Origin: Eubacterium sp.
GTDB lineage: Bacteria > Bacillota > Clostridia > Lachnospirales > Lachnospiraceae
Length of the DNA stretch: 64,000 nt
NCBI GenBank assembly: GCA_017619835.1
Contig: JAFZRN010000033.1
Span: 1 to 64,000, forward strand
Direction of reading: 5' to 3'
This document shows positions 1-64,000 of the stretch, one piece after another (position 1 is the first letter of the stretch; every line of letters starts with the position of its first letter). Below the pieces are notes generated by a model. That model saw nothing but the letters and a program-made list of their open reading frames with translations, was not told the DNA's origin and searched no databases. The translations under genes were made by a program, and so were the position numbers.

Positions 1-19
1 TTCAGACTGTAGACAAAGT
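1..19 (+). repeat. IS left terminal inverted repeat
   Basis: Nineteen bases beginning TTCAGACTG that are the exact reverse complement of 1601-1619. Identity stops sharply after the 19th base. Confidence 0.93.
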
Positions 20-50
20 GGGTATGGAACGCGTGTTCCATACCCATTTT
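20..50 (+). terminator. Hairpin inside IS left end, probable insulator
   Basis: Eleven-base perfect stem (20-30 with 35-45), loop GCGT, followed on the plus strand by ATTTTT. It lies just beyond the transposase stop at 65. The U-run side suggests it blocks plus-strand transcription entering the element from outside. Such end hairpins also limit translation of transposase from read-through RNA in several IS families; that role is inferred here. Confidence 0.6.
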
Positions 51-64
51 TCTTCTGATTTAAG

Positions 65-1483
65 TTATGCTGCCACAGATGGATATAAAAAAGGAGTATT
101 AGGTCCCCCTATTATCCCTATTCTTTGTAACATTTTTGCAAGTTTCTTTAGATTAAGACATGCATAAGTAAGCCCGACCTTCATTTCCATTCGAGCTTTA
201 CCATACATTTGTGTATATCTAAAACCATGATGTTCCTTAGCTGTTCCGAAAAGCCTTTCTATTGTTTCTTTTCGCTGTTTATATAATTCTTTCATTCCAA
301 GGGTGTGTCGTATATCCTCACATTCTTCCATGTATTCTTCCCAGATATGTCTTGTCACCACCTTGATATGTTCTTTACTTTCGGTACATTGATTAAGATA
401 AGGGCATCCTTCACAGATATGCTTGCAGCTTTTGTATTCTTTATAACCATCTCTATTTGTTGTGCTATATCTTAGAATCTGGTTATTGGGACATATATAA
501 CAGTCATAATACTCATCATATATGTACTCATATTTTTTAAAGAAGCCCTCTTTTGTCATCGGCCTTTTATAAGGGAACAGCGGTTTTATTCCTTTATCTA
601 TTAAAAGTTTTGCTATAGCTGGTGTTTTATATCCAGCATCTGCTATTACTGTTTCCGTTCCAATATCTTCGATTTTATCAAATAGCCCTTTGAATGTTCT
701 ACTGTCATGCTCGTTTCCCGGACTAACTGTATAAGCTACAACCCACCCGTTTTTATCACATGCTGTTTCAACAGAATAGGCAAATACCTGTTTATGTTCT
801 CCTTTATGAAACCATCCACTATCTGGATCAGTAGTACTTGTTTTTATCTCTTTAGTTCCTGATCCTCCTCCGGTATTAGAATCGTCGTCATCTGAATCTT
901 TCTCTTTTAAAGCTTTCTTTCCATGTGCGTTTCGATCATCATTTATTTCCTTCTTCAATAATTCCTCATAGAAAAGAGCTTCCTCCTGAGCTATACGTTT
1001 TCTCATCTTCTTGTTATTAGCTCTTGCCTTCACATGAGTGGCATCTACAAATATCTCTGTTGGATCTACAAATTTCCATTTATAGCAATCCTCAAGTATC
1101 TTTGAAAATATCTGTTCAAACAAATCTGTATCCTTGAATCGCCTGGTATAATTCTTACCAAATGTAGAAAAATGTGGAACCGGATCATTCATTTCCAATC
1201 CAAGAAACCATCTATACGCTACATTTACTTCTATATCTTTGATTGTTTGGCGCATACTTTTAATTCCGTATAGATACTGAATAAAAGGAATCTTAATAAG
1301 AACAACCGGATCTATACTGGGGCGACCATTATCAGAGCAATACTTTTCTTCGACTAAGTCATAAATAAAAGACCAATCTATCGCCTTATCAATAAGTCGT
1401 AAAAGATGGTCTTGTGGAACGAGGTCATCCATACAAAACAGCTGGATTTGTTCTCTTTTCTTATCAGTGTTCTGGGTCATCAT
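65..1483 (-). CDS. IS1182-family transposase
   Basis: DDE transposase of about 472 residues that would cut and join the element's ends. The N-terminal part (MTQNTDKK..., then a DxHLLRLID region) is typical of IS1182/IS5-like enzymes. Candidate catalytic acids are in FVDATHVKARANNKK, in TVIADAGYKTPA and in the C-terminal KETIERLFGTAKEHHGFRYT signature. A cluster of cysteines (CYICPNN ... CKHICEGCPYLNQC) precedes the last acid, as in this family. The start at 1483 is chosen because AAGGAGG lies ten bases upstream; an open frame extends to 1564 but lacks a ribosome site. No stops or frameshifts, so the copy looks active. Confidence 0.95.
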   Translation of the reverse strand: MMTQNTDKKREQIQLFCMDDLVPQDHLLRLIDKAIDWSFIYDLVEEKYCSDNGRPSIDPVVLIKIPFIQYLYGIKSMRQTIKDIEVNVAYRWFLGLEMNDPVPHFSTFGKNYTRRFKDTDLFEQIFSKILEDCYKWKFVDPTEIFVDATHVKARANNKKMRKRIAQEEALFYEELLKKEINDDRNAHGKKALKEKDSDDDDSNTGGGSGTKEIKTSTTDPDSGWFHKGEHKQVFAYSVETACDKNGWVVAYTVSPGNEHDSRTFKGLFDKIEDIGTETVIADAGYKTPAIAKLLIDKGIKPLFPYKRPMTKEGFFKKYEYIYDEYYDCYICPNNQILRYSTTNRDGYKEYKSCKHICEGCPYLNQCTESKEHIKVVTRHIWEEYMEECEDIRHTLGMKELYKQRKETIERLFGTAKEHHGFRYTQMYGKARMEMKVGLTYACLNLKKLAKMLQRIGIIGGPNTPFLYPSVAA

Positions 1484-1514
1484 AAGCGGAAAACCTCCTT
1501 GAAATGATACAATA

Positions 1515-1520
1515 ATTATA
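1515..1520 (-). promoter_or_regulatory. Extended -10 for the transposase gene
   Basis: On the minus strand TGG precedes a perfect TATAAT, i.e. an extended -10 box, about 30 bases upstream of the ATG. No good -35 is visible. Confidence 0.5.
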
Positions 1521-1600
1521 CCAAAAAAGAGGTAATAAAGCCAGTAAATACAAGGATTTGACATGACTTTGACAAAGAAAAATCAGGGGTAGAACCCCTG

Positions 1601-1619
1601 ACTTTGTCTACAGTCTGAA
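1601..1619 (+). repeat. IS right terminal inverted repeat
   Basis: Exact inverted copy of bases 1-19, ending CAGTCTGAA. Confidence 0.93.
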
Positions 1620-1650
1620 CTCCTCCCTCGCGGGAGGAGTTCTTTTTATT
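1617..1650. terminator. Terminator hairpin abutting the IS
   Basis: Perfect 11-base stem (1617-1627 with 1632-1642), loop TCGC, followed on the plus strand by CTTTTTATTT. It sits just past the stop of the YjgR-type gene (1666). For that minus-strand gene the bases that should supply a U-run after the stem are replaced by the IS end. It was therefore probably the gene's bidirectional terminator, cut by the insertion between stem and tract (inference). Confidence 0.7.
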
Positions 1651-1665
1651 TACTTAATGTGTTAC

Positions 1666-3402
1666 TTATTTCTTTGCACTGAAAAGTGTGGAGAAGAGAC
1701 CTCTTCCAAGACTTGCGCCCACATTTCCGCCTAAAGTCTGTCCGAACTTACCGAACTTCTTACCCATGGTCTTTCCGACCTCACGTCCTACTGTACCGGT
1801 AATGGTATTTCCGACAGCCTTGGCTGCACGCTTCTTCTCAGCATCAGCCCTGTCTTTTTCTCTCTGCTTAGCCTTCTCTTCTGCCTCTGCCTTCTTCTGA
1901 GCTTCTCTTTCGGCTTTTTCTTCAGCAGCCTTCTCAGCCTTCTCAGCCCTTTCTTTTTCTCTCTGGGCTTCTCTTTCTTCTCTTTCTTTTCTTCTTTCTT
2001 CTTCCTTCTCTTCCTTGATCCTCTGCTTTTCAGCTTCAGCCTCTTCCTTAAGTCTCTGCTTCTCAGCCTCAGCCTCTGCAGCTGCAGCTGCGGCAGCCTC
2101 TGCCTCTTCTATTCCTCTTCTTTCAAGGAACTCATAAGCAGAGAAGTTATCTACCGGCTGGAAATACTTGCTGTAGCAGATATTACCCTTTATGATACTG
2201 TCTCTCTTTGCATCATCGATTGAACCGAAGCTTGACTGAGGAGGAAGGATATAAGCCTTCTCTGCCATACATGGGATACCGTCCTCTCCAAGGAAGGAAA
2301 CAACAGCTTCACCGGTTCCGAGAGCAAGGATCGTCTCATAGGTATTGAAAGCAGGATTCTCTCTGAAGGAATCCGCAGCAGCCTTAACTGCCTTCTGATC
2401 TGCAGGTGTATATGCATGGAGCGCATGCTCAACCTTGTTACCAAGCTGTGCGAGAACTCCGTCCGGAATATCTCTCGGATTCTGAGTACAGAAGTAAACT
2501 CCCACACCCTTTGAACGGATAAGCTTAACTACCTGCTCGATCTTGTCCAGGAGAGCCTTAGGTGCGTCGTTAAACAGAAGATGTGCTTCATCAAAGAAGA
2601 ATACCATCTTAGGCTTATCCATATCTCCAACCTCCGGAAGTCTCTCAAAGAGCTCGGACAGGAGGTAAAGTAAAAATGTCGAGTAAAGCTTTGAGTTATT
2701 GATAAGGCTTGAGCTGTCAAGGATATTGATCATTCCCTTGCCCATCTCGCCAAAGCTGAAGAAATCCATAATATTTATAGCAGGCTCGCCGAAGAATTGA
2801 TCTCCGCCGGCAACCTCGAGGGATACAAGTGCTCTTATTATGGCTGCTATCGATGTCGGACTCATTTTACCGTACATGCCCTCAAACTCGCTGTTATGCT
2901 CTGATACATAGTTAAGCATGGACTTAAGGTCCTTTGTATCAATGAGGAGCAGGCTGTTGTCGTCCGCGATCTTAAATACTATCGAAAGGATGTCTGACTG
3001 AAGCTCATTTAAGTTCATGAGTCTTGCAAGAAGCAGCGGTCCCATCTCGGAAATGGTGGTTCTGAGGGTGATGCCCTTCTCACCATAGATGTCCCAGAGT
3101 GTTACGGGATATCCCTTGAATCCAAAATCCGTTCCGGCAAGTCCGAAGCGCTGGATCCTGCTCTGCATATCCTCGCTGTCTGCGCCGGGATTGGCAAGTC
3201 CTGCGATATCGCCCTTTACATCAGCCATGAATACGGGAACTCCCATATCCGAAAAACTTTCAGCCATAACCTTAAGTGTAACGGTCTTACCTGTACCGGT
3301 TGCACCTGCTACAAGACCATGTCTGTTAGCCATTTTCGGAAGAAGCTCAATCTTCTTACCTTCGTCATTGATTCCCATCCAAATCTTGTTTTCGTAATAC
3401 AC
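1666..3402 (-). CDS. HerA/YjgR-type ATPase (DUF853)
   Basis: P-loop ATPase of the HerA/FtsK-like DUF853 family (E. coli YjgR relatives), about 578 residues. The Walker A GATGTGKT is near residues 33-40 and Walker B-like KMVFFFDEAHLLF in the middle; STQNPRDIP-like CTQNPRDIPDGVLAQLGNKV is the family's sensor region. The C-terminal ~130 residues are an Ala/Glu/Lys/Arg coiled coil ending in a Gly-rich tail (GRGLFSTLF). Cellular role is not established. The start is a GTG at 3402 because AAGGAGG lies eight bases upstream; an ATG at 3429 in the same frame would overlap the preceding stop codon but has no clear ribosome site. Probably cotranscribed with the HAD gene upstream. Confidence 0.92.
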   Translation of the reverse strand: MYYENKIWMGINDEGKKIELLPKMANRHGLVAGATGTGKTVTLKVMAESFSDMGVPVFMADVKGDIAGLANPGADSEDMQSRIQRFGLAGTDFGFKGYPVTLWDIYGEKGITLRTTISEMGPLLLARLMNLNELQSDILSIVFKIADDNSLLLIDTKDLKSMLNYVSEHNSEFEGMYGKMSPTSIAAIIRALVSLEVAGGDQFFGEPAINIMDFFSFGEMGKGMINILDSSSLINNSKLYSTFLLYLLSELFERLPEVGDMDKPKMVFFFDEAHLLFNDAPKALLDKIEQVVKLIRSKGVGVYFCTQNPRDIPDGVLAQLGNKVEHALHAYTPADQKAVKAAADSFRENPAFNTYETILALGTGEAVVSFLGEDGIPCMAEKAYILPPQSSFGSIDDAKRDSIIKGNICYSKYFQPVDNFSAYEFLERRGIEEAEAAAAAAAEAEAEKQRLKEEAEAEKQRIKEEKEEERRKEREEREAQREKERAEKAEKAAEEKAEREAQKKAEAEEKAKQREKDRADAEKKRAAKAVGNTITGTVGREVGKTMGKKFGKFGQTLGGNVGASLGRGLFSTLFSAKK

Positions 3403-3410
3403 CTCATTTA

Positions 3411-3417
3411 CCTCCTT
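3411..3417 (-). promoter_or_regulatory. Ribosome site deciding a GTG start
   Basis: AAGGAGG on the minus strand, eight bases before GTG (3402). It lies inside the alternative longer reading from 3429, arguing for initiation at the GTG. Confidence 0.7.
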
Positions 3418-3428
3418 TAAGTAATACA

Positions 3429-4043
3429 TTAAATGTTGATACCATAGTCTTTCAGAGCCGTGATAAGCTCTTCGTAACCCTTAAACAGTATGGCCTTCAT
3501 ACCATACCTCTTTGCTGCCTCGACATTTACCAATCTGTCATCAACGAAGAGGCAGTCAGTAAGCTTTATACCGAAGCGCGATTCCAGAAGCCTGTAGATT
3601 CCTTCATCCGGCTTGGTTATCTTTTCATATCCGGAAATGATATGGCCATCGGTCAGTGGCAGAAACTTGAATTTCGGCCAGTGAAGCTCGGCAGTCTCGA
3701 TCGGATAGTTGGAAAGGATGTAAACCCCGTAACCCTTGTCCTTAATAGCCTTTACAAGAGGCTCAGAATAATCATATTCCTCTACTATCCTGTCGATCTT
3801 TTCCCAGAAAAGAAGAATCTCATCCTTATACTGGGGATATTTCTCCGTAAATATCCTGATCCCGTCAGCCTGAGTCTTCGTTCCGAGATCAAGCTCGTGC
3901 CAGAATTCGGTAAAGACCATCCCATTTGCAAGAAGCTCGACCAGATCTTCATCAAATCCAAGCTCTCTCAGATAATCCTTAACACGAAACGAGGCAAGGA
4001 CATCTCCTACGTCAAAGACGACATTTTTAATACTGCTATCCAT
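3429..4043 (-). CDS. HAD-superfamily phosphatase, YihX-like
   Basis: Haloacid dehalogenase-type hydrolase of about 204 residues, predicted to dephosphorylate a small sugar phosphate or similar metabolite in the cytoplasm. Motif I reads FDVGDV: the nucleophile Asp11 is present but the usual second Asp is Gly, as in YihX-like members of subfamily IA. Motif II is YILSNYP, motif III includes KPDEGIY, and motif IV is FVDDRLVNVEAA. The ATG at 4043 follows GGGAG by eleven bases; an in-frame ATG at 4085 has no ribosome site and would lie inside the terminator hairpin. Its stop overlaps the alternative start of the DUF853 gene. Substrate unknown. Confidence 0.9.
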   Translation of the reverse strand: MDSSIKNVVFDVGDVLASFRVKDYLRELGFDEDLVELLANGMVFTEFWHELDLGTKTQADGIRIFTEKYPQYKDEILLFWEKIDRIVEEYDYSEPLVKAIKDKGYGVYILSNYPIETAELHWPKFKFLPLTDGHIISGYEKITKPDEGIYRLLESRFGIKLTDCLFVDDRLVNVEAAKRYGMKAILFKGYEELITALKDYGINI

Positions 4044-4060
4044 TGGTCTATATATCTCCC

Positions 4061-4105
4061 GGTAAAAAATAAAAGCTATCTTCATCAGCGTCTGATAAAG
4101 ATAGC
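4061..4105 (-). terminator. Strong intrinsic terminator after the MltG-like gene
   Basis: On the minus strand a 14-position stem with one mismatch (4098-4105 and 4092-4096 pairing with 4084-4088 and 4075-4082), loop of three, then TTTTATTTTTT. It ends transcription from the gene stopping at 4150. An extended -10 (TGATATAAT, 4109-4114) overlaps it, so a HAD transcript would begin inside the first arm and escape termination (inference). Confidence 0.75.
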
Positions 4106-4108
4106 CTT

Positions 4109-4114
4109 ATTATA
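4109..4114 (-). promoter_or_regulatory. Extended -10 for the HAD-DUF853 pair
   Basis: Minus strand TGA followed by perfect TATAAT, 65 bases before the HAD ATG. The expected start point falls within the terminator hairpin. Confidence 0.45.
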
Positions 4115-4149
4115 TCAATTTTTTTTAAGTTTGTAACCACTTAATTGAA

Positions 4150-4776
4150 TCATTCTCCCTGAGTTGTGAGAATCTTTACGATATCCTCATAGCTGCTACC
4201 TTCCTTGATCTTGAAGGTGCCTGTATGAAGCTTTGAATCGTATTTATTCTCGATGAGCCAGGTATTGAACTTAGTGGCTGAATCCACAAGGCCTGCCTTC
4301 TCAAGAAGAGATGAGATAGTCTCGGAACCCATGCCCGAAGTAACTGTGATCTCCTTCTCGCCCTCAGCTGCCGGCTCTGCGGCTTCCTCTGTAGCGGCTT
4401 CCGTTGTCTCTTCCTTAGCTTCCTCTGTCTTTTCTTCGGTTGCTTCGGTTGTAGCTTCAGTAGTAGCCTCGGTAGTAGCTTCCGTGGTTGCCTCGGTAGT
4501 AGCCTCGGTTTCCTTCTCCGTCTTCTCCTCGGTCTTAGCTTCGGTCTTCTTCTCAGTCTTCTTCTCGGTCTTCTTCTCCGTAGCCTTTTCCGTCTTCTTC
4601 TCTGTTGCCTTCTCGGTCTTCTTCTCTGTAGTATCCTCGGATACCGCAGCAGTCTTTGAACCGGTTTCAGCCTCGAATCTATCTCCGGACGCCCTATATG
4701 CCGCAAAGAATATAACGGTACTGATGATTATTCCGATACCGATACCTCTCAGTAGATATCTTGCATTCTTATTCAT
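4150..4776 (-). CDS. Membrane-anchored protein with TEK/TEAT repeats and MltG-like end
   Basis: About 208 residues. Short cytoplasmic start, one membrane helix (about residues 8-27), then roughly 80 residues of Thr/Glu/Lys and Thr/Glu/Ala four-residue repeats, and a folded C-terminus (about 140-208) with EITVTSGMGSETISSLLEKAG and LHTGTFKIKEGSSYEDIVKIL. This end resembles the LysM-like N-terminal part of YceG/MltG endolytic transglycosylases, but the catalytic domain is absent. The repeat probably spans cell wall like a spacer. Start at 4776 is preceded by GGGAG at eight bases. Precise function unknown; the MltG relation is from motif shape only. Confidence 0.82.
   Translation of the reverse strand: MNKNARYLLRGIGIGIIISTVIFFAAYRASGDRFEAETGSKTAAVSEDTTEKKTEKATEKKTEKATEKKTEKKTEKKTEAKTEEKTEKETEATTEATTEATTEATTEATTEATEEKTEEAKEETTEAATEEAAEPAAEGEKEITVTSGMGSETISSLLEKAGLVDSATKFNTWLIENKYDSKLHTGTFKIKEGSSYEDIVKILTTQGE
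4390..4640. repeat. In-gene 12-base tandem repeat coding TEKK/TEAT
   Basis: Degenerate tandem 12-base units (plus strand like TTCGGTAGTAGC and TTCTCTGTCTTC) encoding four-residue repeats. Units form two blocks, TEKK/TEKA at the N-side and TEAT at the C-side, consistent with separate expansions. Confidence 0.8.
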
Positions 4777-4796
4777 ATCATTATCTCCCGAATAAT

Positions 4797-4834
4797 TGTG
4801 AACTTTTTGTGTCCGGGGTCTGACCCCGTTCACA
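4797..4834. repeat. Palindromic element A (GGGGTC core)
   Basis: Outer arm TGTGAAC (4797-4803) pairs with GTTCACA (4828-4834). Between them is a second imperfect copy of the arm (4808-4814) and the core GGGGTCTGACCCC (4815-4827). Similar layout to elements at 18543, 22690 and 27335. It lies between two minus-strand genes and carries no U-run in their direction. Confidence 0.75.
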
Positions 4835-4835
4835 T

Positions 4836-5813
4836 TTATTTCTTACTGTCGATGATGGTCTTGATGTCTTCGACGCCGAGGCCGAGCACCTTGGATATCT
4901 CGATGATGCTGAAACCTGCGTTGTACATTTCCATGATGTTGCCTTCATTGTCACCATCTGTTATATCGATACCTTCTTTATCAAGCATTTCCTGAAGACT
5001 TGGACCTTCTTCATCCTCTTCCTCATCGGATTCTTCGGACTCATCGTCGTCTTCCTCGTCATCAGCATCTTCTGCTTCTTCTTCAGTTTCCTCGTCAGCT
5101 TCTTCAGCTTCCTCTACAGCTTCTTCAGTCTCTTCGGCTGCTTCTTCAACTGCCTCTTCTGCTGCTTCTGCAGCTTCCTCAGCTGCCTCGGCAGCTTCTT
5201 CCTTTACCTCTTCAGCAGCTTCCTCAGCTTCTTCCTCTTCGGCCGCCTCAGGCATGCTTCTGGTCACAACGGGAACATCTGCTAAAGCTGCCTTTTTTTC
5301 GTCCAGCTCCTTTGAAAGCTCTTCGATCTCGGCCTTCATCTTCTTGAGACCGTCCTTAGCTTCGTCAATGATGCTGAGAGAAGTCTTGATATCCTTCTCC
5401 TTATCGGCAACCTTATTATATATCTCTTCTATCTCATTTCTGTTTTTCTCGACATCAGAAGAAACTTCATTATAATACTCTTCCATCTTCTTGGAATTCT
5501 CGGTAGCCTTATCATCAATCTTGTTGATGTTATCCTCGAGCTTCTTTGAGATGGTCTTTTCGCTCTTCTTTAATTCTTCTTCGATCGCATTATTGATATT
5601 CTTGCTGACTGTCTCCTTGATCTTCTTCTTGCTGTACTCGTTCATGTAGTTATCAGTAAGCTTTCTGATCTTCTTCTTGTCAGCTTCAGGCAGGTCGTTA
5701 CCTACAAATACGGCCTTCTCTTCCTTTTCATCTTCGTCATCCTTAGTCAAAACAACACTTACGATGATCGCGAGAATACCGATAATGAGTAAAATGATAA
5801 CAATAGTATTCAT
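4836..5813 (-). CDS. Membrane-anchored coiled-coil acidic protein
   Basis: 325 residues, no recognised enzyme domain. An N-terminal membrane helix (NTIVIILLIIGILAIIVSVVL) is followed by a Lys/Glu-rich coiled coil (about 55-190), a long Glu/Ala/Asp tract (about 195-275) and a short C-terminal helical unit (MYNAGFSIIEISKVLGLGVEDIKTII) that looks like a helix-turn-helix of the DUF6115 type found in clostridial membrane proteins. The acidic tract may be a flexible spacer on the cytoplasmic side. Start ATG at 5813 has GGGGAAAG upstream. Probably cotranscribed with the following MltG-like gene. Function unknown. Confidence 0.82.
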   Translation of the reverse strand: MNTIVIILLIIGILAIIVSVVLTKDDEDEKEEKAVFVGNDLPEADKKKIRKLTDNYMNEYSKKKIKETVSKNINNAIEEELKKSEKTISKKLEDNINKIDDKATENSKKMEEYYNEVSSDVEKNRNEIEEIYNKVADKEKDIKTSLSIIDEAKDGLKKMKAEIEELSKELDEKKAALADVPVVTRSMPEAAEEEEAEEAAEEVKEEAAEAAEEAAEAAEEAVEEAAEETEEAVEEAEEADEETEEEAEDADDEEDDDESEESDEEEDEEGPSLQEMLDKEGIDITDGDNEGNIMEMYNAGFSIIEISKVLGLGVEDIKTIIDSKK

Positions 5814-5833
5814 ACTACTTTCCCCTTTTATAC

Positions 5834-5880
5834 TATAAAATGAAAATGTGCCGGCAGGCTAAATTAACCCACCAGCACAT
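5834..5880 (-). terminator. topA terminator
   Basis: Minus-strand stem of about 14 pairs including wobbles (5867-5880 with 5846-5859), then TTTTCATTTTAT, beginning 23 bases after the topA stop. A TATAGT further along the same strand (about 5831-5836) may be the -10 of the coiled-coil gene. Confidence 0.7.
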
Positions 5881-5902
5881 AGTATATCACGTTTACATAA
5901 CA

Positions 5903-7954
5903 CTAATCAAGCTTTTCTGTATATCCGCATGCAGCGTCTGCACAAACAGCTTTTTTACCCTTCACAACCATGAGTCCCTTACATACCGGACACACCTTTG
6001 CGATAGGCTTATTCCATGACATGAAGTCACAGTCGGGATAATCGATACAGCCGTAGAAAGGACGTCCCTTCTTGGTATTTCTCTTAACTATATCGGATCC
6101 GCACTTAGGACATTTTACGCCAATTTTCTCAAAGTAAGGCTTTGTAAAATGGCACTTAGGGAAGTTCGGGCAGGCAAGGAACTTGCCGTATGCGCCGTAC
6201 TTGATCACCATGTTGGCACCGCATTCGTCACAGACTTCATCAGTTGCCTCGTCTGCAATCTTGATCTTCTCAAGATTCTTGCTTGCGTCCTTGATCTCAT
6301 TTTCAAGATCGGGATAGAAGTTTCTCACAACTACCTTCCAGTCGATAGCACCGTCTCCGATGCTGTCAAGGAGAGACTCCATATTTGCGGTAAAATCTAT
6401 ATCTACTATCTCCGGAAATGCCGTCTCCATGATACCGTTTACGGCCTCACCCAGCTCCGTGATATAGAGATTCTTCTGTTCTTTTGTAATATATCTTCTG
6501 TTAAGAAGTGTTGAGATCGTAGGAGCATAGGTTGAAGGACGTCCGATACCGTTATCCTCCATGGTCTTTACGAGGAGCGACTCTGTATAATGTGCGGGTG
6601 GCTCCGTGAAATGCTGCTTTGATTCAACCTTATCTAGTTTTAATGTATCGCCTTCGTTGATTCCGCTGAGGTTGGCGGTCTTAGTCTTCTCTTCTTCCAC
6701 GCTGTAGACATTCAGATATCCCGCAAAGTTCAGAGTGCTCTCGGAACATTTGAGAGTCTCGCCTGCTGCTTCCACAGTTACAGTGAAGATATCATAGACT
6801 GCTGCCTTCATTCTGCTTGCAACGAATCTTTCATATATAAGCTTATAGAGCTTGTACTGATCTGATGATACAAATGGCTTGATAGACGCAGGTGTTCTCA
6901 TGACATCTGTGGGTCTTATAGCCTCATGTGCATCCTGGATCTTCTTAGCGGTCTGCTGTTTAGCTTCCTGCTCTTCCTCGGCTATATAATCCTCACCGAA
7001 GGTCTTTCTGATATATTCTCTTGCACTTCTGTCCGCCTCATCAGAAACTCTTATTGAGTCTGTTCTGAGGTAAGTGATGAGACCTACCGTACCCTGACCT
7101 TTAATCTCAACACCTTCGTAGAGCTGCTGGGCAACTCTCATGGTCTTGGATGTAGCAAAGTTTATACGGCTTGCAGCGGTCTGCTGAAGTGTACTTGTGG
7201 TAAACGGAACAGGAGCTTTCTTGCATCTGGCCGTCTGTTTTATGTCAACCACTTTGAAATCTGCTTTTGAAAGTTTTTCTCTTAATGCGTCTGCAGTTTT
7301 TCCGTCCTTAATGTCTTTCTTAAGACTGAAAAGTGCTGCAGCCTTCTGGCCGGGAACATGAAGATAAGTATCTATTGTCCAGAACTCTTCCGGAATGAAA
7401 TCACTTATCTCTTTTTCTCTGTCGGAAATCATCTTAAGAGCAACCGACTGCACACGTCCTGCTGAAAGACTTCTCTTTCCGAGCTTCTCCCAGAGAAGAG
7501 GGCTTATCTCATAGCCCACAAGTCTGTCTACTACTCTTCTTGCCTGCTGTGCATCCACGAGATCCATATCGATGGCACGTGCATTCTTAATGGAATCCTT
7601 AACGGCATTCTTCGTGATCTCGTTGAAGGTTATCCTCTTATATGTCTTCGCATCCAGCTTTAATGCCACGGAAAGATGGTAGCTTATAGCTTCTCCTTCG
7701 CGGTCCGGGTCGGTTGCGAGATATACAAAATCCGACTTCTTTGCAGCCTTCTTGAGGTTTGAAACAAGGTCGCCCTTGCCTCTTATAGTGATGTAATGGG
7801 GCTCGAAATCATTTTCCTTATCAATGCCCATGCTGCTTCTCGGAAGGTCCCTGACGTGTCCCTCCGAAGCTATAACTTCGAAGTTCTTGCCAAGAAACTT
7901 CTTTATTGTCTTTGCCTTTGTAGGCGACTCTACAATTACTAAATTCTTTGCCAT
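5903..7954 (-). CDS. topA: DNA topoisomerase I
   Basis: Type IA topoisomerase, about 683 residues, which relaxes negative supercoils behind RNA polymerase. The N-terminal Toprim domain shows VIVESPTKAKTI and DPDREGEAI; the active-site tyrosine lies in TYLRTDS. Three C-terminal zinc ribbons are present (CDECG...CPNFPKC, CPKCG...CIDYPDC, CPVCK...CADAACGY). The ATG at 7954 follows GGAGG by four bases; an open frame extends to 8020 but covers the promoter. Gene order comM-dprA-topA is common in Clostridia. Full length, no oddities. Confidence 0.98.
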   Translation of the reverse strand: MAKNLVIVESPTKAKTIKKFLGKNFEVIASEGHVRDLPRSSMGIDKENDFEPHYITIRGKGDLVSNLKKAAKKSDFVYLATDPDREGEAISYHLSVALKLDAKTYKRITFNEITKNAVKDSIKNARAIDMDLVDAQQARRVVDRLVGYEISPLLWEKLGKRSLSAGRVQSVALKMISDREKEISDFIPEEFWTIDTYLHVPGQKAAALFSLKKDIKDGKTADALREKLSKADFKVVDIKQTARCKKAPVPFTTSTLQQTAASRINFATSKTMRVAQQLYEGVEIKGQGTVGLITYLRTDSIRVSDEADRSAREYIRKTFGEDYIAEEEQEAKQQTAKKIQDAHEAIRPTDVMRTPASIKPFVSSDQYKLYKLIYERFVASRMKAAVYDIFTVTVEAAGETLKCSESTLNFAGYLNVYSVEEEKTKTANLSGINEGDTLKLDKVESKQHFTEPPAHYTESLLVKTMEDNGIGRPSTYAPTISTLLNRRYITKEQKNLYITELGEAVNGIMETAFPEIVDIDFTANMESLLDSIGDGAIDWKVVVRNFYPDLENEIKDASKNLEKIKIADEATDEVCDECGANMVIKYGAYGKFLACPNFPKCHFTKPYFEKIGVKCPKCGSDIVKRNTKKGRPFYGCIDYPDCDFMSWNKPIAKVCPVCKGLMVVKGKKAVCADAACGYTEKLD

Positions 7955-7991
7955 ACTTCCTCCGAGTGTGCTTTTTCCCTCACGTCTCGGT

Positions 7992-8020
7992 ACTATACAA
8001 CAAAATTTTTTTAATTGCAA
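7992..8020 (-). promoter_or_regulatory. topA promoter
   Basis: Minus strand TTGCAA (8015-8020), 17-base spacer, TATAGT (7992-7997), 38 bases upstream of the ATG. topA therefore has its own promoter downstream of the small RNA terminator. Confidence 0.7.
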
Positions 8021-8032
8021 GCAAATGATTTT

Positions 8033-8072
8033 TATAAAATAAAATAATCCTCGCCGATAAGGGCGAGGATTA
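8033..8072 (-). terminator. Terminator of the dprA-topA small RNA
   Basis: Perfect 11-base stem (8062-8072 with 8045-8055), six-base loop, then TTTTATTTTAT on the minus strand. Confidence 0.85.
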
Positions 8073-8161
8073 AAGCAGAATAGGTAGGTGACAATCTACA
8101 TCTCTTTTAAGACCATAAAGGCGTGACGGCTGCCTGTTCCGTCCTCAGATTCTGCTTACTT
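8033..8161 (-). ncRNA. Unidentified structured small RNA (about 120-130 nt)
   Basis: A self-contained transcription unit between dprA and topA. A consensus promoter ends at 8168, placing the start near 8161. The RNA body is closed by a perfect nine-pair stem AAGCAGAAT/ATTCTGCTT (8149-8157 with 8073-8081). Inside, GACGG/CCGTC forms a small hairpin and GTAG/CTAC another. A strong terminator follows the closing stem directly. There is no open frame with a ribosome site. I could not match it to 6S RNA, SRP RNA, tmRNA or a riboswitch class: the SRP loop consensus is absent. Since topA has its own promoter, it is more likely an independent RNA than a topA leader. Confidence 0.65.
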
Positions 8162-8167
8162 GACTAC

Positions 8168-8196
8168 AATATACTATTCTGCTGTTGCTTTGTCAA
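8168..8196 (-). promoter_or_regulatory. Consensus promoter of the small RNA
   Basis: Perfect -35 TTGACA (8191-8196), 17-base spacer, -10 TATATT (8168-8173) on the minus strand, just past the dprA stop codon. It is the closest match to consensus seen in the window. Confidence 0.8.
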
Positions 8197-8210
8197 TCAC
8201 GCTCGTGGGA

Positions 8211-9344
8211 CTATTTGTTCAGTACATAGTAGCTCTGTTCAAATACCTTCACAAATCCCATATCTTTAAGTGCCGCAAGCTGATGGAGAGTGTCGGATAT
8301 ATCCATATTGTTGGCGCGGATGATGTCATCGATGTAGACGGGTTCGTAGCCGAGAAGTCCGAGGATTCTCTGCTGGGACTTGGAGAGGGCGTAGGTGGAG
8401 GCAGGGGAATTCGTACCTTCCGCCGATGCTTCCGCAGTGCCACCCGAAAACCCGAACGAATCCATGATTATATCCCCCGGGCTGTCAACTAACATCGCTC
8501 CCTGCTTGATAAGGTTGTTGACGCCACGTGACATCATATCTGATACACGGCCGGGGATCGCATATATCTCCTTCCCCTGCTCTAATGCATAATCGGTGGT
8601 AATGAGTGTTCCGCTCCTGAGTGCTGCTTCCACAACAAGCACCGAGTCAGAAAGCCCGCTTATAATCCGGTTTCTTACAGGGAAATGAATTGCTACGTGG
8701 GCTTCTCCCGGCTCATACTCCGAAACAAGAAGCCCTCTCTCGCATAGCTCCTCATAGATATCAAAATTGGAAAGCGGATAACATATATCCACTCCGCCTC
8801 CCAGGACCGCGACCGTATTCCCGTCCACGGCAAGTGCACCCTCGTGGGATCTTGCATCTATCCCCATCGCCATTCCGCTTACAATAGTAAAGCCCCTCGC
8901 TGCAAGTGCCTTTGAAAATTCATCCGCGACAGCCGCTCCGTAATGAGTCGGCCTCCTGGTTCCGATCATCGCGATCATATGTTCCGAATATAAAAGCTCC
9001 GTCCGCCCCTTACAGAATATAGCAAGCGGAGGATTAACTATATCGCAGAGCTTTTCCGGATATTCTTCATCTGCCGGCGTATAGACAGTTATCTTTCCCC
9101 TTTCAATATCCTCATTTAGTCTTTCAAACCAGCGCTTTTCATCTATCTCACCTATCTCCTCTGCTGTCGTTTTCTTTATCGTCTTATCCTTAACAAGCTT
9201 TTCCCTCTCTTCTTCACTTCCGGTCAGCGCCTCATATACCCGGACGCTGCTTCCGTACTTTCTGAAAAGCTTTGCCGGATCACCCAGCCGGAATGTACTT
9301 ATATGATTCATCCAGAGATAACAATTTCTTTCATTAATATCCAT
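8211..9344 (-). CDS. dprA: DNA-processing protein DprA
   Basis: Rossmann-fold ssDNA-binding protein, about 377 residues, that loads RecA on DNA taken up in transformation. The core shows MIGTRRPTHYG, VSGMAMGIDARSH, TVAVLGGGVDICYP, HFPVRNRIISGLS and VVEAALRSGTLITTDYALEQGKEIYAIPG, all family signatures. A short variable linker leads to a C-terminal winged helix (SKSQQRILGLLGYEPVYIDDI). Translation starts at the ATG at 9344, with GGAGG five bases upstream and overlapping the comM stop; a TTG at 9356 is an unlikely alternative. Coupled to comM. Confidence 0.96.
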   Translation of the reverse strand: MDINERNCYLWMNHISTFRLGDPAKLFRKYGSSVRVYEALTGSEEEREKLVKDKTIKKTTAEEIGEIDEKRWFERLNEDIERGKITVYTPADEEYPEKLCDIVNPPLAIFCKGRTELLYSEHMIAMIGTRRPTHYGAAVADEFSKALAARGFTIVSGMAMGIDARSHEGALAVDGNTVAVLGGGVDICYPLSNFDIYEELCERGLLVSEYEPGEAHVAIHFPVRNRIISGLSDSVLVVEAALRSGTLITTDYALEQGKEIYAIPGRVSDMMSRGVNNLIKQGAMLVDSPGDIIMDSFGFSGGTAEASAEGTNSPASTYALSKSQQRILGLLGYEPVYIDDIIRANNMDISDTLHQLAALKDMGFVKVFEQSYYVLNK

Positions 9345-9346
9345 AC

Positions 9347-10891
9347 CTACCTCCAATCCGTAGCGCCATCCTCATTCCTGAAGAATGCCGCTTCCTCGAT
9401 ATTACGTTCACTCACAAACTCTCTTCCCTCGATATCCGCAATCGTCCTTGCAAGCCTCAGCATCTTATAGTAGCCTCTTGCGCTTATCCCCGAATTATCA
9501 TAAATATTCCTCAAAAGCTTCTTTTCCTTTTCGCCGAGAACTATGAACTCCTCAATCCTGCTCTGGGGAATCTCGGAATTAAAGTTGATACTCTCATTCT
9601 TAAACCTTTCCTCCTGCTTCTTCCTCGCGCCTTCGATCATAGCTTTTGCGGTCTTTGAATCCATTCCTTCATTGTCTGAAAAAAGATCATCATAAGAAAC
9701 CGGACTTATCTCAAGCCTGATATCGATCCTGTCCATTATCGGATGGCTTATCCTGTTCTTATAACGCTGTATCGCTCCCGACGAGCACCTGCATTTATCC
9801 CTGTTTGGATAGAACCCGCAGGGGCAGTTATTCCTCGCTGATACAAGCATGAATCTTGCCGGAAATGTGTAGCTTGCCCGCACTCTCGAGACATTTACAA
9901 TATGATCTTCCATAGGCTGTCTCAGCCCCTCGATAACACTCCTTGAATATTCCGGAAACTCATCCAGAAAGAGTACTCCTCCGTTTGCAAGGCTCACCTC
10001 CCCCGGCGTCGGGCTCATGCCTCCTCCGATAAGAGCCGCATTCGAAACATTCTGACCCGGAGCACGAAACGGTCTCCTCTTCATCAGCCCGTCCGACAGG
10101 TCAAGGTTTCCGGCGATACTGTATATCTTGGTAAGCTCCAGACTCTCGTTATAAGTCAGATCCGGCATCAGCTCGGGAATACATTTGGCTATCATGGATT
10201 TACCTGAGCCGGCGGCACCTGTAAGAAGTATATTGTGAAAGCCGGCCACACCGATTATTACACCCTTCTTCATGGTCTCCTGACCTCTTATATCCTTAAG
10301 GTCATAAAGAAAATCTTTCTGAACACTTTTCTTAATCTCGGGCATGACAAAAGGATCCCCCCACTCACCGCTTGAAAGAATCTTGATTATATCTGTAAGA
10401 CTGCCGACGGGAATGATCTCGAGCCCCTTTATAAATGAAGCTTCACTTGCATTCTCCTCGGGAACCACAACCCTTTCGATGCCATTTTTAAGGGCGTGAT
10501 CAACTATCGGAAGCACACCTCTTACAGGCAGAATGCTCCCATCCAGTCCGAGCTCACCGAGAAAAAGAGTCTTCTCCAGCTCCTTATTGAATTTTTCACG
10601 GATAAAAAAAATGCCCATGGAAATGAGAATACCAGTCGCAATGGCAACATCGAATCCCGTGCCATCCTTCCTGATATCTGCGGGCGATAGATTGACGGTC
10701 ACCTTCCTGGAAGGGATCGGATAACCGACATTTCTGAGCGCGGTCCTTACTCTGTCACCGGCCTCCTTAACAGACGATGACAGATAACCGACAAGACATA
10801 GCCCCGGAAGTCCCAGGCTCATATCAGATTCAACACTGATGAGCATCCCGTTGATCCCGAGCGCTACTCCACTATAGATTTTTGAATACAC
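9347..10891 (-). CDS. comM: YifB/ComM family Mg-chelatase-like AAA+ ATPase
   Basis: 514-residue ComM-type helicase that promotes branch migration of incoming DNA during natural transformation in characterised species. The N-terminal ChlI/Lon-like domain occupies about 1-175; AAA+ Walker A GAAGSGKS is at 225-232, Walker B GVLFLDEFPE follows, and the C-terminal Mg-chelatase subdomain carries the Cys-rich NNCPCGFYPNRDKCRC segment. The start is GTG at 10891, with AGAGGAG seven bases upstream. Operon with dprA. Whether this organism is competent cannot be told; comM and dprA are widespread in non-competent Clostridia. Confidence 0.95.
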   Translation of the reverse strand: MYSKIYSGVALGINGMLISVESDMSLGLPGLCLVGYLSSSVKEAGDRVRTALRNVGYPIPSRKVTVNLSPADIRKDGTGFDVAIATGILISMGIFFIREKFNKELEKTLFLGELGLDGSILPVRGVLPIVDHALKNGIERVVVPEENASEASFIKGLEIIPVGSLTDIIKILSSGEWGDPFVMPEIKKSVQKDFLYDLKDIRGQETMKKGVIIGVAGFHNILLTGAAGSGKSMIAKCIPELMPDLTYNESLELTKIYSIAGNLDLSDGLMKRRPFRAPGQNVSNAALIGGGMSPTPGEVSLANGGVLFLDEFPEYSRSVIEGLRQPMEDHIVNVSRVRASYTFPARFMLVSARNNCPCGFYPNRDKCRCSSGAIQRYKNRISHPIMDRIDIRLEISPVSYDDLFSDNEGMDSKTAKAMIEGARKKQEERFKNESINFNSEIPQSRIEEFIVLGEKEKKLLRNIYDNSGISARGYYKMLRLARTIADIEGREFVSERNIEEAAFFRNEDGATDWR

Positions 10892-10960
10892 CAGAGGCTC
10901 CTCTCCGCCTCTTCGGTAAAGCTGATACTAAGATGATATACACAATCTTATGTATTAGTC

Positions 10961-10994
10961 AAGCAACACTTTCGGCAAAAACCGAAGTTGCTTT
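10961..10994 (-). terminator. Hairpin at the end of the G3E GTPase gene
   Basis: Arms AAGCAAC/GTTGCTT and CTTTCGG-like/CCGAA enclose a short A-rich loop. The hairpin overlaps the stop codon of the gene ending at 10993. The U-run in the minus direction is weak (GACTAATA), so efficiency is doubtful. Confidence 0.4.
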
Positions 10995-11955
10995 AATAAT
11001 TGAAATAAACCAGATCTTCGGCTGCGGGGCCTGTCAGACTTACGCTGTCTGCAACGATCACAGGACCTTCGCCCTGGAACTCCGGATAATACTCTTTATC
11101 GATCGTACCTTCGACGATGACCCAGTCTCTATCCTTAAGAGTTGCGGCACCGCCGTAATAAGTCTTAAATCCGATGAATGCAATATCGTCTGCACAGCAG
11201 GTCATTGCAAAACGTCCCGGTACGAACTCATTTGCCTTATAATTCGAAGGCCTGTGGGCCTGAGCCTTGAAGCGGATTTTCTTACCGAGATACTTATCCG
11301 GATTGTCGGCAGCGTCAATGTAGAAGATTCCGAAATCCTCTTCCTCAAGCATAATCTCGTCCTTATCGATGTCGTAAGGAAGCACCAGCTCCTCGTCGCT
11401 CTGCATCGGCTTTCCGTCCTTACCCTCGAAGATTACCTGGCCGCGCCTGTTAACCGCGCGGAGGCTGCGTCTGTACTCGGCCATCTTCGTATTCTCGTCA
11501 CAGCGGTTGAAGATTATCATGTCGGAATTCCTCAGCTGATCCATCATGATCTTCTTCATGTTGTTTACGTATACGTCAAATGTGGTCGCATCGACAAAGC
11601 TTATTACCTGAACTACTGTCCAGCCCTTGGGAACACGGATCTGGAAGATTCGGTCCAGCTCCCACATTCCGTTATATTCGATCATGACATTTTCGGGATT
11701 ATATTTGGAGCCCAGCTCGAGCAGCTTATCCTCGGTGAGTGTGTCCTCATCGATATATTCAAGGAAAATGTTTTTCTCCCTTAAAGCCTTCTCGTCGTAC
11801 TCCTCTTCGCCCTCTTCACAGGCAAGAAGGAGCGTTTTAGCTCCCTCCGTAAAGCCCTGATTCATCAGGACATCCTTTGCAAATGTCGTCTTTCCGCTTC
11901 CGAGAAATCCCATGAAGACATATACGGGGATTTCCTGTGGTTCTTTATTAAACAT
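10993..11955 (-). CDS. G3E-type GTPase with C-terminal DUF1980-like domain
   Basis: 320 residues. The N-terminal CobW/HypB/UreG-type GTPase has Walker A GFLGSGKTT (16-24), IEYNGMWELD as the switch/Walker B region and FNRCD in place of NKxD. The metal-binding CxCC motif of G3E metallochaperones is absent: the corresponding stretch reads ACEEGEEEYDE. The C-terminal ~110 residues (GRFAMTCCADDIAFIGFKTYY ... WVIVEGTI) resemble the soluble end of the TIGR03943/DUF1980 membrane proteins that pair with a permease, so this is a GTPase-DUF1980 fusion. A metal-handling role next to the His-rich paralogue is likely; the metal is unknown. Seventeen bases separate it from that gene. Confidence 0.88.
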   Translation of the reverse strand: MFNKEPQEIPVYVFMGFLGSGKTTFAKDVLMNQGFTEGAKTLLLACEEGEEEYDEKALREKNIFLEYIDEDTLTEDKLLELGSKYNPENVMIEYNGMWELDRIFQIRVPKGWTVVQVISFVDATTFDVYVNNMKKIMMDQLRNSDMIIFNRCDENTKMAEYRRSLRAVNRRGQVIFEGKDGKPMQSDEELVLPYDIDKDEIMLEEEDFGIFYIDAADNPDKYLGKKIRFKAQAHRPSNYKANEFVPGRFAMTCCADDIAFIGFKTYYGGAATLKDRDWVIVEGTIDKEYYPEFQGEGPVIVADSVSLTGPAAEDLVYFNY

Positions 11956-11972
11956 AGTTTTCTCTTTCTTAA

Positions 11973-13241
11973 TTAGATTCCGAATAATTCAGCGATCGCA
12001 TCCTCTTTAAGGTTGCTTCCGATAACGCAGAGCTTGCCGGTATAATCGGCTGAGCCGTTTCTTATCTCGTATTCACCCGGAACGAGGTCGAACTCCTTCC
12101 AGTTACCATCCTTGTCGGGAACGATTCCCTTGGCACGAAGGATGATTCCGAGTTCGTTATCTTCCTCAACTGCAAGCTTGTCAAGGATAACTTTAAGCTC
12201 ATCCTCACTATATTTATGAGCTGTCTCTTTGCCCCAGCTTGTGAATACTTCATCTGCATCGTGGTGATGGTGATGATGTCCGCAGCTGCATACACCGTTC
12301 TCATCATAATGATGCTCATGATGGTGCTCATGATCATGATCCTCATGGTCGTGATCATGGTCGTGGTGATGATGCTCATGCTCTTCATGATCGTCATGGT
12401 CATGATCATGGTGGTGATGCTCATGCTCTTCATGATCGTGATCATGGTGATGATGCTCATGCTCGTGATCATGCTCTTCATGGTCATGATCTTCGTGATC
12501 ATGGTGATGATGCTCATGCTCGTGATCATGTTCTTCATGGTCATGCTCATCGTGATCGTCATGGTCATGATGATGATGGTGATGATGCTCTTCATCGTCA
12601 ACTGCAGGATCATACTTGAAGTTCTTCATGATATCCTCGATGGATGAAGAATGCTCCATGGCATCAAGTATTATCTTACCAGTGATATCATCCCAGGGTG
12701 TTGTGATTATCCTTGCCTCGGCATTATGCTCCTTGATCATGTTGACAGCCTCAAGCAGCTTCTCTTCAGTCGCATTCTGTGTACGGCTGAGGACTACTGT
12801 TCCGCAAGCCTCGATCTGATTAATGAAGAACTCGCCGAAGTTCTTGATATACATTTTGGCCTTTGTAACATCAACAACAGTAGTTGCGCTGTTAAGAGCG
12901 ATGTCGACATTTTCGCCGGCCTTCTGGATAGCCTTGATAACATCGGAAAGCTTTCCGACGCCGGATGGTTCGATCAGAACACGGTCCGGAGCGAAGTCAT
13001 TTACAACCTGCTTAAGGGCCTCGCCGAAGTCACCAACAAGCGAGCAGCAGATGCAGCCTGAATTCATCTCGGTGATGTTGACACCTGCCTCCTTAAGGAA
13101 GCCGCCATCGATACCTATCTCACCGAACTCATTTTCAATGAGGACAAGTTTCTCGCCCTCAAAGGCTTCATTTATAAGCTTCTTTATAAGTGTTGTCTTA
13201 CCGGCTCCGAGGAAACCGGATATGATATCTATCTTTGTCAT
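11973..13241 (-). CDS. CobW-like G3E GTPase with very long His-rich loop
   Basis: 422-residue putative metallochaperone (zinc, nickel or cobalt). Walker A GFLGAGKTT is at 9-17, ENEFGEIGIDGGF follows, and the metal-binding motif GCICC is at 62-66. NKxD is degenerate (LSRTQ). Residues about 219-327 are a His/Asp/Glu tract with roughly 59 histidines, followed by CSCGHHHHHH, then a CobW C-terminal domain (KGIVPDKDGNWKEFDLVPGEYEI). The tract probably stores or buffers metal. The ATG at 13241 follows GGAGG by six bases and lies twelve bases after glgB. Likely cotranscribed with the second GTPase downstream. No Zur-like operator was recognised. Confidence 0.93.
   Translation of the reverse strand: MTKIDIISGFLGAGKTTLIKKLINEAFEGEKLVLIENEFGEIGIDGGFLKEAGVNITEMNSGCICCSLVGDFGEALKQVVNDFAPDRVLIEPSGVGKLSDVIKAIQKAGENVDIALNSATTVVDVTKAKMYIKNFGEFFINQIEACGTVVLSRTQNATEEKLLEAVNMIKEHNAEARIITTPWDDITGKIILDAMEHSSSIEDIMKNFKYDPAVDDEEHHHHHHHDHDDHDEHDHEEHDHEHEHHHHDHEDHDHEEHDHEHEHHHHDHDHEEHEHHHHDHDHDDHEEHEHHHHDHDHDHEDHDHEHHHEHHYDENGVCSCGHHHHHHDADEVFTSWGKETAHKYSEDELKVILDKLAVEEDNELGIILRAKGIVPDKDGNWKEFDLVPGEYEIRNGSADYTGKLCVIGSNLKEDAIAELFGI
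12261..12587. repeat. Tandem repeats coding the His-rich loop
   Basis: Imperfect repeats of units such as CATGATCATG and GATGATGCTCATGCTC on the plus strand, encoding HDHD/EEHEHHHH blocks. Three near-identical longer blocks show recent unit duplication, so length variation between strains is expected. Confidence 0.85.
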
Positions 13242-13253
13242 TTTTTCCTCCGA

Positions 13254-15455
13254 TCATTTCTTTTTAAATACAGATACCGAAAGTGCGGGCACAGTAATGG
13301 AAATGTAGTTTTCCCTGTCATCTACCTTGCCCGGCTTTGACTTCTTAACGACCTTATTGTTGTGGCCTTCGCCGCCGAACTTCGGAAGGTCGCTTGAGAA
13401 TATCTCTTTCCAGCTTCCCGCAGTGGGTACGGCAAGCTTATAGTTCTTATGATCCACCGGTGTGAAGTTGCAGATAACGAGCAGCGTATCCTCCGGCTTT
13501 TCTCCTCTTCTCTCAAATGATATGATCGAGCGGTTGGCGTCATTTGCACTTATCCAGCAGAAGCCGTCCGGATCGTAATCCTTCGAATAGAGGGCATTTT
13601 CAGTCTTGTAAAGCTGATTCAGCTCCTTCACATAGTCAGAGATGCATCTATGGGCGTCGAATTCAAAGAGCGACCAGTCAAGCTCTGTGGACTCGCTGAA
13701 CTCCTTCATCTGTGCGAACTCCTGACCCATGAAGAGAAGCTTCTTACCCGGATGGGTCGCCATAAAACCGTATGCGGTACGAAGGTTCGAGAACTTATCC
13801 TCATAGCCGCCCGGCATCTTCTCGATCATGGACTTCTTCTCATGGACAACCTCGTCATGAGAAAGCACGAGCACGAAGTCCTCGCTGTATGCATAGACCA
13901 TGCTGAAGGTCAGCTCGTTATGGTGATATTTACGGTAAAGCGGATCGAGGCTGATATACTTAAGGAAGTCATTCATCCAGCCCATGTTCCACTTAAAGTC
14001 GAAACCGAGACCGCCTTCATTTATCGGGCGGGTCATCATCGGCCATGCGGTGGACTCCTCGGCGATCATCATCACCTCAGGGAAGAGCTCGTTCATCTTG
14101 GTATTAAGCTCCTTAATGAACTCAACTGCCTCAAGGTTCTCATTTCCACCGAACTTATTCGGAACCCACTCGCCGGGTCCTCTGCCGTAGTCCAGGTAAA
14201 GCATGGAAGCTACCGCGTCCATCCTGATACCGTCCACATGATATTTATCAGCCCAGTAGAGAGCATTCGCAACGAGGAAGTTCCTTACCTCGTTTCTCGC
14301 ATAATTGAATATATAGGTTCCCCAGTGAGGGTGCTCGCCCTTCATCGGATCCTCATGCTCATATAAAGCACTTCCGTCAAATCTTCCGAGCCCGTGCTCA
14401 TCTTTAGGGAAATGAGCCGGCACCCAGTCAATGATCACGCCCAGCCCCTGCTCATGGAGATAATCCACGAAATACATAAAGTCAGTGGGCTTGCCGTAAC
14501 GTGAGGTCGGTGCATAGTAACCGGTCACCTGATAGCCCCAGGACGGATCGTAGGGGTGTTCCATTATGGGCATAAGCTCTACATGTGTATAGCCCATCTC
14601 CTTCATATATTTTGAAAGCTCTCTTGCTATCTCGCGGTAGTTAAGGAACTCTCTTCCGTCATCCGGCCTCTTCCAGGAGCCGAGATGAACCTCATATATA
14701 TTCATCGGAGAAGTCTTAAGCTTCTTCTTATCTCTTGTCTTCATCCAGTCGGTGTCGTTCCACTTATAATCAAGCTTTGTGACTCTGGAAGCATTTGCCG
14801 GACGGATCTCGGACATAACTGCGTAAGGGTCACTCTTCATGAAGACATTTCCGGCCTTCGAACGGATCTCATACTTATAGATCTCATCCTCAAAGTCGCC
14901 GGGAATGAAAAGCTCGAATATGCCGGAATAATCCAGCTTTCTCATCTGATATCTTCTGCCGTCCCAGTTGTTGAAGTTACCTACAACAGATACTCTTTCG
15001 GCATCCGGTGCCCATACTGCAAAGAGGGTTCCGTATACACCGTCAACCTCCATGGGGTGAGCGCCCAGCTTCTCATAGATTTCGTAATGAAGCCCTTCGT
15101 TGAAGTCGCTTATATCAATAGGGTCGATCACAGGTTCAAAGGTATAAGGGTCGATGTAGGACTCCTCATGACCATCGATGAACTTGGCCTTTACCCTGTA
15201 TTCAAATGTCTTCTTATCCTTAAGCCTGATGGAATAGAAACCGTCATACCTTTCGGATATAAGTGAATATGTCTTGCCCTCGGAAATGTCGGTTATCTTG
15301 ACAACCTTTGCATCGGGAAGATACACATTAACAAAAACATCATCGATGCATTCATGGATTCCGAGTATATGGTGGGGATTATCGTGTTTTGCCTTGGTCA
15401 GAGCCTCAACCTCCATCCAGTTTATGGCAAACACTGCTTTTCTTCTGGTCGACAT
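13254..15455 (-). CDS. glgB: 1,4-alpha-glucan branching enzyme
   Basis: 733-residue GH13 enzyme that makes alpha-1,6 branches in glycogen. An extra N-terminal beta-sandwich (about 20-110) precedes the CBM48 domain (FAVWAPDAERVSVVGNFNNWDGR), then the GH13 barrel with YTHVELMPIMEHP, DGIRMDAVASMLYLDYGR (nucleophile Asp), MMIAEESTAWP (acid Glu) and LSHDEVVH, and a C-terminal beta domain. Length is normal. It has its own promoter, and no other glycogen genes lie nearby. Start at 15455 follows AGAGGAG. Confidence 0.98.
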   Translation of the reverse strand: MSTRRKAVFAINWMEVEALTKAKHDNPHHILGIHECIDDVFVNVYLPDAKVVKITDISEGKTYSLISERYDGFYSIRLKDKKTFEYRVKAKFIDGHEESYIDPYTFEPVIDPIDISDFNEGLHYEIYEKLGAHPMEVDGVYGTLFAVWAPDAERVSVVGNFNNWDGRRYQMRKLDYSGIFELFIPGDFEDEIYKYEIRSKAGNVFMKSDPYAVMSEIRPANASRVTKLDYKWNDTDWMKTRDKKKLKTSPMNIYEVHLGSWKRPDDGREFLNYREIARELSKYMKEMGYTHVELMPIMEHPYDPSWGYQVTGYYAPTSRYGKPTDFMYFVDYLHEQGLGVIIDWVPAHFPKDEHGLGRFDGSALYEHEDPMKGEHPHWGTYIFNYARNEVRNFLVANALYWADKYHVDGIRMDAVASMLYLDYGRGPGEWVPNKFGGNENLEAVEFIKELNTKMNELFPEVMMIAEESTAWPMMTRPINEGGLGFDFKWNMGWMNDFLKYISLDPLYRKYHHNELTFSMVYAYSEDFVLVLSHDEVVHEKKSMIEKMPGGYEDKFSNLRTAYGFMATHPGKKLLFMGQEFAQMKEFSESTELDWSLFEFDAHRCISDYVKELNQLYKTENALYSKDYDPDGFCWISANDANRSIISFERRGEKPEDTLLVICNFTPVDHKNYKLAVPTAGSWKEIFSSDLPKFGGEGHNNKVVKKSKPGKVDDRENYISITVPALSVSVFKKK

Positions 15456-15504
15456 CTTTCTCTCCTCTTTTCAGGCAGATTGTTCTGTGAACATACCTCA
15501 CTAC

Positions 15505-15533
15505 AGTATACTCAAAACGGTAAATTCATGCAA
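15505..15533 (-). promoter_or_regulatory. glgB promoter
   Basis: Minus strand TTGCAT (15528-15533), 17-base spacer, TATACT (15505-15510), about 50 bases upstream of the glgB ATG. Confidence 0.7.
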
Positions 15534-15540
15534 GAATAAT

Positions 15541-15576
15541 CTAACAAAAATAGCAGTCGGATTATAACCCGACTGC
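15541..15576 (-). terminator. Terminator of the serine/DUF1015 gene run
   Basis: Perfect eight-base stem GCAGTCGG/CCGACTGC (15553-15560 with 15569-15576) followed on the minus strand by TATTTTTG, starting eleven bases after the DUF1015 stop. It separates that run from glgB. Confidence 0.8.
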
Positions 15577-15587
15577 CATATAAAAGA

Positions 15588-16820
15588 CTAGATTTTATGA
15601 ATAAATATTCCACTTCTGAGCTTGGGCTCGAACCAGGTTGACTTGGGAGGCATAAGGCGTCCTGCGTCAGCTACTTCGAAAAGCTCGTTTATCGATGTGG
15701 GGTACATTGAAAATGCCACCGTCATATCTACACTTACTCTTCTCTCAAGCTCTCCGAGACCTCTTATTCCGCCGACAAAGTCGATCCTCTTATCGGTTCT
15801 CGGATCTTCGATACCAAGAATAGGTCCGAGGATATTGTCCTGAAGTACCGATACATCAAGTCCGTCCACCGGGTCATCACTTAAGATATCTTCAGCTGCT
15901 TTAAGGATATACCACTTACCATCAAGGAACATTCCGAACTCGCCCTTACTGATTGGCTGGTACGGAGCGTCTGCTTCGGTAACTTCGCATACACCCTTAA
16001 GCTTTTCAAAGAACTCATCCTTACTCATGCCGTTAAGGTCTTTAACGACTCTGTTATAAGGAAGGATCGCAAGTTCGCTTTCCGGGAAGAGGACTGACAT
16101 GAAGAAGTTGAAATCCTCATCTCCGGTATATCCCGGATTCTCTTCACGCTTCTTAAGTCCTACCTTAACCGCAGATGCGGCTCTGTGGTGTCCGTCAGCT
16201 ATATATATCCTGTTCTCGGCTTCGAACTCAGACTTTATTATATCAATATCAGCCTCATCACTGATGACCCACACATTATGTGTTATGCCATCCTCTGCCG
16301 TGAAGCCATAAGTCTTAGTCTCACGCTTAATACGGTTAACGACGTCATTTATCTTATTACGATCACGGTAAGCAAGGAAGATAGGTCCCGTCTGGGCGCT
16401 GCAGTTATAGATATGATTGATCCTGTCCTGCTCTTTTGCGGCCAGCGTGTTCTCATGCTTCTTAATGGTGCCGCTGATATAGTCATCTACGGAAACCATT
16501 GCAACGATACCGGTCTGTGAACGGCCGTCCATTATGAGCTCGTAGATATAGTAATCCGGCTTCTCATCATGGATATAGGTGCCGTTAGTCATATCGTCGG
16601 CAAGCATGCTGTTTGCTTTATCATATACTTCCTGCGAATACATATCGAAGTCATCCGGAAACTGGGTCTCGGGTCTGTCGATCCTGAGGAAACTCTTCGG
16701 ATGATCTTTTACAAATTCCTTGGCCTCAGCTCTCTTATAGACATCATACGGAAGTGCGGCAACCTCGCTCACAACAGCCGGATCAGGTCTGAAAGCTGAA
16801 AAAGGTAATACTTTAGACAT
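15588..16820 (-). CDS. DUF1015 family protein, possible SerK-like kinase
   Basis: 410 residues, the usual length for DUF1015. Signatures include ALPYDVY near the N-terminus, KKHENT (121-126) and YIADGHHRAA with DGHHR at 209-213. The DGHHR motif also occurs in ParB/Srx-fold free-serine kinases (SerK, SbnI). DUF1015 genes often sit beside serA-serC in Clostridia, as here, so a role in serine or phosphoserine metabolism is plausible but unproven. Last gene of a minus-strand run asd-kinase-DUF1015, twelve bases after the P-loop gene; ATG follows AAAGGAGA. Confidence 0.88.
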   Translation of the reverse strand: MSKVLPFSAFRPDPAVVSEVAALPYDVYKRAEAKEFVKDHPKSFLRIDRPETQFPDDFDMYSQEVYDKANSMLADDMTNGTYIHDEKPDYYIYELIMDGRSQTGIVAMVSVDDYISGTIKKHENTLAAKEQDRINHIYNCSAQTGPIFLAYRDRNKINDVVNRIKRETKTYGFTAEDGITHNVWVISDEADIDIIKSEFEAENRIYIADGHHRAASAVKVGLKKREENPGYTGDEDFNFFMSVLFPESELAILPYNRVVKDLNGMSKDEFFEKLKGVCEVTEADAPYQPISKGEFGMFLDGKWYILKAAEDILSDDPVDGLDVSVLQDNILGPILGIEDPRTDKRIDFVGGIRGLGELERRVSVDMTVAFSMYPTSINELFEVADAGRLMPPKSTWFEPKLRSGIFIHKI

Positions 16821-16832
16821 TTCAGATCTCCT

Positions 16833-17405
16833 TTAGTTTCGGATGAAGTTCACAGCCTGACCGATGGACTCATCGAACTCGTCATCGCTGGAATTCTTGA
16901 AGATGAACAGCTCGGGAACATTCTGTGGCGGATCATAATTCTGAGTAGCCACGTACTCATCCCAATGCTCTATCTTCCATGTATCACGCTCTGAATTACG
17001 TGTGATCATTCTCTGATGAACCACTTCGATATCGGTATGAACCCAGATGATGCAGAGCTCGGCATTCTTAAGCGCAAGCTTCTTTCTCATTCCGGCGAGC
17101 CACTCCTGGCTTCTTACTTCCTTTTTAAATGGCGCATTTATAAGAACTGTATCATTATAATTAATAGCGCTCATTGCAACCTCGAGGATCGCATCATATT
17201 CTGCGTCCCTGATATGCTCATGGAAAAAATCAGATGATCTGTCGAAGGGCTCTCCCGCAACCTTATATATCTGTCTGGAAAGAACGATCAGATCGTCCTT
17301 ATCGAGATATACGCAGTTGTTGAGCGCTCTCGCAAGATTTTTTGTAACGAATGTCTTACCACATGCCGGCGGCGATGTAACAAGTATCAGCTTTTTCTTA
17401 GCCAT
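16833..17405 (-). CDS. Small P-loop kinase-like ATPase
   Basis: 190 residues with an adenylate-kinase-like fold. The P-loop reads SPPACGKTF, LDKDDLI follows, TVLINAPFKKEV is the Walker B region and HQRMITRNSERDTWK is a lid with arginines. It belongs to the AAA_33/zeta-like group of small-molecule kinases; substrate is not recognisable. Its place between asd and DUF1015 hints at amino-acid metabolism. The ATG at 17405 follows GGAGG by four bases. Confidence 0.85.
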   Translation of the reverse strand: MAKKKLILVTSPPACGKTFVTKNLARALNNCVYLDKDDLIVLSRQIYKVAGEPFDRSSDFFHEHIRDAEYDAILEVAMSAINYNDTVLINAPFKKEVRSQEWLAGMRKKLALKNAELCIIWVHTDIEVVHQRMITRNSERDTWKIEHWDEYVATQNYDPPQNVPELFIFKNSSDDEFDESIGQAVNFIRN

Positions 17406-17441
17406 AATATCCTCCGATAAAAGTTTAAGTCCTCCGACAAA

Positions 17442-18527
17442 TTATTTCTTGGAAATGTATCCTTTGGCTGTAAGCAGCTCAGCACAGAGTACTGCACCAC
17501 CTGCGGCACCACGGATCGTGTTATGTGAGAGTCCTACAAACTTATAATCAAAGATCTTATCTTCGCGAAGTCTTCCCATGGAAACTCCCATACCGTTTTC
17601 ATAATTCACATCGAGATTAACCTGAGGTCTGTTATCTTCCTCCATATAGCGGATGAACTGCTTGGGTGCTGAAGGAAGGTCAAGTTCCTGGGGTTCGCCC
17701 TTAAAGCTTTCCCACTTCTCGATCATCTGCTCCTTCGTAGGCTTCTTTCCGAAGTTTACGAATACAGTTGCAGTATGTCCGTAAAGAACGGGCACGCGGA
17801 TACACTGAGCTGTGATGTTGGGAGCATCCTCGCTCATCTTGATCTCGCCGTCCTCAACCTTGCCCCAGATCTTAAGAGGCTCCTGCTCGGACTTCTCTTC
17901 TTCACCACCAATGTAAGGGATGATATTTTCAACCATCTCAGGCCAGTCTTTGAAGTTCTTGCCTGCACCTGAAATTGCCTGGTAGGTTGATACAACAACC
18001 TCCTTCGGCTCAAACTCCTTTAATGCAAAGAGAGCGGGTGCATAGGACTGGATCGAGCAGTTAGGCTTTACAGCTATAAAGCCTCTCTTTGTTCCGAGTC
18101 TCTTCTTCTGAGCTTCGATCACTTCAAAATGCTCCGGATTGAGTTCGGGAACTACCATCGGTACATCAGGTGTCCAGCGATGGGCACTGTTGTTTGAAAC
18201 AACCGGAGTCTCAGCCTTTGCATAAGCCTCCTCGATGGCTCTTATCTCGTCCTTGGACATGTCAACAGCACTGAAGACAAAATCAACGTCCTTAGCGATC
18301 TCTTCTACTTCATTAACATTTTTTAGCACGAGGTCTTTAACGGAATCAGGGATCGGATTATCCATCTTCCATCTTCCTTCTACTGCCTCGCTGTATTTTT
18401 TACCGGCACTACGTGGGGATGCAGCTACCGTAACAACCTCATACCAGGGATGGTTATTCAGAAGGTCGATGAAGCGCTGACCTACCATACCCGTAGCACC
18501 GAGTATTCCTACTCTTAGTTTTTCCAT
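17442..18527 (-). CDS. asd: Aspartate-semialdehyde dehydrogenase
   Basis: 361 residues, of the archaeal/fungal-like class. It reduces aspartyl phosphate to aspartate semialdehyde for lysine, threonine and methionine synthesis. NADP site GATGMVGQRF at the N-terminus, SNNSAHR, and the catalytic cysteine in KPNCSIQSYAP; SGAGKNFKDWPEM and RVPVLYGHTATV are family motifs. Downstream of serA, with palindromic element B in the 74-base gap. ATG follows AGAGGAA. Confidence 0.97.
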   Translation of the reverse strand: MEKLRVGILGATGMVGQRFIDLLNNHPWYEVVTVAASPRSAGKKYSEAVEGRWKMDNPIPDSVKDLVLKNVNEVEEIAKDVDFVFSAVDMSKDEIRAIEEAYAKAETPVVSNNSAHRWTPDVPMVVPELNPEHFEVIEAQKKRLGTKRGFIAVKPNCSIQSYAPALFALKEFEPKEVVVSTYQAISGAGKNFKDWPEMVENIIPYIGGEEEKSEQEPLKIWGKVEDGEIKMSEDAPNITAQCIRVPVLYGHTATVFVNFGKKPTKEQMIEKWESFKGEPQELDLPSAPKQFIRYMEEDNRPQVNLDVNYENGMGVSMGRLREDKIFDYKFVGLSHNTIRGAAGGAVLCAELLTAKGYISKK

Positions 18528-18542
18528 ATCTTTTTCCTCTTA

Positions 18543-18588
18543 TGTAACACTTTTGTAACGGGGTCAGACCCCATTACAGAATTGTTAC
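18543..18588. repeat. Palindromic element B (GGGGTC core)
   Basis: Two direct arms TGTAAC (18543-18548 and 18554-18559), core GGGGTCAGACCCC (18560-18572), then two inverted arms ATTACA (18573-18578) and GTTAC (18584-18588). It forms nested or alternative stems. Shares the core and layout with element A at 4797. Lies between serA and asd, with no U-run in the gene direction. Confidence 0.78.
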
Positions 18589-18601
18589 GAATATTACAAA
18601 A

Positions 18602-19765
18602 TTATTTCACTACACGTACGCGGATCACGCCGTCGATGGCTTCGAGTTCCTTAGCCATGTTTGCGGCGTCTGCTGTGTCTACATCGAGTATCGTATATGC
18701 ATAGTCGCCACGTGACTTGCTTACCATGTCGGGAACATTTACGTTAGACTTAGCAAAAAGTCCCGTGAACTGTGTAAGCATGTTAGGAATATTCTTGTGG
18801 CATACTGTGATACGTCCTGCAGATGAAGGGATACCTGCGTCAACCTTAGGATAGTTAACAGAGTTGACGATATTTCCGTTCTCAAGGAAATCCCTGATCT
18901 CATTAACAGCCATAACAGCACAGTTATCTTCTGACTCAGCAGTCGAAGCGCCGAGGTGAGGTGTACAGATAACGCCCTCGTGACCTACAACTGTAGGGTT
19001 AGCGAAGTCTGTTACATAACGGTGAACCTTACCTGCATCGATAGCCTTCATAAGAGCTTCCTCGTCAACAAGGATATCTCTTGCATAGTTAAGTACAACA
19101 ACGCCATCCTTCATAAGGGAAATGGCTTCCTCGCTGATCATGCCCTTAGTAGCATCCATGAGAGGAACGTGTACTGTGATGTAATCGCAGTTTGAATAGA
19201 TATCATTTACATTTGTGATATGCTTAACGGACTTTGATAAGTTCCAAGCAGCATCTACTGATACGAATGGGTCATAGCCCCAAACTTCCATACCGAGATG
19301 AACGGCAGCATTTGCAACTCTGCAACCGATGGCACCGAGACCGATGACACCGAGCTTCTTGCCCTGGATCTCATTTCCGGCATAAAGCTTCTTCTGCTTC
19401 TCGGCAGCCTTGGCGATATCGGCATCGCCCTTATCTTCTGCTACCCAGTTTGCACCTGCAACGATATCACGTGATCCAAGAAGGAGACCTGCTATAACAA
19501 GCTCCTTAACACCGTTAGCGTTTGCACCGGGTGTGTTGAATACTACGATACCTTTTTCTGCATAAGCTTCAAGAGGGATGTTGTTAACTCCGGCACCTGC
19601 TCTTGCAACTGCAAGAAGTGATTCGGGAACCTCGAGTTCATGCATTGATGCACTTCTTACAAGGACTGCATCTGCCTCATTTAAGTTATCTGTCATCTCA
19701 TAGCTTGCATCAAACAGATCTGTTCCGCACTTAGCTATGGGGTTTAAGCATTTAATCTTAGCCAT
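18602..19765 (-). CDS. serA: D-3-phosphoglycerate dehydrogenase
   Basis: 387 residues; first step of serine synthesis. NAD-binding GVIGLGAIGCRVANAA and the catalytic HLGASTAESEDN are present, with the substrate residues VLVRSAS and RAGAGVNNIP. A C-terminal ACT domain (NMLTQFTGLFAKSNVNV...) could confer feedback control by serine. The intervening domain of long SerA types is missing, as is normal for this short form. The ATG at 19765 is eleven bases after the serC stop, with AAGGAGA in between: an operon with serC. Confidence 0.97.
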   Translation of the reverse strand: MAKIKCLNPIAKCGTDLFDASYEMTDNLNEADAVLVRSASMHELEVPESLLAVARAGAGVNNIPLEAYAEKGIVVFNTPGANANGVKELVIAGLLLGSRDIVAGANWVAEDKGDADIAKAAEKQKKLYAGNEIQGKKLGVIGLGAIGCRVANAAVHLGMEVWGYDPFVSVDAAWNLSKSVKHITNVNDIYSNCDYITVHVPLMDATKGMISEEAISLMKDGVVVLNYARDILVDEEALMKAIDAGKVHRYVTDFANPTVVGHEGVICTPHLGASTAESEDNCAVMAVNEIRDFLENGNIVNSVNYPKVDAGIPSSAGRITVCHKNIPNMLTQFTGLFAKSNVNVPDMVSKSRGDYAYTILDVDTADAANMAKELEAIDGVIRVRVVK

Positions 19766-19776
19766 AATTTTTCTCC

Positions 19777-20859
19777 TTAAGAATTCTTCTCTTCGAAATC
19801 TTTCATGAAAGCTACAAGCTTCTCAACACCTTCGATAGGCATAGCGTTGTAGATAGATGCACGCATACCGCCTACTGAACGGTGGCCTTTAAGGTTAACG
19901 AATCCAGCTGCAGTAGCCTCCTTAACGAACTTAGCGTCAAGCTCGTCATTTCCGGTAACAAAAGGAACGTTCATGAGTGATCTGTCTTCCTTTACAACTG
20001 TACCCTTGAACATCTTGGACTCATCAAGGAAATCATAGAGGATCTTAGCCTTCTTCTCATTATGAGCCTGCATAGCCTTAAGACCGCCCATTGACTTAAC
20101 CCACTTGAACACAAGACCACAGATATAAATACCGTAGCATGGAGGTGTGTTGTAAAGTGAATCAGCATCAGCCTGTGTCTTATACTTAAGCATTGTAGGA
20201 ACGTACTCAGGAAGATCATCACGGATGAGGTCTTCGCGAACGATAACTACTACTACACCTGCAGGTCCGACGTTCTTCTGAACACCGAAGAAGATAAGAC
20301 CATAGTCCTCAACATTTACGGGCTGTGAAAGGATGTCTGATGACATATCAGCTACAAGGATCTTGCCCTTTGTGTTGGGAAGAGTCTTAAATGTTGTACC
20401 GTATATTGTATTGTTATGACAAATGTATACATAGTCAGCATCTTCACTGATAGGAAGGTCTGAACAATCGGGGATGTATGAGAATGTCTTATCCTCTGAA
20501 GAAGCAAGTAAGTTAGCCTTACCATATTTCTTAGCTTCCTGATAAGCCTTCTTAGCCCACTGTCCTGTAACGATGAAATCAGCTACGCCGTTCTACATAA
20601 GGTTCATAGGGATTGCAGCGAACTGCTGTGAAGCACCACCCTGAAGGAAAAGTACCTTATAGTTATCGGGAATGTTCATGAGATCCCTGAGGTCCTTCTC
20701 TGCTTCCTTGATGATGTCATCATAAACCTTTGAGCGGTGGCTCATTTCCATTACAGACTGACCACTTCCTTTGTAATCAAGCATTTCCTCTGCTGCCTGC
20801 TTCAGTACTACCTCCGGTAAGATCGAAGGTCCTGCCGAAAAGTTATAAACTCGTGCCAT
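19777..20859 (-). pseudogene. serC: Phosphoserine aminotransferase with one in-frame TAG
   Basis: The frame from ATG 20859 to the stop at 19777 would encode about 360 residues, the normal SerC length, but codon 89 is TAG (20593-20595). On both sides the protein is fully conserved: [15 protein letters not shown] at the start, [19 protein letters not shown] before the stop, NGVADFIVTGQWAKKAYQ directly after, and the PLP lysine in FFGVQKNVGPAG. Homologues commonly have Lys at this position, so AAG to TAG is the simplest change. No other stop or frameshift is present. It could be a recent nonsense mutation, a sequencing error, or a read-through site; TAG ends other genes here, so general reassignment is unlikely. 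Confidence 0.9.
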
Positions 20860-20909
20860 AACAAATCCTCCATTTATATGAATTAAAAAATCTATTTTTA
20901 TAAGTACTA

Positions 20910-20938
20910 AATATACAAAAATATTGCAAATATTTCAA
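20910..20938 (-). promoter_or_regulatory. serC-serA promoter
   Basis: Minus strand TTGAAA (20933-20938), 17-base spacer, TATATT (20910-20915), about 50 bases before the serC ATG. It overlaps an inverted repeat ATATTGC/GCAATAT (about 20921-20950) that could be an operator or a weak ilvB terminator. Confidence 0.65.
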
Positions 20939-20993
20939 TTAGCAATATTGTATATTTTATAGGGGTTTTTTGAACATCTTTTATTATATTTCC

Positions 20994-22670
20994 CTACTTA
21001 AGTGCGTCTTCTGAGTCAAAGCATGTTTCGATAGACGCTCCCGGAGCTACCATCGGCCATACCTTGTCATCTTTTTCTATCTGACAGTCGATGAGATAAG
21101 CACCTTCGCCTTTAAGGGCTTCCTTAAATGCTTTCTCGAACTCTGCCACTGTCCTTACTGTATATCCCTTAGCTCCCATTGCATCGGCAAGCTTGGCAAA
21201 ATCAGTCTTGTCGTTAAGGACCGTGTTGGAATATCTCTTTCCGTAGAACAGTGTCTGCCACTGACGAACCATACCGAGAACATGGTTATTGATAACAACC
21301 TCGATAACGTGGATATCCTCTCTTGCTGCAGTTGCCATCTCGTTCATGTTCATTCTGAAGCAGCCGTCACCTGCGATATTGATAACTGTCTTATCGGGAC
21401 ATCCTACCTTTGCACCGATTGCAGCGCCAAGGCCATAACCCATGGTTCCGAGTCCGCCTGATGTAAGAAAACGTCTGGGTTTCTTATATTTATAGTACTG
21501 AGCAGCCCACATCTGATGCTGACCTACATCTGTAGTAATGATCGCATCGCCCTTTGTAATGTCATATATCTTACTGATGATAGCCGGACCTGTGAGATGC
21601 TTCATATCATACTCCATAGGATTTTCATCCATCAGCTTTTTAATCTCAGCATTCCACTTTGGTTTCTTGGATGCTTTGACACCTGCATTCAGCCTCTTAA
21701 GTACCTCATTAGCATCTCCGATCACCTTAGCATCAACATCTATATTCTTGTTGATCTCAGTTGCATCGATATCCAGATGAAGTATCTTTGCATTCTTGGC
21801 AAATGTAGATGCATCACCGATAACTCTGTCTGAGAATCTTGCACCTATAACTATAAGAAGATCGGCTTTATTAACACCGAGATTTGAAGCCTTGGTTCCA
21901 TGCATACCAATCATACCTGTATAGTTAGGCTTTGTTCCGTCATAAGCACCCTTACCCATCAGGGTATCACAAACAGGTGCATCAATCTTCTTAACCAGCT
22001 TAGCCAGCTCTGCACTTGCACCAGAGGTTATAACACCGCCACCAACAAGGAAGTAAGGCTTCTTGGAAGCATTGATCATTTCGATTGCTTTTTCAATATC
22101 CTTATCCTTAATAGTTTCGGTAACTCTCTTTATAACTGCAGGCTTCTTTGCTATGAAATCAGCCTTGCTTGCTGTAACATCCTTGGTTATATCTATAAGA
22201 ACAGGACCCGGACGTCCGGACTTAGCGATGGTAAATGCGCGTCTTATGGTATTAGCAAGCTCGTGTACATTTTTAACAATAAAGCTGTGCTTTGTAATCG
22301 GCATAACAACTCCGGCTATATCTACTTCCTGGAAGCTGTCCTTACCAAGCAATGCAACGCCGACATTTGCAGTAATAGCTACAAGAGGAATGGAATCCAT
22401 GTATGCTGTAGCAATACCTGTAACCAGGTTTGTTGCACCCGGGCCTGAGGTTGCAAAGCATACTCCGACCTTTCCTGTTGCTCTTGCATATCCGTCTGCA
22501 GCATGGCTGGCGCCCTGCTCGTGAGAAGTTAAAACGTGAGTTATCTCATCGCTGTGCTTATATAATTCATCATATATGTTCAGTATAGTACCGCCGGGAT
22601 AACCGAATACGGTATCTACGCCCTGTTCCTTTAAACATTCAATTACTATTTCAGAACCTGTAAGTTGCAT
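20994..22670 (-). CDS. ilvB: Acetolactate synthase large subunit
   Basis: 558-residue ThDP enzyme for branched-chain amino acid synthesis. GYPGGTILNIYDEL with the ThDP-activating Glu in SHEQGASHAADGYAR, RPGPVLIDITKDV, and the GDGCFRMNMNE cofactor motif are present. It lies 66 bases after ilvD with element C between them. No ilvN regulatory subunit gene is adjacent, so either it is elsewhere or the enzyme acts alone. ATG at 22670 follows AAGGAGA. Confidence 0.97.
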   Translation of the reverse strand: MQLTGSEIVIECLKEQGVDTVFGYPGGTILNIYDELYKHSDEITHVLTSHEQGASHAADGYARATGKVGVCFATSGPGATNLVTGIATAYMDSIPLVAITANVGVALLGKDSFQEVDIAGVVMPITKHSFIVKNVHELANTIRRAFTIAKSGRPGPVLIDITKDVTASKADFIAKKPAVIKRVTETIKDKDIEKAIEMINASKKPYFLVGGGVITSGASAELAKLVKKIDAPVCDTLMGKGAYDGTKPNYTGMIGMHGTKASNLGVNKADLLIVIGARFSDRVIGDASTFAKNAKILHLDIDATEINKNIDVDAKVIGDANEVLKRLNAGVKASKKPKWNAEIKKLMDENPMEYDMKHLTGPAIISKIYDITKGDAIITTDVGQHQMWAAQYYKYKKPRRFLTSGGLGTMGYGLGAAIGAKVGCPDKTVINIAGDGCFRMNMNEMATAAREDIHVIEVVINNHVLGMVRQWQTLFYGKRYSNTVLNDKTDFAKLADAMGAKGYTVRTVAEFEKAFKEALKGEGAYLIDCQIEKDDKVWPMVAPGASIETCFDSEDALK

Positions 22671-22689
22671 ATTTCTATCTCCTTTTCAT

Positions 22690-22734
22690 AATGTGACAAA
22701 GTGTGACAAAGTGTTCAGATCTGTTTGTCACATT
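22690..22734. repeat. Palindromic element C (CAGATCTG core)
   Basis: Two direct arms TGTGACA (22692-22698, 22702-22708), core CAGATCTG (22716-22723), inverted arm TGTCACA (22726-22732). Its right half is identical to element D at 27354-27370. Sits immediately next to the ilvD stop codon. Confidence 0.78.
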
Positions 22735-22736
22735 TT

Positions 22737-24407
22737 TTATGCCTTGGGAATCTCGAGGATAGCGCCGCGGTTACCTGAGGTTACCATGGATGCGTAACGG
22801 GCAAGATAACCTGTGGTTACCTTAGGCTCGCGAGGTGTCCAAGCCTCTTTACGCTTTGCAAGCTCCTCGTCACTTACCTTAAGTGTGATGGAATAATTAT
22901 TTATATCGATCTCGATCATATCGCCTTCTTCAACAAGTGCGATAGGTCCGCCTACTGCAGCTTCCGGTGAAACATGTCCGATGGAAGCACCACGGCTTGC
23001 GCCTGAGAAACGTCCGTCTGTGATGAGAGCAACCGTTGAGCCGAGTCCCATACCTGCGATAGCTGATGTGGGGTTAAGCATTTCTCTCATACCCGGGCCT
23101 CCCTTAGGTCCTTCGTAACGGATGACTACTACGTCTCCTTCTACGATCTTGCCACCGAGGATTGCTGCGATTGCATCTTCCTCAGAATCGAAGACTCTTG
23201 CAGGTCCTTCATGCTTAAGCATTTCGGGAACAACAGCAGATCTCTTTACGACTGAACCATCCGGTGCAAGGTTACCCTTAAGTACTGCAAGTCCGCCTGT
23301 AGCTGAATAAGGATTAGATGTAGGACGGATTACTTCGGGATTCCTGTTTACGCTGTTCTTAACTGCTTCACCGATAGTCTTACCTGTTACTGTCATGCAG
23401 TCTTCATTGATGAGTCCGAGCTCACAGAGCTCGTTGATGACGGCATACACACCACCTGCCTCATTAAGGTCTTCCATATATGTGGGACCTGCAGGAGCGA
23501 GATGACAGAGGTTAGGTGTCTTCTCACTTATCGGGTTTGCAAATGATATATCAAAATCAAAGCCTATCTCATGTGCGATGGCGGGAAGATGAAGCATTGA
23601 GTTGGTTGAGCAGCCCAGTGCCATATCTACCGTAAGTGCATTGAGGATTGCTTCCTTTGTAATGATGTCACGAGGACGGATATTCTTCTCAAGCATATCC
23701 ATTACGGCATAGCCTGCCTTCTTGGCAAGACGGAGTCTCTCTGAGTAAACTGCCGGGATCGTGCCATTTCCGGGAAGACCCATGCCGAGAACCTCGGTAA
23801 GACAGTTCATTGAGTTGGCTGTGTACATACCTGAGCATGATCCACATGTCGGGCAGACCTTCTCTTCGAATTCTGTCACATCAGCTTCGGTGATCTTACC
23901 TGCGGTATACTCTCCTACTGCCTCGAACATTGATGAAAGACTTCTCTTTCTTCCATGGATATGACCTGCGAGCATCGGGCCGCCTGATACAAAAACAGTC
24001 GGGACATTTACTCTGGCTGCTGCCATGAGAAGTCCGGGAACGTTCTTGTCGCAGTTGGGGATCATTACGAGTGCATCGAACTGATGAGCGATAGCCATAG
24101 CCTCAGTGGAATCTGCGATAAGGTCTCTTGTTACGAGGCTGTATTTCATACCGATATGTCCCATTGCGATTCCGTCGCAGACTGCGATAGCAGGGAACAT
24201 TACGGGTGTTCCGCCTGCTTCGGCAACGCCAAGCTTGACTGCCTCAGCTATCTTATCAAGGTTCATATGTCCGGGAACGATCTCGTTATAGGAACATACG
24301 ATTCCGACCATAGGTTTTCTTATCTCTTCTGCAGTATATCCGAGTGCGTTCAGAAGGGAACGTGCAGGTGCCTGCTGAAGGCCGCATTTCATGTTATCAC
24401 TTTTCAT
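22737..24407 (-). CDS. ilvD: Dihydroxy-acid dehydratase
   Basis: 556 residues; third step of valine and isoleucine synthesis, an Fe-S dehydratase. Conserved cysteine motifs PNCDKNVPG and [19 protein letters not shown] supply cluster ligands; [14 protein letters not shown] and [10 protein letters not shown] are family signatures. ATG at 24407 follows AAGGAGA. No T-box or leader peptide could be seen upstream; the gene is 50 bases after a small membrane-protein gene. Confidence 0.98.
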
Positions 24408-24457
24408 GTTTTTTCTCCTTTTTATTTCCTTATATATTTATCCTTCTCCGGGATTTT

Positions 24458-25006
24458 TTAATCATTATTATGTACTGTGATGAAGCCATCGATACATAAT
24501 GCTATTGTCGGAACAAATGACAGGAGTATCCTGACAAAATTAAGTGCGGAGCCGTTATTGAAAAATGCCATCAAAAATGTTGTGCTTTTGGAAACTCCGT
24601 TAGCAGCATCTCCCATACCGAATATCATGCGGTTTGTGAAAAGGTTATAGAAGAAACCTACCACGAGTACGATAATGAATAAGACTCCTATCCATTTGGT
24701 GAGCCTGTAGCCGAAGAAGACTGCAAATGCCACGACCATGGCAATAAGTCTTAAGACAAAGGCTCCGTAATAAACTACAAAACGCACTGTCTGATTCATG
24801 TGTTTACTAAGGATGAGTGCCGGCATAAAATTCTCTGCAACACAGGCTATCGCAAGGATCAGTATTCCCACGCCTATCCTGACCGAATCTGCTTTTCCGG
24901 ATTTCTTTGAAAGAATGACTCCCACCACAGCGCATATTATATATATCACAAACATGCTATATCTGGACATCAGGTGAAATCCCATCATTAGATATCTTAG
25001 CAACAT
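24458..25006 (-). CDS. Small polytopic membrane protein, unknown
   Basis: About 182 residues with five or six hydrophobic segments (e.g. YSMFVIYIICAVVGVIL, VVYYGAFVLRLIAMVVAFAVFF, WIGVLFIIVLVVGFFYNLF). No family recognised. The start at 25006 has GAGAGG eight bases upstream; an in-frame ATG at 25027 lacks a ribosome site. It is first in a minus-strand run leading to ilvD and is divergent from the LysR gene, so it may be the LysR target. Function unknown. Confidence 0.78.
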   Translation of the reverse strand: MLLRYLMMGFHLMSRYSMFVIYIICAVVGVILSKKSGKADSVRIGVGILILAIACVAENFMPALILSKHMNQTVRFVVYYGAFVLRLIAMVVAFAVFFGYRLTKWIGVLFIIVLVVGFFYNLFTNRMIFGMGDAANGVSKSTTFLMAFFNNGSALNFVRILLSFVPTIALCIDGFITVHNND

Positions 25007-25096
25007 TATGTTAACCTCTCTTGTCATTTATGTATACAGTATGATACTATACCATCTTGCATTCTATAAATAAAATATATATAATTGATACCAGCC

Positions 25097-25111
25097 ATAA
25101 CTTTTTGTTAT
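25097..25111. promoter_or_regulatory. Candidate LysR operator (T-N11-A)
   Basis: ATAACTTTTTGTTAT: five-base inverted arms about a T5 centre, exactly the T-N11-A form of LysR boxes, in the 165-base divergent region, 61 bases before the LysR start. Confidence 0.55.
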
Positions 25112-25171
25112 ATTACGAAAAATAGGTATTATAAAATTTTTGTTTATGTAGAGCAAAGGACGGGTAAGTTT

Positions 25172-26203
25172 ATGATAGACAATCTGAATTATTACAAAGC
25201 ATTTTACATTGCAGCCGACACAGGCAGCATCAGCGGTGCCGCCGAAGCACTTTATATAAGCCAGCCGGCAGTCAGCAGAGCCATCTCCTGTCTGGAGGAA
25301 GCCCTGGGCATGAAGCTTCTTATCCGAAACAGCCGCGGTGTCAAACTTACCAACGAAGGGCACGTACTCTACTATCATCTGCAGGATGTATTTGATTCAC
25401 TAAAAAAAGCAGAGGTTGAGCTGAATCATATAAGCGAATTCGGAATTGATGAGCTCCGTATCGGTGTCAGCACCTCACTCTGCCGTTATATCCTTATGCC
25501 CTATCTTAAAAAGTTCATTGCAGACAATCCGCATATCAAGGTTACTATCGACTGCCACTCTACATTTAATATCCTCAAGCAGCTTCAGGAGGATAATATA
25601 GATGTGGGTTTCATCTGCGAGACCGGTCTTCAGCCCGGTTACGTATACAAGCCATTTCAGGAGGTTCATGATGTCTTTGTAACAACAGAGAGCTATCTGA
25701 AGAATCTTAACCTCAGGGAAAATGCTGCCAGAAATGATTCCGGAAGAGATAGCACTCCCCTGTTCATGGCCGGAAACATGACAGCCATGTTTGATATAAG
25801 GCAGCGTGCTAAAGCAGATAACGAAGCAGATAATAATGAAAGCAGCACCGATAACACCAGTGCACTGAGTCCGAAAGAAATACTGGAGTGTGCCAATCTC
25901 ATGCTCCTGGAGAAAAATAACATCACCCGTAAGCATCTTGACAGTTATTTCTATGATAATGACATCAATCCCGATCACATTCTCGAGATCAACAACATGG
26001 ATCTTCTTATAGATTTTGCTTCTATCGGAATGGGTATTTCCGGAGTGGTAAGAGAGTTTGTTCTGGACAGGCTTGAAGGTGGTCAGATAGTCGAGATCCC
26101 GCTTTCAAAACCTATCCCCACAAGGACCGTGGGATTCGTTTATAAAAGATCCCTTCTCGCCGATTCACCCTCGGCTCATTTTATGGAATACTGCCGCAAG
26201 TAA
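25172..26203 (+). CDS. LysR-family transcriptional regulator
   Basis: About 343 residues. The N-terminal winged helix (YYKAFYIAADTGSISGAAEALYISQPAVSRAISCLEEALG, split here for its key helix SISGAAEAL and ISQPAVSRAI) is followed by a substrate-binding domain beginning ELRIGVSTSLCRYIL. The effector domain has a polar insertion of about 45 residues (around 180-235, rich in Asn, Asp and Ser), making the protein longer than the usual ~300. The ATG at 25172 follows AAGGA; an open frame runs back to 25085 but spans the operator. Likely autoregulated and acting on the divergent membrane-protein/ilvD unit; effector unknown. Confidence 0.92.
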   Translation: MIDNLNYYKAFYIAADTGSISGAAEALYISQPAVSRAISCLEEALGMKLLIRNSRGVKLTNEGHVLYYHLQDVFDSLKKAEVELNHISEFGIDELRIGVSTSLCRYILMPYLKKFIADNPHIKVTIDCHSTFNILKQLQEDNIDVGFICETGLQPGYVYKPFQEVHDVFVTTESYLKNLNLRENAARNDSGRDSTPLFMAGNMTAMFDIRQRAKADNEADNNESSTDNTSALSPKEILECANLMLLEKNNITRKHLDSYFYDNDINPDHILEINNMDLLIDFASIGMGISGVVREFVLDRLEGGQIVEIPLSKPIPTRTVGFVYKRSLLADSPSAHFMEYCRK

Positions 26204-26241
26204 AATATCACTTTTCTTATGATTTTTAAGTAAATTTTTCC

Positions 26242-26270
26242 TTGTAATTTTACATATAAAGTTTTATTAT
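26242..26270 (+). promoter_or_regulatory. pta promoter
   Basis: TTGTAA (26242-26247), 17-base spacer, TATTAT (26265-26270), about 50 bases before the pta ATG. An alternative -10 TATATT lies at 26279-26285. Confidence 0.5.
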
Positions 26271-26321
26271 GACATATGTTATATTTAGTAATAAAAATCT
26301 AATAAAGAGAGGTATTATAAA

Positions 26322-27323
26322 ATGATTGGTTTTTTTGGACAAGTTATTGAAAAACTTAAAAAAAGCCCTAAGACAATAGTCTTTACCGAGGGAAATGATC
26401 CCCGTATCCTTGAAGCAGCTTCAAGACTTCTTGCAAGCAACTTCCTGAAGCCTATTCTCGTAGGTAACCCTGATGAAGTTCATAAGATTGCAGAGGAAAG
26501 CGGCTTTAACATCAGAGGAGCTCAGATCATTGATCCGAATAACTTTGAAGATTTTGACAAGATGGTAGAAAAGTTCGTAGAGATCCGTAAGCATAAGGGT
26601 GCTACTGAGGAGACTGCAAGAGAATTCCTCAGCAAGGCTAATTACTTCGGAACAATGCTCGTAACAATGGGTTACGGTGACTGCCTTCTCGGTGGTGCTA
26701 CCTACTCTACCGCTGATACAGTTCGTCCGGCATTCCAGCTCGTTAAGACAAAGCCGGGTAACAACATCGTATCTTCCTGCTTCATCCTGGTTCGTCCCGG
26801 TGCAACAGGTCAGAACGAAGTACTTGCAATGGCTGACTGCGGAATCATCATCGATCCTACAGAGGATGAACTCGTAGAAGTAGCTGTTGAGACAATTAAG
26901 TGTGCGAAGACATTTGGCGCAGATCCTAAGGTTGCATTCCTCAGCTTCTCAACAAATGGTTCCGCTAAGGATGAGTCAGTTACAAAGATGCGTAACGCAT
27001 GCGAAAGAACAAAGAAGCTTCTTCCCGACGTTCCCATCGATGGCGAGATGCAGTTCGACGCTGCTGTTTCACCTAACGTAGCTAAGAAGAAGTTCCCGAA
27101 CTCAGAAGTTGCAGGTCATGCTAATACCTTCATCTTCCCGAACATCAACGCAGGTAACATCGGTTACAAGATAGCTCAGAGAATGGGTAACTTCGAAGCA
27201 TACGGACCTATCCTTCTCGGACTTAACTCACCGATCAACGACCTCTCAAGAGGCTGCACCGCTTCCGAGGTTTACTCAATGGCACTTATCACAGCTGCTA
27301 CAGCAGTAGATAACGAAGCATAA
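26322..27323 (+). CDS. pta: Phosphate acetyltransferase
   Basis: 333 residues; interconverts acetyl-CoA and acetyl phosphate in fermentation. Family motifs TEGNDPRILEAA, GNPDEVHKIA, ADCGIIIDPT, FSTNGSAKDE and FIFPNINAGNIGYK are present. Start preceded by GAGAGG. It stands alone: the usual partner ackA is not next to it, since the next gene is convergent beyond a terminator. Codon choice looks highly biased (many GTT, CTC, AAG), as expected for an abundant enzyme. Confidence 0.97.
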   Translation: MIGFFGQVIEKLKKSPKTIVFTEGNDPRILEAASRLLASNFLKPILVGNPDEVHKIAEESGFNIRGAQIIDPNNFEDFDKMVEKFVEIRKHKGATEETAREFLSKANYFGTMLVTMGYGDCLLGGATYSTADTVRPAFQLVKTKPGNNIVSSCFILVRPGATGQNEVLAMADCGIIIDPTEDELVEVAVETIKCAKTFGADPKVAFLSFSTNGSAKDESVTKMRNACERTKKLLPDVPIDGEMQFDAAVSPNVAKKKFPNSEVAGHANTFIFPNINAGNIGYKIAQRMGNFEAYGPILLGLNSPINDLSRGCTASEVYSMALITAATAVDNEA

Positions 27324-27334
27324 TCTTAAAAAGC

Positions 27335-27375
27335 AAATGTGACAAACAGATCTGATCTGTTTGTCACATTTTTTT
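27335..27375. terminator. Bidirectional terminator / palindromic element D
   Basis: Eighteen-base perfect arms (27335-27352 with 27354-27371) around a single T, starting AATGTGACAAACAGATC, with T-runs outside on the plus strand and a matching A-run on the left. Terminates pta and probably the convergent gene, whose stop codon (27364-27366) lies inside it. Its right arm matches element C. Confidence 0.85.
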
Positions 27376-28635
27376 CATTCTCCTGAGATAATGCCGGTCG
27401 GGAACGAGATTTCCGTACCGCACATTTTCATATAACGTTCTCAGGGTCTCTCCGTCATCGGATACCACCGGCTGCTTCGCAGCCTTACCCATCATAGCTT
27501 CTTTTGCTTTATTCTTCTCTTCCACTGCGATCACTATCCTGTCTTCGATATCTCCCGCAGTATTATATCTTTTCGGACTGAAGAATCTCGAAAAGCTCTC
27601 AACCTTTTTCTTATATATCCTTCTTGCTCTCATTACGGGATCAAGACGGCTTCCGAGTTTTTCTCTTTTAATTCTTTCCTTCGTCATGGACTTTTCGTTA
27701 AAGCCCGAAATATTCTCAGTAAGATCAAAGAGGTTGCTTCTTCTGCTGAGGAAAAGCCTAACAAGGTATTTGATCATCAGGAATACAAGAAATGCCGCAA
27801 AGACAAGCACTGCCGCTACCACTACAAACTCAATGATGGCAAGTAAGATACTTGTATTTTCTTCGTATTCGGGAAGCTCCTGGGCTGTATTCTCATCTGT
27901 GCTCTGATAACCTGTATAACTAAAGAAGAATCTCATCAGAAGTATGATCAGCACGATCACAAGTTTTAAAAGGTAAAGCAGCACCTTTAAAAACTGCATT
28001 ATAACATTATAGAATCCCAAAACATCCGCAAGAACTATCACCACGATCGCAATGAGCATGATGCCGCATACGATGATCGTGTTCACTGATACGATCTGCT
28101 TTATCGGAAATCCGGTAAGCGTCCTGCTGGACATGATATAAGCCTCAAGGCCTTCCAGATAAAGAGTTACGATAAAGAGAAATACCATCGCTGTCGTCAT
28201 GATAAGTCCCTGCCACTGAAGTGACGGCACGTTCATGTAGTGGGCCGAGATCAGTGCTATGATTCCCAGCACAACTGCGCCCCAGGGGACATCGAAAAGC
28301 CTCTTTAAGGTATATGATCTTCTCATATAATATACGCCATCCATCATAATCACTGCGGATGTGATAAGTATCATAATCTTCGGTGCCAGATTGGGAAGCG
28401 CGAAATAATATATTCCTGCGATGACCATGTGAACGGTGAGAAGCGAAAATGCTCTCGAAAACTTATCGCGGAAAAAGTAAGAGACTATGAGCATTACAGC
28501 TATCGAAGCCATTTCCAGAGCGGTCAGCATCGGAAAATAGATCAGCACCAATGAAATATTCAGCAAAAGTATGATGAACAGGAACTGATAGATCATCCTG
28601 ACGATCTTGTTGGCAGTCTGAACCTTGCTATACAT
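27364..28635 (-). CDS. Polytopic membrane protein of MoxR/DUF58 operon
   Basis: About 423 residues with some seven or eight membrane helices in the first ~300, then a basic cytoplasmic tail (ERIKREKLGSRLDPVMRARRIYKKKVE) ending near VPDRHYLRRMKK. The tail layout resembles DUF4129 proteins, and the position after MoxR and DUF58 fits the usual third member, but no transglutaminase core is visible. ATG at 28635 follows GGGAGG by nine bases and overlaps the DUF58 stop by eight. Probably cell-envelope related; function unknown. Confidence 0.85.
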   Translation of the reverse strand: MYSKVQTANKIVRMIYQFLFIILLLNISLVLIYFPMLTALEMASIAVMLIVSYFFRDKFSRAFSLLTVHMVIAGIYYFALPNLAPKIMILITSAVIMMDGVYYMRRSYTLKRLFDVPWGAVVLGIIALISAHYMNVPSLQWQGLIMTTAMVFLFIVTLYLEGLEAYIMSSRTLTGFPIKQIVSVNTIIVCGIMLIAIVVIVLADVLGFYNVIMQFLKVLLYLLKLVIVLIILLMRFFFSYTGYQSTDENTAQELPEYEENTSILLAIIEFVVVAAVLVFAAFLVFLMIKYLVRLFLSRRSNLFDLTENISGFNEKSMTKERIKREKLGSRLDPVMRARRIYKKKVESFSRFFSPKRYNTAGDIEDRIVIAVEEKNKAKEAMMGKAAKQPVVSDDGETLRTLYENVRYGNLVPDRHYLRRMKKM

Positions 28636-29746
28636 TGATCGACACCTCCCATCCATCGGAGTATGGCCTGTCCGGCTTATAAGGATACTCGTCGTAATAA
28701 GGCACGATGAGATGCACCGTACCGCCGGCAGCTTCCATCCTGTCGAGAAGCATCATCATGTCTTCCTTCGCATAGGGGCTGACAACGAGATAAAGCGTAT
28801 CGCGCCTTATGTCGGAAAGCTCATGCTCGAGCATCGAAAGAAACGCATCCTTCCCCGACGAACCTCTGATCTCGGTCAGGGTCTTATCGATGGTGATGGA
28901 ATGCCTTCTCTCCGCCCCGTCGGGAACAGGTCTAAGCGGGGTCCCGTCCTTCATGACGCCATTTGTGACGAGGGAGACATTTACCGCTTTTTCGGTAAGG
29001 CGTTTTGCAAATGTGCTGACAAGGGAAATGGATTCTTCCAGCAATTTATCAGTCTCGATCATGTAATCATTATCAAGATTCAGCATGATACGGACATTAC
29101 TGTCGGTCGTGTAACCGTAGATATTTACCATAAGCTCGCGGGCCTTGGCACTCTGCTTCCAGTTGATGCTTCGATATGGGTCAAAGGGCTGGTACTCTCT
29201 TATCCCGCGGTAGGTAAGGTTATCGGTGATAATTCCGTTTTTTGTCTCAAGCTCGCCCATGATTCCGCGGAACTTAAGATCAAAATTCTCGGTCTTAAGT
29301 TTCTTCGGGAAAACATAGATACAGTCGTAATCGGGGATCCTTCTTGCATAATGGGAAGTCATAAAGAAATCATGGACCAGAATACTTGCGTTATTAAGCG
29401 TGATGACACCACGCTCGGTGCCTGTGAACTCGAGACGCCGGGTGATACGCTGATGGCCCATGATGGAAAAGACCTGATTCTTATGATAAAGATCCGTAAT
29501 GGAAGCATTTTCAGTCTCTTCAAACTGAAGGCTCTTATCGATGGAAAACTTCATATGAAAAACAGGAAGAGGCAGGAGCTTATCGTTTGATACAACTTCG
29601 ACAAGTTCTGCGGTCTCCCCGCATTCGATGAAGTCCCGACTGAAGCATAAACTCATGTCGAGACTTTTATCCCAATATTTTCTGTATAGCTGCTTCTGTA
29701 TGAAGTAAACAGCTACCAGGACTATTACAGCTGCAATTAATCTCAT
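28628..29746 (-). CDS. DUF58 domain protein
   Basis: 372 residues. Begins with a hydrophobic helix (LIAAVIVLVAVYFI), then a beta-rich region and the DUF58 signature YRGIREYQPFDPYRSINWKQSAK, followed by a vWA-like fold (NVRIMLNLDNDYMIE). DUF58 proteins work with MoxR ATPases in envelope assembly or stress; the exact client is unknown. Twelve bases after the MoxR gene. Confidence 0.93.
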   Translation of the reverse strand: MRLIAAVIVLVAVYFIQKQLYRKYWDKSLDMSLCFSRDFIECGETAELVEVVSNDKLLPLPVFHMKFSIDKSLQFEETENASITDLYHKNQVFSIMGHQRITRRLEFTGTERGVITLNNASILVHDFFMTSHYARRIPDYDCIYVFPKKLKTENFDLKFRGIMGELETKNGIITDNLTYRGIREYQPFDPYRSINWKQSAKARELMVNIYGYTTDSNVRIMLNLDNDYMIETDKLLEESISLVSTFAKRLTEKAVNVSLVTNGVMKDGTPLRPVPDGAERRHSITIDKTLTEIRGSSGKDAFLSMLEHELSDIRRDTLYLVVSPYAKEDMMMLLDRMEAAGGTVHLIVPYYDEYPYKPDRPYSDGWEVSINV

Positions 29747-29758
29747 CTATTTAATATA

Positions 29759-30709
29759 TTACTTCCAATCTTCTACCGGCACTTCTACAGTTGAAATACA
29801 GTCTTTAATTACGTCACGTACATCTTTAAGCGTAGATGCACCGGCACCGGTTACGACTCTGTGTGCAAAAACATACGGTGCAAGGAATCTCACATCATCC
29901 GGTGTAACGTAGTCTCTTCCTGATATTGCCGCGAAGGCCTGTGACATACGCATCAGATTAAGTGATGCTCTCGGACTTACTCCCGAGAAGAGCTTGCCGG
30001 ATATACGGGTTGACTCCGAAAGACTTACGATATAGTCCATAAGTTCCTTCTTAACTATCACATCCTTAATGGCTTCCGATGCATTTATCATATCTTCAGC
30101 TGTGCAGACCGGTTTAACTTCGTTCTGCGGGCTGTCTTTTATGAATCTTGCGAGGATCTCAGACTCCTGCTCTGTGCTGAGGTCACCCATGGTAAGCTTT
30201 ACCATGAATCTATCCAGCTGAGCTTCCGGTAACGGAAATGTTCCGGTTGTCTCTATCGGATTCTCAGTAGCTATTACAATAAAAGGTGCATCGAGCTTTC
30301 TGCTGTCACCGTCAACTGTCACGACTCTCTCTTCCATCGCTTCAAGAAGGGCTGACTGTGTACGGGGAGTCGCACGGTTTATCTCATCCGCAAGGAGAAT
30401 ATTTGTGAAGACCGGTCCGGGAATGAATTCGAATTCCTCGGATTTCTGTGAATAGATATTAAGACCGGTTATATCCTGCGGCATGAGGTCCGGTGTAAAC
30501 TGCACTCTCTTGAAGCTGACATCGATACTGTCAGCAATGCATTTGGCCATAGTGGTCTTACCTGTTCCGGGCATATCCTCAAGGAGAACATGACCGTTTG
30601 CAAGCATGGCCGAGAAGATAAGTGAGAAGACCTCCTCACTTCCAATCATAACAGTGCGGATATTTGTGAGCACCTTAGAATATAGTTCGCGAATTTCTTT
30701 TGTTTCCAT
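29759..30709 (-). CDS. MoxR-family AAA+ ATPase
   Basis: 316 residues; chaperone-like AAA+ ATPase. Walker A MPGTGKTTMAK, Walker B ILLADEINRA, RTQSALLEAMEE, sensor 1 IATENPIETTGTFPLPEAQLDRF and a C-terminal lid SPRASLNLMR. ATG at 30709 with AGGA upstream; an open frame to 30742 lacks a ribosome site. First gene of the three-gene MoxR/DUF58/membrane operon. Confidence 0.95.
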   Translation of the reverse strand: METKEIRELYSKVLTNIRTVMIGSEEVFSLIFSAMLANGHVLLEDMPGTGKTTMAKCIADSIDVSFKRVQFTPDLMPQDITGLNIYSQKSEEFEFIPGPVFTNILLADEINRATPRTQSALLEAMEERVVTVDGDSRKLDAPFIVIATENPIETTGTFPLPEAQLDRFMVKLTMGDLSTEQESEILARFIKDSPQNEVKPVCTAEDMINASEAIKDVIVKKELMDYIVSLSESTRISGKLFSGVSPRASLNLMRMSQAFAAISGRDYVTPDDVRFLAPYVFAHRVVTGAGASTLKDVRDVIKDCISTVEVPVEDWK

Positions 30710-30784
30710 TTTTCCATTTCCTAAAACGTTGCTTGATTTCACGCTTATACCGTGATATTGTCAAATTGTTATCAAAACCCTCAT

Positions 30785-30829
30785 AGAAAGGTTAAAGAAA
30801 CCCCAACAGTGGCTGGCTGTTGGGGTTTC
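30785..30829 (-). terminator. purL-operon terminator
   Basis: Thirteen-base perfect stem (30797-30809 with 30817-30829), seven-base loop; on the minus strand followed by TTTAACCTTTC, on the plus strand by GTTTTGATCTTTT. About 100 bases after the purL stop, in an otherwise featureless gap before the MoxR operon. Confidence 0.75.
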
Positions 30830-30927
30830 GTTTTGATCTTTTGTAGCTACTTAATCTTCTAGCTGAAGTAATAATATCATATCACCTCTTATATTTCAAC
30901 CCCATTATTCTAAGGCGCTCTTTACAT

Positions 30928-33900
30928 TTATTTGAAGTATTCAACACCCGACTCAAAGATCTTCTGATCCTTTTCACCATATATGTTCAAATATGTGCTG
31001 CGGTCTCTTCTCTCAGAATGTCCCATCTTACCAAGCACTCTGCCGTCCGGGCTCGTGATACCCTCGATCGCCATATATGAACCGTTGATGTTGTAATCTT
31101 CATCCATTGTAGGATTGCCGTCGGCATCAACGTACTGTGTAGCAACCTGTCCGTTCTCGAAGAGCTTCCTCAGCCACTCATCCTTGGCAACGAAGCGTCC
31201 CTCACCGTGTGAGATCGGGATTGAATAAACTCCGCCGAGAACAGCCTTTCTGAGCCATGGGCTCTTGTTGGAAACGACCTTTGTATAAGCGATCCTGGAC
31301 TGATGGCGTCCGATGGAGTTACGGGCAAGTGTCGGGCTCATCTCAGTCTGCTCAACAACCTTTCCTTCCGGAACGAGGCCAAGCTTTATGAGTGCCTGGA
31401 AACCGTTACAGATTCCAAGTACAAGACCGTCCCTCTCATTCAGGAGCTTCATCAGCTCATCCTTTATCTTTTCATTTCTAAATGTCGTCGCAATGAATTT
31501 ACCGGATCCATCGGGCTCGTCACCACCGGAGAAACCTCCCGGGAACATTACGATCTGTGACTGGCTGATAGCCTTTGTGAAAGCATCAACACTGTCCCTG
31601 ATGCCCTGTGCATCCATGTTGTTAAGAACGATTACCTCTGCCTCTGCACCTGCTCTCTCAAATGCTCTCGCACTGTCATATTCACAGTTCGTACCAGGGA
31701 ATACCGGGATGAATACATGAGGCTTAGCAATCTTATTCCTGCATACGTAAATATTCTTAGCCTGATAAACTCCGTCAGCATAGCCTGTAAGTGCCGGATT
31801 ATATCTAAGCTTAAGGCCGCTCTCATCGTCTCCTGCCTTAACAGAAGCCTTGTAATCCTCGGCATGTTTAACGAATCTCTTCGCAACTCCGCTGTCTGTT
31901 GAGAATACTCCCTTAAGTCTTCCTGTCCATGCGTCGATCGCATCATCAACAGAAATCTTAACCGAACCATAGGTGAAGCGTCCCTCGTCTGTAACAGTAC
32001 CGATAACTCTTGCAGGAAGTCCGAGAGCCTTGATATCCTCGGGACGAACCTCCATTATGATCGAACCGTAATCCTTACGTCCGAGCTCATCCTCTGAAAC
32101 AACCTTATCGTCAAGGCTTACACCGAGCTTGTTACCAAATGCCATCTTGCTGACAGCTTCGATGATTCCACCGAATCCTACCGCAAATGCGCTCTGTACG
32201 AGACCTGCTTCAACAGCTGCTCTTACCTTCGCATACTTAGCAAGTACATCCTCATATACCGGAAGAAGGTTCTCATCCTTATCTATATCGAGCTTGATGA
32301 TAAGATTACCGGCCTTCTTGAATTCGGAAGTTACTACATTCTCGATAGTATTCATATCTACCGCAAATGAGCATAAAGTCGGAGGTACATCTATCTCATT
32401 AAATGATCCGCTCATACTGTCCTTACCGCCGATTGACGGAAGTCCCAAGTTGATCTGAGCTGAGTAAGCACCGAGAAGTGCGCTTAAAGGCTTGCCCCAG
32501 CGCTTCGGATCATCATTCATTCTTTCAAAATATTCCTGGAATGTAAGACGGATCTTGCTTACATCACCACCTGCTGCTGCGATCTTTGCAACAGAATCGA
32601 TAACAGCATATACAGCTCCGTGATACGGGCTCCAGCTAAGAAGATATGGATCAAGACCATAGCTCATCATGCTGACACTGTCGGTTCTTCTTGTCTCAAG
32701 CATCGGAACTGTAGCGATCATGGTCTGCATCGGTGAAAGCTGGTAACGTCCGCCGTAAGGCATAGTAACTGTGCAGGCACCTATCGTGGAGTCAAACATT
32801 TCCACAAGACCTCTTTCGGAAGCTACATTAAGATCCGAAAGGATGTCGAGCCACTTTGTCTTAACGTCTGCGCCGGCATTTGAATATGTTTCGGTTCCGC
32901 CCTCTGCGTCGATTCCTGCGAAAGGCTTAACTGTTTCAGATGGCATCTCAACCTCTGCGGTTGTCTCCTGATGAGCACCGTTTGTATTGAGGAATGCTCT
33001 GCTTATATCTACTATCTTCCTGCCACGCCATTTGAGAACGAGACGAGGCTCCTCTGTAACGGTAGCAACCTTGACTGCTTCAAGGTTCTCTTCTCTTGCA
33101 TAGTCAAGAAGCTTATCTGCATCCTTGGCATCAACTACGAGTGCCATTCTCTCCTGAGATTCGGAGATTGCAAGCTCTGTTCCGTCAAGTCCGGCATACT
33201 TCTTAGGCACGAGATCAAGATTTACATCAAGACCATCTGCAAGCTCGCCGATAGCAACGGATACACCACCTGCACCGAAGTCATTACACTTCTTAATCAG
33301 AGTTGTAACTTCGGGACGACGGAAAAGTCTCTGAAGCTTACGCTCTGTAGGCGGATTACCCTTCTGAACCTCTGCTCCGCAGCTTTCGAGGGACTCGGAG
33401 TTGTGAGCCTTGGAAGAACCTGTTGCTCCACCACAGCCGTCACGTCCTGTACGTCCGCCGAGAAGGATGATAACATCTCCGGGATCTGAGGTAAGTCTCT
33501 TTACATTATCCTTTGGAGCTGCACCGATAACGGCACCGATCTCCATTCTTTTAGCCACATAGTTAGGATGATAAACTTCCTGAACGAGGCCGGTTGCAAG
33601 ACCGATCTGGTTACCATATGAAGAATATCCCTTGGCAGCTGTTGTTACGATCTTACGCTGAGGCAGCTTGTTTGCAAGTGTCTCCTGCAGTGACTTTGTC
33701 GGGTCTGCGGCACCTGTAACACGCATAGCCTGATATACATAGGTACGTCCCGAAAGCGGATCACGGATAGCTCCGCCGAGACAGGTAGCTGCACCACCGA
33801 AAGGCTCTATCTCTGTCGGATGGTTATGTGTCTCATTCTTAAATGAGATCAGCCAGTCCTCGGTAACGATCTCGCCATCGGCATTTCTTATCTTAAGAGG

Positions 33901-34818
33901 AGCAACTATAGTGCAGGCATTTATCTCATCGGACACGTCAAGGTCCTCGAGCTTTCCGTCCTTACGAAGCTTCTTCATACCCATGAGGGCGATATCCATA
34001 AGGCAGGTGAACTTATCATCTCTTCCTGCATTTATAACTGCAGCATCCTCAAGGTACTTCTTAAATGTCCCCTCGATTGCTGCCTTATACTTACCTTCAT
34101 CAAACTTGATATCTGTAAGCTCTGTTGCAAAGGTCGTATGACGGCAGTGATCTGACCAGTAGGTATCGAGAACACGGATCTCGGTCATGGTCGGATCTCT
34201 ATGCTCTTCGTTTCCGAAGTAGTTACGGATATGCTGGAAATCCTTATATGTCATGGCAAGGCCCAGGCTGTCATAAAGAGCTTTGAAGTCATTTTCAGGC
34301 ATAGTACAGTAGCCGTCGAGAACCTTTACATCTTCAGGGTCGTCGTACTTCATTGCAAGGGTCTCGGGCTTCGGCATTGTATCCAGCCTTGACTCAACCG
34401 GGTTAATTACATATGCTTCGATAGTCTTCTTATCCTCTTCGGAAAGGGTTCCGGAGATGGCATAAGTAACTGCCGACTTTATAATGGGCTCCGAGGAATC
34501 ATTCAGGAGCTTAACGCACTGCTCTGCGGAATCCGCACGCTGATCGAACTGGCCCGGCAGGAACTCTACCGAGAAGATAAACTCGTCATCCGTATGCGGA
34601 AAATCCTCCTTATAAACGATATCAACCGGGGGCTCTGAAAATACAGTTACGATTGCCGCCTCAAATACCTCGTCAGATAGATTCTCAACATCATATCTGA
34701 CAAGCTCCCTTACCGTCACATCCGAAAGTGACAGATAGTTTCTGAACTCATTTGTGAGCTCATTCGCACGTACTGCATAGTCCGGTCTTTTTTCTACGTA
34801 GATTCTTCTTACGCTCAT
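30928..34818 (-). CDS. purL: Phosphoribosylformylglycinamidine synthase
   Basis: 1296-residue single-chain FGAM synthase of the clostridial type; fourth step of purine synthesis. It includes an N-terminal PurS-like part, two AIR-synthase-like halves (FKNETHNHPTEIEPFGGAATCLGGAIRDPLSGR; SIGGKDSMSG) and a C-terminal glutaminase domain with the catalytic cysteine in GICNGFQALIKLG and the closing SHGEGRF. Motif segments are cited in parts. Last gene of the twelve-gene run, 17 bases after the AstE-like gene. No purine riboswitch lies directly before it. Confidence 0.97.
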   Translation of the reverse strand: MSVRRIYVEKRPDYAVRANELTNEFRNYLSLSDVTVRELVRYDVENLSDEVFEAAIVTVFSEPPVDIVYKEDFPHTDDEFIFSVEFLPGQFDQRADSAEQCVKLLNDSSEPIIKSAVTYAISGTLSEEDKKTIEAYVINPVESRLDTMPKPETLAMKYDDPEDVKVLDGYCTMPENDFKALYDSLGLAMTYKDFQHIRNYFGNEEHRDPTMTEIRVLDTYWSDHCRHTTFATELTDIKFDEGKYKAAIEGTFKKYLEDAAVINAGRDDKFTCLMDIALMGMKKLRKDGKLEDLDVSDEINACTIVAPLKIRNADGEIVTEDWLISFKNETHNHPTEIEPFGGAATCLGGAIRDPLSGRTYVYQAMRVTGAADPTKSLQETLANKLPQRKIVTTAAKGYSSYGNQIGLATGLVQEVYHPNYVAKRMEIGAVIGAAPKDNVKRLTSDPGDVIILLGGRTGRDGCGGATGSSKAHNSESLESCGAEVQKGNPPTERKLQRLFRRPEVTTLIKKCNDFGAGGVSVAIGELADGLDVNLDLVPKKYAGLDGTELAISESQERMALVVDAKDADKLLDYAREENLEAVKVATVTEEPRLVLKWRGRKIVDISRAFLNTNGAHQETTAEVEMPSETVKPFAGIDAEGGTETYSNAGADVKTKWLDILSDLNVASERGLVEMFDSTIGACTVTMPYGGRYQLSPMQTMIATVPMLETRRTDSVSMMSYGLDPYLLSWSPYHGAVYAVIDSVAKIAAAGGDVSKIRLTFQEYFERMNDDPKRWGKPLSALLGAYSAQINLGLPSIGGKDSMSGSFNEIDVPPTLCSFAVDMNTIENVVTSEFKKAGNLIIKLDIDKDENLLPVYEDVLAKYAKVRAAVEAGLVQSAFAVGFGGIIEAVSKMAFGNKLGVSLDDKVVSEDELGRKDYGSIIMEVRPEDIKALGLPARVIGTVTDEGRFTYGSVKISVDDAIDAWTGRLKGVFSTDSGVAKRFVKHAEDYKASVKAGDDESGLKLRYNPALTGYADGVYQAKNIYVCRNKIAKPHVFIPVFPGTNCEYDSARAFERAGAEAEVIVLNNMDAQGIRDSVDAFTKAISQSQIVMFPGGFSGGDEPDGSGKFIATTFRNEKIKDELMKLLNERDGLVLGICNGFQALIKLGLVPEGKVVEQTEMSPTLARNSIGRHQSRIAYTKVVSNKSPWLRKAVLGGVYSIPISHGEGRFVAKDEWLRKLFENGQVATQYVDADGNPTMDEDYNINGSYMAIEGITSPDGRVLGKMGHSERRDRSTYLNIYGEKDQKIFESGVEYFK

Positions 34819-34835
34819 GTTTTTCTCCTCTTAAT

Positions 34836-35795
34836 TTATTTATGTATCTTCTTTATAATCCTTACAAGGATTACATTCTGATAGATAAGCGGGGCATCCT
34901 GCATATAGAATATGATGCCGTCCGTCGGCGCTTTCACCTCGCTCAGGATGTGCCCGTCCATCGGATCGATGATCTCACCGATGATGTCGCCCCTTCTCAC
35001 CTCACGGTTAACGTTCGTGAGTCTTCTGAAGAAGCCGGCGGCCTCTGACTTAACCGTCTCCATCTCGTCCTCATCCATAACAGTCGAGATGTTACCGCCC
35101 ATGCTATTATACCTTATTATTCCCATTCTGGAAAGGAATCTTAATACAGCACTGACAGCAATTTCGGCAGCCTCCTCATTTATCCTGCTCGTACCGCCTG
35201 AGTATAATGAAAATGCTTCGGTACCGGACAGCTGCCAGTTATAGTTAAGTGTGCCTGCGTCAAAGGATCTTACCTTATTTAGCATGACAAACGGCAGTCC
35301 GAATAGATTTGCGAGGTTCGTGCTCTCATGTCCCGTCTTCATCATTCTGACATGGGGGATGAATCTTCCACGCATGTAGTATGAAGGGAACTGGATTCCG
35401 TAGGAATAGGTCTTAAGCTCTTCAAGTAATGCAAATGCAAGTCTGCTTGTTGCGGGTCCCTCGGGATTGCCCGGGAACTCCCTGTTTATATCCGAATCAT
35501 CGGAAAGCCAGTATTTGTGGCTGGCATTCATGGCACTGTAATTGACCGACGGGATAATCATTACGGACTTGCCGGCAACGATATCGCCAGCCTCCTCAAG
35601 CTCGGAAAGCCTTTTCGAAAGCTTCGAGCAGATGTAAAGCTGCTGATGCTCGTTTCCGCGCATTGCTCCCACTATGGCAGCGCTATTCTCTGCCTGGAGA
35701 GGCTCCGAATAGGTTCCCGCTCCATAGATATATCCATATATGTTATGCTCCCCACTGAAGGGTGTTTCGTAGGAGAAAAGGATCTTCTGTCTCAT
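34836..35795 (-). CDS. AstE/AspA-fold protein with missing zinc ligands (copy 1)
   Basis: 319 residues of the succinylglutamate desuccinylase/aspartoacylase group. The first metal motif, normally HGNE, reads RGNE (GAMRGNEHQQ), and the later DxH motif is not recognisable (YGIQFPSY instead). The substrate-side NREFPGNPEGPATSRLAF is kept, and the C-terminal beta domain with DPMDGHILSEVKAPTDG is present. It may be inactive, bind metal differently or act in a pair with its neighbour. Start overlaps the stop of copy 2 (ATGA). Substrate unknown. Confidence 0.85.
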   Translation of the reverse strand: MRQKILFSYETPFSGEHNIYGYIYGAGTYSEPLQAENSAAIVGAMRGNEHQQLYICSKLSKRLSELEEAGDIVAGKSVMIIPSVNYSAMNASHKYWLSDDSDINREFPGNPEGPATSRLAFALLEELKTYSYGIQFPSYYMRGRFIPHVRMMKTGHESTNLANLFGLPFVMLNKVRSFDAGTLNYNWQLSGTEAFSLYSGGTSRINEEAAEIAVSAVLRFLSRMGIIRYNSMGGNISTVMDEDEMETVKSEAAGFFRRLTNVNREVRRGDIIGEIIDPMDGHILSEVKAPTDGIIFYMQDAPLIYQNVILVRIIKKIHK

Positions 35796-36745
35796 GCTTC
35801 ACCTCCTACTATACGCGCAAGCTGTGAGCCGACCTCGATTGAGGGGTACTCTCTTATCGCGCTTACCATGCCGCTCCTCGGAGCTGTGATTATCTCCTGG
35901 TCAGAACCCGTAAGCACATCGACAACCTTTCCGATCATCATGCCTGCGTCAACATATTCATGTATCTTTATATTCGGAATGAAGATTCCGCTGGTCTCTG
36001 AATTGATATAGGTAACCTGACTATCATATGCCACGTGAGGCTTTCTGACCTCAGCAACATCGCCGTCCCACATATCCATGAACTTCATCATGGCGAAGAT
36101 TCCATCAACAAGACGGTTTCCGTATTTCTGGCTTATACGGTAAGCACAGGTTGCTTCTGTAACACATGCTGCAACACCGCGCTTATTAAGCTCATAAACA
36201 AGACTTCCGTCCTTAACCTGGGTTGAAGGATGGATCCAGATCATATCGGTATTCAGCTTTGAAGCATAAGGCATGATCTTATCGACCACGTCATCATTCA
36301 TCCTTATCTGAAGTATCTCATCAAGATAAAGGTTGCTTCCGTGAACATCAAGGCAGAACTCCGTCTTAGGACCGTCAGCACTGCTGATGATGTCATCGAT
36401 AAGGCAGCTTGCGGCATATTCGCCGATGGCTCCGCTCTTAGCTCCCGGGAAAAGCTCGTTCATATCAAGCTCCGAACCCGGAATCTCTCTTGTCTTAGCT
36501 TCCATTGCAAGCGGGTTGATCGCAGGATAGATATCCACGATTCCCTTCAGGCTCTTATAATCCTGTTTGATCCTTCTTATTACTTCGTAGCATACGAACT
36601 GGCCCTGCAGCTCGTCCCCGTATATTCCGGAAACAAGAGCTATACGTCTCTCATTTCCCGTGAGGACATCAGGCTGGAGCCTGTTCTTCTTAATCTTAAG
36701 GACCTCATTTACCATGAGGTTGACCCTTGCTATCGTCTCAATCAT
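35792..36745 (-). CDS. AstE/AspA-fold protein, His-to-Tyr in metal motif (copy 2)
   Basis: 317 residues. The metal motif reads YGDE (SGIYGDELQGQ) instead of HGDE, while the second motif CLDVHGS retains its histidine. YPAINPLAM, LDMNELFPG and the C-terminal swivelling beta domain (IITAPRSGMVSAI) are typical. Adjacent to and translationally coupled with copy 1, and 22 bases after recN; both have drifted from housekeeping AstE. A deacylase role is likely only if Tyr can replace the ligand. Not assigned to a pathway. Confidence 0.86.
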   Translation of the reverse strand: MIETIARVNLMVNEVLKIKKNRLQPDVLTGNERRIALVSGIYGDELQGQFVCYEVIRRIKQDYKSLKGIVDIYPAINPLAMEAKTREIPGSELDMNELFPGAKSGAIGEYAASCLIDDIISSADGPKTEFCLDVHGSNLYLDEILQIRMNDDVVDKIMPYASKLNTDMIWIHPSTQVKDGSLVYELNKRGVAACVTEATCAYRISQKYGNRLVDGIFAMMKFMDMWDGDVAEVRKPHVAYDSQVTYINSETSGIFIPNIKIHEYVDAGMMIGKVVDVLTGSDQEIITAPRSGMVSAIREYPSIEVGSQLARIVGGEA

Positions 36746-36767
36746 TGTAATCCCCTATCATTTATAG

Positions 36768-38423
36768 TCACATTTTGTCGAGCATCTCCCGGGCTGCCTG
36801 CATGATGCTGTCGGTCACATTCTCACCACCCAGCAGTCTTGCCAGCTCTTTGACGCGCCCATCAGCGTCAAGCCTTCTTATGCCCGTGATCGTTTTCTTA
36901 TCTATAACTTCTTTTTCAATGACAAATGCTTCGTCTGCGAGAGCTGCTATCTGAGGAAGGTGCGTTATCGCGATCACCTGCCTCTTCTCTCCCAGTTTAT
37001 GCATCATCCGTCCGACCTTTTCGGCCGTGATTCCGCTGATACCGACATCAATCTCATCGAAAATGAGTGTCGGCGTATCATCAGCCTCGGATACTACTGA
37101 CTTGATTGCAAGCATGATTCGAGAAAGCTCACCGCCCGATGCGGTATCCACAAGAGGCTTCATATCTTCGCCCACATTTGTGGAAATGATGAACTCGGCC
37201 TTATCTGCTCCGTTAGCCCCTGGCTCAACTTCTTCAAATACCATGTCGAACCTGACATCATTAAAGTTAAGCTCTTTCATCGCATCGGATATATCACCGC
37301 AGAGCTTCTTTGCAGTCTTCTTTCTGGCTGCGGTCAGAACCGCCGACTTATCTTTAAGACTCTTATATAGCTCTTCCTTCTTTTTTATAAGTCCGGCAAC
37401 TATCTCATCATATGATGCGAGCTCCTCTTCCTCTTTCTTAAGCTCTTCGCAGGAATTGAGGACATCCTCGATGGTCCTGCCATATCTTGACTTAAGAGTA
37501 TTGATCAGGTTCAGCCTCTCTTCGGTCTCGCGGAGAGTTTCAGGCTCGAACTCCATCTCAGAAGCATATTCGGAAAGCTGAGCTGCGAAGTCATTTGTCA
37601 GACCTTCAATATCCATAAGAAGCTTTACAAGTTCTTCGGCATCCTCATCCAGTTTAACAAGTCCCTGCATCACTCTGACAGCCTTCGATATCTCGCCCGA
37701 TGCGGATCTGTCCGAGGAAGAACCGACCAGTGTCTCAACCTCGCTCACAATCTCTGCTATCTCCTGCGCACTGCTTGCCTTTCTGTAGAGGCTTTCGAGA
37801 TCGTCGTCCTCACCCTTATGGAGCCTTGCGCTTTCGATGTCATTTATCTCATAACGGATATAGTCGAGGCGCTTTGCCCTGTCGATATCATCCATCTGAA
37901 GCTTATCGAGTTTTTCCGCCGTCTCGCGGTAATCATTATAGATTGACTTCACATCCGCCTTAAGCCCCGGAATCTCATCCGAGTAGCTGTCCACAAGTTC
38001 AAGATGCTTAGTTGCCTTAAGGAGCGTCCGCTGCTCATGCTGGGCATGAAGACTGATGAGGGTTTCGCTCACAGCACGAAGCTTGGCAAGTGTAACAGTC
38101 GAATCATTTATCCGGTTCACGGTGCGGCCGTTGGTGATCCTTCTCGATATCAGGACCTCGCCCTCCGGCGCATCTATCTCAAGTTCGGCAAGAGCCTTCT
38201 CGGTCGTTTCATCCACTAAAAAAACAAGCTCTACCAGCCCGTCCTTCGCACTGTCACGAAACAGCGAACTGTCAAAACGGCCACCGAGGCCGATCCCTAT
38301 AGAGCCTATAATGATGGATTTACCGGCACCTGTCTCGCCGGTAAGGATATTCAGGCCTTCACCAAAATCTATATCAAGCTCGTCGATCAGAGCCAGATTA
38401 ACAATGTGCAGATTAACTAGCAT
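36768..38423 (-). CDS. recN: DNA repair protein RecN
   Basis: About 551 residues; SMC-like ATPase for double-strand break repair. Walker A GETGAGKSIII in the N-terminal head, a coiled coil of moderate length, then the C-terminal head with LSRIMLAIKSV and Walker B PTLIFDEIDVGISG. ATG at 38423 follows GGGGG by five bases, overlapping the nadK end. The argR gene that often separates nadK and recN is absent. Confidence 0.97.
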   Translation of the reverse strand: MLVNLHIVNLALIDELDIDFGEGLNILTGETGAGKSIIIGSIGIGLGGRFDSSLFRDSAKDGLVELVFLVDETTEKALAELEIDAPEGEVLISRRITNGRTVNRINDSTVTLAKLRAVSETLISLHAQHEQRTLLKATKHLELVDSYSDEIPGLKADVKSIYNDYRETAEKLDKLQMDDIDRAKRLDYIRYEINDIESARLHKGEDDDLESLYRKASSAQEIAEIVSEVETLVGSSSDRSASGEISKAVRVMQGLVKLDEDAEELVKLLMDIEGLTNDFAAQLSEYASEMEFEPETLRETEERLNLINTLKSRYGRTIEDVLNSCEELKKEEEELASYDEIVAGLIKKKEELYKSLKDKSAVLTAARKKTAKKLCGDISDAMKELNFNDVRFDMVFEEVEPGANGADKAEFIISTNVGEDMKPLVDTASGGELSRIMLAIKSVVSEADDTPTLIFDEIDVGISGITAEKVGRMMHKLGEKRQVIAITHLPQIAALADEAFVIEKEVIDKKTITGIRRLDADGRVKELARLLGGENVTDSIMQAAREMLDKM

Positions 38424-38424
38424 T

Positions 38425-39303
38425 TCATCCCCCAAGCTTTTTCCTCAGAATCTCGTAAACGCTGACATTATCAAGCTTTACTACCGAAAATGTGTGCGAA
38501 GACGGTACTATCTCGACACTGCTGCCAACCTCCATATGGAAGGTTTCGGCACCATCAAAGGAAACCAGTCCGCTGCTGAGCGCGTCCTGTCTCTTCTTGA
38601 TAAGCCTGATCTCAATCTTATCTTCGGCACCGAAAATGACACTCCTTAAGGAAAGTGAATAAGGGGAAATGGGTGTCATCACCATCAGCTTTGCGTCGCC
38701 CTTTACGATGGGGCCGCCTGCCGAAAGATTATATCCGGTAGAACCTGTAGGAGTAGAGACGATTATACCGTCAGCCTCACAGGTATCAAAATGAATTCCG
38801 TTTACATATATCTCAACTGCTATGAGACGAAGCGCACTCTCTCTTGCGAGAACAATGTCATTGAGGGCGTGGGATATGGAGATATCTTCTATGTCTGCAG
38901 ATGAATCTCCGGACTTACCCGGAGCATTCCTTCTTACAGTACCCTGCAGCATCATGCGGTCTTCAACCGCATAGTCACCTGCAGCAAGTCTGTCGATAAC
39001 TTCATCCAGCTCTGCAACGGTTGCCTCTGTAAGGAATCCCACCGTTCCGAGATTGATCCCGATCACAGGAATATTTCTTCCGTTAAGGGCATGGGAAACA
39101 CGGAGCATGGTTCCGTCTCCACCCATAACCATGATCACATCAGTATCTTCAAAGCACTGCTCAAGTCCTTCGGACTGAAGCCCGGCATGAAGCTCGGCTT
39201 TATAGCCTTTATCCGTGATCAGCTTAAGGGCCATATTGGACCATCTCAGCTCCGGATCCTTGATCTCATTTGTAATTATCAAGAAATTCCTGCAGTTTTT
39301 CAT
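38425..39303 (-). CDS. nadK: NAD kinase
   Basis: 292 residues. The diphosphate-binding GGDGTML motif is followed by NLGTVGFLTEA, and STPTGSTGYNLSAGGPI is the second conserved loop. Phosphorylates NAD to NADP. Stop TGA lies two bases before the recN ATG. ATG at 39303. Confidence 0.97.
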   Translation of the reverse strand: MKNCRNFLIITNEIKDPELRWSNMALKLITDKGYKAELHAGLQSEGLEQCFEDTDVIMVMGGDGTMLRVSHALNGRNIPVIGINLGTVGFLTEATVAELDEVIDRLAAGDYAVEDRMMLQGTVRRNAPGKSGDSSADIEDISISHALNDIVLARESALRLIAVEIYVNGIHFDTCEADGIIVSTPTGSTGYNLSAGGPIVKGDAKLMVMTPISPYSLSLRSVIFGAEDKIEIRLIKKRQDALSSGLVSFDGAETFHMEVGSSVEIVPSSHTFSVVKLDNVSVYEILRKKLGG

Positions 39304-39321
39304 AAATCACCCAGCACAAAG

Positions 39322-40170
39322 TTATGCTTTATCCAAAGTCATATGACTCTCTTCCACAAGCTTCGTCACATACCCATTATCGTACTCATCCTTGGACGCG
39401 TCAAGCAACACTTTGTCATCTTGCGCAACTTTTTTCTCACACTTCCTTATATGCATGAGATACTCTATATTTCCTTCCGGTCCTTTCACGGGAGAAAAGG
39501 TAAGGCCCAGGATTTCGAAGCCATTTTCCTTAGTAAAATCAAGCACCTTTTCGATCACTTCAACGTGAGTGCTCTTCTCTCTTACGACGCCCTTCTTGCC
39601 GACCTTCTCGCGTCCGGCTTCGAACTGGGGCTTGATAAGGCAGACCACCTCGGCGTCATCCGTAAGAAGCTCCCTTAATGGGGGCAGGACCATGGATAAA
39701 GAAATGAATGAAACATCCACGGACGCAAACTCAATCTTATCATCTATATCTTCAGGCTTCACGTAACGGATGTTGGTCTTTTCCATGCATACGACACGCT
39801 CATCATTTCTGAGACTCCAAGCCAGCTGGCCGTGCCCCACGTCGACGCTGTAAACCTTAACGGCGCCATTTTGCAGCATGCAGTCTGTAAAGCCACCTGT
39901 GGAAGCCCCGACATCCATGCAGACCTTTCCGGTAAGCTCAATAGGGAAAACCTTCATGGCTTTCTCAAGCTTCAGGCCGCCGCGGCTCACATACTGGAGC
40001 GTCTTGCCGCGAACCTCGATCCCGGCCGTCTCCGCAAATGTGCTTCCTGCTTTATCTTCTTTTTCACCATCGACATAAACTATGCCGGACATAATGATGG
40101 CCTTGGCCTTCTCCCTAGAAGCCGCCAGACCCTTCTCAACCAGCAATACGTCGAGCCTTTTTTTACTCAT
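39322..40170 (-). CDS. tlyA: TlyA-type rRNA 2'-O-methyltransferase
   Basis: 282 residues. N-terminal S4 RNA-binding domain (RLDVLLVEKGLAASREKAKAIIMSG) and a RrmJ/FtsJ methyltransferase domain with the SAM motif DVGASTGGFTDCMLQNGA and DVSFISLSMVLPPL. Methylates rRNA cytidines in characterised species. Start overlaps the dxs end by eight bases. Confidence 0.95.
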   Translation of the reverse strand: MSKKRLDVLLVEKGLAASREKAKAIIMSGIVYVDGEKEDKAGSTFAETAGIEVRGKTLQYVSRGGLKLEKAMKVFPIELTGKVCMDVGASTGGFTDCMLQNGAVKVYSVDVGHGQLAWSLRNDERVVCMEKTNIRYVKPEDIDDKIEFASVDVSFISLSMVLPPLRELLTDDAEVVCLIKPQFEAGREKVGKKGVVREKSTHVEVIEKVLDFTKENGFEILGLTFSPVKGPEGNIEYLMHIRKCEKKVAQDDKVLLDASKDEYDNGYVTKLVEESHMTLDKA

Positions 40171-42055
40171 TTATATTCTCCGCTATCTTACGATAGATAC
40201 TCTCTTCATCCAGCCCGAGGGCTTCTCTCAGTCTCCTCACGCTGCCGTGACGGACTGTCTCTTCCTCGATACAGAAATGCAGCAGCTTCGCCGTACTGCC
40301 GAGGCGGGCCATTTCATATCCGACTGCCTCGCCGACGCTGCCTCTCTCGATCGACTCCTCGATCACAGCCACAACATCAAAGTCACGCACTGTCTCCTGA
40401 ATCCTCTCGGTATCGATCGGGTTGATAAACCTCACATTCACAACCTGCGGCTCGTAGCCCTTATCTGCCTTGATCCTGTCTCTGATATTCACTGCCGTTT
40501 CCAGCATATTTCCGACTGCAAATATCGCAAGGCGTTTGCAGCTCACCTCGCCCACCTGCGAGCTGAAGTTTATGACCTCGGACCTTCCCTGAATGAACTG
40601 AACATTCTTATCATCCAGTCCCCTATAAGCAACACCCTTCGGGTACTTGATCGCAATCGGCCCGTCAAAGCCAACCGCAAAATCCATAGCCTCCTCAAGC
40701 TCCTTCGCGCCCTTTGGTGCGATGACCGTAAGGTTCGGGATACTCCTCAGGTAAGCCGTATCGTATATTCCGTTATGGGTCTCTCCGTCCTCTCCGACGA
40801 TTCCGGAGCGGTCGATCATCATGATCACATGCAGCTTCTGCAGGCACACATCGTGAAGCAGCTGGTCGTAGCCTCTCTGGACGAACGAGCTGTAGATCGC
40901 AACGAAGGGGATCAGTCCGCCCTTTGCGAGTCCTGCCGCAAATGTGATCGCGTGCTGCTCCGCGATCCCGACATCAAAGGTCCTGTCCGGATAGAACTTC
41001 TGGAATGCCCTGACTCCGGTTCCTCTGGACATGGCCGCGGTGATCGCAACAATATCTTTATTCTTCTGCCCCAGCTCAACCAGCTTCTGCGAGAAAACAT
41101 CTGTGTAGCTCGGGCCGCTCTTCTTACTCTTCGAATGACCTGTCGTAATGTCAAATGGCCCGACTCCGTGAAAATGCTCCGGATATCTCTCCGCGATCTT
41201 ATAGCCCTTACCCTTCACGGTCTTGATATGAACGATGACCGGTCTGTTCAGGCTGAAAGCATCCTCGAAAATCTCCGTCATGGAATCGATGTCGTGCCCG
41301 TCGATCGGTCCGACATAGGTAATGCCCATATCACCGAAAATGGTTCCGGGCACGAGAAGGTTCTTAATGGAGTCCTTAGACTTCTTGATACCCTTGGCCA
41401 TCTTGTAACCTACGCTCGGTATGTCGAGGAGGGCATTTTCAACATTAGACTTAAGTTCATTATATGATTTACCAACTCTGAAGCGGCTCAGACTGCTGGA
41501 AAGGCCGCCCACATTCTGGGAAATTGACATTTCATTATCATTCAGCACGATAAGGCATCCCGACTTCAGAAGTGAAAGCTGATCAAGAGCCTCAAATACC
41601 ATGCCGCCTGTCATGGAGCCGTCGCCGATAACTACGGCTATCCTCTCGTTCGTACCCTTAAGGTCGCGCGCCTTTGCTAGTCCCAGTGCAGCAGAAATAG
41701 AGGTCGAACTGTGGCCCGTGTCAAATGCGTCCGAAGCCGATTCAGCCGCCTTGGGGAAACCGCTCAGTCCCCCGAACTGCCTCAGCTTGTAGAATTCATT
41801 TTTCCTGCCCGTAAGAATCTTATGAGTGTAGGACTGATGTCCCACATCGAAGATGATCTTATCTTCGGGAAGATTCATGCATCTGTGAAGTGCCATCGTG
41901 AGCTCGACCGCACCGAGATTTGAGGCAAGATGTCCGCCGGTCTTACTCACATTTTCAAGGATAAATCCCCTGATCTCCTGGGCAAGCTCCGGAAGAAGTG
42001 CCTCATCTATCTTCTTTATGTCATTTTCCTTTTCAATCTTATCAAGTAAACTCAC
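40163..42055 (-). CDS. dxs: 1-deoxy-D-xylulose-5-phosphate synthase
   Basis: 630 residues; first step of the MEP isoprenoid pathway. ThDP motif GDGSMTGGM ... NDNEMSIS, GHQSYTHKILTGR, and DIGIAEQHAITFAAGLA-type DVGIAEQHAITFAAG in the transketolase-like second domain. Full length. Next to ispA, giving a compact isoprenoid pair. Confidence 0.98.
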   Translation of the reverse strand: MSLLDKIEKENDIKKIDEALLPELAQEIRGFILENVSKTGGHLASNLGAVELTMALHRCMNLPEDKIIFDVGHQSYTHKILTGRKNEFYKLRQFGGLSGFPKAAESASDAFDTGHSSTSISAALGLAKARDLKGTNERIAVVIGDGSMTGGMVFEALDQLSLLKSGCLIVLNDNEMSISQNVGGLSSSLSRFRVGKSYNELKSNVENALLDIPSVGYKMAKGIKKSKDSIKNLLVPGTIFGDMGITYVGPIDGHDIDSMTEIFEDAFSLNRPVIVHIKTVKGKGYKIAERYPEHFHGVGPFDITTGHSKSKKSGPSYTDVFSQKLVELGQKNKDIVAITAAMSRGTGVRAFQKFYPDRTFDVGIAEQHAITFAAGLAKGGLIPFVAIYSSFVQRGYDQLLHDVCLQKLHVIMMIDRSGIVGEDGETHNGIYDTAYLRSIPNLTVIAPKGAKELEEAMDFAVGFDGPIAIKYPKGVAYRGLDDKNVQFIQGRSEVINFSSQVGEVSCKRLAIFAVGNMLETAVNIRDRIKADKGYEPQVVNVRFINPIDTERIQETVRDFDVVAVIEESIERGSVGEAVGYEMARLGSTAKLLHFCIEEETVRHGSVRRLREALGLDEESIYRKIAENINE

Positions 42056-42082
42056 AATATTTTCCTTTTCTCGTCGGGTGCC

Positions 42083-43069
42083 CTACTTCTCTCGTCCCAC
42101 CATCATCATAACAAGTTCGGTAAGCATATTCCGCCACTCATTCTGCGGCAGCACATCACATATGATCCTTACCGCCTCTTCCGACTTATCCTTCACAAAC
42201 TTCCTGCTCTCTTCAATTCCGTATTGAGAGACAAATGTGTTCTTATCATTTCTCTCATCCTGATGAACTTCCTTACCCAGCTTCTCGGCATCACCGACTG
42301 CATCAAGGATATCATCCTGAACCTGGAAGGCAAGTCCGATTGCACGCCCCGCCTCCTGAAGCTTTATGACTGTATCATCACCAGCCCCCGCAAGAGTTGC
42401 ACCGATCATAAGCGGCGCCTCTATCAGAGCCGAAGTCTTCTTCTCATAAATGTAATCCCGCTCTTCGTTCGTAATCCTCTTTCCGGATAATTCCACATCC
42501 AGTCCCTGTCCGCCTAGCATACCATTTATTCCGGTCTTTCCAGCAAGGATCTGAAGAGCCTTGAAGTAATCTTTTGAAATATCAGCCGAGTTGCTGATAC
42601 TGCTTCCCGACTCATTAGAGACTTTCTCATATGCCTTAAGAGCAGTCTCATAGGCGAAGTTCAGCAGCGCATCGCCTGCAAGTATCGCAGTGGACTCATC
42701 AAACTGAACATGAACCGTCGGGCGCCCTCTTCTCATGGTATCATTATCCAGCGCCGGTAAGTCATCATGTATAAGTGAATGCGTGTGGATCATCTCAAGC
42801 GCAGCTGCAAAAACCTCAACCACGGAGTCACCAGCTGCATTATTAGCCCCTGCAACACTTGCTTCATCTGAAGCATCACTGCCGGATTCCTTCGACGCAT
42901 TATATGCAAGCAGCATGAGTGTCGGACGTATCCTCTTTCCTCCTGCCGTCATCGCATAATTCATCGCCTCAGCTATATGTGAGGGATAAGACGTTGCATC
43001 GGGAAGATGATCCTTGATAAATCCTTCTATGTAGTTTTGCAACTCATTTAAAGTATTAATCGTTTTCAT
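42083..43069 (-). CDS. ispA: Polyprenyl (farnesyl) diphosphate synthase
   Basis: 328 residues; head-to-tail condensation of IPP units. First Asp-rich motif LIHDDLPALDND, then MRRGRPTVH, and second motif FQVQDDILDAVGD. Two polar low-complexity loops (about residues 57-80 and 150-163, rich in Ser, Ala, Asn and Asp) enlarge it over the usual ~295. Start overlaps the end of xseB by 14 bases. Confidence 0.95.
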   Translation of the reverse strand: MKTINTLNELQNYIEGFIKDHLPDATSYPSHIAEAMNYAMTAGGKRIRPTLMLLAYNASKESGSDASDEASVAGANNAAGDSVVEVFAAALEMIHTHSLIHDDLPALDNDTMRRGRPTVHVQFDESTAILAGDALLNFAYETALKAYEKVSNESGSSISNSADISKDYFKALQILAGKTGINGMLGGQGLDVELSGKRITNEERDYIYEKKTSALIEAPLMIGATLAGAGDDTVIKLQEAGRAIGLAFQVQDDILDAVGDAEKLGKEVHQDERNDKNTFVSQYGIEESRKFVKDKSEEAVRIICDVLPQNEWRNMLTELVMMMVGREK

Positions 43070-43265
43070 TAAGTATCTGGATTTCCTTCTCTACTCCCTC
43101 AAGGTTCTCCTTGCACTTTTCTGCAAGTTCAACACCCTCTTTATAGAGCGCCATGGAATCCTTCAGGGTAGTTCCTGATTTTGTAAGTTCTCCGTTTATC
43201 TCTTCGAGACGAGCCAGAGCTGTCTCTATATTGAATTCTTCATTTTTCTTCTTTGATTCTGCCAT
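43056..43265 (-). CDS. xseB: Exodeoxyribonuclease VII small subunit
   Basis: 69 residues, the usual size. Contains FNIETALARLEEINGELTKSG and SMALYKEGVELAEKC, typical of XseB. Twelve bases after xseA. Forms the ExoVII complex with it. Confidence 0.95.
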   Translation of the reverse strand: MAESKKKNEEFNIETALARLEEINGELTKSGTTLKDSMALYKEGVELAEKCKENLEGVEKEIQILNEND

Positions 43266-43277
43266 AATTATATCCTT

Positions 43278-44483
43278 TTAATCGCACGTAGCTGATATCA
43301 CGCCATCATGCATCGTGATATTCATCTTGTCACCCGGCTTTACATCCTTCACCGACCTGACAGGTTTCATATCTTTCGCCGACTTATCCAGCGCTTCAAC
43401 ATATCCATAACCACCCTTCAGCTTAGCCGTCGGAGAAAGTCCGTCGAGCCTTGCAATTGAAACCTCAAGCCGCCTTCTATAATCTATGATCCTGTTATTC
43501 ATCGTATTATGCAGGCTGTCAGTCAGGGTTGCAAGATACTGCTGCTTATCCCGAAGCATCTTCTCGGGACTCTTTCTCTCTATCTGAAGCTTGACTGAAT
43601 CAAGCCTTGATCTCAGCTCACGGATACGGTTCATCACGCCCCTGTCCAGAAGTTCACGCTGATTCCTCACTTCGCGAATGGTTGACATAACATCTGGAAT
43701 CGCTATCTCTGCAGCTGCCGATGGTGTCGGTGCTCTCTGGTCACATACGTAATCCGCGATCGTATTATCTACCTCATGTCCGGTACCGGATATGATAGGC
43801 GTCTCAGCCTCGTAAATGGCTCTTGCAACTATCTCTTCATTAAAGGCCCATAGGTCCTCGATGGAGCCTCCTCCTCGTCCGATGATTATCGTATCGACTC
43901 CCATGGAGTCAAGCTTCTTTATTCCTCTAACGATTGTCTCGGCAGCGCCCTCTCCCTGCACCTTCGCAGGATACAGGATTAGCTGCACATAAGGATTACG
44001 ACGCTTTGCTATATTCATGATATCCTGGATCGCAGCACCCGTACTGGCAGTTACAATCCCGACTGTCTTCGGGAATTTAGGAATCTCCTTCTTATGCTCG
44101 AAATCAAAGAGTCCCTCTTCATTCAGCCTTTCCTTCAGCTTTTCATATTCAGCAAAAAGCTTGCCCTTCGTATCCTCATCCTGGACAATCTTTCTTGCAT
44201 AGAGCTGATAGCGTCCGTCACGTTCATAAACGTCAACTCCGCCCTGAACATAAACGCTCTGGCCATCCTCCAAGCGAAACTTGAGGCCGGCCGTGACATT
44301 TCCCTTAAACATAACACAAGGCATGGAACCGGTCTCGTCCTTCAGAGAGAAGTAGATATGGCCCATGCTGTGGTATTTGCAATTCGACACCTCGCCCTTG
44401 ATAACAAGGTTCTTAAGAAGGTAGTCGCTCGATATTAAATTCTTGATGTAGGTATTGATCTGACCTACGGTGTAGTATTTCAT
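43278..44483 (-). CDS. xseA: Exodeoxyribonuclease VII large subunit
   Basis: 401 residues. N-terminal OB fold (YTVGQINTYIKNLI, VIKGEVSNCKYHSMGHIYF) and catalytic core with GIVTASTGAAIQDI, IIGRGGGSIEDLWAFNEE and SGTGHEVDNTIADYVCDQRAPTPSAAAE, cited in segments. Start overlaps the nusB stop as ATGA. Confidence 0.97.
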   Translation of the reverse strand: MKYYTVGQINTYIKNLISSDYLLKNLVIKGEVSNCKYHSMGHIYFSLKDETGSMPCVMFKGNVTAGLKFRLEDGQSVYVQGGVDVYERDGRYQLYARKIVQDEDTKGKLFAEYEKLKERLNEEGLFDFEHKKEIPKFPKTVGIVTASTGAAIQDIMNIAKRRNPYVQLILYPAKVQGEGAAETIVRGIKKLDSMGVDTIIIGRGGGSIEDLWAFNEEIVARAIYEAETPIISGTGHEVDNTIADYVCDQRAPTPSAAAEIAIPDVMSTIREVRNQRELLDRGVMNRIRELRSRLDSVKLQIERKSPEKMLRDKQQYLATLTDSLHNTMNNRIIDYRRRLEVSIARLDGLSPTAKLKGGYGYVEALDKSAKDMKPVRSVKDVKPGDKMNITMHDGVISATCD

Positions 44484-44878
44484 ATCACAAGTCCTGATAA
44501 TACGCCATTGATAAAGGCAGGCGCCTTGTCGGTTCCGTACTGCTTCGCGAGCTCGATCGCTTCGTTCAGCGCAACCTTGTCGGGCACGTCAACATCGAAG
44601 CTTATCTCGTAAACCGCAACCCTTAGGATTGCAAGCTCGGTCTTGCCGATACGTGATATCTTCCAGCTCTTGCTGTGCTTCTCGATGGTTTCGTCGATGG
44701 CCGCAAGGTTCTCGGTGATCCCGCTGACCTTGGCATCTATGTAAGCCTTCTCCTCTTCGGTCGGCTCAGCTTCCGCCTCGAAGCTGTCCTCGTAATCCAC
44801 CTCCGGCAGGCTGCCGTCATTAAAAGGAAGCTGGAACACTTTCTTGAATACAATTTCTCTAAGTTCGTGTCTTGTCAT
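44480..44878 (-). CDS. nusB: Transcription antitermination factor NusB
   Basis: 132 residues, all-helical RNA-binding factor for rRNA antitermination. RHELREIVFKKVFQL at the N-terminus and the conserved DVPDKVALNEAIELAKQYG and APAFINGVLSGL near the end. Three bases after the Asp23 gene. Confidence 0.96.
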   Translation of the reverse strand: MTRHELREIVFKKVFQLPFNDGSLPEVDYEDSFEAEAEPTEEEKAYIDAKVSGITENLAAIDETIEKHSKSWKISRIGKTELAILRVAVYEISFDVDVPDKVALNEAIELAKQYGTDKAPAFINGVLSGLVI

Positions 44879-44881
44879 AAT

Positions 44882-45262
44882 CTATTCCTTAAAATCAATG
44901 CTCGAAACCTTGACATTTACAACCGAGCACTCAAGTCCGGTCATGGTGAGCAGCGACTGCTTAACCTTCTCCTGGATATTCTTCGAAACCTCAACGATGT
45001 TGTAGCCGTACTTGATCTCAACGGATACATCAACGCTCACGCTGTCCTCGCCATAGGTCACACGGATACCCTTCGAAAGATTATTCTTTCCAAGCTTGGA
45101 AATGATTTCTCTCGTGATATCTCCCGTAAGCTTCGATACGCCGTCAACCTCGGTAACTGCAAGGCCTACTATACTGGAAACCACATCATCAGCTATCTGG
45201 ATGATCTCGTCGCCATTTTCTTCACTGATCGTATATTTGCTATCTTTAACTGCTTCCGCCAT
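44882..45262 (-). CDS. Asp23/Gls24 family envelope stress protein
   Basis: 126 residues (DUF322). VSSIVGLAVTEVDGVSKL and GIRVTYGEDSVSVDVSVEIKYGYNI are typical. Related proteins scaffold at the membrane under cell-envelope stress. First gene of the run through nusB to purL, with an extended -10 upstream. Confidence 0.94.
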   Translation of the reverse strand: MAEAVKDSKYTISEENGDEIIQIADDVVSSIVGLAVTEVDGVSKLTGDITREIISKLGKNNLSKGIRVTYGEDSVSVDVSVEIKYGYNIVEVSKNIQEKVKQSLLTMTGLECSVVNVKVSSIDFKE

Positions 45263-45296
45263 GGTTGTCCCTCCCTTATTAAAATCACAACAAAAT

Positions 45297-45302
45297 ATTA
45301 TA
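45297..45302 (-). promoter_or_regulatory. Extended -10 of the Asp23-to-purL operon
   Basis: Minus strand TGA then perfect TATAAT, about 35 bases before the Asp23 ATG; a GTGTGA lies at -35 distance. It is the only good promoter seen for the following twelve genes. Confidence 0.55.
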
Positions 45303-45345
45303 TCACAAAATGCAGTTAATCACACCATAATTATTTGCTTTTATA

Positions 45346-47262
45346 TCACATCACGATCTCAGCGATGAATTTCCCATCCCTCACTTTAGTCTTAAATCTC
45401 CAGCCATGCATTTCTATTATATTTTTAACGATCGAAAGCCCTATACCCGAGCCTCCCCTTCCGCTCCTTGACCTATCATTTTTGTAAAATGGGTTCGAAA
45501 GCTTTTTAGCATCCGGACTGCCATCTCCCGAAACCATATCGCTAATTGAATTGATCACTCGAAGGCTCCTCTTCTTTATCTCTATATTTACCGTTGAATT
45601 CTCATCAGCATACTTAGCCGCATTACTGAGAAGATTCTCCAGCGCTTCACCAAACCAGAATTCATCGGCCGATACAGTAATATCCTCACCGGATATATCT
45701 ATCTTAATCCCCCTCTTATCAAGAAGCTCCTTATCTCTTGCAAGGACGCTGTCCAAAATATCCTTAACACTGACGTTTTCCTTATTAAGCATTTCAAAGC
45801 CGGATTCAAGCGACGAAAGAGACAGTGTCTTGTTGACCAGTGAATCAACATAGTCCACATTTCTGACAATACCGTCAACATAAAGCTTATCTTCATCCTC
45901 TTCATCCTGACGATGCAAGTCCTGAAGATTCTCGGCATTTCCGCGGATTGCCATTAGCGGAGTCTTAATATCATGTGCCAAAACATTTGTCAGCTCACGC
46001 CGATAGGTGTTCATTTCATAATGCCTCATTCGTTTACTATATCTGAGATATAGAACAATAAACAATAAAACAAATATGATTACTACAGCAATTATATATT
46101 CTCTCTTCAATACCTGACGATTTGTCAGATCATTCTCGTTATTACTCGTAAAATAATGATCATCTGCAATTGAATCAAGAAAACTGCCGCTTATCACAGA
46201 AAATACTCTGTATTTTTGTACACCTTCCAATGTTTCAACGATTGCTTCATCTTCTCTTCTATATGATATAGTATCAAATGTGGATTCAAGATCATTATTC
46301 AGTGCATCTTTAAAAAGCTTTTCCGTACCACTATCCATAGGAAAACAAACACAAATAAAGGCATTATAATTCTTTACGTCGTATCTATCGGTATAAATAT
46401 TTATATATCTATAACCTTGTTTTTCCAGTTCTTCAGCATTTAAAGAAGTATTATTTATATAAAAGCTTTCTGTCTTGATCACCTTGTGATCTGTATGTGT
46501 GTTTTTTGTATATTCCATATATACATCCATTTTCAGATTGACCGGAATAAAAGTATAATCATCCTTTATATATGCGCCACTCATTGAAGGATATATATCT
46601 AAATAACCTAGATAACCTGACGAAACTTCTGAATATTTATTTTTTATACTTTCAATCTGTCTGCTTATCTCCTCATCCTTGCATTCATATAATAATCTCC
46701 CGAAGTAATCATTATGATCTATTTCCTTTCTCTTATTAATCATCATAATTATTTCATTACAGTCTATTCCAGCTATTTCTTCAGACATATCTTCATTAAA
46801 TACTTTTTCTGTTGGCAAGTTATAGACTGTTTGAATTACACTATTGGGCATATTAAAATGATATTTAAACCACAGATTATACTGAATATCCTTTTGCTCG
46901 TCTGTAAGTGGTCCACCGTTTAATTCTTCCCGAAGCTTAAACTCTTCTAAATTATCTAAACGATATACTCTATCATATATATCCTGTATATATGTATGAT
47001 CGTCTAAATATATCTCATCAGCCATTGAACGGGAAAACAGCTCATATCTAATCTCAAAAAGGGCAATAAAAACAAATGCCGTTATAAATATGGATAAAAC
47101 AAGCCAGCCAATCAAGTATCTAACCACATTCGGTTTCCTATACATTTTCCTGTTCAATCTTTTTTTCTGCCAGACATTCCATCTGTTGATCTGTCTTTTA
47201 GGCGAAGGCAGCGTAAACCTGTCTTTCGTCCAAAAAGTACCTTTATCTCTGATAAACATCAT
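45346..47262 (-). CDS. Sensor histidine kinase
   Basis: 638 residues. A basic cytoplasmic start, first membrane helix (YLIGWLVLSIFITAFVFIALF), a ~310-residue extracellular region with no recognised domain, a second helix (REYIIAVVIIFVLLFIVLYLRYS), then HisKA with phospho-His in LAHDIKTPLMAIRGN and a HATPase_c domain (ENLLSNAAKYADEN ... GGSGIGLSIVKNIIEMHG). No HAMP domain. Start chosen as ATG 47262 after GGGGGG; 47259 is a close alternative. Operon with the response regulator just upstream. The signal is unknown. Confidence 0.95.
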   Translation of the reverse strand: MMFIRDKGTFWTKDRFTLPSPKRQINRWNVWQKKRLNRKMYRKPNVVRYLIGWLVLSIFITAFVFIALFEIRYELFSRSMADEIYLDDHTYIQDIYDRVYRLDNLEEFKLREELNGGPLTDEQKDIQYNLWFKYHFNMPNSVIQTVYNLPTEKVFNEDMSEEIAGIDCNEIIMMINKRKEIDHNDYFGRLLYECKDEEISRQIESIKNKYSEVSSGYLGYLDIYPSMSGAYIKDDYTFIPVNLKMDVYMEYTKNTHTDHKVIKTESFYINNTSLNAEELEKQGYRYINIYTDRYDVKNYNAFICVCFPMDSGTEKLFKDALNNDLESTFDTISYRREDEAIVETLEGVQKYRVFSVISGSFLDSIADDHYFTSNNENDLTNRQVLKREYIIAVVIIFVLLFIVLYLRYSKRMRHYEMNTYRRELTNVLAHDIKTPLMAIRGNAENLQDLHRQDEEDEDKLYVDGIVRNVDYVDSLVNKTLSLSSLESGFEMLNKENVSVKDILDSVLARDKELLDKRGIKIDISGEDITVSADEFWFGEALENLLSNAAKYADENSTVNIEIKKRSLRVINSISDMVSGDGSPDAKKLSNPFYKNDRSRSGRGGSGIGLSIVKNIIEMHGWRFKTKVRDGKFIAEIVM

Positions 47263-47273
47263 TATCCCCCCTA

Positions 47274-47954
47274 TCAATTTCCGAAGTCGTCACTGATCCT
47301 GTACCCTTTAGTAAATACCGTCTTTATATTCTTTCCTTCACTTCCAAGAAGCTTCCTCAGATTCTTGATCCTGTTATCTACGATACGCTCATTCCCGTCA
47401 AAATCATATCCCCAGACTTTAAGAAGCAGTTCGTCCCTGGAGACTGTCTTACCTTTGTTCTCCAAAAGAATAAGAAGTATTTCCAGTTCCTTTCTCGGGA
47501 TACTTATCTTTTCATCGAAAACATTTACTTCCATGGAAGCCGGATCCAGCTTTATGTTTCCGCATTCAAGATAGGCTTTGCACACAAGTCCCTTTGATCT
47601 TTTAAGAAGGGCCATACACTTTGCATATAGAGTTTCAATGGAAAATGGCTTCACAATATAATCATCGCATCCAAGGCTATATCCATGAAGCACATCCTGC
47701 TTCTGATTTCTGGCCGTAAGAAAGATGATAGGGATATCATTTGAGGACCTTATATCTTCGCAGACCTCAAAACCATTCAACCCGGGCATCATGATATCCA
47801 GAAGAACAAGATCATAATTTGACTCATAAAGCATATCTTCACCACGGACACCATTATCCGCTATCTCAATATGAATCTCGTCTCTTCTGTTGAAATATGC
47901 CTGAACTAAGTTGGCTATCTCATTATCATCTTCGATTAAAAGAACCTTATACAT
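47274..47954 (-). CDS. OmpR-family response regulator
   Basis: 226 residues. Receiver domain with acidic pocket IEDDNE, phospho-acceptor Asp53 in LVLLDIMMPG, and KPF lysine; C-terminal winged helix ending RIVDNRIKNLRKLLG ... FTKGYRI. Its stop lies eleven bases before the kinase ATG. A TATAAT (47984-47989) about 30 bases upstream may be its -10. Confidence 0.96.
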   Translation of the reverse strand: MYKVLLIEDDNEIANLVQAYFNRRDEIHIEIADNGVRGEDMLYESNYDLVLLDIMMPGLNGFEVCEDIRSSNDIPIIFLTARNQKQDVLHGYSLGCDDYIVKPFSIETLYAKCMALLKRSKGLVCKAYLECGNIKLDPASMEVNVFDEKISIPRKELEILLILLENKGKTVSRDELLLKVWGYDFDGNERIVDNRIKNLRKLLGSEGKNIKTVFTKGYRISDDFGN

Positions 47955-47983
47955 TTTTGTTCCCCCTTAATGCTTATGAGCTG

Positions 47984-47989
47984 ATTATA
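47984..47989 (-). promoter_or_regulatory. -10 box of the two-component operon
   Basis: Perfect TATAAT on the minus strand, 29 bases upstream of the response-regulator ATG; -35 not convincing. Confidence 0.4.
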
Positions 47990-48017
47990 CACAACAGATA
48001 TATCGTTTATGTATAAT

Positions 48018-48040
48018 GGGCCCGGCAAAATGCCGAGCCC
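48018..48040 (-). terminator. Hairpin after the CDP-glycerol transferase gene
   Basis: Nine-position stem GGGCTCGGC/GCCGGGCCC on the minus strand (one U-G pair), AUUUU loop, followed by ATTATACAT, a weak U-tract. Eight bases after the gene stop. Confidence 0.6.
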
Positions 48041-48047
48041 AAAAAGT

Positions 48048-49283
48048 TTAATCCTTCTTCACTTCGGAATCTGATTCCCTATTTAAAACCTTCTCCAGAT
48101 AATCCACTGTTCTCTTCGCACCTTCACCCGGGTACATCCAGGTCTCTTCACGCGCCTTATCACGGCCTGCCTGATACTCAGTCGAAGCGATGCATTCATC
48201 TATAACCTTCTTCATATCGGAGAAATCCTCCTCTGAAAGCTCCTTACCGATAGTCGGCAGGACCTTGAAGGTCCAGAGATCATCATCTATCCAGGCAGCG
48301 TCATAGGTGGATGAATCAAATTCAGCTGGGGCATAGATTACCGGTTTATCATAAACAAGTGCATAGTCAAAGATTACACCCGAAAAGTCCGAAAGCATGA
48401 TATCCGACTTATTCAGTATATCGAAATTGTCATTATCCCTGTTCCAGCTGAACTTATCAGTCTCATGGAACTTGGCCATAAGCTTATCCAGCATCTCTTT
48501 CTCAGAAGTATAGCTCTGCGGATGCGGCCTTACGACCACGTTATAACCTGTATCGATAAGCTTCTGGATGAAATCCGCACCAAATCTGTTAAGGATACTG
48601 TTGGGTCCCCAGGACGGCGCCAGCAATATGGTCTTTTCACCCGAAAAAGCAGAAGGGGAACACTCATCCAGCCTCTTCTTCATCTCATCAAAATATGGAA
48701 TCCCGACATACTCAATCTCCTTCTCCGGAAGATTCCTCTTCTTCTCCAGCTCACGTATCTGATTTCCCTGATACTCTCCCGAAAGAAGTATCGCATCGTA
48801 GTAATCAATACCGAACATCTTATAGATGGATATATCACTCGATGCATGAGGTATATGGACATAGAAATCCACATCCTTCGAACGCTTCCACTGGAAAACA
48901 TCCAGACTCGGAGTCGTTGAAAGCAGCACCTTTGCACGAAGTACATTCAGCTTGGCATAAGCCTTGTTACCCGAACCGATGAAACGAGCCTCAATAAACT
49001 CATATTTCTTATCAAGTGCCGGATCATCCTCGGACTCCGTCATATAAACGCAACTGATCTTACGCTTTTCGAGCTCATCACAGATAGGTTCGAAAACATT
49101 CCAATACCTCTTGTGATCCGAAAATATCACAAGAGGTATCTTATCTTCAACTTCAACCTTGCCACGCGACGAAAACTTAAGCTTCATAAAAAGATTTCTA
49201 AGGAAATACGTCGCAGTACCGAAAAGTCCTATTAAGATTGTAAATAGCATACTCCCCGTACCGGGGTCGATGTAGAGTATCAT
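48048..49283 (-). CDS. CDP-glycerol glycerophosphotransferase-like protein
   Basis: 411 residues of the TagB/TagF group, which transfer glycerol phosphate or related alcohol phosphates from CDP carriers to wall polymers. A short N-terminal membrane helix (MLFTILIGLFGTATYFL), then HIPHASSDISIYKMFGIDYYDAILLSGEYQ with the conserved His-Pro-like pattern, VVVRPHPQSY and MLSDFSGVIFDYALVYDKPVIY, cited in segments. The neighbouring cytidylyltransferase/PLP fusion could provide its CDP-linked substrate (inference). The ATG is four bases after that gene. Confidence 0.92.
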   Translation of the reverse strand: MILYIDPGTGSMLFTILIGLFGTATYFLRNLFMKLKFSSRGKVEVEDKIPLVIFSDHKRYWNVFEPICDELEKRKISCVYMTESEDDPALDKKYEFIEARFIGSGNKAYAKLNVLRAKVLLSTTPSLDVFQWKRSKDVDFYVHIPHASSDISIYKMFGIDYYDAILLSGEYQGNQIRELEKKRNLPEKEIEYVGIPYFDEMKKRLDECSPSAFSGEKTILLAPSWGPNSILNRFGADFIQKLIDTGYNVVVRPHPQSYTSEKEMLDKLMAKFHETDKFSWNRDNDNFDILNKSDIMLSDFSGVIFDYALVYDKPVIYAPAEFDSSTYDAAWIDDDLWTFKVLPTIGKELSEEDFSDMKKVIDECIASTEYQAGRDKAREETWMYPGEGAKRTVDYLEKVLNRESDSEVKKD

Positions 49284-49287
49284 AAGA

Positions 49288-51090
49288 TTATAATTCTTCC
49301 TTCATAGCATCAATTAGTCTGTTATTATCTTCTGTATTTCTGATAGCTAAACGAAGATATCTGCCCCCATTGGTTTTGGAGGTGAGTTCCTTAATGAGTA
49401 TATTATGCTTAACGAGAAGCTTCTTAAGAAGCTCCCTCGGTGTAACATCCTTGGTAAGCTCCACCATTACAAAGTTCGCCTGTGAAGGAATAACCCTGAT
49501 GCCTTCAATCGAGTTAAGTCCCGCCTCAAAGCGTCTTCTCTCTTCTCTATACTTAACCAGCGCAGCCTCGTACTGATTCTTATACTTGCCCTCGATCTGC
49601 ATATAGAATTCGGCAAAGGAATTGATATTCCAGATTGAAACATCCTTCTTCATCCATGCGATCGTTTCAGTATCTCCCGAAGCAAGTACACCAAGCCTTA
49701 AGCCCGGAACACCATAGGATTTGGAAATGCTTTTCATCACGAAAAGATGCGGGTTATCATAGAGAAGCGCTTTATCGATAAGTGTATTCTCCTCTTCATC
49801 TGCAAAGTCTGCAAATGATTCATCGAGGACAAACTTGATTCCCTTTTCCTTTGTCCACTCAATAAGCCTTAGAAGATCAGCCTTTTTTATATAATTTCCG
49901 CTCGGATTATCGGGATTAACGATAACGAGATTATCAATATCCTTATCCCCGAAGAATCCAATCAAGTCATCAGCCGTATATGAATAATCCTTATTATCAG
50001 GATAAAAGCTCACCGAATTCCCATCGGCATATCTGTTGGGATATTCCTCAAATGTCGGCCTTACAAATCCTGTCCGCCCCTTGATCCTCTCCATCAGAGA
50101 TTTGATAAGCTCGGCGGCGCCATTTCCAACTAAAATGCTTTCCTGCGGCACACCGAAATTCTTCGCTGCAAGCAGGCTGTTTACTCTCATACCCGAAGGA
50201 TATTCGGTAAGAAGCGTTTCAAAGTTTGCCTTGATCTCATCCTTCATCTTCTGAGGAGGATAATACGGATTCACAAGATAGCAGAAATCAAGAAGCTTCG
50301 GATAACGCCAGAAGCCGCCGTAACGTCTGTTGATAAGGTCTATCCTCTCATCATCGGATGCAAACAGGGATTCGGCAATATCCAGATCCTGGATATCATC
50401 GATCTCGTACCATTTCTGGCCATCAAGACGCTTAGCCTTGATAGCAGGATCATCCAGCATCGCTATAACACGAAGCACCTGCTCGTAGTACTCATTTTCC
50501 CCGAGAGCCTTCTGGTAAGCATCCAGGAAAGGCACATAATGGGTCTCGGAAAAATACTGACTGAACTTATATATATTCACGGTCTTATAGTAGCCGCTTG
50601 TATCATTGAAATCAAAGGATTTGCCGGGAACGAAGGATATGATCTTATCATCATCGGCAAGCTTTACGCATGTTCCGTCCATCCACGGCTCATACTTATC
50701 CACAAGAGCAAGCGTATCGCGGGGATCTTCGATCAGCGCATCAAGAACTGCATCCTCGAATATGATATCCGACTCAAAAAGAAGCGTATCCTCCTTACAG
50801 AGCCAGTCCTGGGCCAGCGCAAGTGAATAGATGTTATTGGTCTTATCATAGATCTCATTTTCAACATAGATGATCTCAGTCTTGATATCGAGGGTTGCGA
50901 TATAATCTCTTAGCTTCTGCCCCTCATAACCAATAACTATAACAACTCGGGAAAGACCTCTGTTATCAAGCTGATGAAGCAAACGATCGATCAGCGTGAC
51001 ACCGTTAACCTTTACCATACATTTAGTATTATCTTTTGTAAGATCCTTAAGCCGCTTTCCCATTCCGGCAGCAAGAATTATAGCCTGCAT
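49288..51090 (-). CDS. Cytidylyltransferase / PLP-enzyme fusion
   Basis: About 600 residues, two enzymes in one. Residues ~1-240 are a LicC/sugar-phosphate-like nucleotidyltransferase (AIILAAGMGKRL ... DNTKCMVKVNG, DIIFEDAVLDA, YEIDDIQDLDIAE). Residues ~245-600 are a fold-I PLP domain of the HisC/CobD group with NPDNPSG (394-400), VLDESFADF and PLP lysine in SISKSYGVPGLRLG (K459; numbering from the ATG at 51096). CobD relatives decarboxylate phosphothreonine or phosphoserine, so a route to a CDP-amino-alcohol is possible; a plain aminotransferase is the alternative. The inner ATG at 51090 has better spacing from GAGG. Confidence 0.92.
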   Translation of the reverse strand: MQAIILAAGMGKRLKDLTKDNTKCMVKVNGVTLIDRLLHQLDNRGLSRVVIVIGYEGQKLRDYIATLDIKTEIIYVENEIYDKTNNIYSLALAQDWLCKEDTLLFESDIIFEDAVLDALIEDPRDTLALVDKYEPWMDGTCVKLADDDKIISFVPGKSFDFNDTSGYYKTVNIYKFSQYFSETHYVPFLDAYQKALGENEYYEQVLRVIAMLDDPAIKAKRLDGQKWYEIDDIQDLDIAESLFASDDERIDLINRRYGGFWRYPKLLDFCYLVNPYYPPQKMKDEIKANFETLLTEYPSGMRVNSLLAAKNFGVPQESILVGNGAAELIKSLMERIKGRTGFVRPTFEEYPNRYADGNSVSFYPDNKDYSYTADDLIGFFGDKDIDNLVIVNPDNPSGNYIKKADLLRLIEWTKEKGIKFVLDESFADFADEEENTLIDKALLYDNPHLFVMKSISKSYGVPGLRLGVLASGDTETIAWMKKDVSIWNINSFAEFYMQIEGKYKNQYEAALVKYREERRRFEAGLNSIEGIRVIPSQANFVMVELTKDVTPRELLKKLLVKHNILIKELTSKTNGGRYLRLAIRNTEDNNRLIDAMKEEL

Positions 51091-51131
51091 ACTCATTTCC
51101 TCTTTCAGAAAAAAATCAGTCTGTCATTATA

Positions 51132-51728
51132 TTATATGTCTTTATCAAAGAACTTAGCCAAAAAGCTCCTTCCATCAATAAACGAAGCCTTACCTTTATA
51201 TTCCAGATATCTGGCCAAAGCATTCCAGTTGTTATAGGTTATATCCACAACCGAAATCTTCTTATTATCTCCATAACGGATCACTATCTTATTATAGGTT
51301 ATAGAACGATATCTGGAATATGATGTAAGACCCGTAATAACCTCACATTCTCTCACATCATTGATGGTGATATCCTCATGGATAAGAAACCACTGGGTAA
51401 AACTGATGCTGTTTCCCATGACCTCTATCTTCTTACCGGCATTCTCCCAGAAGAGTACAATGACCATGACAAAGAAAAAGATCAGCAAAAGCCTTATCCC
51501 AAAAACAAACTCCGCATAGCCATCATCTTCAAACATAAACAGATATTTACGAAGCCACAGATACATCGCGATCGGTACACATGTCGCGATAATATACACG
51601 ATAACCTTCATCCTCAGTATCGATACTGTAAAATATTCATTCACCGAAACGCCATCAGTGCTGGTATATAGTTTTTCTTCTTTTGAACCGGACTCAGGGG
51701 AATCCAGGTTCGTGTAGTAGTCATTCAT
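51132..51728 (-). CDS. Two-helix membrane protein with PH-like domain
   Basis: 198 residues: a polar N-terminus, two membrane helices (VIVYIIATCVPIAMYLWL, LLLIFFFVMVIVLFW) and a beta-rich C-terminal part (KIEVMGNSISFTQWFLIHEDITINDVRECEVI...), which looks like a bacterial PH domain. No close family recognised. Between the lipoprotein and the CDP-transfer genes in one operon. ATG at 51728 follows AAGGTGA; a GTG at 51731 is possible. Function unknown. Confidence 0.8.
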   Translation of the reverse strand: MNDYYTNLDSPESGSKEEKLYTSTDGVSVNEYFTVSILRMKVIVYIIATCVPIAMYLWLRKYLFMFEDDGYAEFVFGIRLLLIFFFVMVIVLFWENAGKKIEVMGNSISFTQWFLIHEDITINDVRECEVITGLTSYSRYRSITYNKIVIRYGDNKKISVVDITYNNWNALARYLEYKGKASFIDGRSFLAKFFDKDI

Positions 51729-51764
51729 CACTTCACCTTTATCATAGAAATCGAATAAAACGCA

Positions 51765-52157
51765 CTATTTATGCTCAACAATCTCATACTTTTTTGCGAA
51801 TAGATAAAAAGAGTTTTCAAGATGGTTATCTACACTATCAACCGTAACCACGACTATATCACCCTGCTTGATCCCGAGAACCTCATCCTTATTACTTTCA
51901 TCAGCAATGATAGTTACATATATATTCGCATTAACATCCATATCCGGAAGAAAATATATAATACCTCCGGCACTATCCTGTGACGCATCGATCCTTACAG
52001 TCTTCCCATCAAGTTTCGCTCCATCCTTGTAAGCCAATGCAGCCTCTTTCACACTGGAATAATCTGCATTCACTTCTATCTCCGCTGCCTTCCCACAAGA
52101 AGAAGCACAACATAATAGGATAATGAAACAAATTAATAAAACACTTTTCTTAAACAT
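51765..52157 (-). CDS. Lipoprotein with OB-fold (tRNA_anti-like) domain
   Basis: About 130 residues. Signal peptide KKSVLLICFIILLCCASSC ends in a lipobox-like ASSC; the mature part (KLDGKTVRIDA ... IYVTIIADE ... IKQGDIVVVTVDSVD) has the beta pattern of the OB-fold lipoproteins annotated tRNA_anti-like. Displayed on the outer face of the membrane. ATG at 52157 follows GAGAGG. First gene of the unit leading to the CDP transferase. Ligand unknown. Confidence 0.85.
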   Translation of the reverse strand: MFKKSVLLICFIILLCCASSCGKAAEIEVNADYSSVKEAALAYKDGAKLDGKTVRIDASQDSAGGIIYFLPDMDVNANIYVTIIADESNKDEVLGIKQGDIVVVTVDSVDNHLENSFYLFAKKYEIVEHK

Positions 52158-52200
52158 AGTAACCTCTCTCATTTCTTCATATTTTTCCTCACCAATTGAT

Positions 52201-52229
52201 AGTATAGGAACATATAAGAAAAAAATCAA
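52201..52229 (-). promoter_or_regulatory. Promoter of the lipoprotein-to-transferase unit
   Basis: Minus strand TTGATT (52224-52229), 17-base spacer, TATACT (52201-52206), about 45 bases before the lipoprotein ATG. Confidence 0.65.
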
Positions 52230-52265
52230 TAACTAGGAGTTGATTTATTAAAATATTATAAACAA

Positions 52266-52295
52266 TTGGAAAGAACAATACCGTAATGCTATAAT
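52266..52295 (+). promoter_or_regulatory. Promoter of the SGNH gene
   Basis: TTGGAA (52266-52271), 18-base spacer ending TGC, perfect TATAAT (52290-52295): an extended -10. 45 bases before the ATG and divergent from the lipoprotein promoter. Confidence 0.7.
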
Positions 52296-52340
52296 TCTAA
52301 GATAATACAATTATATCAACAATTATGAAGGAATATTACC

Positions 52341-53078
52341 ATGAAAAATGATACCATAAAAAATGAAAAACAGGTTTCAATCAAATGGGTCAGGATATTT
52401 ATATATACCACATTTTTATTTGCCATTTCTTTTATTGCCCTATTGATCTTTGGAGGACATACAGGAAAGATACTATCAAGATTCGGTCTGAAAAGTGAAG
52501 TAATACAGGCAAATGATACAGCATTAGGATGGAATAGATGCATGGATTATATGAACATAGATTCAGATATAGTTATGATCGGTGATAGTATCACTTCCGG
52601 ATGTGATTTTTCCAAATACTTTGATGATAAAGTCATCTGTAATCTGGGAATACCGGGAGATACTATTCTGGGATTAACAGAACGATCCTATATGGTAGAA
52701 ACCGTTAAGCCCGAAAAAGTGTTTGTATTGATTGGTATAAACGGATTAACAAATTATAATACTAATATCATGTATAAGCAGTATGAAGAAATGGTGGACA
52801 GCATCTGTGAGAGAACAGATGCTGAAATATATCTGATCAGTATACTGCCTGTTTCAAAAGGAAGAGAAAAAGAAAAGTCCTGCAGCAATTCAACGATAAA
52901 ATCCTTCAATGAAAAAATAAAGCAGTTAGCAGATTCAAAAGGATTAAAATACATAGATTTAAACTCAAAGCTTTTGAAAGATGGCGTTATAAACCCGGCA
53001 TACTCATCAGATGGAATTCATCTAACTGAAAAAGCATATGACATATGGGCAGAAACCATTTCAGATTATATAGAGTAA
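52341..53078 (+). CDS. SGNH/GDSL-type esterase, membrane anchored
   Basis: 245 residues. N-terminal membrane helix (IFIYTTFLFAISFIALLIF), then an extracellular SGNH hydrolase: block I MIGDSITSGCDF (Ser), block II GIPGDTI (Gly), block III IGINGLTN (Asn) and block V DGIHLTEKAY (Asp-His). Likely removes or adds acyl groups on surface glycans. Single gene, four bases from the convergent DUF6020 gene. Confidence 0.93.
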   Translation: MKNDTIKNEKQVSIKWVRIFIYTTFLFAISFIALLIFGGHTGKILSRFGLKSEVIQANDTALGWNRCMDYMNIDSDIVMIGDSITSGCDFSKYFDDKVICNLGIPGDTILGLTERSYMVETVKPEKVFVLIGINGLTNYNTNIMYKQYEEMVDSICERTDAEIYLISILPVSKGREKEKSCSNSTIKSFNEKIKQLADSKGLKYIDLNSKLLKDGVINPAYSSDGIHLTEKAYDIWAETISDYIE

Positions 53079-53081
53079 TAG

Positions 53082-54845
53082 CTATTTACTATCTTTATTA
53101 CATAACGCACATGCAAGATATAAAGGAATCGTAGTAAATAAACTATAAATATACCTAAACTCAGCATAAGACGGTGTAGCTATAAGAAGTGTCAACCATA
53201 CTCCGACATTAGGAAGGAAAACCAGCAGCATCGCCTTATTTCTTTTTATATATACCAGTCCCATACAGAATGCTGTCAGCCAAACCATTGTCCCGATACT
53301 CCATAAAAACCCGAGGATCGGAATACTCTTATATATCTGGCTGTACGAATCCATAAAAGTATAATAGCTTTCAGGCATGATCTTCACCTTAAAAGGATTT
53401 TCAAATTTACCCGAAATCGGATAATAAACCACATATTGTACATCCGGATCATAAAATCCGTATGTCTGATTGATATATGCACGAATATAAGTAACCGGAT
53501 ATCTTAATCCAAGCCCTGACCAGAGTCTGAAGAACTCTCCTTTATGCTCGGAAATATAATCATTTCCTCCATTCTCACGAATAACGAACTTTACAGGGTC
53601 ACACAAATTCTCATTATATTTTTCACGAACAACCGACAGATCAATAATACTTTCTATAAGCTGTTCTTCTTCAGCAGTCAGCTTTTTATTTTCTACTACT
53701 ACTGCAGATACCTGCTGCATCGGTATAGCTATTGATTCAAGTATGTCAGGTTTTACAACTCCCATCATATTATAGACAGGTCCCTTAACTATAACCGTTA
53801 CCACTACTGCTACTAATCCGACTACTATTAGCTTCTGCTTTTTATGTTTTATTACATATATGATAAAGAACATTAAGAAAAATGCATACGCATATATTCC
53901 ATTACTTCTGAAAAGGCAGACTCCTATTGAAGATAAAACAAACATAATCGTTTCAAAACTCTTGATCCTGAAGCTATCTTTCTTTAGTTTCAGTATCATC
54001 CGCCATAATGTAACCGAGAAAAACGTAATAAATCCTGCAAACCATATATCCTTCCACATTTCAACGCTGTAGAATCCATGATAAGATGGTATAGCAAAGA
54101 ACAATACAGAAAGAATGATCAAAGGCTTTTTAATATTATATACATATAAAGTCGTAACTAAGTATGAAAATGACATCGCAAGGAAAAGCGCCTGACAAAA
54201 GCTATAAAGAGCCAGCGCAAAAATAACATCATTGTTTGATAATATCAGACCAAATGTTACAATTTTCTGTATAAGCAATGTATGAACAACGGGATGATGA
54301 TCGGAAAGCGGATAATCTCCAAATGCCTGCATAAACTGATTAAACGAATCCGGAGACAGATCCGATGGAAAAACATATAAAAAGTAGGGAATCCATGCTA
54401 TCATAAAGCATAGAGTAATCAATATAAACACCTTCAGCGTTTTTTTCTTATCTGTAGCAGTCTTTTCCCCAAAAACATCCAATGATACTGCTTTATCATA
54501 TATGATCATCAACAGTGCCAGAATAATAAAAACAAAAGCAGTAAAACATATTACCAGTTTTGAAAATCCAAATGTTTTGGATGAATCAAATGTCTCCATA
54601 TTTGATGGCATAAGTGAAAAGGCAAAGAATACAGCACATATTACCGAAGCCTTCACTACCCTTTTATCTATCTTGAGGGAAAAAGCTTTCTGAAAAATGA
54701 AATAAAATAATATACTAAGCATGATCAGAATGACATTAGCAGTTGAAAAAGAAAACATCATTCCAAATCCAATAGCAGAAAAAACCGAAAGTAACACTAT
54801 CAAAAATTTATCTTTATATGTTTTATCAACATTAATATTCATCAT
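53082..54845 (-). CDS. DUF6020-like polytopic membrane protein
   Basis: About 587 residues with around twelve membrane helices. The first large loop has SDLSPDSFNQFMQAFGDYPLSDHHPVVHTLL; a Ser-Pro-Asp pair and His-His near the first loop are typical of DUF6020 and GT-C glycosyltransferases of the PMT kind. A large extracytoplasmic part lies near the C-terminus. Probably transfers a lipid-linked sugar outside the membrane; specificity unknown. ATG 54845 after GGTGA. Convergent with SGNH and divergent from the next gene. Confidence 0.85.
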   Translation of the reverse strand: MMNINVDKTYKDKFLIVLLSVFSAIGFGMMFSFSTANVILIMLSILFYFIFQKAFSLKIDKRVVKASVICAVFFAFSLMPSNMETFDSSKTFGFSKLVICFTAFVFIILALLMIIYDKAVSLDVFGEKTATDKKKTLKVFILITLCFMIAWIPYFLYVFPSDLSPDSFNQFMQAFGDYPLSDHHPVVHTLLIQKIVTFGLILSNNDVIFALALYSFCQALFLAMSFSYLVTTLYVYNIKKPLIILSVLFFAIPSYHGFYSVEMWKDIWFAGFITFFSVTLWRMILKLKKDSFRIKSFETIMFVLSSIGVCLFRSNGIYAYAFFLMFFIIYVIKHKKQKLIVVGLVAVVVTVIVKGPVYNMMGVVKPDILESIAIPMQQVSAVVVENKKLTAEEEQLIESIIDLSVVREKYNENLCDPVKFVIRENGGNDYISEHKGEFFRLWSGLGLRYPVTYIRAYINQTYGFYDPDVQYVVYYPISGKFENPFKVKIMPESYYTFMDSYSQIYKSIPILGFLWSIGTMVWLTAFCMGLVYIKRNKAMLLVFLPNVGVWLTLLIATPSYAEFRYIYSLFTTIPLYLACALCNKDSK

Positions 54846-54888
54846 AATTTTCACCATCACTTATATTCTTTTAACACATCTTGTTCAT

Positions 54889-54917
54889 TTGACAAAACCA
54901 ACCATCAAATGTATCAT
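54889..54917 (+). promoter_or_regulatory. Promoter of the plus-strand GT-C/YfhO pair
   Basis: Perfect -35 TTGACA (54889-54894), 17-base spacer, TATCAT (54912-54917), 33 bases before the ATG. Confidence 0.7.
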
Positions 54918-54949
54918 GCTTTATATCAAGTTATTACGGAGTTATCCCC

Positions 54950-56635
54950 ATGTATTCAATAATAAAGAAGCACTCAAACATCATTTATTTTACTATATTT
55001 GCTCTTATCTGGCTATTCTTATTTTGGAAGTGCAGATATGGTTTTGGATTTTCAGATGAAGCATATTATCTTTGCAGGCCTCTAAGAATATTAAAAGGAG
55101 ATAATTATCTTATAAATGAATGGGACCTGTCCCAGTTATCTTCTATTCTTTTATTACCCGCCATGAAACTACATATGGTGCTGTTTGGTTCAACTACGGG
55201 TATTATCCTTCATTTCCGTTATCTGTTCACATTTATCTGGGGGCTTTCCGCATTATATATCTATTTTATGTTAAAGACCATATCCCGTACAGGTGCTGTT
55301 ATCTCTTCGATTGTATACCTGATATATACCCCATTCGGTATAATGGCATTATGCTACAATTCTATGGGGATAATGTTTCTGACACTTTCATTAGTTACTT
55401 TTGTATCTAAATACTCTGAAAAACCGTTAATGCTTTGTCTATCCGGTGTTTTCTTTGCATGTTCAGTTTTATGCAGTCCCCTTCTCTTAAGTATTTATAT
55501 CTTATATTCAATAAAATCCGCCTATCACGCAATACGTAAATCAAATCCGGATTTTGTAAATAATTGGAAATATACCTCTTTAGGAGCAGTAATTGTCTTT
55601 ATTATATTCTGTTTTATTGTTATTACTCCAATAACCGACAGGATAGAACTCCTAAAAAATACTATTCCAAACATGTTTATTGATCCTACTCACATGAATA
55701 TGTCTTTTATATATAAAATGTATCTCTTTATTCATTCGATTTTCTTTTCTAATGCCGTCTCCCCATATGTTCTATCATTCGTTTTGATAATCTGTTTACT
55801 ATGCAAATTTACGAATCTGAATAAAAGAATTCTCTTTACTCTGGTATGCATAGCTCTGATCATTTATCAGATCTGCTTCCTGATCACAAGACCATATCTG
55901 AACTTTATGATGTTTGCCCCCGGAATTCTTTCAATCTTCTGTTTGATAAAATCAGATAATAGGACCATACACAGCTTATTCTATTACGTTCAGATTCCGG
56001 GAATAATTTATTCGATTTGTATAAACTTAAGTTCTGATCAGCTTTTTTATGCTATCTCTTCGGCTTCAACTGTTTCAGCTATAGCAGGATTTATGATAAT
56101 AACGCTCTATATAAAAGATATGGTATCTTCATCTTCAAAAACAAAAGCAGAAAAAATAGTTTTATATTTCGCAATTGTATTTATCTTACTCCAGACATTT
56201 TCTGAAGCGTATCTGAGATATACAGGTATATTCTGGGAGCGCTCAATAAAAGAACAGACAGAAAAAATAGAAGTCGGAGCAGAAAAAGGGCTTCTGGTAA
56301 CTCAACAAAAATATAATGATTATAATGCATTATACTATGATACAGAAGTTCTCCGCGAATCAAATGAATATGATACAGTACTTATCTTTTCTGATCACCT
56401 GGCACTTTATCTTGATACAGATAAAAATATAGGTTCTTATTCACCATGGACAACAACTCCTGACCAGATAACATTAACTAAATTAATCTTATATTACAGA
56501 ACTCTCCCGGATAAACTTCCCGATGTAATATATGCCACTAACACTTCCGAAGAATTAACGTATTTTACTTCTCTGGGATATAAAGAAGGACAAAGTGATC
56601 TTGGCATATATATGCTCATTAAAGATCCAAATTAG
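54950..56635 (+). CDS. GT-C-like polytopic glycosyltransferase
   Basis: 561 residues with around a dozen membrane helices. After the first helix comes FSDEAYYLCRPLRIL, with the Asp-Glu pair seen in GT39/GT83-like enzymes, and a C-terminal soluble part (YNDYNALYYDTEVLRESNEYDTVLIFSDH). Likely attaches a sugar from a polyprenyl carrier to a surface glycan. ATG follows GGAG by eight bases. Twenty-one bases before the double YfhO gene. Confidence 0.85.
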   Translation: MYSIIKKHSNIIYFTIFALIWLFLFWKCRYGFGFSDEAYYLCRPLRILKGDNYLINEWDLSQLSSILLLPAMKLHMVLFGSTTGIILHFRYLFTFIWGLSALYIYFMLKTISRTGAVISSIVYLIYTPFGIMALCYNSMGIMFLTLSLVTFVSKYSEKPLMLCLSGVFFACSVLCSPLLLSIYILYSIKSAYHAIRKSNPDFVNNWKYTSLGAVIVFIIFCFIVITPITDRIELLKNTIPNMFIDPTHMNMSFIYKMYLFIHSIFFSNAVSPYVLSFVLIICLLCKFTNLNKRILFTLVCIALIIYQICFLITRPYLNFMMFAPGILSIFCLIKSDNRTIHSLFYYVQIPGIIYSICINLSSDQLFYAISSASTVSAIAGFMIITLYIKDMVSSSSKTKAEKIVLYFAIVFILLQTFSEAYLRYTGIFWERSIKEQTEKIEVGAEKGLLVTQQKYNDYNALYYDTEVLRESNEYDTVLIFSDHLALYLDTDKNIGSYSPWTTTPDQITLTKLILYYRTLPDKLPDVIYATNTSEELTYFTSLGYKEGQSDLGIYMLIKDPN

Positions 56636-56656
56636 TATTTATGGAGAAAACGCCAC

Positions 56657-59600
56657 ATGTCAAACACTAATAAATCATACAAAAAAATATTGATCAGGTA
56701 TTCAGCGTATATCCTGTCTTTTATGATTCCCGCTATTGTAATAGCGTTAGGATTTATTCGTGGCGGCTTTGCTCCTTTCGGAGATAAAGATATTCTTAAT
56801 ATTGGCAGATCACCTGAAATGCTATATAAATACTACGAAATGTACGATCATTTCAAAGCATCCGGATTAACCACATATTCCAGTACAATAGGAATAACAC
56901 ATGATTATATTTCCGATTATTTCTTTAATCTGTCTGATCCGACAAATCTTATCATTCTTCTGTTTTCAAAGGAAAGCATTCCTGCAGTTATTGATATTCT
57001 ATACCTGATCAAAGTTTCCCTATGTAGTTTATCTTTTTTTATATTTCTAAATAATAAAAGAAGAATCATCAAAGAAAAAAACAAAGATGCTGATAACCCG
57101 GTTGTCCCTGATGATTCTCCAGCTAAAGGAACTAAAAAACAGATAATTATCGGAGGTTCGGATTTTCATAAGACAAGATTCGGGAGATTTGTAAATCATT
57201 TACATGCTCCCGAACTGGCATTTTCCATTGCCTTTAGTTTATCCCAATACTTTATCAGTGAAGGAACAAATACCAGCCACCTGCTGGCAATAGCTCTGGT
57301 CCCCATTATCTGTATGGGAATTGATAACATTATATATAATAAATCCTCTAAGCTATATCTTATTTCTCTTACTGTTTCTATTTATTTCAGCTTTTATATT
57401 TCGATGATCACTCTGCTGCTTTCATCATTATATTATGTTGTGAATATATCAATCATAAAGAGTGGTTTTGTCAAAAAAACCATATGTTTTTTTGTATCCA
57501 CAGTATGTTCAGTATTGTTTAGTCTTCCGGTCATCTTATCAATTGTAACAGGAAACGAATTCCATGAAAAAATCAGTCTGAATTTTGTACCGTTTGAATC
57601 TATGATCAGTCCCTGGGAGATCATTCGCCGATTAGCGTTTAACCCCGGTCCTTCAGTTCTTTCTCCCTTTGATAACGGGATAAACATTTATTTTGGTTTA
57701 ATAGGTCTGCTTCTATTTATAAGTTTTTTTATCAATCCGAGATTCAGTATCAAAAAAAGACTAATCTATCTGGTTTTTGTTCTATTCATTTTAAGTGCTT
57801 CCTTTATCAGCACTACAAACTATCTTTTTAATGGCTTTCATTCATATTCAAGCATTATGTATGTTTTTGGATTCTTTTCTGTATTCATCATTCTGTCTCT
57901 TGCTTATGAAAGCTTTCTCTGTTTTTCTCATGTCAGCAAAATACCTTTTACAGCTGTAACCATATTATTATCAGTTGCTTTTATGCTAACAATATGGTTT
58001 TCAAACAATCTTTATTCCTCAAAAACTATCCTTTATTCTCTTGAGATCCTTTTGCTTTACTATATCATTTCTCTTGTTTATATAGATAAAAGTATTAATA
58101 GATCATTATTCTATTTTATTTTATCTGTTTGCTGCATGGGAGAAATTATTTTTTCATACTCTTCCGACTTATATCAGCTTGGAAACAGTTCAGATATCAA
58201 TGCCACCCATGAAAGCCGGCCCTATAAACTGTATAAAACGGTTTCTGTCATTCATGATAACGATAAAGGCGCAACAATATATGATATGGATACAGATTCT
58301 TATGATACAAATCCTATGATAACAAGTATTATGGGATTTGACTATTTAATTACTGACGATACCGGAGATAATATAGAAAATTTCTACACGTATAAAAATG
58401 ACATAAACGCCTATGAGAATGTATATAAGATAAAAAGCATTATCTTTGATTCTAAAATATTATCTTATAAATATAATACCGATCTTCCTTTTGATTCAGC
58501 CAATATACTGGCAGAACAGTATCTTAATGCAGAAAATATATTTATATCAGAAGACAGTGAAACTGCCTCTTTAAATGTGGAATCATATATCAATTTAATT
58601 GACAGCATAAAGCAGTCTCCAATTTCTGCAGAAACTTTGATGACTCATAGTGATAATACCATTTATCAGGATTACGATAATGGATATATATATCTTCCGG
58701 TCGTTCTGTCAAAAAACCTTTCTGTTTCAATTAACGGAAAGAAAGCAGATACATATAGTTTTATAAATAATACTGCTCTGATAGCTCTGGAAAAAGGAGA
58801 TAATACTATCGCATTACACTATACATTAGATTTCTTTTTCATTGGTATTATTCTGTCAGTAATCTCCCTGATAACATATATCTGTATTATCAGATATACA
58901 AAACGCCATACCACCAAGTCATATTCTTATAAATCAATCAGCACGTTCATCAAAGATAATATCGTATATGTTTATACTATTCTTATATTCACTTTGATTT
59001 TTATATTATGTCAGATGATTTCCTGTAGTTATCCATTTGGAAAAAAATCTACCATAATAGATGATGGAATATTACAGATATACACAGATGTAATCCAAAA
59101 TATCAATCTTATAAAAAACGGAAAAGCCTTTACCTGGATAAATCAGGACATAGGAATAAACAGAGATATGTATTATGCTACATTTACGAGAAATGTTATG
59201 CATTTCTGGGACTTAATTCTTGTAAGACTGATTCCCGAAAAGATTTACATGATGTATTTTACATTTGTTCACTATGTGGCATATCTGCTAAATCCATTAT
59301 CAATTATATATTATCTGACACATAAGCATTATAATTCATATAAAAAATCCGATCTCAGATTAGTATTGATCGGATGCTTATACGGTCTTTCATCATATGC
59401 AATATTCATGTATATATATGAGGGCTTCAGGCTGCTATTATATACTCCACTGATCATATTAGGCATGGAGCGGATAATATACGAAAAGAAACCCATTACA
59501 TATATCGTTTTTCTTTCATTCATGATGATGTATGAACCTTATTATGCCTTCCAGTTATGTGAATTACTTGTATTATATTTTATTACTTACAAATTTGATA

Positions 59601-61540
59601 ACTTCAGTCATTTTGTAAAATCCGGGGCGCAGTTTGCTTTATCATCAGTCATTTCTGCCGGTATTGCTGCATTTCGTCTTTTTGCATACTACTCTTTTGC
59701 AACTAAAACAGGTTATTCATCTACAGATACAGCGGTTCCTTCGATCTTTTCATTCTTCAGCAAGTATATTTATATATTCAATCGCTACTTACCATTAAGA
59801 TGGGGTAAAGCCACTAATCCTGATAACTCAAGGGCCGCTATCTATATAGGCATACTTGCACTTATTTTCATTCCTTTATATATTCTTAATGATCATGTGC
59901 ATATGACTATAAGAATTAAACGTTTCATCCTTCTTGCTTTATTATTCTTTGCATTTAATAACAGCTTATTAAATTTCATTTTACACGGCTTCCATCATCA
60001 GACACTTGTTCCGAACAGGTTTGCATACTTTTTCATTTTTATCCTGATTGTCATGATTTCCGACACTCTTCTCGTCCTAAAGGAGTACGATAAAAAATCA
60101 GTGACACTTGTGATTTCGTTAGTGGTCGCCTTTTATACGATAATTCATATTGCCTACAAAGACATAAATTATATAAGCACCTATCTGGGACTAGTTTATA
60201 TAGTTATCAGCCTGCTGGCTTGTATTGTTTCCATTGTAAGTAGCCGAATCACAAAAAAACAAAATCACTACATATATAAGATAATAATATCAATAATGTT
60301 TATTGATATATTATCAAATTCCGTATATCTTTTAACCTGTAATATGGGATATGAAGCAGATGTCATAGATGATGCCAAAAATGTAGATCAGCTGGCTTTA
60401 TACTATCCTGAAATAACCGGATCATTTACAGGGACAGCATATCTTGATAACCAGATTAATGATTTTAATATCTCCTGTTTATCAGAAATAGAATCCCCCT
60501 CCTTCTTCTACTCCGGATCAGATATCAATGCTCTTTACATGTATGAAAGATATAATCTGTTACATGATACCAATTCATGCGTTTATGGGGCAGGCAATCC
60601 GCTTGCTGATATGATGATGCATACAAAATATCAGATAACAGATAAATACATTAATGCCAGTACCAACTGGTATCCGAAAGTTGGCTCAATTAACAATTTG
60701 GAATTACTTGAAAACCCATATTCTCTTCCTTTAGGTTTTGTAATTGATGAAACAAATATATCAAAACTTAATAGCTGGGATAGAATGGATAAGACATATA
60801 ATAATCTTTTCGAATATCAAAATGATTTTACGGATTCGTTTGATATCGGTCCGTTATATGATATTGTTGAATTAGAAGACGTAACATATAAAGACGAAAT
60901 TGAAGATGATAAATCATTTTATAAGATTAATGAGATAATTGAAAACGAGGCTAAGCAGGATCCGGATTATACCATTCAGATAATTACTCATCTTGATACT
61001 GCTGATATGAAACCGGGATACTATTATGCCAGCTTATGCGGAAAGTATAATTATATAATGTATCTTCAGGAATTTAAAGAAGATGCAACTTTGACGATAT
61101 CCCTGGACGTAAATGAAATCCCCGAATTAAATAAGCTATCGGAGTCATCGTTTAAGATAGCAAGATTAAATATTGATAACCTTAAAGCATTACATAATGT
61201 CTTAAGTCAATACACATTAGAAAATGCTGATTCTGACGGAAGGTCTGTAACTGCTTCAATAAACTCAAAAACTAACGGGATATTATATGTTTCTCTTCCA
61301 TACAGTGACAGTTGGGAAATAACCGTTGATGATAAGAAAACCGAAGCTACACCTTATCTGGGCGGAATTGGAATAAATATCAGAGAAGGGAACCATCAGA
61401 TCAAATTAAAATTCAAACCTGATGGTATGTACGAAGGCATAACCATTTCAATATCAACTATTATGATCCTCGTTCTGTTGTTTATTTTTCAGCGTCGAAA
61501 AAAATCTGTTTCTGAAAATAAAGAAAAAGAGCAGAAATAA
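56657..61540 (+). CDS. Double (tandem) YfhO membrane protein
   Basis: 1627 residues, about twice the YfhO length. The first copy spans ~1-760 and the second ~770-1627; each has a run of membrane helices then a beta domain and a closing helix. The closing module recurs: VLSKNLSVSINGKKAD...GDNTIALHYTLDFFFIGIILS near 675-755, and LPYSDSWEITVDDKKTE...GNHQIKLKFKP near 1541-1605. The second copy starts canonically (SYPFGKKSTIIDDGILQIYTDV). YfhO proteins glycosylate lipoteichoic acid in Bacillus. AT-rich. Its end overlaps the convergent YfhO gene by 87 bases. Confidence 0.93.
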   Translation: MSNTNKSYKKILIRYSAYILSFMIPAIVIALGFIRGGFAPFGDKDILNIGRSPEMLYKYYEMYDHFKASGLTTYSSTIGITHDYISDYFFNLSDPTNLIILLFSKESIPAVIDILYLIKVSLCSLSFFIFLNNKRRIIKEKNKDADNPVVPDDSPAKGTKKQIIIGGSDFHKTRFGRFVNHLHAPELAFSIAFSLSQYFISEGTNTSHLLAIALVPIICMGIDNIIYNKSSKLYLISLTVSIYFSFYISMITLLLSSLYYVVNISIIKSGFVKKTICFFVSTVCSVLFSLPVILSIVTGNEFHEKISLNFVPFESMISPWEIIRRLAFNPGPSVLSPFDNGINIYFGLIGLLLFISFFINPRFSIKKRLIYLVFVLFILSASFISTTNYLFNGFHSYSSIMYVFGFFSVFIILSLAYESFLCFSHVSKIPFTAVTILLSVAFMLTIWFSNNLYSSKTILYSLEILLLYYIISLVYIDKSINRSLFYFILSVCCMGEIIFSYSSDLYQLGNSSDINATHESRPYKLYKTVSVIHDNDKGATIYDMDTDSYDTNPMITSIMGFDYLITDDTGDNIENFYTYKNDINAYENVYKIKSIIFDSKILSYKYNTDLPFDSANILAEQYLNAENIFISEDSETASLNVESYINLIDSIKQSPISAETLMTHSDNTIYQDYDNGYIYLPVVLSKNLSVSINGKKADTYSFINNTALIALEKGDNTIALHYTLDFFFIGIILSVISLITYICIIRYTKRHTTKSYSYKSISTFIKDNIVYVYTILIFTLIFILCQMISCSYPFGKKSTIIDDGILQIYTDVIQNINLIKNGKAFTWINQDIGINRDMYYATFTRNVMHFWDLILVRLIPEKIYMMYFTFVHYVAYLLNPLSIIYYLTHKHYNSYKKSDLRLVLIGCLYGLSSYAIFMYIYEGFRLLLYTPLIILGMERIIYEKKPITYIVFLSFMMMYEPYYAFQLCELLVLYFITYKFDNFSHFVKSGAQFALSSVISAGIAAFRLFAYYSFATKTGYSSTDTAVPSIFSFFSKYIYIFNRYLPLRWGKATNPDNSRAAIYIGILALIFIPLYILNDHVHMTIRIKRFILLALLFFAFNNSLLNFILHGFHHQTLVPNRFAYFFIFILIVMISDTLLVLKEYDKKSVTLVISLVVAFYTIIHIAYKDINYISTYLGLVYIVISLLACIVSIVSSRITKKQNHYIYKIIISIMFIDILSNSVYLLTCNMGYEADVIDDAKNVDQLALYYPEITGSFTGTAYLDNQINDFNISCLSEIESPSFFYSGSDINALYMYERYNLLHDTNSCVYGAGNPLADMMMHTKYQITDKYINASTNWYPKVGSINNLELLENPYSLPLGFVIDETNISKLNSWDRMDKTYNNLFEYQNDFTDSFDIGPLYDIVELEDVTYKDEIEDDKSFYKINEIIENEAKQDPDYTIQIITHLDTADMKPGYYYASLCGKYNYIMYLQEFKEDATLTISLDVNEIPELNKLSESSFKIARLNIDNLKALHNVLSQYTLENADSDGRSVTASINSKTNGILYVSLPYSDSWEITVDDKKTEATPYLGGIGINIREGNHQIKLKFKPDGMYEGITISISTIMILVLLFIFQRRKKSVSENKEKEQK

Positions 61541-64000
61541 TGATATAAGTGAAATAACTAAACCAATATAAAACTCTATGGGAATATATCTGAATTCTAT
61601 ATTATGATCACCTTGATCCAGAGAAACACCTATAAAAGTATCGGCAATCTTTATTGCCGGTACTTTTTTATTGTCAACATAGATGGTCCAGTTTTTATCA
61701 TATGGAATTGAAGTAAATAGAATCTTATTAATATCATTTACTACAACTCTTCCTTCTATTCTCGCATCTGAGAACTTAAGAATATCCAACACATCTTTCT
61801 TATTGTTATCTACAAATGTCTGAAGGTTCTCAGGATTAGTTTTGTAAACATATACTTTTACATCCGAACTACTATTATTCTTTTGATATGCTGTCCCCGT
61901 ATTATCTGAAATATTAAGCTTTACACTATCTCCGGAAGATAGATTACCCAGTCTGTTTAATCCATTGGTAAGCCATATTCCTTCATTTATGATATTGCCA
62001 TTTACCTCAAGTGTAATATAATCTTCATTTTCTTCTCTTATATCAATATAGTATTCTCCGTCTTCCTCAACAGTAAAATCAAGATCAATCTGCTTATTCT
62101 CTCTGTAATTAGCAGTATATTCAAACTCGATTTCATCTCCGGAAGGTTTTTTTACTAAGCATCCCGAATAATTAAGAGAATATTCAGGAATCACTTCTGT
62201 AATTATCTCTCCGCAGTCATTCATTTTCATTGCAAGATCATTAATGTTATCAGATACCCTGTTCTCTGAAAGTTGCTTATAATCAGTAATATCCGGATCT
62301 ACACAGAATCCAAGAGGTAACGCATTTTGATTACAATATGCCAGTATCCCTTCATCGTATAGCTTTATATAGTTTGAATTATCTTCATAGGAAGTATTAC
62401 CACTAATTGTGTATATATATTTAACTCCCATCAGATCATTAATAAACTCTGTCGTCTGAGAGTATTTAATTCGATTCTTCCAGGTATGATGTCCCATAGA
62501 AAGTAAAAAGTCAGGAATCTCTCTGTTAACTGTACTGTTAAATACAGCAAGACCTTTCATTCCATAGAATGCATTTTCATTATCAGTCATTCCATCTGAT
62601 CTGTCTGATCTATAAAATACCGTACAATCCTGCTCATCATAAAATGAATATACTGCGTCAACTCCATCCAGGAATTGTTTTACATTATCAGTTTTAAGAA
62701 GATTGGAACCAAATGCAACAGATGCATTACAAATGATCTCAATAATACAAACAACAGAAAAAACTATTTTCCCAATATCTTCATTCTTTTTGTTTCCATG
62801 ATAGACCAGAATAAGAATTACAGTATAGATAAAAACCAATATATAAGAGATCAGCAAAACAAAATGTGAAGAAAACGTACTGTTAAAATCCACAAAGAAA
62901 TAAGACAATATCGGAAGTATCCATGATACAGCCAGTCCAATACCATATATAATTTTATTATCTCCGATATTATCAAATGCATCCTTTGCAGAGATCAGAA
63001 GAACCGCTATCAAAAGAAATGCAAACCTGTTCGGTACACCATGCTGCTTATGCATACCATGCCATACAAAATTCGCTATACTCTCGTTCATACTGATAAA
63101 CAGCAGGATAACCAGTACCGTTCTTCTAAGCTTTTCTCCCAGACTAATCTTTTTAACAGCCAGGTAGAAAACAAACAATATAACTGCGAAAAATCCGCAA
63201 TATATATTTGCGTCATAATCATCATATGAAGTGATCACCGTATCCGAAAAAATAAACTGCTGTCTGAATATCTTAAAGAAATCTCCAAACCATTCATGTT
63301 TAATAAGATCTTCACTGTTAGAAACAGTCTTTTTAAGAGCGAAAAAAGAAACAATAAGAGGAAGTGCAGCAATTCCGGCAGCAGATATAGAAGCTGATAC
63401 AAATCTGATTCCCGTTTTTAGAAATGCTTTAACTGAAACATGGTTATCAATTAAAAACCAGAGAACCAGAAATACACATATCATATAGGATATATAATAA
63501 TTGCAGTACAGACTGTAAGCCAGAAAGACAATATATAAACAAGGTTTATTACATCTGGTCAATCTGTAATACCCAAGCAAAATAAGGGGAAATACCATAA
63601 GGGAATCAAGCCACATGATTTCATACATATATGCAGCCATATAATTACTTAATGCATATCCGCAAGCTAATGCCACTGAAAAAATAACATTATACCTGTC
63701 AGATAGCTTTTCTTTTTTAGTGTATTGAGAATATTCATAAATAAAAAATCCAAATGCTCCTGCACTTATTGTGATCCTAATTGCAATCGATATAGAGATA
63801 AAAGAATTTAAACTGTCTCTTCCGAAAAAAACAACAAAAAGATTAATCGGCGATGCAAGATAATAAAAATACGAAGAAAGAAACTCTCCTCCTCCACCGC
63901 AATTCCAATAATAAAACAGACTCTCACCGGTTTTCATTTTATTCTGAAGCACAGCAAGAAGAGGCATCATCTGATGAAAACAATCTGTATTTGCAAAAGA
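61454..64000 (-). CDS. YfhO membrane protein, 5' end outside window
   Basis: 848 residues visible; the frame is open to the last base, so the N-terminus (first helix and the PFG...D motif) lies beyond 64000. An in-frame ATG at 63970 is internal, since the residues before it are in frame and fit the family. About a dozen helices (RITISAGAFGFFIYEYS, LIVSFFALK...), the VPNRFAFLLIAVLLISAKDAF segment shared with the double YfhO, and a C-terminal beta module IPYDKNWTIYVDNKKV...GDHNIEFRYIP plus helix. Same family as the preceding gene; likely surface glycan modification. Confidence 0.93.
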   Translation of the reverse strand, partial: SFANTDCFHQMMPLLAVLQNKMKTGESLFYYWNCGGGGEFLSSYFYYLASPINLFVVFFGRDSLNSFISISIAIRITISAGAFGFFIYEYSQYTKKEKLSDRYNVIFSVALACGYALSNYMAAYMYEIMWLDSLMVFPLILLGYYRLTRCNKPCLYIVFLAYSLYCNYYISYMICVFLVLWFLIDNHVSVKAFLKTGIRFVSASISAAGIAALPLIVSFFALKKTVSNSEDLIKHEWFGDFFKIFRQQFIFSDTVITSYDDYDANIYCGFFAVILFVFYLAVKKISLGEKLRRTVLVILLFISMNESIANFVWHGMHKQHGVPNRFAFLLIAVLLISAKDAFDNIGDNKIIYGIGLAVSWILPILSYFFVDFNSTFSSHFVLLISYILVFIYTVILILVYHGNKKNEDIGKIVFSVVCIIEIICNASVAFGSNLLKTDNVKQFLDGVDAVYSFYDEQDCTVFYRSDRSDGMTDNENAFYGMKGLAVFNSTVNREIPDFLLSMGHHTWKNRIKYSQTTEFINDLMGVKYIYTISGNTSYEDNSNYIKLYDEGILAYCNQNALPLGFCVDPDITDYKQLSENRVSDNINDLAMKMNDCGEIITEVIPEYSLNYSGCLVKKPSGDEIEFEYTANYRENKQIDLDFTVEEDGEYYIDIREENEDYITLEVNGNIINEGIWLTNGLNRLGNLSSGDSVKLNISDNTGTAYQKNNSSSDVKVYVYKTNPENLQTFVDNNKKDVLDILKFSDARIEGRVVVNDINKILFTSIPYDKNWTIYVDNKKVPAIKIADTFIGVSLDQGDHNIEFRYIPIEFYIGLVISLISLFLLFFFIFRNRFFSTLKNKQQNEDHNS

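Follow-up and report, generated by a model that had tools for sequence, protein, structure and literature searches.

The analysed stretch of DNA (64,000 nucleotides; hereafter the window) carries a small-RNA gene on the minus strand at 8196-8038, between dprA (8211-9356, minus strand) and the start of topA (7954, minus strand). The features of this interval are:

8168..8196, minus strand: sigma-70-type promoter, TTGACA-17-TATATT, matching 11 of 12 consensus positions, its end separated from the RNA core by 14 nt
8149..8157, minus strand: 5' strand AAGCAGAAU of the nine-pair, acceptor-stem-like closing stem, from direct reading and from covariation of this stem in the family
8077..8153, minus strand: core of a skipping-rope RNA (RF02924), model positions 1-80 of 80, 52.2 bits against a gathering threshold of 36.7
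8073..8081, minus strand: 3' strand AUUCUGCUU of the closing stem, read from the sequence
8045..8072, minus strand: intrinsic terminator, a stem-loop of 11 pairs (-18.0 kcal/mol) followed by the T-rich tail TTTTATTTTA
8038..8161, minus strand: predicted transcript of ~124 nt, its presumed start lying 7 nt past the -10 element
7992..8020, minus strand: separate promoter-like site of topA (9/12), 3' of the terminator of the RNA

An earlier, sequence-only reading of this DNA had described a near-perfect promoter (on a strand that it did not specify), a body closed by a perfect nine-pair stem, internal hairpins, a strong terminator and a promoter of topA's own behind them, and had proposed an independent small RNA gene. 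These points hold up. The promoter lies on the minus strand, nine perfect pairs connect 8157-8149 with 8081-8073, and the minus-strand segment 8162..8041 is highly structured (-40.4 kcal/mol, z -3.35, with 0 of 200 dinucleotide shuffles folding as well), whereas the fold of the plus strand at 8060-8200 is unremarkable (z -1.32). Consensus scans across 4 kb are weak by themselves, because they recovered four promoter-like sites against 5.3 in shuffled sequence and three terminator-like sites against 3.0. The case for an RNA gene thus rests on the combination of promoter, fold and terminator together with the Rfam match. A leader or attenuator of topA was rejected, since the promoter-like site of topA is situated past the terminator and is also present, as judged by eye, in relatives of the genus without the RNA. 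Where dprA precedes topA in these relatives, the spacer is short and contains this site (again by eye; the topA start was located by script in 22 of 30 same-genus topA loci).

RF02924 is the only Rfam family that exceeds its cut-off in the 64-kb window, and it is matched over its full length. Judged from sequence and homology, the small-RNA gene between dprA and topA is therefore real and its class is known. For the same reason 6S, SRP and tmRNA are excluded, in agreement with the sequence-only reading; the novelty that this reading had suggested, and had itself made dependent on the lack of a match to a known RNA class, was lost in the covariance-model search. CRISPR-DR63, ncr1175, FTX_2 and Hrs1 were rejected at the locus with Rfam scores far below their cut-offs. 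Against our own model R1, among whose building sequences it was included, the window RNA scores 59.6 bits. In sequence, structure and pseudoknot it resembles the Rfam family, which is described there as 'Gene; sRNA' only. RF02924 is mentioned in PMC7779021 and PMC7682815; a figure legend of PMC7779021 assigns a pseudoknot to skipping-rope RNA, and PMC8501573 lists it as 1% among phage ncRNAs. The literature searched, whose coverage leaves out most subscription papers and bioRxiv, yielded no function for skipping-rope RNA and no paper treating it together with PBECR nucleases. The nuclease link, the placement next to tRNAs and the cloverleaf reading described below are absent from the papers found.

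The consensus fold consists of an 8-bp closing stem, 2 nt, a 5-bp arm with a 9-nt loop, 1 nt, a variable middle arm, 4 nt (AGAU) and a second 5-bp arm with a 9-nt loop that abuts the closing stem. tRNA has a cloverleaf layout in which the D-like and T-like loops are in contact. The skipping-rope fold shares both the cloverleaf topology and the contact between the outer loops, which is a likeness and not membership in the tRNA family. Model R1 was built from 55 sequences, and 100 matches from 99 chosen loci were aligned; covariation was counted over the closing stem, both outer arms, one middle pair and the loop-loop kiss, the alignment having been fitted to the stems of R1 and not to the kiss. 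In these 100 distinct sequences 91.5% of the cells are paired, compared to 67.8% after shuffling, and 557 cells, compared to 154, are changed on both sides (0 of 500 shuffles reach either value). Double changes were seen at 21 of 24 pairs, the covariation score amounts to 0.605 (0.175 in shuffles, of which 0 of 500 attain the native value), and sliding the partner by one to three columns lowers pairing to at most 48.3%.

For the kiss itself, native loops score 8.87 and swapped loops 7.18 (sd 0.19; 168 RNAs, with 2 of 170 unparsable), and none of 300 permutations scored as high as the native set. Not all kissing positions are kept, the two flanking ones failing in 50 and in 57 sequences. In a subtype whose loops are longer, the kisses are wholly different, for example CGTGGC/GCCACG and CGTCCG/CGGACG. 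In the window RNA, the loops AACAGGCAG and AUUGUCAC contain GGCAG and UUGUC, which form the best pairing of six RNAs, so that this copy has the loop-loop pseudoknot that covaries throughout the family. ARAGORN called no tRNA anywhere in the window, nor at the RNA of the 60 loci tested, three phage copies run against Rfam were called skipping-rope and not tRNA, and neither a CCA directly after the stem nor an anticodon-like fixed loop was seen in the copies that were read. Skipping-rope RNA is tRNA-shaped but is not a tRNA.

With a threshold of E <= 0.001, RNA matches were obtained in 8 of 61 relative genomes (3 of 37 from the genus, including that of the window, which has a single copy), in 71 of 392 genomes of the order and in 28 of 398 genomes of the phylum, compared to 0 of 14 control genomes in each search. 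Besides other genera, the family extends to phages, and some members adjoin a nuclease gene. Two pattern scans of viral contigs, with 101 and 62 stretches, provided 61 and 60 R1 matches with E <= 0.01; of these 121, 118 were kept after removal of L110 and the second match in L210, which are weak, and of L174, which is cut off. The chromosomal set comprises 65 loci that are mostly the best-scoring ones and therefore do not form a random sample. A second, named set of 81 RNA matches is separate from the 183 family matches analysed below.

A gene for a PBECR-family (BECR-fold) nuclease is present in the locus of 72 of the 183 matches, and in 111 no nuclease was recognised. Where the two are linked, the nuclease gene is mostly situated immediately upstream on the same strand (65 loci) and in five cases convergent. 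In the second set, 40 of 81 RNA matches have PBECR within 160 nt upstream, or 39 of 78 once three matches with an RNA identical to an earlier one are set aside. The link also holds in the reverse direction: in a search of 146 genomes, a skipping-rope RNA lies just downstream of 15 of 18 PBECR3 matches. Moreover, RNA distances and PBECR distances are correlated (r 0.77, 69 pairs, 0 of 2000 permutations), and the same RNA occurs with and without a recognised nuclease (L032/L033 and L058/L059), a sign that the two can part.

The partner proteins match PF18812/PF18810 and carry a candidate His and Ser/Thr of the BECR type. Pfam searches with the upstream ORFs detected PBECR2 in 31 and PBECR3 in 30 of 41 proteins of a first batch, and in 27 and 28 of 58, respectively, of the other batch; Pfam assigns the neighbours to PBECR3/PBECR2, and no ToxN-type family is among the 25 shown. 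Candidate active-site residues are retained in most proteins (His in 64 and Ser/Thr in 65 of 69) and would be the equivalents of the published BECR active-site residues. The predicted PBECR structure (pLDDT 92) resembles the BrnT, RelE and CdiA toxins. For the PBECR proteins of one alignment (A7), NCBIfam gave no match, PADLOC two weak matches (best E 0.0086) and a PDB sequence search one marginal partial match (8vd6, E 0.0029).

For copies without PBECR, the Pfam and PHROGs scans of neighbouring genes revealed no recurring partner comparable to PBECR. The commonest families among 90 viral neighbours (of 92 selected) were HTH_3 with five occurrences (Pfam) and phrog_8 with six (PHROGs), and no family exceeded two occurrences among 50 chromosomal neighbours. 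A full Abi_2 protein adjoins one chromosomal copy of this kind, and in L106 an RNA copy (2340-2419) directly follows a short ORF that matches the end of Abi_2. At least two RNA copies are close together on one strand in L305, L317, L333, L188, L205, L187, L123 and G138:C70, an arrangement resembling tandem antitoxin RNAs.

In the window genome (2.7 Mb, 93% complete), PF18812, a query that does match in other genomes, found nothing, and the PBECR alignment had no match either, empty results that are weak evidence. At the window locus, the RNA gene does not adjoin an endoribonuclease-like toxin gene, and this copy appears to be an orphan. Conservation at the same site in close relatives, to which the sequence-only reading had looked for corroboration, was not borne out and is rejected for the genus. 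topA was matched in 53 of 61 genomes, and in the 30 same-genus loci compared the RNA occurs only at that of the window; the other 29 lack a significant match, and the only further match up to E 10 in topA loci has 10.8 bits (L254, E 0.3). With the RNA at one of 30 loci, the window cassette is probably a recent arrival.

Its closest counterparts among the 183 matches (L060, 94%; L030, 91%; L034, 87%) are all PBECR-linked. The five differences from L060 are confined to the outermost stem pair (A-U/G-U), the middle arm and its bulge, so that by eye they leave the fold of the window RNA unharmed. The RNA/nuclease pair of L060, which comes from the same family as the window genome, is located between genes resembling those for phosphoglucose isomerase and rRNA dimethylase; since 0 of 9 neighbouring ORFs match a phage family (one matches nothing), this pair also exists in the form of a small chromosomal cassette. 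Upstream of the window RNA, a stretch locally resembles the terminal part of the nuclease ORF of L060 (score 27; maximum of 25 in 2000 shuffles) and may be a vestige of a toxin 3' end. This is only suggestive, because both sequences contain consensus promoter hexamers and the likeness is absent for L030 (score 19) and L034 (score 15).

Viral copies differ in their surroundings. The RNA begins 2 nt behind a tRNA gene in Lactococcus phage LW81 and 5 nt behind one in Bacillus phage P59; that of Lactococcus phage 949 (copy L069) belongs to a region rich in tRNA genes, and 202 nt separate it from the nearest called tRNA before it. A tRNA occurs within 500 nt of 24 of 118 viral matches, always on the same strand; 87 of the 118 have no tRNA in the examined locus. 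Counting distinct RNAs, 11 of 107 lie at most 50 nt from a same-strand tRNA (0.56 at random, maximum of 3 in 1000 draws) and 21 of 107 at most 500 nt (3.2 at random, maximum of 9), and there is none among the 107 whose sole tRNA within 500 nt is on the opposite strand. tRNA adjacency is a viral feature: among 60 chromosomal loci, tRNA or tmRNA occurs only in L013, L015 and L054, each time on the opposite strand. In the second set, a same-strand tRNA lies within 500 nt at L306 and L349, and a tRNA or tmRNA on the opposite strand at L318, L331 and L355. The copies near an opposite-strand tmRNA gene (L013, L331 and L355) possibly mark an integration site. In LW81, a region at 5146-5495 of L067 matches the Rfam tmRNA model (109.6 bits) within the tRNA-rich stretch, with no tmRNA among the annotated features shown, and is followed by a weaker tRNA match at 5636-5723 (39.8 bits).

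Promoters of at least 9/12 precede 39 of 72 PBECR-linked copies, 10 of 27 chromosomal and 14 of 60 viral solo copies, and 0 of 24 viral copies beside tRNAs, the rate in shuffled upstream sequence being 7.9%. Terminators, counted without a shuffled control, follow 58 of 70, 21 of 27, 26 of 60 and 3 of 24 copies, respectively.

The best explanation, to which we assign a probability of about 0.5, is that skipping-rope RNA acts as a tRNA-mimicking RNA antitoxin or decoy and that the window copy is kept without a toxin. According to this model, the family would be the tRNA-shaped partner of PBECR-type (BECR-fold) predicted ribonucleases, and the pairs would be carried by phages and small chromosomal cassettes. 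By mimicking tRNA, the RNA would occupy the nuclease and keep it inactive in the manner of a type III antitoxin or a decoy. The tRNA-like form, the link to the BECR type, the nuclease-free copies beside phage tRNAs and the orphans would all suit a nuclease-occupying RNA. The skipping-rope RNA gene of the window, solitary and equipped with a promoter and a terminator of its own, would then have arrived, or stayed, without the nuclease. Because its relatives often adjoin a predicted RNA-cutting phage toxin, it may be a toxin-free antidote that would protect its host when a phage or cassette with a PBECR nuclease enters. tRNA may be what PBECR attacks; the toxins that the predicted PBECR structure resembles are not CdiA alone but also RelE and BrnT. 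Two points count against the decoy reading: the 111 of 183 matches without a recognised nuclease in the locus examined, and the proposal in the PBECR paper that phage nucleases may spare host tRNA.

The same linkage data would also fit an RNA that does not inhibit the PBECR nuclease but serves it as substrate, guide or activator, for instance a decoy cut instead of tRNA or a directing scaffold, and the position downstream of the nuclease gene and the promoters of many copies (at least 9/12 in the 39 PBECR-linked ones) agree with such a role. Nuclease-free copies are common, however, and include that of the window genome; as these are easier to explain with an antidote than with an activator, we favour the former and regard the latter as unlikely. 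A translation-related role, either on ribosomes or with tRNA-processing or -modifying enzymes, would reduce the nuclease link to one setting of several. It would account for the cloverleaf topology and for the copies beside phage tRNAs, which lack promoters of their own (0/24) and mostly terminators (3/24), but neither a fixed anticodon-like loop nor a CCA end was seen, neither ARAGORN nor Rfam calls the RNA a tRNA, and the RNA at 15 of 18 PBECR3 matches would be left unexplained. We consider this role still more doubtful. Least probable, in our judgement, is an ordinary trans-acting small RNA that base-pairs with mRNAs, or a leader element of topA. The stand-alone promoter and terminator and the position before topA would suit these functions, yet conservation mainly concerns structure and junction nucleotides, and the promoter-like site of topA past the terminator, shared with relatives lacking the RNA, speaks against a leader.

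The antitoxin or decoy reading has a precedent in AbiF/RCd22 (abiF motif RF03085), where, according to PMC12373285, RCd22 neutralises the phage-encoded AbiF toxin by direct RNA-protein contact. Like skipping-rope, RCd22 is described there as a ~100-nt RNA with an Rfam motif, a (SigA) promoter and a terminator that adjoins a prophage-borne toxin. It differs in motif, in toxin (Abi_2) and in lying upstream of the toxin gene, whereas skipping-rope mostly lies downstream of PBECR. The type III systems ToxIN and CptIN likewise combine a structured RNA with an endoribonuclease gene, and tandem RNA copies are found in some skipping-rope loci as well; the skipping-rope partner is instead of the PBECR type, and the RNA is usually single, located after the gene and tRNA-shaped. 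PMC10264068 proposes that phage tRNAs counteract defences that cleave tRNA, a subject also of PMC11555353. Some skipping-rope copies resemble these in their placement among same-strand phage tRNAs, but without an anticodon or CCA end they would occupy the nuclease and not replace a lost tRNA. A further parallel is offered by the MuF polymorphic toxins of temperate phages, for which PMC5576092 proposes small downstream ORFs as immunity proteins. A skipping-rope RNA directly follows the long ORF of L048 and that of L242, both of which carry a PBECR domain at the C-terminus, so that the downstream element is an RNA and not a small ORF. This arrangement suggests that an RNA may confer immunity to a virion-borne nuclease. 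One protein in the set that includes L048 gave a Phage_Mu_F match and was taken by eye to be L048 itself.

More broadly, and with somewhat less than even confidence, we propose that skipping-rope provides the RNA component of a widespread antitoxin system not described so far. Its RNAs, tRNA-shaped with an elbow-like kiss, would silence BECR-fold phage nucleases, and their toxin-free copies would serve as heritable antidotes. The nucleases captured might be stand-alone PBECR3 proteins or PBECR domains that end long MuF-type proteins, and the toxin-free copies might reside among the tRNAs of some phages and between housekeeping genes in bacteria like the source of the window. The near-reciprocal link between RNA and nuclease makes the functions of both families approachable together. 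If the proposal is correct, antitoxin mimicry of tRNA would indicate what PBECR nucleases attack and explain why an element that is not a tRNA is retained within the tRNA stretches of some phages, and the window would represent the end point, with an orphan antidote left in the chromosome of a bacterium.

Two other genes of the window are conspicuous for repeats. A putative CobW-type GTPase (by eye; 11973-13241, minus strand) contains a very long histidine-rich repeat that opens long ORFs in other frames, and in the protein encoded at 4150-4833 (minus strand) a long repeat of lysine, threonine and glutamate precedes the C-terminal part.
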